In this document: piece by piece, positions 1-64,000 of the stretch | How positions within the stretch are numbered: position 1 is the stretch's first letter | How the letters are laid out: every line of letters starts with the position of its first letter | NCBI RefSeq assembly: GCF_000003815.2 | Contig: NC_049982.1 | Span: 18,839,534-18,903,533, forward strand | Direction of reading: 5' to 3' | Length of the DNA: 64,000 nt | Source of the DNA: Branchiostoma floridae | Taxonomy: Eukaryota > Chordata > Leptocardii > Amphioxiformes > Branchiostomatidae | Notes under the pieces: model-generated | Databases searched by the model: none | Told to the model about the DNA's origin: nothing | The model's input: the letters and a program-made list of their open reading frames with translations, nothing else | Position numbers and translations under genes: made by a program

Positions 1-1315
1 TGAACCAGTACTCAAACATTGTGTTTCTTACATTATTTTATTTTGCTAATTTTTGTTTTCATTGCACAACTGTATAGAGCACATATTAGCACAAACATTG
101 GCTTTTGAATTCCTACTCCAATCCAGAAAAGTCCAAAGACAGTTTCACATTATGGTATTTGATAACATAGCTGAAAAAAGCATTTGACACATGATAGTCT
201 CAGACAGTTGTAGTAATTGACTGATTTTATTGCACATTTCTTTCAGATCCTGGTCCACTTGAAGCATTTGCAGTACCGAGCATGTACAAGACAGAATACA
301 TGACATATGCAAGCGGCAAGCCTATCTCTGTTTAGATAATGAAATATCTTACTTTGTCTAATTCTGCTGTGTCATAAGCTGACTGTTTAACAACATATTT
401 CTAACAGTACAAACTTGATATTGCTTTTTTAAAAGTATTTATGTTACGGACAGAGGGTCAGTGCTTGTATATAGCGTTACTGGAACATTTAAAGATGCAT
501 TTTAGTGACATTCACCTGACGTAGGTTATTGCTTAAAATGAATTACATTTTAGTCCGCAAATCCAGAATCAAGATTGATATGTCTAATTTTGAAGTACAA
601 AGACTGCAGGTATACCCCAAATGGTGGAACATGTGGTGATATAATGATATGACATGTTTTAACAATTGTTTATTATATCATATTTCATACACAATGTAAT
701 CAAATGTTGTAACGAAGCCACTTCCAGAATAGGTACTAAAGTATAGAGTGTCAAACTACCAGTACTTTTAAGGTACACAGTAATGGATATTCTTCAATGT
801 GACTAATTTTTGGTGTCAGTTTTTCACAACAATCATTACTCACACAAAAACAGTTTTTATGGTATGAAAAAAAAAGCTTTGACAATTTGCTAACATCCTC
901 TGCCAAGCTGTATGCTGTAGTTTAGGAACTGTGCAATAATGGAAGTGAAATATTATTATGTCTGACAAAAACTGAGTGTATGAGATGTGTTTGATACTCC
1001 CACAACATGTAACTAAAAGGTTTACAAAATAATAAACTAAGGCTTTTCAACAAAAGATGTCTGAATCTTTATTTTGGGCAGACATAGCCTTGTTAAACTG
1101 ATCATAATTATCTATCTTGTGCCTGCTGCCATTTCTAGCCTAGAGTGCTATAAGGTTCAGGACTTGCCAAATTGTTTTGTTTGTTGCAAACCAACTCTTC
1201 TTGATACCTCTTGCCTAAGATAATGTAGTGACTTTTTCACCATGTAGACAGAATATAGACTCCTAAAGAGAGGGAAAATGAACTCCTTGCCAATTCCTGC
1301 AGAATCTTTATACAA
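1..1315. other. 3' flank of the first SLC22 gene, no gene seen
   Basis: AT-rich sequence downstream of the minus-strand transporter stop codon. I find no exon with coding character on either strand. A minus-strand AATAAA (TTTATT on plus, near 1069) lies about 245 bases past the stop and could be the poly(A) signal; this is a guess from position only. Confidence 0.5.
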
Positions 1316-4300
1316 TTATAAAACTGTGATCTTGTCATAGATCTCGATTTTCTCAGTCTTCTGCAACTCTTCTGACAGGATCTTCTCAGTGTTCTGCAAA
1401 TTCTTCTCTCCCAAACTGTGACAAACAGAGAGTAACATTACCAGAAAACCATGACTACATTAAAAAGTTGTAGAAGAGTGTTATGGTAAAAATACTGTAG
1501 CTTATACTGCAGCATTACTTTTAACATCCTAAAGAGCATACAAATGGCATATTCAGCACCAGGGACATGTACTATTTGTTTACTGTAAAACTGGAAATCT
1601 TCACGTTGCTTTTATTTGACTCCCGAAATCATGACATAATAAAAATGTGTTTTTGAGCTACAGTATGATTTTAAATGTGAAGTGAAATCAATGCAAAAAC
1701 CGCATTTCCGTTGACTTCCTACTGTAAAATCTTCAATGCAAATACTGTGCCACAGATAGCATGTTCAGCACCAAGGACAGATACTCGATGTATAAATTTG
1801 ACCTTTTATTGATACAAAAGTTCATATTGATAACAGCCATATTGATTCGTTATGAAGGCTATACATCCAGGTAAACAATATCCAAATACAACCAAATCTC
1901 TACAACTGAATATAGACGGAAAATTACTTCCGGACGTTTCTAGTTACACCCATCACTCATCGGAATGAACTGGCAGGACAATTCAATACATATACATCTA
2001 GCTAGAAAATCCGTCAAGTCAATTTCACCTCCAACACGAAGAAAAATATAAATTCATGACATCATAGCCTGTGTTCATAAAATCTCTCGCTGGCTGGGCC
2101 CCCTATTTGGTGGCAATTGTAGGGCTCGTCGCTAGGAGCGCTATTTTAATCAGGCTGATATGAACTGTGCACGTCTTTACCTTATATCAAATTGACTGCA
2201 CATCTTTGGAGAAAAAAAATGCACGTAGCTAAACAGAACCGTTATCTAAACTTATGTTCTAAATTTCATGTACAAAGAAATATTGGCGTATGAAATACCT
2301 TTTCAAGTTCTCAGCATCCTCCAGTGTGTTGGGCAGCGGGACGCCCAGTGTCTCAGGCAGAGCCAAGATGGCGACTCCATTCAGGAAGCTCAGGACGCCG
2401 AAGGTGAGGAGAGGGAGGGGAGCCCAGTACTTCCCCAACAGAGCCACAAAGGGGGCGAGGATCCCGCCAGCTCGGCCTATCATGGAGACTGTGCCGATCC
2501 CCATGTTTCTGTAAAAGAAAACAGAAAGTGAATATACCACTTTAGGTGACAAAAGAAATGTTCATTTACTTGACTTGAAAGATCATCTGTGTTGGTAACA
2601 TTACAAGTAATCATTGAACTTGTTTAACTGTAATATCCAGCACAAAAATTGTACGTGTCCAAATTTCGACTGAACAGCACCAGTCTTTGTCATTCCCTCA
2701 ACTAACCCGATGAAGAATAGTTATTACTACAACGTAAAATTCGTAATGGTATATGTCAAATCGTCCGTGAGAAATTTTGATCTATGAATACGATTAATAT
2801 ATTAAAAGAATGAATATCCTGCGTTTTTAGCACTGTCCAACCAGACTTCTATCGACGCCACATCACTCAAATTAAAAACAGTCTCAAGCTTTTGTTACAA
2901 AAGTGTACGGACCTGACAACAGTTGGGAAGACTTCTGCTGAGTACACCGGGAAGACTGCATACGTAACACTGACACAAAGTTTGCCCACCATCGCTAACC
3001 CGGTAGATACTCGCCATAGATCTAAGGAAGAATAGGTAGAGTAGAATGGCAACATTTTCGAGAAAATGCAAGATGTTTCCCTCCCAGTAATTCGCCAACC
3101 TGTAATTGTTCACATTTGCTGAAACAGATCTAGATAATATTTCGGTCGTTTTTGTTTATATGGTACAGCTAATAGTTTGTTCACATTTGCTGGCACAGCT
3201 AATATGCTGATTTCATCGACAGCAAAAGCATATGTTTTCCCATTATGCCACATAACGTTACTAATTTTATCTAGCACATACAGCACACAATCAAAGCTAA
3301 AGACATTTTCAGGTAGGATCTTTTTCTCCGTATCTATCTCCGTAACTTCTGATGCCTGTAGCTTATATTCCTGGCCATGACTTGGAATTACCAAAAGAAA
3401 AGTAGGCCACAATACCTTTTGGTACAGCAGATGTGGCTGCACAGCTTACTCCTGCGACGATGAAGGCTGCAATAACAGGAGGCTTCCTCCCCCATCTGTT
3501 CATAGTGGACCATGCCACCACAACAGCCACAATCTCCACGGATGAACAGATGATGAAATTCATGTAAGGGTCACCAGGAAGGTCTGGTGAACCGAGTGAA
3601 AGGCCGAAGTATACAGCTATCATAACAAACCTGAAAAGGTCATAGAGTCTAATAAACAATACTTTTCACAACACCCCACGTTACCACTTGGACACTGGAA
3701 GATGACAGTAAACGAGATTGTCGTATTTGGTTTAACGATGTTACTGGATATTCATTCAATAAGACATGTTGCCAAACAAACGATCGCGTTGAAATAATCA
3801 AAATTGGTGATTTCTAAATAGATGTCCTTGCATTGGGTAGCCTGGGTACCATCTGGTTACTACTGGACCTGTCCTGACTGACAAAAACGACAACAACTTG
3901 TTTTAGAAATCGGATGGTACCCAGGCTTTGAGTTGGGATGGCGATATTGACATATTTGATTTGGTTTATAACCAGCATTTCAATAGAGAGAATTCGGGAA
4001 AGGGTTTAATGGAACTGATAACATGGAGTACGGCAACGAAACGTACAACAGACACAGGGAAACAAGAATGTGAATTTGTTCTCACCAAGTGAAGCCAACC
4101 ACAAGCGTATTTTTCCTGATGTTTGGCGTGCGCACCAGATCCAGCAGATTGTGATCTCTTCTTCCATTTTTGTCGTTTCCATTTTCCTGATTGGAAATGA
4201 ATTCATGACGTGATCCAGGCAGTAACTGAACAAAGCCAACAAACTGTAGGCTTGGGATAACCTCTTGAATGGATTAGGCTGTGCCGCTGAAATGATGCTT

Positions 4301-7300
4301 TTCTCATGAAATATGATAATCACAGATTTATCATTTAAAATCTTACCTCACAATGACAAGATGATTTAACATTATACCAAGTACGACTAGGAGCTACTTG
4401 GAAGCCGAACACAATGATTCAAAAGTTCGTCATTTTGTTCAAATACCCTGTCTCCTGCCCGTGATCAATGATGTATGCAATAGAGCTACCAGGCTGAATA
4501 AAGGTTCTAGAACTATGTGGCTCCAGATGTCGTACTGAGGGATGACTGTGGTGCGATGGATGTCGGTTAGCTGAGGAATGAGTCCACTGTACGATTCCTG
4601 CCCGTGACCAATGCTGTCATTTCCAATGGAAGGAGAGGGTGATTTAGCTGGATATTCAGGTAAAATTTATGAGTGTGCTCACCTGGATCAGGCTGCAGTC
4701 CATTTCATGGTACAGTTTGTCCGGAAGGTCAGCTTGGTTCATTTTGGCCGCACGTTTGATCACTCTTTTGGCCTGTTTCATCCGCCCGGTAACAATTAAC
4801 CACCGCGGAGACTCCGGTAACAACCTGACGGCAAGTTAAAGTCAGTATGAGATTCAAACACAATCAACTTCCTCCTCGTTAGAAATACCATATCCTTTCC
4901 AACATGTTACTTATCTATATTTACTCTTAATCATTTTGTTTTTGACATAACACTACCTCCAATTGTTCGTCAATTACATTTTTCTTTTCCAATCCTCCAT
5001 TTAACACTCCTGGTTGTTTCTTTTTTTGTTTCTTTTTTTGTGTGATACACTTGCCAAAACCACCTTGCCCACGTATCCACAAGATCACGTGTCTGCAACA
5101 TTCGTGAGTTTATTTTCTGAAGTGATCGGTCATTATTGATCCTGAAGAAGGTGACGGTGTTTGTTGGAAATTTGATACCGTTGTGTTGGAAGAATGTACA
5201 AATGAGCTTTCATGATAAGATGTATTTGTAGTTCTTTAAAATAGAAAATAAAGTTCTTTACCACCAGTAAGTCAGGCAGAGTAGAAATGGCGCTGAAATT
5301 GCCAGTTGTAGTTTTCGCCAGTTCCTGATGACGTAAGCAAAGGCACCCAGTCCGACATACCCTAGGACCAGGAACAGGTACATGCACATCCCAAACATCG
5401 TGTGTTTGGAATGGTCCAAAAGTTCCATACCTGCACGTGGAATGCAACAAAAGCCGATCTCGTTGATAGTACCTGACAGATGAAAATGCAGTGTCCTTTG
5501 GACACCGAAGTATCAAGCTTGAGAGGTGAAACGACGTCAATAATCATTGTCGTCTTTCAGATACCCTCACAAGACTTACGACCACCGTCTATAGATAAGA
5601 AAAAATCTAGTCGTATTGAACTGCATTGGGCTTCGAACTCGGCCGAAGATATTACAGTTTGTAACAAAGATTTCCCTGCTTAACTGATCAAATCAGTAGA
5701 TATTTTAATTCAATCCCACCTTCCACCGTTTCAAGTCCTAGCCAATACATACATGAAGGTGAGAATGCTTAAGTCAAGAACAAACGAAAAAAAATTTAAA
5801 TTTGTATATTCAAAGCACCTTCGTAGATGAGCAAACCTATCCGTTTAGGAAGACCTACCTAGTACAAAGGCTGTGTAGTAGATGGACACGTTGACTGCTC
5901 CCAGCACAAATTTCAGAATGACAAAGACAATATAGTTGGGCGAGAAAGCTGACGCCACACTGAACGTGAACAGGAGGAAGATACACCATAGAAGGGTTGG
6001 GCGTCTGCCGTACCTATGAAGATGATGAGAGTTGCTTTTTATTGTCATTGACATCATCATTCTCCATATGAAGGTTTAGGCCAGTGTGTCTCTACAAGTT
6101 TTCATATTTGAAAATATTGCAGATATTAGAAAAGGTTCCATCTGAAGAATATCCATAGCCTGTCTCATTGAAAAAATCTAATAATAGATGTACATGTAGG
6201 TAACGTTAAGTGTGTCTCTGCAAGTTTTCATTTTGCAAATATTGCAGATATTATAAAAGTTTCAATCTGAAGAATATCCATAGTCTATTGTCTCATTAAA
6301 ATAATCTAATAATTGAACATATTTGAAGGAGCAAATGTAAACTGTAATGCTCCCCATTCATGCGTGTCTTTATCTATTGTCAAGCGCTGCTTAGATCATC
6401 ACAGATTTCCGTATTCATGAACAACATCAATCGACCCTACAGTCCCACCTGTCCGACAGAGCTCCTGACGTGATGGCGCCGAAGCTGAAGCCCAGCATGT
6501 GAACCGACTGAGCAAATTCTCTCAACCAGGCACGGTCACACACCAGGTCAAACTGCAGAGGGTAGAAAGAGTGACACTGGTGATAACTATATCTGGTTAT
6601 CTTCGCAAGCTCAGAAGAGAACTTATAAAAAGTTTTCCGTCTATTTCACAGACATGTAATAGTATACACACCGTCAGGGTAGTGAGCTCATCGTCATGAT
6701 AGGTCAAGTGAGGTCAGAAGGATTAGCACCAGGGTAGGGGACTGGTGACTTGTCTGCTCAGCCATCGGAAAACGTTAACGTTAACGTGACATCATTTGGC
6801 ATTTTGTTAATCATCGTGCAGTTAACTTCGAAGTTAAAAACTATTGTGCTTTGTGTTGAGGTGCCATCGGATATAGAAAGAAAGGGTGCGCGCATCAAAG
6901 AAATCTTTGTGCCTACTGTTATTTTCTCTCATGTTTGCCGTTGTTATCCTGCGTGTGTGTTGATCAAACATTTACCGTAAGGGGCTGCAACTAGTTGTAA
7001 GTCCATCTCAGTCCGCCCTTATTAATCCTCCCCGGGTGTCCCGAGACATGTGTGCTCAGCTGCACCACATGCCGGGCAGTGACGAGTTATTTTTGTTTCC
7101 AGTAATTGTTGCTACTTATATTATACATTGTGTTATACATTAACTCCGTACTGAATAAGGTTTCTGCTGACACGACAATCAGCTAACTTCACTCAGGGCC
7201 GGAGGCTAAACATACTTGTTTTCAGCTGAGCAAATGGTGCTTGTATGGGCGAAGTCTGTACTTTCAGGTTATCGACCTCCCTGTAACTATGACTACGTGC

Positions 7301-7885
7301 CTAAAATAGTGAAACACAGCAATTTATATTTGGCGTACAGACAATCGAAGAGCTTGATCGAATATGGCATCTCACCTCATCACCTCACCAGCCCGGCCGT
7401 AGCCCCGCTGGCCGTAGGGGCAGCAATACATGACATCAGTAGTATAAAAGTGTTGGTGAAATTATACTCACTTGCGTGACGATGCTTGTTCCGTAATGAC
7501 TGCGGTCGTACACCCAGCCGTCTGTACAGTGTTGGACTTGGAGGGTTCTGTTGTCCGTATCCACCCTTAAACCATCAGTGAAGTTGTACTGTAGACATCT
7601 ACTGTATCTCCACTCCCCACCAGAGTCCATCTCCAGTGGAATACTGCCGTTCAGGCTGTCCTGACGGTATGGCGAGGACAGCAGGGGGAAATCGTCGAGG
7701 GCTGAGGTCGAGGTATTTATAGCAGGCAGTCGGCAATGGTGCTCTGGTAGGGCGCCGAGAAAAGCCATAGAAAGACAATGCATGGCATGGGGGAGAGCTA
7801 AAACAGCTAAACAGATCGCAGCAGTTTTCTGAAAACGGCCAAATTCACCAACTTCGCGTATAATCCTTCGGTAGCTGTTCTCCAT
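1316..7885 (-). CDS. SLC22-family organic ion transporter, gene A (10 exons, 572 aa)
   Basis: Twelve-helix plasma-membrane transporter of the major facilitator superfamily, expected to move organic anions, cations or carnitine-like zwitterions. Exons in coding order: 7472-7885, 6449-6552, 5859-6013, 5262-5430, 4683-4824, 4086-4186, 3416-3630, 2913-3021, 2299-2508, 1316-1415; all have GT/AG sites and matching phase (1719 bp). Exon 1 carries TM1 and a large extracellular loop with several N-glycosylation sites (NTS, NGS, NFT, NRT) and the conserved CTDGWVYDRS. The MFS signature GALSDRYGRRP is near residue 170 and PESPRW near 285. TM11 has Arg (about residue 482, MIGRAGG) where OCTs usually have Asp, so OAT/OCTN-like substrates are more likely than classical cations (inference). 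The C-terminus is lysine/glutamate rich and ends ITVL, a class I PDZ ligand. Start chosen at MENSYRRI, which matches the start of the paralogue at 19403. The substrate cannot be read from sequence. Confidence 0.93.
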
Positions 7886-8556
7886 TACGACGACCTCCGG
7901 GTTTCTGCGTGATTTAGATATTGCATGAGCAGAGGGAGTTAATGAATGAGGTCATGCAAATACATCCCAAGAGGTGAAGAAAATAGGGCGATTTCTTTTA
8001 TAGAATGAGAAAGAGTCGTACAAGTGTCGTATACTGTTTTCCGATTTGGGAAATATATCGAGTTCGACCAATGTTGTGCGTGAAGTCAGATATATTGCTG
8101 TGAGCCTGTGGGGCCCAAGCGGAGTAATACATGTCATAGAAAGTTCAGAATTGTGAAAAGATGCAATGTTTGTTTTATGCCCCCTGAGGACATGAAATGA
8201 GACAATTATGATAACAAAAGACGAACCCACCCAGCAAATACCATGGCAATGGTCACATATTATATATATTATTCATTATAGATAAGTGACCGGTATACAA
8301 GATACTTAAACTACTCACATTTAAAGACCGTAGATCCCAAATCCTATGTAGATTCAGTCTATTAATTTTCAATATACTGACCAGCCGCCGAGCTAGATAT
8401 GCATTAGTTCCGATCAGCGGTATATCTAGGACACCATCTAGCTAGCGGGGTTATGTGGTTACCCACCGCGGGATATCGAGCCCCCCCCCTCCACTTAGTA
8501 ACTAATCGGTTGCCATAGCAACGAGCGAATTCGGCCAATTTGGTGTACCAGATTTA

Positions 8557-8732
8557 ATCTCCAAACAGATCCTACAATGGCATAAGACAGTACCAACTGG
8601 CAAACTGGCCAAGGAGTGTAGTAAGCCAAGAGATGTCCATTTGCCCCAGTAGCAAAACACACCACTAAGCGGCTTCACTCCCCTGCCAGCTTTTGATACT
8701 ATCTTATGCTACCGAAGGGTCTGCTTGGAGAT
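8557..8732. mobile_element. MITE with CTCCAAGCAGA-type terminal inverted repeats
   Basis: The ends read ATCTCCAAACAGATCC on the left and, inverted, ATCTCCAAGCAGACCC on the right. The inverted similarity continues for about 40 bases through ATGGCATAAGACAGTA / GTAGCATAAGATAGTA. TA flanks both ends, which could be a TA target duplication. There is no coding capacity in 176 bp, so it is a non-autonomous element. Related ends occur at 10943 and at 58415-58542. Confidence 0.75.
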
Positions 8733-10478
8733 TATATCAGATTCAGTCTGCCCACAGTGGGGCGCTATGCAAGTCTCATTAATAGTTAAATATTTCCTAA
8801 ACAGTGCGCAATTTTCCTTCAAATAGTTTAGTTTTATAAGCACAATATTTTGCCTTTATTAGGTGGGATAATGGCCCAGCACTAGTAAAGCGCACACACA
8901 AATTGGGTAACGGTAAGATTTGCATCGCGACTAGCAAAGTATCGGAAACGAACACACACAGGAAAACACTACAGTGACGACTCGGAAACAAAATTCGATT
9001 TCAGCAAACGTAGAGCGCATCTAACTACCTGAAATTTGATAATCAATGTGTGCAGTACACATTTCGTGGACAAGCCAGCAAACGATCGGGGTAGTTTCAA
9101 TACCACCTGCCGGTGATAGTACTAGTGACTTACACTCTAGTCTAGAAGCAGGAACGGTAAAAGAGAGAGAGAGAGACGGACAAACAGCGGATCTGAGTCC
9201 AGAAACGACAGGAAGAGCTTGTCCCCTAGTTCTCTGATGAATGTTAATGAAACAAGAGTACAAAATGCTGACTGTATGTTAACATAAAAACTCTGCTATT
9301 CCCTACATGATAGAACTGCTGAACAAATACGAATGAACACTCTGGTATGTAGACATATATATCAAATTCCACCCAAACTATATCTGAATGTACAGTTCTC
9401 AGTATGGATGACTTGTAACCTATGTGCCATGTTTTTGTAAATATTGATGTCAATGTTATATCGTCCGTTCAGATTTCTAGCCTAATTGATGTGGCTATGC
9501 TATGTAAGTGTAAGAAAGGCAAAAATCAGCGATTTGTTGTATTTTCTCTGCTACACCTCATGTATCTGGAAACTGTAAGCACAGGGTTGACAGGTGCCGT
9601 CGAAGTGTCAAAAACACAATGTAAGTGCCACGTCTGTATGTAAAATAACTTCTTTTGATATCCAAGTCATCGTGTTCACACCGAGATGCTTATTTCCTTG
9701 ACGGGCTTTGAAGGTAGATAGAACAATGCGGTTCACCGCCCCGTCATTGTCTTTGATGACCTTTGATGAGTAAAAAAACAACAACAAAGATACTGTCACC
9801 AATGTAACAAACACCTTTAGCAGGCAGGTTAGAGGGTTTCCCCTGCTGTTTGGACCAGACGACTGTCTGGTAAGTAAGTGCAATGAGCTCTGAAATAAAG
9901 TTAACTGGCGGCTCACTTACTGAGTCAGTAGAGGACAGCAGTCAAGAGAAGCGTTGGTCCTGACTGTGAGCTGTGAGCGAGTCGCCGGTGTTCTGTGTAC
10001 GGAAAATGCCTTGTGTGACTGTCGGTGTGGTCAGTTTCCTCTAGTGTCAAACTCTTGTAGCGGAATTCCCAAAGACCTGAGAACTAACATCTTTACCCCA
10101 CTCATAAGCAGGGATTTGACAATTCTTTTGTAACCACACAACCTTCTAAGTTTTACAGTAATTCTTCAGTAAGTTGTGTGTAATGTTACGTATGTAAATA
10201 CCATCATGATTCTGTTGTTTCACGTCGGCGAAGTGGTATACTGAATAAAGATTTCAAACAAGGACTTGTTGTGAACAGCAAAACACTCAAAATGCCCCCG
10301 TCTTGACTGACACAGGGTAGGTCAGGTCCTGTGGTAGTTCAACTTCTAAATGTTGAACTTTCCCGATCACAACGTACTTTCTGTCAACTAAATCTTCTCC
10401 TACACTCTGTACTGGTACGCTTTGAACCAAGGATAAAAGCTCCTTGTTTGAACTGAGTGTGAGAAATCCTTGTTCCTA

Positions 10479-10595
10479 CTCCCCAAGCAGGGGTTGGTGG
10501 GGAAAATCGTGACCTTTTTCTTATACTAGTATGTCGAAGAATGCGGCATATAAGGATGAGGTCACGATTTCCCCCACCAACCTCTGCTTGGAGAG
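10479..10595. repeat. Foldback (inverted repeat) element, arms about 37 bp
   Basis: The left arm at 10479-10516 and the right arm at 10559-10595 are inverted copies sharing AGGTCACGATTT(T)CCCCACC and an outer CTCTGCTTGGAG / CTCCCCAAGCAG. The spacer is about 42 bp. It resembles a small MITE that shares the AAGCAGAGG end with 20937-20955, 21782-21800 and 31512. Confidence 0.65.
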
Positions 10596-10942
10596 CACTT
10601 GTTCCCAGAACCAAATAACAAACTTAAAGACAAGATCAATGGACTCCACTGTCGACGTCACTGTAGCCTAGCCTGATTTAATCGCGCTTCACAGGCCCGT
10701 CGTAATTGCCGCGCCGCGGGTAGGAGGCTACAAGCTCCGGATGGCGGAGTTTGCGTTACACAGACTAACTGTAGCCGTACTCGAAAGTAGACTTGATAAC
10801 ACTTTCCGTTACTGAACATGAAGAAATGTGGATAATTTCCAATTCCATCCAATTTTTGTAGTGAAAATAGGACGTGAGGTTGGAAGCTGTTTGCTTAGTC
10901 AAACGGCGGGCAAACGACTTCACTTTTTCTTAGATTTAGATA

Positions 10943-11010
10943 ATCTCCAAGCAGATTCCTCCGGTGGCATAAAACAGTAACATAAGCTGGGGAAGGACTT
11001 CAGCCGGCAG
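10943..11010 (+). repeat. Solo arm of the 8557-8732 MITE family
   Basis: ATCTCCAAGCAGATTCC followed by GGTGGCATAAAACAGTA and CATAAGCTGG repeats one terminal arm of the MITE at 8557. I could not find the partner arm nearby, so this looks like a truncated copy. Confidence 0.55.
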
Positions 11011-11066
11011 AGGGGTAAAATTGGCCACCGCAAATCACTCTCGCCAAGAATGTTATATTTTCGGCA

Positions 11067-11070
11067 GCGC

Positions 11071-11101
<31 letters not shown>

Positions 11102-11112
11102 TGTGTGTGTGT
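11067..11112. repeat. (CG)n(TG)n microsatellite
   Basis: About 46 bp of strictly alternating purine and pyrimidine, first GC then GT dinucleotides. Such runs are the classical sequence for Z-DNA formation. No gene association seen. Confidence 0.9.
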
Positions 11113-11464
11113 ACAGTGCTGGAGTGTTCTGTTCTCCCAAGAGCATCATATTATATCATATAAAAACGGCCTGAACACCACTTCAACGTCCGGGTACGTG
11201 CGGTCCTTGTTCGTGACCTCATGTGGGGGTCTTTAGCTTTCGGTCCAATATTTCGACCTCGTTTTAAATCATATTTTTGGTTATTGCTACCAACTTAAGT
11301 TGTCGACTGGGTAAACGGCATTTCAGGCTTCAAATGCGAATTGATGGTACATTTTATGCCGATCATATTTATATTTCAGCCATACCATAGGTATGGTGAA
11401 ATATATTGTATTCGTAATGTTTCTTTCTTTCTCCTGTCAAATCTTCAAATCGATTCAACTCCGT

Positions 11465-12000
11465 CGTTCCTGGACCGAATTACTTGAAATTTGGCACAAG
11501 GGTATAGTGGGTCAATACCCAGGTGATTTTTTCTCATTTTTTTTCATATCCTCCTTTAAAATGATTTTATTCATGTTTTTTGCAACTTTTATGTACATTT
11601 TGCCCCCCTGTTCCCTGGTATTACAGCCGAATGACCTAAAATTTGGTACAGAGGTGCCTTGATCATATGTCCACAAAATTCCAAAACAATTTTGGCATAC
11701 AGTGCAGCAAAATGCTTAATTTTGGCATTTTTTGCCCCAGAAATGACATTTTTTGGCTCCTATACCCCCATTTTACAACCAAATGACCTGAAATTTGGTA
11801 TAGGAGTGCCGTCTACATATGCGCACATGAATTCATTTACACCTTTGGCATACGGTACAACAAAATGCTTAATTTTGGAATTTTTTGGCCATTGTTTGAC
11901 CAAAAACGTACGCTTTTGGCTACTGTTCCCTGGTCTTGTAACCAAATGACCTACATTTTGGTAAATAGGTGCACTAGATATTTATTCAAATGAACCATGT
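11465..12000. repeat. Degenerate tandem repeat, period about 151-162 bp
   Basis: A core of the form ACC(G/A)AATGACCTGAAATTTGG recurs near 11474, 11627, 11778 and 11940, followed each time by a variable A/T-rich half with runs like GCTTAATTTTGG. The period is about 151-162 bp. The short open frames across it come from the repeat and change frame between units, so I do not call a gene. Confidence 0.7.
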
Positions 12001-12229
12001 ATAATTTCTGGCATAAATCACTTCAAAATGATATATTTGGGGACTTTTTTGGTAATTCTCCACTGGCCAGAGGGTCAACGACCTCAAGGTCGTTGACCTC
12101 TCCCACCTGAAGACAGCATGTGCACATGTCTATATATACTAGTAACTTGATTAAAGAGGCAACCAATCACGTAGCCTGAGTCAACATCCCGAAGGGGATT
12201 GGCAGCCAATCAGTGAGCCCGGTGTTATC

Positions 12230-12990
12230 TGGATGAGCCCATTCTGGCACAGAGGGTGTACATATTTTTTAAATTCATCTTTGGACTGTTGATTATATAA
12301 TGTCTCTCAATGGGAGTATTTTTGAACTGGACTATTTTGCAAATTTACATGGGGTGTACTGGAAGAGTCCATTCTTGCATGGAGGGGGGTATTTTTTAAA
12401 AATTGTTTATGGACTTTGGTGATTTGATATGCCAAAGTGTTTCAGTGTGGTTATTTTTTGACTGGTCAACTTTGCAATTTTACATAGGTTGTGCTGGAAG
12501 AGTCGATCCTTACATGGGGGGATTTTTAAAATCCATTTTTGGGACTTTGGTGATTACGTCCAAGTCCAATTTTAGCGGATGTATTATTGGACTGCACCAC
12601 TTTACATAGGGGCATCGCAAGAAGAGTCCATTCTTGCATGGGGATGTTTTCAAATTTGGTTTTAGAAAGGTGATAATTCAATATTCCATTTTTAGTGGAA
12701 GTGTTTTTGGACTGGTCTATTTTACCTTTTCATGCCTTTTTTGCTTAGTTCAATCCTTGGTTCAACCTTGACCATGTTTTCAGTGAGAGTATTTCTGGAC
12801 TGGTCTATTGTGCAAATTCACATGGGGTGCACTGGAAGAGTCCATTCTTGCACTAGAAATGTTGTAAGATTCATTTTTGGGTGTCATTAAGTGTCATTAG
12901 TGGAAGTGACTTTTAAACAAAAGTGTTCGATTTTTGCACATGGGTGACTTTGGAATAGTCTGTTGTTGCATGGGGAGGGAGATGGCTGAA
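12230..12990. repeat. Degenerate minisatellite, period about 120-140 bp
   Basis: The motif ACTGGAAGAGTCCATTCTTG with flanking CATGGGG and GGACTGGTC recurs near 12350, 12490, 12615 and 12830, with weaker traces near 12235 and 12950. Units have drifted by substitution and small indels. No coding signal. Confidence 0.65.
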
Positions 12991-13615
12991 ATATGCTGCG
13001 TTTGCTCTCAAGCAAATGTCGGCCTTTCTAGTTTATATCCCCATTTTGCTAATCTAGACCTGCTCTCGCGCATCACATACTTGGTGGGATGTGCGCCTTC
13101 ATCTCCGTTTTCAACAATAAAGAGGAATGGACATAAGATCAGAGAGGCTTGGGATTTTATTACTATCCGCTATGTGTACAAGCCAAAGCCACTGTGACAT
13201 CAATTCAGCTTCAAAGGGTCGAGTGATTAACACTTGTACAATTTCGTTTTATCTAAACAGATCTCGATAAGCTGTATTATTCAGTTTGAACAATATCATT
13301 CATGTACTTTACACAAAGGTTTTCCTAGCCTATCAGTGATAAAGGTTAGACATGATGAACTCCATTCAAAATTGTTTTGAACAAATTCTAAACGTTTTGT
13401 GAGAAGGAAAGTTAAAGAATCATCAAGACGACACCCAGACGCAATGCGAAAATGAACGGTGCTCTACTAGATGCACAATTACATAAATGACGCAGGATGT
13501 ACATGTATCTGATTGTCGGATATGACAGAACTTATGGTTGTCTGACTGTGTGCTCGCTCATATGTGATGCTATCCAGGCGAAGAGGTACAAATGTAAACG
13601 TGTTACGTTGGGTCC

Positions 13616-16600
13616 CTAAATCGTTGTGACCCTGTCAACTATCACAGCCATTTTTGGGGTTTCTTCTGATTTTCCCACCGGCGTCGTCTCTATTGGCTTG
13701 TCCTTCGTGCTGTAGGATAGGGACAAAAGTACATGCGGAATTATCAGTCATCAGGCTTTTGCGTCCACGTGTTCTCAAAAAAATTTAGCTTTAATCGTGC
13801 TGGTCGTATAAATTTTAATTCTAACTAGTAATTTTAATTACTAAGGGGTGATATAAATGGGGGGGGGGGGGCATGGTCGCTCTAGAGCCAAGAAGAGCGT
13901 TTGTGTAGACCTTGGATACAGTCTGGCATCCAGGCTAATCGAAGTCAGCCTTTATTTGGGTATCATGCCGAAATAGATATATATATATACATCAGGTCGT
14001 GAGTGTATTACAACGGGCTAGGCGAAGAAAGTACACACATTTTGATATTCTTACAAAAAGTCAGCAGATTTGTTTTGAGGGGGTTCATCTGCCACTTACT
14101 GTTTAACATGCATACAAATTTGATGTATTTAGTTCGTGCGAAGTCTAAGTGGCGTGGAATATAGCCTGGAAGCACAAGTGGTCATGTAAAGCCGATGACT
14201 TTACAAGACAAGGTCATACACGGTAGTAGAATACTAGACAGTACTAGAGTACTAGAGACGGCACCTTTTCAAGTTCTCAGCATCCTCCAGTGTGTTTGGC
14301 AGCGGGACGCCCAGTGTCTCAGGCAGAGCCAAGATGGCGACTCCATTCAGGAAGCTCAGGACGCCGAAGGTGAGGAGAGGAAGGGGAGCCCAGTACTTCC
14401 CCAACAGAGCCACAAACGGGGCGAGGATCCCGCCAGCTCGGGCCAGCATGGAGACTGTGCCGATCCCCATGTTCCTGGAAGAACCGTTGCGTATGCTTAC
14501 TCCGTTATTTGACATATTACATCATATAATTGCATTGTTACTCAGCAGACTTTCTACACTATTATTGCTCCACTAAGAAAAGGTTCTTGTTAGAGGAACA
14601 TCATTTTTGTGCTGCCATTTTGAACGGCCAAGAGAAGTACCAATTTACCAGGTAAGATTGCCACGTGTGTATGCTAGTCCAAGTGATACACCTTTACTAG
14701 TGATAGGAAATGTTTGTTCCAGTGTTTTTTTACATTTTTTAAACAACATATCTGTTGATTAATTCATGGGTGCCTACCTTACAACAGTTGGGAAGACTTC
14801 AGCCGAGTACACCGGGAGGATAGAGTACGTCACGCTCACACCAAACCTACCGACTATGGCCAGGCCGGTGGATACTTGCCACAAATCTGAGAAAGGAAAA
14901 TGTGTTTTAGATCAAAAGGAAAAATCGTTATTTTCATTCAGTTTGAACCTTGTGACATTTTCGTCTTAATTATTATTTGTTTGTAACGTCGTCTCAGTCG
15001 GCCCCAAATCTCAACGATCAATATACGAAACTCTTGATGTGATAAAGTAATAAATCAATTTTGATGCTTATTTATTTATTGATCTTTAGGGTAGTCCCTT
15101 CAGTTAACGTAGTAACTGATTTCCAAGGGAGCCCTAGGATACTCTTTGTAAAAGACAAAAGGAACTCGTTCTTTTAATACGCAACAATAGTAAAAATACC
15201 TTTCGGTACAGCTGCTGTTGCTCCGCAACTTACACCTGCTAAAATGAGGGATGCTATTATGGGAGGCTTCCTCCCCCACCTGTCCATAGTGGACCACGCC
15301 AACAAGATGGAGATTATTTCCGAGCACGAGCCTAGGATGAAGTTCAAGTAGGGATCGCCAGGCAGCTCAGGAGCACCGAGGGACAGGCCGAAGTATATGG
15401 CATTGATAGCGAACCTACAAGAATGGAACGTACTACGTATAATAGATTCTTAGAACATTAACATTATGTATATATGAGGCATTAAAGTCTGTGTAATACA
15501 TTAACTAGTATCATACATGATATCCTCGTACGTTTATAAAGTGTTTTTTTTTAATTGTTAACATACATTGAATACATGCTTTCCATTGGCGCAGTACTAA
15601 TCATAACTTGAATCCTCCATGTTGGCGGGTAATTGGACTAAGCAATAGCATCTTAGTGTTTTACAGATGTACTCAGTAATCCAACATGGCGTAGACGACG
15701 TCAAATGAAAAGCCTGTGTAGTCGGGAGGTGGGGAGGGGTTAATGTAAGTCTGACTGACCAGGTAAACGCTGTTATGAGGGTGTTCTTCCTCATAGTTGG
15801 CGTGCGCACAAGGTCCAGAATGCTGTACAGTCGCCGTCCGGTTATCTCGGTGGATTGGGTATTCTGTAAATGTTCACGATATGTTTTTATCAGTTTTTCC
15901 ATGACAAACTAAGTCCACCATGCGCATGTAGTACAGTATCATCATTTCTGAGTATCGCACCTCTCTATAAGAAGTGTTAAATTCAGTATTTTCTACAACC
16001 CCGACAATACATTTTTGAACCCAAGATACGTCCTTGTCTGTCCACAAAGATGGCCATACTCTAAAGTTATTTTGCCAGGTCATCGGATGATAAAGTAACC
16101 TAACGTTATGGATTTGATGCCGTCACCTGGTCTGAGGTGATGTTCCCGTTGATGAGGTCATACACCTTGTCCGGGATAACAACACCGTTCATTCTGGCAG
16201 CACGTTTGATTGTCGTCTTCGTTTCCTCAACCTTCCCGCTCGCCATCAGCCATCTGGGCGACTCTGGGGCTAACCTGGAAATTTTACAAGTTACATCACG
16301 CGTTCTGTCTTAACTCATGAATACCACTACATGTACATAAATCAAACAAATATGCAAATGACCAACGAATCAATGTGACATTGCTGTTGTAGCCTTGTGT
16401 CATTTGGGTACAACAGATTATCAGCTAATGTAGTTCGTGCAAATGAGGATCTTATTTGCATAATCGTCGAGGAAACTTCAAGACAGTCAGTTTACACCAT
16501 TTGGCGAGGGTATATGTATGAGGTTCTTTCCTACTAATTGATGTAACGTTGATTGCCCATACATTAAGCTTTATTGAAAAATGATAATAATTACACACAT

Positions 16601-19403
16601 TGTGAGATTTACATGTATAGCTTCAAAACTACATATCCGACTACAGCAGATACATAGCTATAAAACTTTACAAATTGTGCGTTGTTACATTTACAATTTT
16701 GCAAGATTGCCTTTACGAAAGCAAGCTCACCGGAACAATTGACGTACTTACCAGTAGTAGCTGAGAAAAACTACAAAGGGAGCGGAAATCGCCAGCTGAA
16801 GCTTCCACCAGTCCCTGATGACGTAGGCCGCGACGCCTAACCCGATGTACCCCAGTACCAGGAAAAGTGCCATAGACAAGCCGAACATCGTGCGCCTTGA
16901 TTGGTCCAAAATCTCCGTGCCTGTTTGAAAAGACCGGTCCAATATTCAGTAGTCTAAACGCTCTTCACCTATGGTTACTTGTTTACAGCAAAATATGAAT
17001 GTGAAACAGTAAGCATGTGCCGGGAACTCCTCTGCTAGCATTTGTCAGTACTTTCTTTAGCAGGCTATGCACAACAGATCCCTTACCGAGTCGCTAAAAC
17101 TTCAACTACTACTAGCTTCAGGTCTCATGGATATTATGTACTATTCAACACCCCATTGTACTTGCATCGTCTGCTTTTGTCAGATAATTCTAGTACTAGT
17201 GACGGACGCTGAATTCGAACATGACTGGTGGATGCCACAAGTCCGGAAGTAATACCCGAATCGTATCCAGTTGTAAGGATTGAATTGGCCTTGAATATAG
17301 TTCCTGAATATAGTATCTGTCCTTCTATCAATCTATAAAACGTTTGAACATACTCAATTGAAACACACGTGTTCAGTTCGTGATGCGTAAAAGCTATAAA
17401 AGAAAGTACCCAACACAAATGCAGAAAAGTAGATCCCGACGTTCAGGACCCCCAGGAAGAATCTCGTGAAGACGAAGGTGACGTAGTTAGGAGAGAAGGC
17501 GGAGGCCACTCCGAAGATGAGCTGGAGGAGAATGCACCACAGGAGGGTCGGGCGGCGCCCGAACCTGTTAAAATGAAAACTGTACGCGTTAACAAATGAC
17601 ACGTCTAATCTTCATGGTAGAAGTAGAAATTGATGAGACTGTTACTATGTTGGGTATAACACGACAGCTATAGCAAGTATACTGTGTAGTGCGACTGTGG
17701 TAGCGTTGCGAATCCAAATACTAGTATCCAACCAACAAATCATAACCAATCAGCGGGCGACGTTATAAAATAGTAATTTTGGCTGACTACACTTTTGTTT
17801 TCTGATTGCCTCTGAGTTAAGTCCATCGATTTCGTGGCAAAGCTAGTAACACCGTAAGATCACTGGGTGGATGATGAAACACGTACCTGTCTGAGAGAAC
17901 ACCTGAGACAATCCCGCCGAAACTGAAGCCCAGCATGAAGATGGCGTGAGCTATCTCCCTCATCCACGCTCGGTCACAGACAAGGTCAAACTGGAGACAA
18001 GGAAAGAGGTACCAGTTAGCACTCCTAGCGGCCCTGCCGACAGCTACACCCCCATCACTAGTCTGCGGAGCTCGAGTGAGTCAATATGAAATCATAATAG
18101 CATATGCATCCTCGCCGGAGCCAGCGAGAGATTGTTTAAACACAGACTAAACAATCCATGGTGTTTGGATTGTCTTTGGAGGTCACACCCATGACAGGGC
18201 CTGACGGGTAACAAACACATGACACCTCCTTGGAAATAGTGTACTCAGGTACGTGGTGAGTGCATTGCTTTAAAAAATTATTTTGGGGGGCAAAAGGAAA
18301 CAGATCACAGAGTCATTCATTTTCAGACAAAATAGACTTTGTTATCGGATTTTTGAAATACAATAGTAATTTACATAACTCAGTTGGGACAAGAACCCCA
18401 ACCCTGGTGTTACTGAGGACATTTCAGTTCACGATTGAGTGCCCCGTCTCACCTTAATATATGTATATATGGAAAAGTAGCACATAATTTGCTACCACCC
18501 TTTCTCCTTTTATTAAACATTGCTGTGGTTGTACCTTTACACAGTACAGCTGTCGCTATGAGGCTTTTGCTGCTGCGGACGCTAAAATATGTAAAGAACA
18601 AGTATTTACCTTATGCAAATATTTGGCGACAAAACGTTAATTTGTCGCCTGTGGAGAAACAAAGGATTTTGGAGAACTCCTGGGGGAGAGCAGCTGAAAC
18701 CAAGGAACTCCTTCCTGAAACAAAGCGATTTCAGCCAGGGTCGGGGGTATGCGTAATGTGTTTTGTCATCGGGAACATATAACAGAGGCCTAAAAATTCA
18801 ATGTCGATATGAGCTTCAGAGGTCCAATATAGGTATTCAGTACAGTGGCTTTTGCTGCTGCCGATGCAAGAAAAAATGTATTAGTATTTACTTATAGTTG
18901 GGGGTTATGTGTTTTGTCAGAATATTGAGGAGAATATTGGTAACATCAAGGAGCTTTTAAAAGCTCCTTGGTAACATATATAGAGGCCTAAGAATTCAAA
19001 ATGATTTGCTTACTTCTGCAACGATGCTTGTTCCGTAATGACTTCGGTCGTACACCCAGCCGTCTGTACAGTGTTGGAGGGTTCTGTTGTCCGTAGCAGC
19101 GCTCAAAGCATTGGTCAAGTTGAACTGCTCACACCTACTATATTTCCACTCCCCATTTGCGTCCAGTTCTAGGGGAGCGCTGCCGTTCATACGCCTCAGA
19201 TACGCAGCCCAAAAAGTGGAATTTTCATCGGGGAGGAGAACATCGTTCAGCCGACAGTGATGTTCGGGCACGGCGGCGAGGAACGCCATCGCCAGCGAGT
19301 GGAAACCCATCGGAGTCGCGATCACTGCCATACAAAAAGCCGTGATTTTCTGGAAACGGCCAAATTCGCCTATGTAGTCCTTAAGAATTGTCTCGTAATC
19401 CAT
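13616..19403 (-). CDS. SLC22-family organic ion transporter, gene B (10 exons, 565 aa)
   Basis: Tandem paralogue of gene A with the same ten-exon layout. Exons in coding order: 19014-19403, 17887-17990, 17410-17564, 16752-16920, 16127-16274, 15760-15863, 15200-15414, 14778-14886, 14265-14474, 13616-13709 (1698 bp, phases consistent). Exons 2, 3, 4, 7, 8 and 9 match gene A exactly in length (104, 155, 169, 215, 109, 210). Key motifs: CTDGWVYDRSHYG in the glycosylated first loop, VLSDRFGRRP after TM2, PESPRW after TM6, and Arg in TM11 (ARAGG, about residue 477). The last exon was found by phase and position: it is hydrophilic (TKDKPIETT...) and ends VTTI, a class I PDZ ligand. Exon 9 is far closer to gene A than the other exons are. 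Substrate unknown; OAT/OCTN-like is inferred from the TM11 Arg. Confidence 0.92.
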
Positions 19404-21840
19404 GGCGCTGCCTCTTGCCCATTCGAGGCCAAAGGAAGACTGTTAAACCTAGCCGTTGTCTTTCTTGGCAAAGAATCACCGTATCTTCGTTTGACCAAGG
19501 AGGTTAAAGAATCCCTTGGTTTGACCAAAGAGGTTATAGTGGGTTAGGCAAACAGGACAATGGGTTCAAGGAGGGACGGGAAAGCCTGTTGAAATATTGA
19601 AATTTTCCCGCTCCAAATCATTGCAAACCGCAAAGACAGTTTTTTCCGAACTTCCGAACACCTGTCGTGTACGTCCTAAGGTATCAGATCCCGTCATAGA
19701 AATGTACCACGATCGATATCTGGGTTTTTGATAAACAGCTGGTCAAAACACCGCTTACACTGCACTTTGCACCCTGTGGTCACTTCTTTTCGCCTTAGCC
19801 AGTTGGTCATGCATATCAATTATCAATTCATAACATATGGTGACGCAATATAATGTCCCCCGAGCATTGCTCGAGCGAAGCGACATCTGGCGCACAATGG
19901 ACATTTTACAGACGCGGTACCTTTAGTCCTTGCATGCTATTAAAGAAAGTTCACTTGAGTGTTGGGAAGTTACTGACGATTTACTTAAATCTATCAGCGG
20001 ACCAGTAAAGAACAAACTATCGACAACGTACGGGGTGACAAATTACACACACTATAGATTTTAGCCAATTTCTACAATTCTTAAGCTTTTTTCAAAGAAA
20101 GCAGTCAAGTTGGGGTACAGACACCGTCTGTACAGCTATTTTCACAATTGCTGACATCACATTCCGTTGCTTGGCTTTTGATGTTTGACCAAGGAGCTTT
20201 TATCAACCTTGATTTGACAAAAACAAAAGGCCATTCATACTGTAACAGTGGGGTTCAAGTACCGCCTACCGTCATAAAAGCTCCTTGTTGCCAAGAAGCT
20301 CTGACTGAGCTTCTGTGGTGACATCGGTAGCGTGCTTGGTTTGTAACAAGGTCAACCCTGGTTTGATCCTGGGGGTCCGCAGGTTTGTTTCTATCTGTTC
20401 TTACTCGCCCCTCAAGATTTTTACTATACTCATTATTATGTTATTGTTATGAATTAAGTTGCAAAAAAAAGAATACATTTGTAAGTGTGGCAGCCATACT
20501 CGGCCAAGGCTGATATGTTTTGTTGTGTATTGGGATGAAACAGACTCTCATATACTGTTAAAGTAAGCGTGATGTCTGGAGTCTGTATAAGGCCCAGTTT
20601 ACACGAAGCACTTTGAACGACGTACGTCGTTTGTCCTAGGACAGTAACCTGATGGTGATTAACACCTAGACACATTGTTTCGCACAAAGATGTTCACCTT
20701 GTATGTAAAACAAAGTCCTTTGATCAATCAGTATATCAAAGGGAAGCCTTGTAGGTGACAAGTTACATGGAAGTGTTAGAGCTAGAACCTTTGTCTTCCC
20801 TACTGTGAAACTGTCTCTTGTCTTTTTTGACTGGGATCTTGAATAAAAAAAGCCGGCAGTTGAAAGACAGTCGGAAGGAGGCGTCAGAGAAGGCAACAGA
20901 GAGAGTGCCCCAACTCCGAGCTCCCGTGCGTGTCAACTACTCTCCAAGCAGAGGTCGAGTCGCGGAGATATACTAGCCGGGAGTTGAAAGACAGTCGGAA
21001 GGAGGCGTCAGAGAAGGCAGCAGAGAGAGTGCCCCAACTCCGAGCTCCCGTGCGTGTCAACGGCATGTCTGCGCCTTGTGCGTGTTTCTTAGTCCTGTAG
21101 TTTAATAGTTCCTTGTGCAGCATTCAAAAGAACCCTGCTTACACATTTTGTACAATTCGTTTTCTTTGAATATTTTTAGAATACATTTTATAGTAATCTT
21201 TTTCTAGGAAGCTAGGATTTTGTTCTCTTATTACTTGAAGCGTTTATCACATGTATGCCCCCAAATTCTCCGATACAAAAGTTTATCGCTAGAAAGTACC
21301 CTGCAGCTGCCATGAAGGTATTGGCTGTGAGAACGTTAACAGTCGGGTAGAGAATCAATGTGAACGTACACCTGTCAAAAACAAACTACCTGCCGCCGGA
21401 TCTACCAAAGATAACGTTAGCTATTTGAGCCGAAAGTCCTCAAAGACCGCTCGCAGTCTATCACACATCGAGTAGAGGATATCAGAAAAAGCAGGATGCG
21501 GTGTTTCCTTCTTCTCTCGGTACTTTTGCAGGGTAAGGGTGTAACTGGTGTCTTCTGTATTTTTTTCGACGTATTTCAAATTCCGTACGTTTGACATACA
21601 TGTAGGATTGTAGGTACACAAAATACAGTGCACAAACGCCTTCGTTTTTAAAAACATGTACCATATGTTCGGTTGCAAAACACGTATTTATGTAGATACA
21701 CATCAAGAAAACGGTACAAAAGAGAAAGCCCGATCAATGAAGACGCCTAAAAACGTCAAAAAGTGGTCGGAGCCTATTTTAACCTCTGCTTGGAGAGTAG
21801 TATTTATGCGGATCTGACACGTCACCACCGTCTTTCCCAG
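19404..21840. other. Intergenic region upstream of SLC22 gene B
   Basis: Should contain the gene B promoter and possibly the missing 5' exon(s) of the plus-strand small gene beginning at 21841. An ATG at 21311 (MKVLA..., followed by GTGAGA) is a possible signal-peptide start, but its phase does not fit exon 21841 directly. Otherwise I see only the 87-bp duplication at 20851-21061 and the inverted pair 20937-20955 / 21782-21800. Confidence 0.4.
20851..21061. repeat. 87-bp direct duplication, two copies
   Basis: 20851-20937 and 20975-21061 are the same 87 bases with only about two mismatches, separated by 37 bp that include CTCTCCAAGCAGAGGT. That spacer motif is present in inverted form at 21782-21800 (19 of 19 bases), so 20937-21800 may be one transposable element with its own internal duplication. 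Confidence 0.75.
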
Positions 21841-22783
21841 GTACTTTCGCCCTCCTCGGGACAAGTTCTCTCGACCCGCTGACAGGACCGGACTGTTACA
21901 CAGTATGCACAGCGAGTATCCCCGGAACCTGCTACAACCCCTGCATTGGGTTTGTGTACATGTTGTCCTCTGTTGGCAAAACAAGGAAAATTACTTAGTC
22001 TCCCTATGATAGTCAGCGTAGTCAGTCTGTAGATAATACTGCCCCATAAGCTTGATGCCTATTAGCTCAGGAGACATCCTGAACGTAATTATGAACGCAC
22101 ACTTGTGAGTGATTTTCATGATGACTGTAAGCTTTGTTGTATGATATGTTGCATTATCAAACATTTGCGTAGGACGTGGACAACAGGATCTGACCTTCTC
22201 CCTGACCTCCTGCACCCTATCACCAAGGAGGACCAACCCAAACACCCTGTCCGCCAGAGCAATGTCGGCACAGTGGAGAGGATGGCGGCAGCGGCCAGGG
22301 CTCTCCTCCCCAACCTCAACCCCGATCTGGGCTGCGCTGGGCAGGTGGTCTGCACCATGAGCATTCCTGGGACCTGCTACGATCCTTGCACCGGACAGTA
22401 AGAATGAGTAGCGTGAATTCTTATCCATATCTTTTTTTATCAAATCCAGGACAGCTTGACCACAAACAACTACTAGTATCATGTGCTTCTGTTCAGCTAG
22501 AAGTTTTTTTCTTATTTTGGTACAGGATCACTATTTTTCAGTTACTTAAAAAACACGTCGAAATCCCGAATAGCGTTTTTCGGTGAAGAATTGCGTATTT
22601 TTTGTCGATATATATATGTACGTTTATTTTGTTTCCTGATTTAGGTGTGTTTTGCCATTTGACGGCTTAGAAGTAACTTTTATGGAAAATATAATTGTCC
22701 TTTCTTCCTTACTTCTCAGAACCTGGACCACAGGTGAGTCCCTGGAGGATCTGATTGGCCAGCTAAGCCCTGTCGCCTCGTAA
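21841..22783 (+). CDS. Unrecognised small protein with repeated cysteine module (5' end not found)
   Basis: Three exons are supported: 21841-21949, 22173-22397 and 22720-22783. Splice sites are AG/GT, phases join (2 then 2), and the end is a TAA. I do not recognise the family. The protein repeats a unit: exon 1 ends with CYTVCTASIPGTCYNPC and exon 2 with CAGQVVCTMSIPGTCYDPC. Each is followed across the splice junction by (G/Q)TWTTG plus a Leu/Asp-rich stretch. The first visible residues (TFALLGTSS) could be the tail of a signal peptide, so a secreted cysteine-rich peptide is possible (inference). The upstream start exon was not found. Odd point: reading through the second donor would stop at once (CTGQ then TAA), so a two-exon isoform is possible. 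The third exon also contains a strong donor-like CAGGTGAGT at 22731. Confidence 0.55.
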
Positions 22784-24594
22784 GGCGGGCTCTCACGTCA
22801 TCTCTTTTACCCGCCGCACAGTGAGTATACGCACTGCTTAAGTTTGATTAATTCTTATCTAATCTATTTCTATTGAATAGCTCGATCTTTTAGTACATAC
22901 ATACATACCATCAGATTATCTGAGCAATTATTCCATTTAACAGATAGGGCACAACATGTACAGACACTTTCGTTTGGTCTACTCCAAACTACAAAATTCT
23001 GCAAACTGAACAATATAGGGTAAAATACGTGAATACGGAAAGCATGCATCACAATCTCATTTATTGATACTTGATATATAGGTATGAAAATACTATGAAT
23101 TGCTCAAATTAGGTTTTAAAATGCTGAAAGTGTGCTACACGAGAACTTTATTACTTGAAGTCAATATCATTTATGTTTCATTTTCACTACTAGGTGGATC
23201 GATCCGTGGCCATGGATGGAAAGGAATCTTGATTCTTGCTCCTTTCCTGATCGAATAACAATAAATCTGACGTGAAAACCAGACGAACCAGCACTTTTCA
23301 ATTTGCCTTTTGTAAGGCCATGTTGATTTGATTATATGGATGACATCCGCGCTCGCACCAATTTTCGGCCGTTTCCAAAAAAAAAAAAGTTTTCGACCAC
23401 ACAATAAATTGTGCAAAGCAGCTATAAAATGAGCACAGATGTTCCATAGATTGAAAAAAAAGTATCAGAAAACAAATAACTAATGCCAAAGAATGCCAAA
23501 ATAAAACTAAAGTCAAAGAATAAGATGTGAAAGGACAGATAGAAAAGAAATATGTCGTTGGTACGGGGAGGTACCAGTACAGAAATTAAGGTCCAGAGTA
23601 TCATTTCCAATTCCGGACCTGAACCTGGACCTGATTGTCTGTGGAAACTTGAGAACTGGCAATACTCAAAACAATGGTAATTGGTCAATTTTGCTACAAA
23701 GGAATTTGTTTGGTGGATTATTGGACTCCCACTGGCATTTTAAAATCCCATCTCCATATAATAAAGACTAACTCACTGTCTCTGTACCTTTGACTATAGA
23801 AACTTGGTACAATTGACTATAAACTCTACTTGACTTCGCTCTTGTTGTCTTCTTGGCCCCCGGTAAGACCTGTCGACATAGTGTGTCCATTTTGTAATTG
23901 GCGAAACCTGTTCCTCTGATTTTTTTTTCAGGTCTTTTTTTTTATTGGTCCAAGAAGAGAAAAATGTTTTGCACCCGTATGATGTACTGGTCCCTACACC
24001 TAACTGTTGGTATACCATACTATGTGTGTTTAGTCCTATGTTCAACCTTCCAGGCCACTTTGATTTCATACTGAAGGCAACTTTTTTTTTTGGCCAAACT
24101 TTTTTTTTATTCGCTCGCTCGCATCAGTTTTGGAGTTCCCAGAGGATGTCATCCATATAATCAAATCAACATGGCCTAACTTGCACGTTTATTGTCTATA
24201 GTCATTTTTTTTACATTCCATTGTATACGTAGTTCAGATTCAACAGGAAGAAAGTGTAGGTTTTATACGAATATAGTTACAAAGTCATAAACAATCTATC
24301 AACATATATCATACATTATGCATGGTACAAAACATATATATATAGTACAGCATAAAGCGAGTTCATGGTCCGTGTAAGTTCGTTTCCGTTATCACTAGCG
24401 CGCGCTATTGCTTCAAGAATTACTTAAAGGAGGTCACGTTTGTAGCCGTATGTGTTATCAAAAAGAGTGTCTTGATACCAGAAATGAAAGTATTGTTGTA
24501 AAATATGTAATGATTGTATTGCAGACATTATAGCAAAATATCTCTGTCGTATATCCCGTTGCAATTGGCTATTGGCCCACGCTGTGCCTCCTCC
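22784..24594. other. Intergenic region with a Harbinger-like element
   Basis: Between the small plus-strand gene and the 3' end of the minus-strand reductase. Apart from the transposon at 23316-24176 I see AT-rich sequence only. A plus AATAAA near 23261, inside the transposon, is the nearest poly(A)-like signal for the small gene. Confidence 0.45.
23316..24176. mobile_element. Non-autonomous PIF/Harbinger-like transposon, copy 1
   Basis: Terminal inverted repeats of about 33 bp: GGCCATGTTGATTTGATTAT at the left end and its inverse at the right end, running on to GGATGACATCC. Flanks are TAA on both sides, a 3-bp TWA duplication typical of Harbinger/Tourist elements. The 861-bp interior has poly-A/poly-T tracts and no transposase. 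The same element occurs at 39543-39879. Confidence 0.8.
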
Positions 24595-24597
24595 TCA

Positions 24598-24774
<177 letters not shown>

Positions 24775-25271
24775 TTACACTTCATATGAAGTTTCGTGTA
24801 AGATAAGAGAACTGTTTACAACGTGTACACATGTAAATTCAACAGCAAATTCAAACTATTCTTAAAGGTAATTGCCAAAGACCTATTGCTACTGGTGTTT
24901 TCAAAATAAATTTTTAACAGAATTCGAAATGTTATAATGCCATTACTCAAGTGTACGAGATGTGATATAATTAAGGGTTAATGACCCGTCCCGATGGATC
25001 CCTTGGTACTATACATGTGAATTTGTTTGTCAAATTTCTGAAAATTCACATTTGTTCTTTGGTACATGGTACATACATTTGTAAGGAGATTGCAGATTGC
25101 ATTTTGAAACCAGAATTCCACAGAAAACTATTTGGCTTTTTAGAACAACAAAACTCATTGTCAATTTAACAGAAGGAGCCATTCCCCCTTTCAGTCTACT
25201 TATTCCCTCTGCTCTAGCATATGTTTCGCTCCTTTTAATTGGCTAATGCCTGCATATCCCTTACTTTCCTG

Positions 25272-25342
25272 TGTGTATCGCTCCTTCTGATTGTCAGAAT
25301 GAATCGACACCGGCGGTGACCAATCAGAAGGAGCTATACACA
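25272..25342. repeat. 71-bp hairpin with 22-bp arms in reductase intron 8
   Basis: TGTGTATCGCTCCTTCTGAT and its near-perfect inverse (one mismatch) enclose a 27-bp spacer. A related GCTCCTTTTAATTGG lies at 25229 and CCTTCTGATTGG at 25402, so this may be a degenerate MITE. Confidence 0.6.
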
Positions 25343-26565
25343 CCGGGCTGGCCGAAATCTATGTGTTATGGCGTCATAACCAACGTTGAACGGGGCACGG
25401 GCCTTCTGATTGGACCGCACCGCCTGGCTATATGATAATGGTGAGTCATAATGTTACCTCTTTGATCCATTGCATCATCTGATCCTTCCCCTGCGGCCAT
25501 TGGTCCAGCCAACGACGAACGATAAATCCCCTCACCGTCAGCTCCTTACCCTGGATTACCTTATATGGGTAGGGCCCTGAAAACAGACGATGTTTGTTTG
25601 GCAATCATCACGTGCACACTCGAGCTCTTGATATTTAGCCTCATATTGTTTTACATCACACAATGTTGATTGAATCATCTTTATCTATATCATTGTGTGA
25701 TTTTATGATAACCATAAATGATTTACAAGAAACTAAACACATTGCCTTATTTTTTTCTTGCCATTTTCTCTTGCCCAATCTATCTGAAATCCCGAAGTAC
25801 TAAGTCTTTACACGTCGAAGAAGATTAGAGATCCAGGTAATAAGATATGCTAAATAGTTATTACTCAAGCAACTGGATATGAGTTTGAAAACGATAAGAC
25901 GTGTTTAAGATAGCGCTAGCATACACTGTCTTTCAGCGTTACTTGAAAAGAAAGTAGTGGGCGCTGTCTGAGGCATCGACGTCTGACCGTACGCGCGTTT
26001 AAAAAAAATCATATTCAGTTGCTTGATTTGAGCAGATGCATGATCCAGCTCAGTCTCAACGTTTTACGCCTCTGTTTGCAACATCTTAAACTTTGTATTA
26101 TTTCGGTTACAAAACCCGGGACGGAAGATCAGAAGAAAACACTACTTTATTGAGAGTCTGTGCATCACATAACCCATGCTTACCCTTGCCGGCAGTGTCC
26201 TTGTCGTTGTAAGTTGAGATGCCGCCTACAATGGCCACACGTCCGGACTGGTTCATGTGGTTCAGCACGGCGGTGGTAAAATCTCCTCCCACCTGCCCAA
26301 ACGATTGTCATGATAAGGCTCATGAGAGTGGACTTGTCTAACGTATAGAAGCTACTTTCACTTCCAACTGTAATACTATGTATGAATGTATAGCTATAGC
26401 TTGCTTTCAAACAGTTACCGCAAGAAGGCGGACGAAGTCTTGATCAGGCTATAGGACTTCATAGAAAATGTGATTACTGTGTGAATACTGACATTTTGCC
26501 TTACTGAGACGCATTGAACCCCCTGCTTAACGTTACATTCGATAAATATGGCCTTTCACAAATCA

Positions 26566-27044
<479 letters not shown>

Positions 27045-27551
27045 TCAAGGCTTTGCAACGGCCTTGGCAATCATCATTCGACGTTATGCGCATGCTGTGC
27101 CAGACGCGATGTGGTCCCGGTCGGGCTGCGAAGCTAAATATTTGTCCGTGTGGACTGCCAGATACCACGGGGTACCTTTCGGTGTTTTCGATTTCACGGG
27201 TAGGGCACGGCTTGTATTTGTTGCAGGGTTAGTTTTAACGTCGCGGCTAGAAAAAAATCAGCGTAGGGGTTACGCCCAGAAATGTCTAAAACAACATTTT
27301 AACAGCCCGACATTACGTGTAGTCTTACCCAGGCATCCCGACGGCTCCCAGCAGGAGAGACAGCGGCAGGTCCTTCGGGTAGTCTGCCGGGGCCTTCCTG
27401 ATGACGTTCTGAGGATCCTTGTTTTTGGTGTCCAGCACGGCATGGGTGCACCAGCACGGCACGAAAAACGGTATTTAAGGATGCTGAAACCATGCGTAAT
27501 GTTGACGTATTTTCCTCCTTTACGGATCTATACACCACTTATACGAGTACG

Positions 27552-28212
27552 CAGACTGGGCAATGTTAATAGGTTACTGGCAATACGCAAACACTGTCGA
27601 CATTGGCAATGGCCCTGGTGCTTGACAATCGTATACACAACGCTATCTGCTGGTGACAATGAACAAAATATGACGTAGACAGAAATGTATTGATTATATT
27701 AATTTATAGCGTACAGGGAAAGGGTTTTTGCATTAACTCACCGAGCACAGCACTCCCCGATCATGGTTACGCCTTCGGACAAACCTCTGCTAAATGTCCT
27801 ACAATTGATTTGATAAGTTAACATTTAGTAATAATAAGATATTTATTACAGGCACTTTGTTGTGTAGATAACTCACTTTAAGACCCCAGTCCGGGAGCAG
27901 TTTTTCCTGCTACTGAAGGAAATTGTTGCTAATACATACTTGTATTCACATTTGTGGACATCTTTTCATCATTTCACATGTAGACGTATTTACCATACTT
28001 TAACAGCTAATATTAGAAGCCTAAAGTATGTGATAAGATCTATCATCTTCTCCTTGTCTCAGCGGAAGCGGTATGCTGGATTTCTATACTTACCACATGT
28101 ACGGGTCGACGCTGCAAAAGATTGACTCAGCCAGGATTTCTGGTGAACAAATCAACAAAAAGAAAAGTTTGTAATGTACACAGTTTAATTACTTACAAGC
28201 TTAGTAACTGAC
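27552..28212 (-). pseudogene. Duplicate fragment of the reductase carrying exons 2 and 3
   Basis: Nearly identical to 34281-34933, same order and orientation. It contains copies of exon 3 (27742-27798, ending EGVTMIGECCAR) and exon 2 (28094-28139, EILAESIFCSVDPYM) with intact splice sites. Exon 1 is absent, since similarity ends just before the assembly gap. On the other side similarity ends at CAGACTGGGC, inside the intron. It is either a host fragment captured by the transposon, a remnant of a second gene copy, or an unmerged haplotype. Confidence 0.8.
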
Positions 28213-28221
28213 TGGAACGAT

Positions 28222-29189
28222 NNNNNNNNNNNNNNNNNNNNNNNNNNNNNNNNNNNNNNNNNNNNNNNNNNNNNNNNNNNNNNNNNNNNNNNNNNNNNNN
28301 NNNNNNNNNNNNNNNNNNNNNNNNNNNNNNNNNNNNNNNNNNNNNNNNNNNNNNNNNNNNNNNNNNNNNNNNNNNNNNNNNNNNNNNNNNNNNNNNNNNN
28401 NNNNNNNNNNNNNNNNNNNNNNNNNNNNNNNNNNNNNNNNNNNNNNNNNNNNNNNNNNNNNNNNNNNNNNNNNNNNNNNNNNNNNNNNNNNNNNNNNNNN
28501 NNNNNNNNNNNNNNNNNNNNNNNNNNNNNNNNNNNNNNNNNNNNNNNNNNNNNNNNNNNNNNNNNNNNNNNNNNNNNNNNNNNNNNNNNNNNNNNNNNNN
28601 NNNNNNNNNNNNNNNNNNNNNNNNNNNNNNNNNNNNNNNNNNNNNNNNNNNNNNNNNNNNNNNNNNNNNNNNNNNNNNNNNNNNNNNNNNNNNNNNNNNN
28701 NNNNNNNNNNNNNNNNNNNNNNNNNNNNNNNNNNNNNNNNNNNNNNNNNNNNNNNNNNNNNNNNNNNNNNNNNNNNNNNNNNNNNNNNNNNNNNNNNNNN
28801 NNNNNNNNNNNNNNNNNNNNNNNNNNNNNNNNNNNNNNNNNNNNNNNNNNNNNNNNNNNNNNNNNNNNNNNNNNNNNNNNNNNNNNNNNNNNNNNNNNNN
28901 NNNNNNNNNNNNNNNNNNNNNNNNNNNNNNNNNNNNNNNNNNNNNNNNNNNNNNNNNNNNNNNNNNNNNNNNNNNNNNNNNNNNNNNNNNNNNNNNNNNN
29001 NNNNNNNNNNNNNNNNNNNNNNNNNNNNNNNNNNNNNNNNNNNNNNNNNNNNNNNNNNNNNNNNNNNNNNNNNNNNNNNNNNNNNNNNNNNNNNNNNNNN
29101 NNNNNNNNNNNNNNNNNNNNNNNNNNNNNNNNNNNNNNNNNNNNNNNNNNNNNNNNNNNNNNNNNNNNNNNNNNNNNNNNNNNNNNNNN
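28222..29189. other. Assembly gap (968 N)
   Basis: Run of N lying inside the insertion that splits the reductase, between the duplicated exon fragment and the 141-bp satellite. Open frames reported across it are meaningless. Confidence 1.
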
Positions 29190-29212
29190 CCTAACAGCCG
29201 CATCGGAACAGG

Positions 29213-30568
29213 ATTCATTATTTGATCTAAAGCCTCTTTACGTCTCATATACGTGTACATTAAGAGGATTATAACGTGTGTTTAGGTGCCTTTTCAGCAG
29301 TTTAAAGTTGCCATAAATACTTATTAAAACGCCCTTAAGATATGTTTAAACTTCACGTTTATTTGATCTAAAGCCTCTTTACGTCTCATATACGTGTACA
29401 TTAAGAGGATTATAACGTGTGTTTAGGTGCCTTTTCAGCAGTTTAAAGTTGCCATAAATACTTATTAAAACGCCCTTAAGACATGTTTAAACTTCACGTA
29501 TATTTGATCTAAAGCCTATTTACGTCTCATATACGTGTGCATTAAGTGGATTATAACGTGTGTTTAGCTGCCTTTTCAGCAGCTTAAATTTGCCATAAAT
29601 ACCTATTATAACGCCCTTAAGACTTGTTTAAACTTCACGTTTATTTGATCTAAAGCCTCTTTACGTCTCATATACGTGTTCATTAAGTGGATTATAACGT
29701 GTGTTTAGGTGCCTTTTCAGCAGTTTAAAGTTGCCATAAATACTTATTAAAACGCCCTTAAGACATGTTTAAACTTCACGTATATTTGATCTAAAGCCTA
29801 TTTACGTCTCATATACGTGTGCATTAAGTGGATTATAACGTGTGTTTAGCTGCCTTTTCAGCGGCTTAAATTTGCCATAAATACTTATTAAAACGCCCTT
29901 AATACATGTTTAAACTTCACGTTTATTTGATCTAAAGCCTATTTACGTCTCATATATGTGTGAATTAAGAGGATTTAATGTGTCTATATTTTTCTTTTTA
30001 GCAGCTTAAAGTTGTCATAAATACGTACCAAAACACCCTTAAGACATGTTTAAAGTTCCCTCTGTACGTCTCATATACGTGTGCATTAAGGTGTGGATAA
30101 GTGCCATTTTAGGAGAATAATCATTAGCACATTTCAAAGCAAGAAAATACAATGGATGAAACGCCCTTAAGACATGTTTAAACTTCACGTATATTTGATC
30201 TAAAGCCTATTTACGTCTCATATACGTGTGCATTAAGTGGATTATAACGTGTGTTTAGCTGCCTTTTCAGCGGCTTAAATTTGCCATAAATACTTATTAA
30301 AACGCCCTTAATACATGTTTAAACTTCACGTTTATTTGATCTAAAGCCTATTTACGTCTCATATATGTGTGAATTAAGAGGATTTAATGTGTCTATATTT
30401 TTCTTTTTAGCAGCTTAAAGTTGTCATAAATACGTACCAAAACACCCTTAAGACATGTTTAAAGTTCCCTCTGTACGTCTCATATACGTGTGCATTAAGG
30501 TGTGGATAAGTGCCATTTTAGGAGAATAATCATTAGCACATTTCAAAGCAAGAAAATACAATGGATGA
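29213..30568. repeat. 141-bp satellite array with a higher-order duplication
   Basis: TTTGATCTAAAGCCT recurs at 29221, 29362, 29503, 29644, 29785 and 29926, an exact 141-bp period. Units share ACGTCTCATATACGTG and CGCCCTTAAGACATG. From about 29760 to 30150 a longer block, ending AAATACAATGGATGAAAC, is itself repeated once at about 30155-30568. Units differ by a few percent, which suggests recent expansion. Confidence 0.9.
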
Positions 30569-31640
30569 AACTTTAAAATTTTATTGAATTACGAGAAAAT
30601 ATTACATGGAAAAGTAAAAAAAAAACCTACAGCCTACTAGGTATTTGTGGCCTTTCATTCTGATGTAGTCGGCAGTTGAAACAATCACAACGGTTGCGCA
30701 ATTCCGTGCAGCAGTCCACAGTCCCATTTCCAGTGTCGGGTGAAGCGTCTCGGCGTAAGTAAAAAAGAGCACACATGTACAGTTCCATCTGGTCACCACA
30801 GGAATAAGAATCCGGTAAGATCTAGAGGATCCTAGAGTAGTGGCCGATATGACTCGTGTTGTTGGATGGTCCTGGATTCTGTGAACGCGAAACATGTTCA
30901 GCTTGCAGTGTCGGCTTCTATTAATCCGGATGGTGCAAGGGCCGTGATTTCCATTCTGTGTCGATTTCCAACAACAACAGCTTGTACAGAATGATAGCCA
31001 CCTCGTATCTTTGAGTCAAATTCCGTCACTGGGGGTCCTAGGCGGTAAAAGAGGTGTCGCGGCCACAACTTGCGGGCTAGAGCAGGCCCAAACTTTCTTC
31101 AATACTTCTCTTCAAAAATGAACGCCTGGAAAATAACCGCTCCTTGTCGTGCGTAGGGCCCGTAAATTTGAACCCCCCACTCTTTTCTGCCATTGGATAC
31201 ATCCTATCACATGACACAGCTGTGCAACAGACGGACCAAGGAAGTTCAACCTCCTTGGACGGACGGAGGCGTGCGCCCCATGGCGAGTACGATATAACGC
31301 TGAATAAATTTACATCTTGCCTGCCCAAACAAACACGAGCAACACGAGAAGACACCGCCTGTGTGCACAAACTGTTCTTTCTCGACGCTTGCTTGTAGAT
31401 AAAGAAATAAACATATTTCGTACATTTACCTGTAGTAAGAACTGCTTGCCGTTTTATAGAGAAAACACAACTCACTGCACAAAACGGTATACCTACTACA
31501 TCCTTATTCTTCAAGCAGAGGTTGAGTCTCGGAGATATTCATAGCAGTAGTCGGGATTTCTACCGTCTCTTAGCTCGAGTGTCAACATGCCACAAAGAAA
31601 ACCTCACCCTGATTTAGACCCTGGAATTTCAGAACTTATA
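30569..31640. other. Unrecognised interior of the inserted element
   Basis: A minus-strand frame at 30602-30895 (97 codons, containing HPTLEMGLWTAARN) is followed 20 bases later by AATAAA. A second minus frame lies at 31077-31514. I recognise neither protein and neither has an obvious domain. A copy of the CAAGCAGAGG(T)TGAGTC motif seen at 20944 lies at 31512. This could be the remnant of an autonomous element's gene or chance. Confidence 0.3.
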
Positions 31641-33560
31641 TGCGGTATAAAATAAAAAGGAAAGGGTCTCCTCCTGTTCGCATAAACTGCGCTTCAAACA
31701 TGCCGTATGTTCAGCAGAAAAAGGCACCGTTTCATAAAACCTTTGCGACGGTATTAGCTAATAGATAAAACGGGGGTAGTACCCCCAAGTTTGCTTAAGC
31801 TACGCGGATTCAAAGATGTCGTATGTTCAACAGAAATACGCAACATTTCATATACGTCTTGGCAACATATAAGCTAAACGGGGGAGGTCTCCCCTAGTTC
31901 ACTTAAACTGCGCGGATTCAAAGATTAAATATGTCGTATGTTTTACAGAAATAGGCAACATTTCATATACGTTTTGGTAGCATATAAGCTAAACGGGGGA
32001 GGTCTCCCCTAGTTCGCTTAAACTGCGCGGATTCAAAGATTAAATTTGTTGTATGTTTTACAGAAATACGCAACATTTCATATACGTCTTGACAACATAA
32101 AAGCTAAACGGGGGAGGTCTCCACTAGTTCGCTTAAACTGCGCGGATTCAAAGATTAAACATGTCGTATGTTCAACAGAAATACGCAACATTTCATATAC
32201 GTCTTGGCAACATATAAGCTAAACGGGGAAGGTCTCCCCTAGTTCGCTTAAACTGCGCGGATTCAAAGATTAAATATTTCGTATGTTTTACAGAAATACG
32301 CAACATTTCATATACGTTTTGGCAGCATATAAGCTAAACGGGGGAGGTGTCCCCTAGTTCGCTTAAACTGCGCGGATTCAAAGATTAAACTTGTTGTATG
32401 TTTCACAGAAATACGCAACATTTCATATACGTTTTGGCAGCATATAAGCTAAACGGGGGAGGTCTCCCCTAGTTCGCTTAAACTGCGCGGATTCAAAGAT
32501 TAAATTTGTCGTATGTTCTACAGAAATACGCAACATTTCATATACGTCTTGACAACATAAAAGCTAAACGGGGGAGGTCTCCCCTAGTTCGCTTAAACTG
32601 CGCGGATTCAAAGATTAAACATGTCGTATGTTCAACAGAAATACGCAACATTTCATAAACGTCTTGGCAACATATAAGCTAAACAAGGTAGGTCTCCCCT
32701 AGTTCGCTTAAACTGCGCGGATTCAAAGATTAAACATGTTGTATGTTCAACAGAAATACGCAACATTTCATAGACGTTTTGGCAGCATATAAGCTAAACG
32801 GGGGAGGTCTCCCCTAGTTCGCTTAAACTGCGCGGATTCAAAGATTAAACATGTCGTATGTTCATATAAATACGCAACATTTCATATACGTCTTGACAAC
32901 ATAAAAGCTAAACGGGGGAGGTCTCCCCTAGTTCGCTTAAACTGCGCGGATTCAAACATTTAACTTGTTGTATGTTTTACAGATATACGCAACATTTCAT
33001 ATACGTCTTGACAACATATAAGCTAAACGGGGGAGGTCTCCCCTAGTTCGCTTAAACTGCGCGGATTCAAAGATTAAACTTGTTGTATGTTTTACAGAAA
33101 TACGCAACATTTCATATACGTTTTGGCAGCATATAAGCTAAACGGGGGAGGTGTCCCCTAGTTCGCTTAAACTGCGCGGATTCAAAGATTAAACTTGTTG
33201 TATGTTTTACAGAAATACGCAACATTTCATATACGTTTTGACAGCATATAAGCTAAACGGGGGAGGTCTCCCCTAGTTCGCTTAAACTGTGCGAATTCAA
33301 ATATTAAACATGTTGTATGTTCAAAAGAAATACGCAACATTTCATATACGTTTTGGCAACATATAAGCTAAATGGGGGAGGTCTCCCCTAGTTCGCTTAA
33401 ACTGCGCGGATTCAAAATTAAACATGTCGTATGTTCAAATGAAATACGCAACATTTCATATACGGCTTACCAAATATATTAACGGGGGAGGTCTTCCCTT
33501 CTTTGCGTAAATGACGGTTCGAAATAAATTATATATATGGCATGCATTCTTCGGTCAATA
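31640..33560. repeat. 115-bp satellite array, about 15-16 units
   Basis: GCGCGGATTCAAAGATTAAA recurs at 31910, 32025, 32140, 32255 and onward with an exact 115-bp period, each unit carrying ATACGCAACATTTCATATAC and GGGGGAGGTCTCCCCTAGTT. The last includes a short palindrome (GGGGAGGTCTCCCC). Outer units at both edges are more diverged, as expected for a satellite homogenised from the centre. No open frame persists. Confidence 0.92.
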
Positions 33561-35539
33561 TTGACCATGGTATACGCAACATCTCATATAATGTAAAATA
33601 GCGCATATAAGCTAACCGTGAGAGGTTCTCCCCTGTTCGAATTAAACCTTGCGCACAGAAAGTTTGAATACGTCAAATGCTTTCGGAATAGCTAAAAAAC
33701 ACAGAAGATTATTGTATTTGACTTTGTAATGTATTGTATTTGTATTTGCTGAGGTATAAACATAACATTTTGTACCAGAAAGCGCAATGATTTTCAGTTT
33801 TGACTGTTATAAAACAGATGACGCAATGTTTTATCTAACACCAGACAAAGGCTTATTACATTTGACTTAGCCGGTCAACATGTATTTTGTAACAGATCTA
33901 GAGAAACGGTATTTGTCCGTTTTGACAGAAAATATTTTTGAGACATTTAAGTTGTCTCTTCGGCATACTAAAATACATGTAAAATTCACGTAAAGAAACA
34001 CAACAGATTAAGTTAGATTTACTAACGCTGAAATCTTCCGTAAATGCCAAATGTATGTTTCCGATGCCTTTAATATATCTTAAAATCTGCTGAAATATTT
34101 CTCCGCCTTTAAGGGCTTTATACGTATCTCTCAAACTTTGCTTAAAAAGTTGTTTTCGTGCTGTGCAGCCATAACGGTGCATGACGATGGTACCCACGGG
34201 GAAGTCTGAGCTCTTCGACTCGATCACGCTAACAACGGGTAAATGGACTAGATGTGACAACATTACATTTCAAAGTAAACCAGACTGGGCAATGTTAATA
34301 GGTTACTGGCAATACGCAAACACTGTCGACATTGGCAATGGCCCTGGTGCTTGACAATCGTATACACAACGCTATCTACTGGTGACAATGAACAAAATAT
34401 GTCGTAGAAAGAAATGTATTAATTTATAGCGTACAGGAAAATGGTTTTTGCATTAACTCACCGAGCACAGCACTCCCCGATCATGGTTACGCCTTCGGAC
34501 AAACCTCTGCTAAATGTCCTACAATTGATTTGATAAGTTAACATTTAGTAATAATAAGATATTTATTACAGGCACTTTGTTGTGTAGATAACTCACTTTA
34601 AGTCCCCATTCCGGGAGCAGTTTTTCCTGCTACTGGGAAAATTGTTGCTAATACATACTTGTATTCACGTTTGTGGACATCTTTTCATCATTTCACATGT
34701 AGACGTACTTACCATACTTTAACAGCTAATATTAGAAGCCTAAAGTATGTGATAAAATCCATCATCTTCTCCGTGTCTCAGCGGAAGCGGTATGCTGGAT
34801 TTCTATACTTACCACATGTACGGGTCGACGCTACAAAAGATTGACTCAGCCAGGATTACTGGTGAACAAATCAACAAAAAAGAAAAGTTTGTAATGTACA
34901 CAGTTTAGTTACTTACAAGCTTAGTTAACTGACTTGTGAAACTGACTCAAGGACACTTAAACAACACTGATGGAGGCAATCTCAGGTTACTTAAGACGTG
35001 TGTACACGGATCATGAACACACAGTCAGACAGTGGTACTGATACTTGGTACATTTAGCGGAACACGTGAAGTGACAGTGGCCCCCACGGGAATGCATTCT
35101 TGACGTTAATTTTTTCAGGTGGTAATTGCCTTGAGGCAATCGAGCTCACTGATCTATAGCAAGGTGTAGTTGGCTATCCAGGTCAAGGCATGTCGAAAAG
35201 GTGAATGGAGAAAAAGTACGATTAGTTACCGCCATAAGCTAGCTGCTTGACCTAAATGGGAACGGTCTGTAGTAGTTGATAACAAGTAGATATAGATCTA
35301 GACTTACAAGCAGAGCAGCAGAAAAAGCGGTAGATGGCAAACTTGATCCGCCTGAGTTTCACCCCTTCTCACACCTCTTCACCTCCAACCACACATCTCC
35401 TCTCACTTACCCTAAGTTCATACCCAACCTTACCGCCATCTTTCAGCTCTGGCGTCTCCTCTTCCACCAGCTGAAAGTCCGACTCCTTCGGCAGCCCATC
35501 AAAGTGGCGCGCGAAAATAAATCTTCTACACTTCACCAT

Positions 35540-36355
35540 ATTTGCCACAGACTACAAGCTTGTAAAGCACCTGTCACACCGATTCAGGACCTTCCGCCGA
35601 CCTCGTCCTCTGTCGCACAGTCAGTACCTTCCCCCGACCTTGTCCCAGCCCACTAGCCAATCACGGCGGTCGGTAGGCTGGGAGCAGTCATCAGTGACCT
35701 ATCTTTCGGGACATGTGCATGTCTTGCAGAACCGGTTTTCAAATCGCTCACCTGCTTACGTCCGACCTATTAGTATGTTCTTGCTTGAAACAAAACGAAC
35801 GAAAACGTCTTTTTTGTTCTTATAACCCACAAAATCAGAGTCTGTGGTTGTGGCGAACTGAGACTACCGTCTTTCGGAGGTCTATTTTGCCAAAAAAAAC
35901 GAGCCTTATAATTACTAATCTTGACTACATGGCAAACCTGTAAACGGGATGCATGCAATAACTGCAGCTGCTACAGCCAGTGTGTACAGACATAGCGTGA
36001 ACCATTAGGATTGGAATCATGCGTATGGTAAGAATATGACATTTGTTGCCACCTGTGATGGCGGTACGGTATGTTTTTGTTGCGATAGGTCTGACGGGGC
36101 ACTAAGACTATGGTCGACATTTGTTGTCCCCTAGTGGGCCTGTCCTGTGGGTGAGGTAGATATGTTTTTGTTGTGATATGTCTGACGGGGCACTGCGAGT
36201 ATGACATTTGTTGCCACCTGTCCTGGTGGTATGACAAGTTTTATTTGTGATGTGTATGACGGGCACTACTCAGTGTAACGATACCATCAGGAATCACGCA
36301 GAAAGACATTGTGGTATATTTTCCAGGTTAAACGTGGCACATATCCTCAAATACA
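35540..36355. other. Shared upstream region of the reductase and SLC16 genes
   Basis: The 816 bp between two divergent start codons, so any promoter here may be bidirectional. No TATA box is convincing. It contains the short tandem repeat at 36037-36268. No exon seen. Confidence 0.5.
36037..36268. repeat. Imperfect triplicate, period about 80-88 bp
   Basis: GACATTTGTTG recurs at 36037, 36116 and 36204, each followed by TATG(T)TTTTGTTGYGATA and GACGGGGCACT. It lies within 320 bp of the SLC16 start codon, in its likely 5' region. Confidence 0.75.
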
Positions 36356-39251
36356 ATGTCAAAATCTAGTTTGGAGAGTCTCCATGCACCTCCTGACGGT
36401 GGCTGGGGCTGGATGGTGGTTGTTGGCGGGTTCATAGTGAACGGCTGCGCGGCGGGAACCTTCCGATCTCTCGGAGTGTTGTTCTTGGCTTTCCGCCAGC
36501 AGTTTGACGCCAGCTCCGCGGAGACGGCGTGGGTAACCTCTATCATGATGTGCGTCATGTACCTGTTAGGTAAGTTTAAGCAAGGAGATTGGGGAGGCAA
36601 ACCTACTTGGTTTAGAGTTTGATTTTTTTATATGAATAATGAATGCGGTGGATGCTATGCACTTTACTATTGAAATAAACTTGTATCCTCACTAGGAGGC
36701 CGGAGAAACAGATTATTTCAAATCATAAATTTGCCGAGCCTTTACCGCTTAGGAGATAAGATTACACTTACTAAACTCACAAAACTCACTCATTTTTCAG
36801 AACGTGGGATAGTTCATTATGATTACCCACTCCCTTCAAAGAAGAAGTCAAACCCAATAGTAGACCTGGTACTTAGTAGTTGATTATGTATATTTAGAAA
36901 CTAGCGTTATGTATTCCGTCACTTTATTCTTTGAGTCTGGGCTTGTAATTAGCCACCGTCATGATATTGCAAAGCACTGAAATTAAACCCTGATATTATT
37001 GATCCCCTTTATTAAGCACCGTTCGCCACTGCCCTGGCCAGCACAGCAGGGTTCCGGCCCGTCATCATGCTGGGAGGGGTGCTCAGTGCAGCTGGCTACG
37101 TCATCAGTGCATTTGCAAGTCGGGTGTACCACCTGTACCTGGCCATAGGATGTCTGACAGGTCCGTTTACGACATGTTGCTATTGAATTTATCAAAATAT
37201 AGACATGCGCACTGTGGCAATGCGCCCGACAACTCACTGTAAACAATAACTCGTCAAAAGGGCCTGTAACATTAAACTGCTGCTACCACGATCCGATGTT
37301 CGTATATGAGTCAGGATTAGTCAACGTTTTATCATTCCATCCAAACAGGTTTGGGATGCGCTCTCACAGTCAGCCCTATGATGACGATAGTTGGGCAGTA
37401 CTTCACCAAACGACGGCCAGTGGCCAACAGCCTGGCCCTGCTGGGCGCCAGCATCACGTCCATGACGCTCCCGCTGTTGTTCCAGTACTTACTGGACGAG
37501 TTTGGTCTGAAAGGTGCCTTACTCATTCTGGGCGGAGTTATGTTGCAGGTGATTGTAGCTGGCGCGTTAATCAGACCGCTGGAACTTCACAGAACTGAAA
37601 AGAAAGCAGGACTGGAACAGTATGAAAAGAGCACTACAGACACACTGGAATCAGGCACCGACATGGAAACGAAATCTGTACCTGTTGTCATGTTTTTAAG
37701 AAAACTGTGGGCAGACATGGACTTCAAACTGGTTAAGATTCGAGCTGTGGCCTTGTACTTGACGTCATTGTTTCTGGTGGCCTTCAGCCTTATCGTTCCC
37801 TCCATGTACATCGTTCCTCGTGCAACACATCTCCAGATTGAGGACTACAAGGCGGCATCTCTGCTCACCGTGTGCTCTGTCGCAGACGTGGTAGGACGGC
37901 TGTCTGTGGGAGCCATCCCAGATACTCCATATTTTACCCGACTGGACCAGTTTGGACTCAGTCTGTGTTTACTGGGACTCACCAATCTTCTCTGTCCACT
38001 GGCCATAAAGTATCCTGGACTGGTAGCGTACGCCATAGCACACGGGCTGTTCTACGGTGCTTTCATTCCCACTTCATTTACCTGTCTGGCCGAACTGGTC
38101 GGCCCTAAGCGACTCCCTGGCGCCGTCGGTCTCTACATGCTGGTGCAAGGGTTCGCCTCGCTAGCCGGGCCGCCTTTCGCAGGTGAATATAATACTCTTA
38201 ACGTTTAAGGCATTTGCTCTTTAAATTTATCTATTTGTTTGACAGCTCAAGAACGACTAGATAAATCAGCCGGGTTTTATATTTAGTATGTCGATAGGTT
38301 GTAACCAAAACTGGTAATGATTGGATTGTTGGCGTCCTGGCGGCTTTTCATGGCACTGCAGTGAAACTTCTAGTTTTTATAGTTTCTGTTCTGCACACAC
38401 CGTGGTCATGATCTTTGGTAGGTAGGTAGTTCTTGTGGTCGGAACAAAGGTTTAAGTTTGAACCCCTAGCAGCTGGAACTGGAACTGCAGTGCATTTTGT
38501 TTTAATCTTTGGTGGAGTTTGAGAAGGGATTGACGGATCGTCGTGATTTTCGTGTGAGGGTAGCATAAGTGAGATGACGCACATGCAAGCCTAAATCTAA
38601 TTTGCATGAAAATTAAAAGGTTTATTAATCCAATGGGTTCCATGATATGACTTTTAAATCATATAACTGAGACACTTCAAATCAAGAGAGATGAATCATG
38701 CCAATTGATGCCTTTATTGCATTATCAGTGAGAAAATGGTATAATTAGATAGACGGTAAATACCTGCAGCATTTAAGTAAAGGTTACCATAACTAGTATC
38801 TAGACATGAATTATGCAAGCCAGGGCCTCGTTTACATAATCGATCGGAGGAAATGCTACAATAAATTTTTGTTGCACTTGGATTCTAGTTTCCAGCCTCC
38901 CAGAGCACTAAAACGTATGTGCCGTCAGATGAAAACAAAGCCAGACCCGTAGAGCTAAGAAGTCTAACGTTTGATAGATCATTTTCGCCTGGCTATGCTG
39001 CAAATTTGATTGACTTGGACATTAATTTCACATTTGCAGGTTGGCTGTACGACCGAACTGGAAGCTCTGACGCCCCGTTCCTACAAGCAGGTGTCTGTTT
39101 CCTTCTAGCCGGACTGGTACCTTTCATTCTGCGCTTCACGAGGAGGACAAAAGACGAAGCTGCCAACAAGTTGGAAGACGATATGGACTCTGTAAAATAT
39201 GAGAGAGAAACTGTCACGTTATTTCTAGTTGCACGTGAGACTTCTCTATGA
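36356..39251 (+). CDS. SLC16-family monocarboxylate-transporter-like protein (4 exons, 467 aa)
   Basis: Twelve-helix plasma-membrane transporter of the MCT branch of the major facilitator superfamily. Exons: 36356-36569, 37017-37160, 37349-38182, 39040-39251 (1404 bp, phase 1 at every junction). The family signature PPDGGWGWMVV lies at residues 11-21, before TM1. The second signature, YFTKRRPVANSLALLGAS, is near residue 130. In the TM8 region VADVVGR keeps the Asp/Arg pair that MCTs use for substrate and proton coupling. The central cytoplasmic loop is short (about 60 residues). The last exon holds GWLYDRTGSSDAPF and the final helices and ends with a charged tail. Sequence does not distinguish lactate/pyruvate carriers from orphan MCTs; an orphan member is as likely. 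Start chosen at the only ATG upstream of the signature, with ACA just before it. Poly(A) signal at 39391. Confidence 0.93.
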
Positions 39252-39390
39252 GTGCGCGTGTTGAAATTGAACTTCAGTTCACAGGAACCACTGCAAATCT
39301 ATGGCGGTGTAATGCCAAATGCCTTTACATGTACATCGGCTACGATGTATCGAGATTCTTATGCTTTGTGAAATAACTAATTTACAACGT

Positions 39391-39396
39391 AATAAA
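39391..39396 (+). terminator. Poly(A) signal of the SLC16 gene
   Basis: AATAAA 140 bases after the SLC16 stop codon, preceded by AT-rich sequence. It is the first canonical hexamer downstream. Confidence 0.6.
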
Positions 39397-39542
39397 TGAT
39401 AGGAAGCTTGCAGTTGCCTGCGCTGCAGCCGACCGATGATGATGACTTCTGTACATCTTTAAAGCAAGGAGGTAAATACAAAGGCTTCATTCTTAACCTC
39501 CGGCCATATCCTTGCTTAAGTATCATTCATTTATTTCCATTA

Positions 39543-39879
39543 GGCCACGTTGATTTGATTATATGGATGACATCCTATGGGGGCCCAAAAACTGACGCGA
39601 GCGTACACGTAAATAATAAAGAAAAAGTTTGGTCAAAAACGAACGTCTTCATTATGAAATTGAGGTGGTCACGAACGTTGAACAAATGGCGCACATGTCA
39701 GCTTCACATGACATGGCATAATTCTTCTTTCACGTCTTCTTTGAACTTAGAATTAACGTTGGCATTCTTTGCTGTTTGTACGTTTTAAAGTGTAGTTGAA
39801 TTTTTGGAAACGGCCGAAAATTGATGCGCGTGCGGATGTCATCCATATACTAAATTTTAGTAATCAAATCAACATGGTC
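39543..39879. mobile_element. Non-autonomous PIF/Harbinger-like transposon, copy 2
   Basis: A shorter (337 bp), internally deleted relative of 23316-24176, in inverted orientation judged by the shared internal TTTTCGGCCGTTTCCAAAAA block. Ends GGCCACGTTGATTTGATTAT / inverse, flanked by TTA on both sides. The right arm has a small insertion (CTAAATTTTAG). Confidence 0.78.
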
Positions 39880-40337
39880 TTATTCCGAGACTAACTAAGA
39901 AAAACAACAATTTTCAGGATTCATTATACGTTCGACATTATTGTTGCTACGGTTAAAAAAAAACCAATAAGTTCGGGTTGACAGCATTAAATGACAATAT
40001 CAGATTTTAGCGTGGAATCTGTTTGGCAAGCCACATAACAAAGGTGCCTGGCTTGAACGTGCCACGTGACCAAGTACCCGTACCCGCCCAGTTACACACT
40101 AGAATCGTCGGCATTTATGCATTACCTCACACAGCTTGTATCGTAGTTACCACGATCTGGACCTTTGTTTGCCTTGTAGTTGAACTGGTAAGGTATTAAC
40201 GCGATAGCAGGTCAGGTGGGCCAGTGAGCTAACGATCATATTTCATACGGCCGGACATTCGGACGTGTAGCACCGCGGCGTTCATAGTCTGGAGAACGTA
40301 TCTCACAAGTTTATAATCTGTTATTGAAACCGCGAGT

Positions 40338-44453
<4,116 letters not shown>

Positions 44454-45319
44454 GGAGGAAACACAACATGTGCCAATATCCAGCTTAATGTAAAGATGAG
44501 CTGTTCAGCTTCGAAGTGATTGACAAAGTTGCCGAGAAGGAATCTAGTCTTGAGATTAAAAAGCGATATTGTCATTCCTATATCGTATGTTCATTGTGTT
44601 TGTTTTTCATTTGGTTGGTTGTACCTCACGGCATTAGCATAAAAAAACAAAAACACGCCGTATGAAAGGCGAGCAAAGCGTTTTTATATAATGAGTATAT
44701 ATATATGAAAGTTACATTGTCTTTGACGATAACATACGTATTGATGATGCATATCTTGACAGCCATATTTATTGACTGCTTGTATTTGTTTCCACAAAAT
44801 AACATGAAATTTTCCGGTATTTTAGAAAATATAGAGTACACGAGTACAGGACACTGCCCGAAACATATCAATCTCCTGACACTGTTGAAGTGCCGCTTGA
44901 ACTCTAACCATTGTTTTATAGGAAGTGTTCAGAAGACCTGTCTGTGCTATATAATTGATAGGCATTTAATACAGCTTGTTACTACCGAAAAAGCTATGGG
45001 GGTACGCTCTTTTAGAAGAGTAACAAAAACGAAGGCAAGTAAACATCTTTTGAAAATTTTGTTCTTAAATTTATAGCCCCCAAAACTTGACATGATTAGA
45101 TTGTTGTCGTAACTACCTACCATAGTTACCACACCAGGACCTTTGCTTTGCCTAATTGTAGAACTAGTCTTTTATTCCCGTGATCATAAGTCAGGCGGAC
45201 CTAACCTAGGGGTCATAGTTCAACGTCTGCACGGGCATTCGGAAGTGCAGCACTGACACAGTACGTCTGGAACTTGAACGTGCCTCATAAGTTTGTTATC
45301 TGTTATTTAAACCGCGAGT
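44454..45319. other. Spacer between reductase copies 1 and 2
   Basis: 3' flank of copy 1 and upstream region of copy 2. It is about 97% identical by eye to 49628-50496. The apparent open frame at 44705-45076 is shared between spacers only because they are recent duplicates. Confidence 0.6.
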
Positions 45320-49627
<4,308 letters not shown>

Positions 49628-50496
49628 GGAGGAAACACAACATGTGCCAATATCCAGCTTAATGTAAAGATGAGCTGTTCAGCTTCGAAGTGATTGACAA
49701 AGTTGCCGAGAAGGAATCTAGTCTTGAGATTAAAAAGTGATATTGTCATTCCTATATCGTATGTTCATTGTGTTTGTTTTTCATTTGGTTGTTTGTACCT
49801 CACGGCATCAGTATAAAAAAAACAAAAACACGCCGTATGAAAGACGAGCAAAGCGTTTTTATATATTAGTGAGTAAATATATGAAAGTTACATTGTCTTT
49901 GACGATAACATACGTATTGATGATGCATATCTTGACAGCCATATTTATTGACTGCTTGTATTTGTTTCCACAAAATAACATAAAATTCTCCGGTATTTTA
50001 GAAAATATAGAGTACACGAGTACAGGGCACTGCCCGAAACATATCAATCTCCTGACACTGTTGAAGTGCCGCTTGAGCTCTAACCATTGTTTTATAGGAA
50101 GTGTTCAGAAGACCTGTCTGAGCTATATAATTGATAGGCATTTAATACAGCTTGTTACTACCGAAAAAGCTATGGGGGTACGCTCTTTTAGAATAGTAAC
50201 AAAAACGAAGGCAAGTAAACATCTTTTGAAAATTTTGTTCTTAAATTTATAGCCCTCAAACCTGGACATGATTAGATTGTTGTCGTAACTACCTACCATA
50301 GTTACCACACCAGGACCTTTGCTTTGCCTAATTGTAGAACTAGTCTTTTATTCCCGTGATCATAAGTCAGGCGGACCTAACCTAGGGGTCATAGTTCAAT
50401 GTCTGCACGGGCATTCGGAAGTGAAGTGCAGCACTGACACAGTACGTCTGGAAAACGTGCGTCATAAATTTGTTATCTGTTATTTAAACCGCGAGT
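49628..50496. other. Spacer between reductase copies 2 and 3
   Basis: Near duplicate of 44454-45319. An apparent frame at 49737-50252 has no family resemblance and sits in the 3' flank. The shared block shortly upstream of each ATG (TTATTTAAACCGCGAGT) is the best candidate for a common 5' untranslated region. Confidence 0.6.
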
Positions 50497-56909
<6,413 letters not shown>

Positions 56910-57485
56910 GGCGATAGCAAGACGAGCCAACTTAATGCCCAGCTTAATGTAAATTTAAAGAAGAGTTCTTAAGCTTCAAATTGATTGACAGAGCTGCCGT
57001 GTTATATTGTCATTCTCACACCGTCTGTTAATATTATGATTTGTATACGAAATGCTGCACATTAGCGTAATGATCACAAACGTTACGAAAGAGTATTACT
57101 AAGCAGATCTTTATTAACTAACAAGCAATATAGAAATGTTAAATATGTCTTTTACGACATCACACGTCCGTATTGATACTTGTCTTGAAAACCATATTCA
57201 TTGCATGCTCATTTTTTGAGATTTTCGGATATTTTAGAAAACAACGTGTACATGACATACCAATCACCTGAGCATTAAAAGTGCTGTTTAAGCTCGCTTT
57301 ATAGTATGATAGGATTAGAAAGTGTACAAAAGATTGGCCTGTGGTATATGATTCATAGGCATTTTCTGCTTGATATGTACAGCTTGATATGATTTGATAT
57401 GACAGAAAACGTTTTGGAGTCACAAAAAAGCAGGAAAATAAACATCTTTTAGAAATGTTATTTTTATCCCTCATACAACCTATAT
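56910..57485. other. Convergent spacer between reductase copy 3 and the channel gene
   Basis: 3' flanks of two genes facing each other. A minus AATAAA (TTTATT at 57110) lies about 375 bases past the channel stop. Diverged similarity to the 3' flanks of the other reductases is visible (for example CGTATTGAT..CTTG..AACCATAT). No exon seen. Confidence 0.5.
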
Positions 57486-60400
57486 CTAGTTAGGACGCGA
57501 ATATAGAGCTATGGGGAGAGTCATGAACAGGCAGCTGAAGTACAGCACAAAGCACAGCCTGTCCAGCACGCGCGACAGCACCATCCATTCGCTTTCCTCA
57601 TCACCATCACGGCTGTCCTCCTCATTCTTACCCAGCCACATATTCAGCTTGTGCAGGGTGCTCTGTGTGGCCACCATGGTGTTCTGGATCCGCCACATCA
57701 CGGTGTTCGTGCTCACCAAGATTTTCATCAGGTTCAGGCGCCTGCGCGGTTCCTCCTCGAGGTTGAAGCTGTCCACAGTAAAGGACGGCATGCGTTCCGT
57801 AGGTGAAGCCATGGTCGCATCTATGCTGTTGATTGCAGGAGGTTCCTCCTTTCTCCTGGTTTGTAGAAAGTGTCGCAGAGATGAAGACATTAACAAACCG
57901 AACATTTTATCATCTCTAGATTTATTACTCCCTCTATCTGTTATGGCTGATCAGAGACGTGAACAGTACAGCATCAGTAACAATGTTCCTCAAGTCAACA
58001 TTATCGCTTACCTCACAACTTCTAAAGAAGCAGTCTTTTCCAGAACTTTTTTTAACATTCCTTTCTCTCAAGGAGTCAGGTTGGCCAATCAAAGTAAACT
58101 TCATGGCAAGTTTCCTTAGAAAGCATTGATAAACAAATTACTTTTTACCAAATAAAATTGAGTTTCTGACCTGCACTTTTTGGTGAGGTCGCCAAGCAGC
58201 ATGGCCATGGCACAGTACTTCAGGAACACCGTCCTGGCCCATGGCGGCAGCTTCCCCTCCCGACCGGACAGTGAGATGACCACGGCAGTGGCTAACATGA
58301 ACACTCCCATCAGGATGATGGCCGTGATGGTCAAAATTCCTGGAGAAGAAGCCGTGCCGATACTTATATTTACCTTTACTGTCGGTATCTGCCATAGATA
58401 TACCATCTATCTTAATCTCCAAGCAGACGCTGGGTGGAAAATCGTAAAGTTTTTTTACCAACAGTTCTGTACCCCAACGTTTATGTAGACGGTTTTAGCA
58501 ACAACAAAAAGCAACTGGTTAGAAAACTGTCTGCTTGGAGATGAATCTATCTAAGATAATCGCACATACCGACAGTACTTATGAAGTGAATGAAACACGA
58601 CTGGAAAGAAAAATGTTATTGCCATGGCGACGATGGTCTCTGAATAAAGAACATAAAATACATATGTCTGACATTAGTGTAACAGGCAGTATTCTGGGAC
58701 GAATGCCGCCGGCCTCCATGGATCCTGAATGAGACACTTTGAACCGTTAAGTACCTGAGCTGAGATACTAGTTCTTCCTGTATACATTTTCCCTGGAGAC
58801 TAACATTCCCAATGGACTACCTGTGGATATATATATATTTCCGTGCAACTCCTAAAATTCTTGCACACTGCACACAATACTATACCATTAGGCTCGCCTT
58901 TGAGGCGTTGCCAAAAAAGCTAGATAGATTACCCAGCAAAGGGAAGGTGGCGCTCCTCGGCAGGAAGTCGTTGATGACCACCAGGGACACGAACATGGAC
59001 AGCAGGATGCTCATGCCGTAGGACAACCGGTCACCCTTGTCGATGGGCACGCAGAACGTGATTCCCATCAGCACCACCAGGACGATGGACGGAGACACTG
59101 TGGTGCACATGTGGTACAGGGAGTTTCGCTGGAGCTGTAGGTCCAGACATGCCTGCGGCAAAAGTGATGATGTTGCACGTTGATACAGGTTGCATTTCGC
59201 TGTGGTAAGCATCTGTGCCACTACATTGCCCTTGCAGTGACGTAGTGTCACAATCTATCTACACTAGAATTATTTATAACATAACGGTTATTGGCCACTA
59301 GCAACATTAAATTCCTATCTGTTGTCTTGATTTTCACACTTCCCTCCAAGAGAAGGGCCCCAACTTTGCTGACCACAGTCTACCCCTCTCTCCTGTCGCT
59401 TCTTCTAAGGTCACCTGGTATGGAGGAGGACATATGCATCACGTGCAACCGGTTCGCTGTACCCAACATAGTACTGTGATTGGTACGCCAAAGTAAGCAG
59501 TACTCATACCGTCGTGTTTTCGACGCGCATGTTGTAGACGACGTCCCATTCTCCCCGTTTGAGGCGCTTGTGTTGATGACACGTGATGACGTCATCGCCA
59601 ATGTCGTCCATCCCCGCGCAGACGAAGACCTCGTTGGACCGGAAGTCGCCCCTGATGCACACGTTACACGTCATGTTATCGAACGGGAACAGGAAGTGGT
59701 CCAGGATACAGGTGGTGACGAGGATGGTCTCTATGATGTATGACAATGATAACGTTTTGATACATTGCTGTACATCTCCGCGGTATCAATTATGTTGTGT
59801 GGGAGATCAGATGTTACTGTTGGGCAGATATATATCACCCCCACTGTATTTACATCTCAACAGAAGACATTACATATAAGCATAAGATTTATCTTACTCG
59901 TTGAAGAGAAAGCATCAATTGTACTCATCAACGAGACAAAATGTGAAATGTCCCAATTCCTTGATTCTGAATCTAGGGCCTATGTTTTCAGTTTGTTTGT
60001 CTTGGTGTGCTTCCAAGTTATATGGAAGATATGGCAAAATGCGAAATGCAGTGTGAATCTGACCGCTTAGGCCAGATTTGTCAGAGTGTCAAAAAGCACA
60101 GGATGCACAGGCCAGAGGTCCTGAAACTAGTTTCGCCTTGTCACATCATACCTATGGTCCAGGTCACCTCACCGGTGTGAGACATCTCAAGGTCGTCCTC
60201 GGGAAATCCAAGAAACTGCGTATCGGCGCTGAAAGGTTTATGTATGTACAGTGAGTGTGTTAACGGTCAAATATTCTCACGTGGAATCAGCAGTCATCAT
60301 ATAGCAGCAGTCACTCATGCCTTTCAATTGTGGCTTTGTTACTACGCCTTGCATACTCAATTGATACATCGCAATAAGAGTGATTGATTGTCAGTCACAC

Positions 60401-63400
60401 TGGAGAAAATTGATCAGTACACAGACATCCAAATTACATGCATATGGTAAGTACCAAATACAAAGTACGTTACTGCCAGGATGGGAGAGAAACATGCATA
60501 CTGTACAATCAGCATGCTTATGTTAGCAAGCATGCTAATGCTAGCACACAATACTGCATCCATTGTGTTCATCCACTACAAGTGCAACGGGATTGACGTT
60601 ACCTTCCACGAAGCTTAATTTTTGGGGTCCAGATTTTTTCATGTTCGACAAAAACTTTTGTGAGATCATACAGGGTGTTTACCCATTTCAGCCGGATGTC
60701 ATACCATTTCTGCTCATAAAACACACAAATGATATCATTAAAAAGGGTAACAGAAATACTAAAGAAATATGGAAAAAATCATACTATTTTCAATAACATG
60801 GTTGAACTTTGTTTTTCGTGACTAAATAATGCATGACGAACCCTGGTTTATTAGTCTGGTATTCTAACATAATAACACATCTAATGCGCCAATTTAAACA
60901 TCGCATTGTAACAATCACAAATACGTTATGTGTCAGTAACAGTGATCTCACAATGTTCAATGTTCGCATACGATAGTAGTCAAATACTAGACACGTCAGA
61001 CTTAATGACTGTTCTTACCAGGTTTATGCGGGCTGCTGTGGTGATGGACTCTCCAGGCTCATCCTTTGAAAAGAAAACAAATGAAATTACAGTCCGTTAG
61101 CATTTTGTCTAGATCATTTTTGTTCATATATCATTCGGTATATTTTGCTCAGCTAAGCTTCCTCACATCATGTATGGTTCTGTTAACTCGTTGGTGATAG
61201 GGTTCAAAAATCAAACATAAGATGCCAAAAATCATCGTCATGCGGAAAATGAAAGTTGGGCAAATCATACGGATTCGTCTTTCGCAAGGGACGTAAAATG
61301 GGGGCCCCGTGTTCGAGGATGTGCCTCGAGCTCGTCAATCAGCCTCATTACTAAAAAATTGGGTGCCTACTGGCTGCAAATAATAATCAGATGTATTATT
61401 ATTTATGTACTTAAGAAGTCTGCTTTTAAGAAGTGGAACTGACGTCCAGTCGTGCCACGAAACAAAACTACCAATGACTGCACATAAACTAACTAAGTCA
61501 ATGATGTCATCAATGCTGGCGGCCACGGTGATGTTCAGTCCGTTGCCCCCTGGAGGCGGCAGGTTCGGACTTATGGAACCCTTCTCAAACTTGTCAACCA
61601 ACAGCTTTGTCCTTGGATCCTCTAANNNNNNNNNNNNNNNNNNNNNNNNNNNNNNNNNNNNNNNNNNNNNNNNNNNNNNNNNNNNNNNNNNNNNNNNNNN
61701 NNNNNNNNNNNNNNNNNNNNNNNNNNNNNNNNNNNNNNNNNGGGCTTTACTGATACTCACCTTGTGAGATAGGCCCTGGGTAACAGTGGTTTGAAGCATC
61801 AAACGCTGAGCATTCTGGTACTACGGCTGACCACTCCGGCTCGTGATCGCAGTTTAGCTTCAGTTCCTCGCACCAAGACCGACAGGGGGCATACTTGCTC
61901 CCCGAACACGGGCTAACAACCATGTAGCACAGAAACTCACGAATCTATGATAACAAAACAAAAAGGAAGCAGACTAAAGAAAAAAAAATGATAAGCAGGA
62001 ATCAAAGAGTATAAGTGTCACGTGTATCAAATAAAATGACACTACGCAGGTTAATATGTACCACCGGCAGATCAGTGTTTGTGGGGTTTAAGTACCACCC
62101 ATGCCGGTATTGATTGTTGCTTTCTACATAGAAATACTACCTATAATAGTAAGTTTATAGTGACTATGGTCAAAACGCACCATTCCGTTGCTAGCCTGGA
62201 AAGGTGAGTATCTCTAACGAGAACTAATTGACATCACCTGATCATGACACCGTTTCTGAGACAGTGTCTTGGTAGTGTTGAACTTTTCCCATTGGAGAAT
62301 AGCGTCGAAGTTCACGTGTCTGTAATGATTTGGGAACGTGGCGTATGCAGAGGTGGGGCACAGCTCCTTAATGCTGTTATGAATGGTCTGACAGCCTGGA
62401 GAGAGACAACAAACATGGCATCCGATCCAAATATTAAGTATAAGTGGAATACAGAAGATAGACAATATTCTACATTTTTTCTCTTACTATTGTACAAAGC
62501 ACAATACGAAATGATAGATAAATGATATGTGATATATGGCTGGTAAGAAGGAATTTACGCACTGCAAACTTCAGCATCCTTGCCATCCCAGCAGTGGGCA
62601 TCACCATGGCACAGTTGGTCGAAGGGAATACAGGTGTGGCCATTGTCGCACACGAAATGGGATCCGTCGGCATTGCACTCAGTTGGCCCAGCTAAAAATA
62701 AGATGTAAAGTTGTCGTTTTAAGTCTCACAAGTATTAGTATAAACACAATGAAAATACAACGACAAACCGAGGAACATTCCAAAGGAGTCTATCTCAATG
62801 ATACAATTTTTTTTACTGTTATCTGACGTTCAATATCTATTACTGAAGAAGACGGATAATTTTGTTAGCAAAAGCCATTCCTCTTTGACATAAATTTGAA
62901 GATTTTTTTCAATAAATGTTTAATTCAAGAGTGATAAGTTGATACACCAATTGAACTGATAGCAAATATTGAATTGGAGAAATAGACCTTTAGTCCGTGC
63001 AGTATAGTCAGCAACAAATGTGTCAGAGGAATTCCGCATTGACCCATAGAAAACCACGGTCAGTCGCCGGCTCCTGGACACGATGTCGGGCATGTCGTGG
63101 CCGCAGTATGTACCTAGGATTAGCAAGTATGCAACACATTATTGCCGATGAAACACATTATATCCATATCTGGCCAACACACAATATATCTTTCTAACTG
63201 TATCTTTGTTAGCAGTACTAAGCCAGAAGTGGTAAGATGTACAATAAGTGTCTTCACTTCTTAACGTTCTCGACTACGCCTTCAGATCATGCACCACCTA
63301 GCATCAAATCATTGATAGATTAGGTAATTTCAACACTTAATTCATAGAAAATCGCAACATTTATGTTTTGATAGATAATGCATTCGAACCAATGGTTACG

Positions 63401-63582
63401 CATGCCTCTATTCAGTATAGACCTAGAATGTCTAACACTTGAAACTCACCAACGATGTCAGACTTGCCGTCCGACCAGGAACCGTCAATGACGTGTACCC
63501 GCCCTCCCTGGCAGAACCCGGACTCGCCGATGCTCAGTTCAAACGGGTGAAAATGAAGCTCTACATGATAACCTTCAGAGAC
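57486..63582 (-). CDS. Cys-loop ligand-gated channel fused to CUB, LDLa and Frizzled-CRD modules (5' end outside window)
   Basis: Thirteen exons with continuous phase (2067 bp, 688 aa visible): 63450-63582, 62988-63113 (CUB; FCQGG, GTYCGHDMPD), 62563-62691 (LDLa; six Cys, CWDGKDAEVC), 62238-62395 and 61761-61944 (Frizzled CRD, ten Cys), 61494-61621, 61019-61063 (45 bp), 60603-60709 (KWYDIRLKW, KIWTPKI), 60152-60228, 59510-59730 (Cys-loop CILDHFLFPFDNMTC), 58933-59152 (M1-M2), 58171-58339 (M3; LPPWARTVFLKY), 57486-57855 (cytoplasmic loop, M4; SRVLDRLCFVLYF). M2 keeps acidic -1' and 20', and Leu 9', so cation conduction is predicted. The vicinal Cys pair of acetylcholine-binding alpha subunits is absent. 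Predicted to sit in the plasma membrane with the modules outside. The CUB start and signal peptide lie upstream of 63583, probably beyond 64000. A 116-N gap separates the Frizzled and channel parts; phase across it agrees. Confidence 0.85.
58415..58542. mobile_element. MITE with CTCCAAGCAGAC inverted ends in the channel M2-M3 intron
   Basis: Left end ATCTCCAAGCAGAC and right end GTCTGCTTGGAGAT are perfect 14-base inverses, 128 bp apart. The ends match the 8557-8732 family, but the interior differs. Flanks ATCTATCT(T)A / GAATCTATCT are similar on both sides. Confidence 0.7.
61626..61741. other. Assembly gap (116 N)
   Basis: Lies in the intron between the last Frizzled exon (61761) and the first ligand-binding-domain exon (ends 61621). 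A very small exon could be hidden here. Confidence 1.
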
Positions 63583-64000
63583 CTTTGGGACCAAGGAAAT
63601 ACTGTAAATGCATTTTAAGTTCGCGGGGATTTAATTTCGCGGTAGCGGGAAAAAGGACTTTTCGCGGTGGATTTAAGTTCGCGGTAACACCATAGACTGC
63701 AGTCTAATACCATAATAGAAAAATATTCGCGGTGGTTTTAAGTTCGCGGTGAAGTGGTCACCGCGAAAACCGCGAACATTAATCCACCGCGAACATTTCT
63801 GCATTTACAGTACATCCGAATCAGTGTACAACACAAAAATTACAACAGATAGCAATCAGTATTACTGTACCCTGTTTGAAACAAAGAAAAAGTGCACTTC
63901 CTCGTTGATAAAGTTACGATTCTGTTGCCTAGTATTGGTTCAGAACATGATATATACGATACATATAACGATGCATTTAATAAAATGCTACAAGTTTGAT
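63583..64000. other. Intron upstream of the first visible channel exon
   Basis: The acceptor AAAG at 63583 follows a weak pyrimidine tract; then comes the MITE at 63600-63812 and AT-rich sequence. I see no CUB N-terminal half or signal peptide here. Confidence 0.6.
63600..63812. mobile_element. MITE with TACTGTAAATGCA ends and TTCGCGGT repeats
   Basis: Perfect inverted ends TACTGTAAATGCA / TGCATTTACAGTA, with TA at the outer edge as a possible Tc1/mariner-type target site. The interior contains several copies of TTCGCGGT with TTTAAG on both strands and can fold extensively. No coding capacity. Confidence 0.85.

Follow-up and report, generated by a model that had tools for sequence, protein, structure and literature searches.

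The window, a 64,000-nt stretch of Branchiostoma floridae DNA, carries at 57486-63582 on the minus strand 13 exons that join in one frame to encode a CUB domain, an LDL-receptor class A (LDLa) repeat, a Frizzled cysteine-rich (Fz) domain and a Cys-loop channel. All 13 phase-consistent exons listed by the first-pass annotation lie where it had placed them, with GT-AG introns and an open frame, and a recount on the sequence confirmed its ten cysteines in the Fz domain. Its exons are correct, but 63582 is not the start of the gene: the window truncates the gene, and 20 further exons lie upstream, reaching 72111 in window numbering. The full gene model has 33 exons with GT-AG introns and a single open frame of 1,696 residues, encoding in order a putative signal peptide, five EGF modules, a C-type lectin, a WSC-like module, MAM, Fz, a second lectin, kringle, CUB, LDLa, a second Fz and the channel. 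The proposed modular architecture holds up, on a much larger scale than had been claimed. The incoming phase is 1 at all 15 module starts. The features in and next to the window are as follows.

64141-64035 (window numbering, outside the window), minus strand: first CUB exon (gene model)
63595-63817, no strand: MITE-like element with inverted ends in the first CUB intron, outside the protein (sequence)
63450-63582, minus strand: second CUB exon (gene model, Pfam)
62988-63113, minus strand: third CUB exon (gene model, Pfam)
62563-62691, minus strand: LDLa module, a single phase 1-1 exon (23.1 bits, cut-off 24.1)
62238-62395, minus strand: first exon of the second Fz domain of the gene (41.4 bits, cut-off 32.1)
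61761-61944, minus strand: second exon of the second Fz domain (gene model, Pfam)
61626-61741, no strand: assembly gap of 116 N that separates Fz from channel (N run in the sequence)
61494-61621, minus strand: ligand-binding domain exon 1, phase 1 entry, no in-frame methionine (translation)
61019-61063, minus strand: ligand-binding domain exon 2 (gene model)
60603-60709, minus strand: ligand-binding domain exon 3, with the loop D tryptophan retained (alignment; position presumed)
60152-60228, minus strand: ligand-binding domain exon 4 (gene model, alignment)
59510-59730, minus strand: ligand-binding domain exon 5, with the 13-residue Cys-loop CILDHFLFPFDNMTC and loop C without vicinal cysteines (alignment)
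58933-59152, minus strand: M1, cation-type M2 (GDR...INDFLP) and the first part of M3 (Pfam, alignment)
58171-58339, minus strand: remainder of M3 and start of the intracellular loop (gene model, paralogues)
57486-57855, minus strand: intracellular loop, M4 and stop codon (gene model, Pfam)

A further candidate exon at 58639-58570 (M3b) was rejected; it breaks the frame, and the paralogues join M3 directly.

Pfam analysis of the spliced protein matched EGF, MAM, Lectin_C (two stretches), Fz (53.7 bits over two stretches), CUB (51.1 bits) and both channel families, Neur_chan_LBD and Neur_chan_memb. Among the domains foreseen by the first-pass annotation, only the LDLa module was absent from this whole-protein list; it has six cysteines and, scored alone, falls just under its cut-off. 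The WSC-like module (21.6 bits) is also under its Pfam cut-off of 27.8, and the kringle reached 43.1 bits when scored alone. The second Fz domain passes its cut-off on its own; its score is well below that of the best Fz places in the genome at 123 bits. The Fz domain is common to this gene and Frizzled receptors, but the seven-helix Frizzled membrane domain was not among the 12 Pfam families matched at E up to 0.01 in the spliced protein, and a Wnt-type reading of the Fz domain is not supported past the fold. The CUB part, used as a genome query, matched itself only.

The channel part begins at residue 1252. The Neur_chan_LBD match (82.3 bits, cut-off 26) covers positions 22-146 of the 216-position profile, so the later ligand-binding domain is divergent, while Neur_chan_memb (59.9 bits, cut-off 28.1) covers M1-M4 at residues 1463-1685. 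The best Protein Data Bank chain was 9avu_A, a muscle-type alpha subunit (E=4.5e-32), and 5-HT3A matched at E=6.4e-25. In each of ten copies compared, the Cys-loop is formed by a cysteine pair spaced 13 residues apart with FP.D, and it has a third cysteine. M2 starts with GDR or SDR in 10/10 copies as read from the M1-M3 stretches; a sequence pattern for M1-M2 matched none of the ten, and one for loop C matched three. The cation-selective branch of Cys-loop receptors carries an acidic residue at -1' and lacks a proline insertion before M2. The window copy, with KGDRLS at the start of M2, shows this signature, and in the alignment (positions presumed) it retains leucine 9' and the charged ends of M2; an acidic residue at 20' is found in only 6 of the 10 copies. 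The pore thus looks cation-type. The ligand-binding domain, the 13-residue Cys-loop, the four membrane segments and the cation-type M2 are shared with nicotinic acetylcholine receptor (nAChR) subunits. The gene very probably encodes a Cys-loop channel subunit of the nicotinic/5-HT3 cation type with a large modular head.

The window gene differs from nAChR subunits in two respects. The first is the agonist pocket: the loop D tryptophan is kept, but the loop A tyrosine, the loop B tryptophan and the loop C tyrosines are not, and the loop C vicinal cysteines are absent in the alignment with muscle alpha; these pocket positions, like those in M2, were read off the alignment and presumably correspond. 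The ordinary acetylcholine pocket is presumably unused in this channel, because most of its residues are missing. The second is the headpiece of more than 1,200 residues before the channel. In animal Cys-loop receptors the signal peptide usually leads straight into the ligand-binding domain. Here the putative signal peptide exon, judged by eye, lies at 72111-72057, with the whole headpiece between it and the channel.

Head and channel could be a false fusion: a gene for a secreted modular protein might lie just upstream, on the same strand as an ordinary channel gene, without a joint transcript. Gene prediction errors do create false domain combinations in lancelets, according to excerpts of PMC4967905. 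In addition, the junction of the window copy falls in the assembly gap that separates the Fz exon from the first channel exon, and the gene model comes from genomic sequence. The first-pass annotation had considered that a start codon and signal peptide might be hidden in this gap. This is unlikely: in the four paralogues examined, kringle and CCP (sushi) exons stand where the window copy has the gap, and the first channel exon, entered in phase 1, contains ATG but none in frame, so that its translation lacks methionine. The Fz-to-channel stretch is free of N in 4/4 paralogues, and the copy at C4:3.95 Mb (C4:3942000-3981999) is gapless. When kringle and CCP exons of the paralogue type were sought in the window and about 23 kb upstream, only the known kringle was found.

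We compared splice sites in the four paralogues with those predicted from the window gene. The acceptor lay exactly at the predicted position in 43 of 47 tests (25/27 in the head, 18/20 in the channel) and was inexact in four, whereas AG occurred at each other offset from -12 to +12 in 0-7 of 47. Donors were exact in 27/40 and inexact in 13, with at most 14/40 at any other offset. Stops within the predicted exon span occurred in the C4 copy (CUBb, LBD5 and M4) and in the C16 copy (M3 exon and M4).

The arrangement recurs across the genome. The channel query gave 137 matches among the best 150 of 173 candidates scored, and these rows were divided into 65 subfamily places (E up to 1.2e-14), 45 other Cys-loop places as controls (E from 3.6e-13) and 27 dropped rows, with the boundary chosen by us. 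The dropped rows represent additional exons from the same genes and short fragments on C6, C8, C18, C259 and C101; a module lies within 15 kb upstream in 22 of the 27. At 65/65 subfamily places an Fz, kringle or CCP exon lies within 30 kb upstream on the channel's strand, and at 63/65 within 15 kb, compared with 0/45 controls. The kringle and CCP queries were taken from family member L047 and so favour finding family modules (kringle, best 150 of 450 candidates scored; CCP, best 150 of 1080, 88 matches), but the Pfam Fz model, which does not derive from the family, alone marked 18/65 subfamily places and 0/45 controls (best 150 of 230 candidates scored, 145 matches). Chance expectation by hit density within 15 kb of 65 places is 0.14 for Fz, 0.14 for kringle and 0.08 for CCP. 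Within 15 kb downstream of the channel, Fz was found at 1, kringle at 1 and CCP at 0 of the 65 places, and on the opposite strand at 0, 3 and 2. The order is fixed: kringle lies farther out than CCP in 52/52 cases and Fz farther out than kringle in 17/17. A kringle search by Pfam (best 150 of 528 candidates scored) was left out of the counts, as was the WSC-like query, which matches many other modular genes.

Fz is present at about a third of the subfamily places, 20 after four Fz places, the window gene's own among them, were added by hand (18 before). A separate Fz search, from which these four came, gave 19 rows, 13 of them at eight places with a channel match nearby; the six without one are probably other Fz genes. 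The 65 places may include some recent duplicates or haplotypes left uncollapsed, given the very similar C16 copies. An M1-M3 tree gives the subfamily weak support, with a usable stretch in only 2/8 control loci and the bootstrap not settled. Judged by the genome counts, the window gene is no isolated oddity but one member of a family with about 65 places.

A false fusion is strongly disfavoured because of the upstream-module counts, the fixed order and the exact paralogue acceptors. The scarcity of modules downstream or on the opposite strand, the phase-1 entry without methionine and the N-free paralogue junctions also argue against it, and we regard it as very improbable. A variant, in which a two-gene pair may have been duplicated repeatedly, would require the channel to have its own signal peptide, and none was seen.

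Of the exons compared in four close copies (6 pairs), that of M1-M3 is the most conserved, with 89-99% identity and Ka/Ks of 0.04-0.11 vs 58-75% and 0.21-0.49 for the kringle. The kringle thus evolves faster than the pore in this one paralogue group. Ligand-binding domain exon 4 (Ka/Ks 0.10-0.51 in the same pairs) is also faster than the pore, though it is not part of the head. The second-Fz exon gave 0.15-0.39, the CCP exon 0.00-0.22 in three pairs (Ks saturated in two), and the first Fz exon was 99% identical with zero synonymous changes in one pair. The fast change of the head could reflect relaxed constraint, or the pore could have been homogenised by gene conversion. These rates also bear on the idea that the channel part is degenerate and serves only to anchor the head in the membrane or to oligomerise it, without ion conduction. 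The divergent ligand-binding domain would fit this idea, but the conservation of M1-M3 and the retained leucine 9' and charged M2 ends of the window copy (positions presumed) make it improbable.

Cephalopod chemotactile receptors, among the closest known systems, are not known to have added modules. MFRP, a protein with a single-pass membrane anchor, carries CUB, LDLa and Fz in a row; these modules occur together in the window gene as well, but MFRP has no channel of its own whereas the window gene continues into a four-segment channel. According to PMC12036977, MFRP binds lipids as well as membrane proteins, the channel KCNJ13 among them. Amphioxus adhesion GPCRs, in the same animal group, carry kringle, lectin, CUB and LDLa modules (PMC2246102, in part); the same kinds of module thus sit on a membrane receptor, though on seven-helix proteins and not channels. 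The first-pass annotation knew of no described receptor with this order, and no receptor with the exact domain order was found among the matches listed in our literature and database searches. However, excerpts of Banyai and Patthy 2016 (PMC4967905) name a two-lancelet ortholog pair (protein 269420_PRF0) whose unique architecture includes Neur_chan_memb, with a warning of prediction error; it may belong to the window family.

Excerpts of PMC9083331 describe LEV-10, LEV-9, SOL-1/2 and Neto, whose CUB, LDLa or CCP modules act on ion channel receptors as clusterers or modulators. These are separate proteins, whereas equivalent modules are fused to the channel in the window gene model. The head could accordingly be an in-cis clustering or anchoring device at synapses or junctions, formed from the modules of such worm and fly partners (CUB and LDLa in LEV-10, CCP in LEV-9), with gating by an ordinary small ligand. 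A CCP exon within 15 kb upstream at 56/65 places is in line with this proposal. On the other hand, the known small-ligand pocket is mostly missing (alignment, positions presumed), the kringle changes fast, and 65 places would be many for a synaptic anchor. Moreover, kringle, lectin and MAM are not named for the LEV/SOL/Neto systems in the same excerpts, and the LDLa of LEV-10 is said there to be dispensable (PMC9083331). We regard such an anchor as unlikely, though a serious alternative.

The best reading overall, which we hold at about even likelihood, is an orphan cation channel with a recognition head that would bind external ligands. Five subunits would assemble into a cation channel with a ring of adhesive heads, the modules of which would bind fixed or poorly soluble external ligands such as glycans, lipids, matrix or microbial surfaces, and contact between head and ligand would open, position or cluster the channel. 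For recognition-type gating or placement by the head taken by itself, our confidence falls slightly short of even. More tentatively, the approximately 65 lancelet places may encode 'adhesion ion channels', in which exchangeable, fast-changing heads (kringle, CCP, Fz, CUB, LDLa, lectin, MAM and EGF) would convert contact with matrix, microbes or lipids straight into current. If this is true, they would be the ionotropic counterpart of adhesion GPCRs and innate recognition receptors.

The subunits of animal Cys-loop receptors are, as generally described, compact. Large recognition heads in a whole family would show that Cys-loop channels can become adhesion or recognition receptors, and would unite in a single chain modules that serve as separate receptor-clustering partners in worms and flies. 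Such a family would also help to settle, for one family, whether the domain mosaics of lancelets are real or annotation errors.

The first-pass annotation had placed a CUB domain, an LDLa repeat and a Frizzled cysteine-rich domain (Fz) before a Cys-loop channel at window positions 57486-63582. All 13 exons were found there on the − strand; their introns are GT-AG and a single frame runs through them, which bears out the phase consistency it had claimed; the stop codon lies at 57486, at the end of the last exon. The gene exceeds the window. In 30 kb of upstream sequence, which overlaps the window end and extends ~23 kb past it, we located 20 more exons on the same strand and in the same frame, beginning with the following feature:

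72111-72057 (window numbering), − strand: putative signal peptide exon, judged by eye

From this exon the upstream modules run in the order putative signal peptide, five EGF, C-type lectin, WSC-like, MAM, Fz, second lectin, kringle and first CUB exon. The full gene model comprises 33 exons, 5,091 bases with the stop, and 1,696 residues. The phase at the start of a module is 1 in all 15 cases, as is typical of exon shuffling. EGF exons 2 and 4 (upstream stretch L010) encode identical peptides and exons 3 and 5 nearly identical ones, indicating recent internal duplication. Non-coding sequence of the gene includes an inverted-end MITE-like element (TGCATTTACAGTA...) within the first CUB intron (window 63595-63817) and a telomere-like TTAGGG array in the lectin-kringle intron (upstream stretch L009, 7600-7780). 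Upstream of the signal peptide exon there is a large N gap with palindromic sequence at its edge (L010 5368-7048). On the + strand, window 55251-55454 holds an open reading frame, which we take to resemble a zinc-binding dehydrogenase or prostaglandin reductase.

A Pfam scan of the spliced protein matched 12 families, including EGF, MAM, Lectin_C, Fz, CUB, the ligand-binding domain (LBD) and the channel membrane region. When modules were scanned singly, the kringle (43.1 bits), second Fz (41.4) and second lectin (33.1) scored above the Pfam cut-offs, and WSC (21.6, cut-off 27.8) and LDLa (23.1, cut-off 24.1) below them.

In the window copy, Fz and the first channel exon are separated by 139 bases, of which 116 are N. 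We searched the genome (G000, 513 Mb, 431 contigs; window at C4:18839534-18903533) with the LDLa-Fz part and obtained 19 rows, 13 of them (8 places) with channel matches and 6 with none among the channel matches listed. Head modules and channel occur in the same order and on the same strand at C4:3.95 Mb, C2:14.71 Mb, C16:11.37 Mb and C19:1.37 Mb. Splice positions predicted from the window gene were tested exon by exon in these four paralogues. Of 47 predicted acceptors, 43 had AG at the exact position (head 25/27, channel 18/20), compared with 0-7 of 47 at any other offset within 12 bases; donors were exact in 27/40, with at most 14/40 at other offsets. In the predicted spans, CUBb (a CUB exon), LBD5 and M4 of the C4 copy and the M3 exon and M4 of the C16 copy deviate or carry stops, and a single exon of the C19 copy seems to hold LBD4, LBD5 and M1-M3. 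In all four, the sequence from Fz to channel falls within an N-free locus (L032, L036, L040, L048), and the C4 copy has no N across 40 kb. All four paralogues also place a kringle exon and a sushi (CCP) exon between Fz and channel; apart from the gap of the window copy, a search of the window and of the fetched upstream sequence yielded none of this type. Either a mis-sized gap hides these exons in the window copy or the copy has lost them, and the phases fit both.

A channel query returned at least 137 rows, which gave 65 places classed with the window gene (the subfamily) and 45 other Cys-loop places (controls), with 27 rows dropped. Counted over the 15 kb upstream of each channel on its own strand, Fz was present at no fewer than 20 of the 65 subfamily places, kringle at 57 or more, CCP at 56 or more and any of these at 63 or more, all lower bounds, with the kringle and CCP queries taken from one family member; within 30 kb, all 65 had such a module. 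Among the matches listed, none of the 45 controls had an upstream same-strand Fz, kringle or CCP at 15 or 30 kb, and subfamily places had few downstream within 15 kb (Fz 1/65, kringle 1/65, CCP 0/65) or on the opposite strand (0/65, 3/65 and 2/65). The neutral Pfam Fz model alone gave at least 18/65 subfamily places versus 0/45 controls among the matches listed. Conversely, of the 50 best kringle matches 47 precede a subfamily channel, as do 44 of the top 50 CCP matches. Among the matches listed, kringle was more distal to the channel than CCP in 52/52 cases, and Fz more distal than kringle in 17/17. At the sequence level, both the architecture of the gene and the family-wide module order are shown. 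Elsewhere, dense tandem arrays of Fz exons, channel-less among the matches listed, occur at C3:2.02-2.07 Mb, C4:10.19-10.23 Mb and on C290, and arrays of WSC-like exons with nearby kringle matches, probably other modular genes, at C4:2.90-3.02 Mb and 3.67 Mb.

The solved structure closest to the channel part is muscle acetylcholine receptor alpha (E=4.5e-32), with 5-HT3A lower down (6.4e-25). A 13-residue Cys-loop followed by a third cysteine is present in 10/10 copies, and 6/10 have an acidic residue at 20'. M2 starts with GDR or SDR in 10/10, a pointer to cation selectivity. In the alignment to muscle alpha, what we take to be the agonist pocket retains the tryptophan of loop D but lacks the tyrosine of loop A, the tryptophan of loop B and the vicinal cysteines of loop C. 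An M1-M3 tree of 12 stretches put the ten family copies on one side of a branch (support 100/97), with two control rows only and the bootstrap unsettled.

Ka/Ks was calculated over short stretches (19-73 codons) among copies on C13, C230 (two) and C11, which form six pairs. It was 0.04-0.11 for M1-M3 (identity 89-99%), 0.21-0.49 for the kringle (58-75%), 0.15-0.39 for the second-Fz exon, 0.10-0.51 for LBD exon 4 and 0.05-0.27 for part of LBD exon 5; CCP gave 0.00-0.22 in three comparable pairs, two with saturated Ks. By these ratios the head is constrained, yet its kringle and Fz evolve faster than the pore, as does part of the LBD. In the two C230 copies (L042, L043), pore and first-Fz exons are 99% identical and kringles 75%; the near-identity of the first-Fz exons indicates that exchange between copies occurs.

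In earlier work, kringle, lectin, CUB and LDLa modules were described in adhesion GPCRs of amphioxus (PMC2246102). Domain mosaics were reported to be exceptionally frequent in lancelets (PMC4284660); a later paper objected that they might be annotation errors and named one architecture with Neur_chan_memb (PMC4967905). A pLGIC inventory treats lancelet Cys-less channels, but not heads in its matching passages (PMC4795631), and a paper on nAChR evolution names amphioxus expansions, but not heads in the passages shown (PMC6354393). In a partial literature collection, we found no pairing of Cys-loop receptor or Neur_chan with kringle, and no description of a headed channel among the matching titles and abstracts listed.

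Earlier work also describes separate CUB, LDLa and CCP proteins that cluster or modulate receptors in worms and flies (PMC9083331), MFRP, whose modules are CUB, LDLa and Fz and which binds lipids and membrane proteins (PMC12036977), and nicotinic-like channels of cephalopods turned into sensors of poorly soluble molecules (PMC10338036). The lancelet family may form cation channels whose heads would bind external ligands. Because of the copy number, the lost pocket and the fast-changing head, we tentatively favour a role in recognition over plain clustering.
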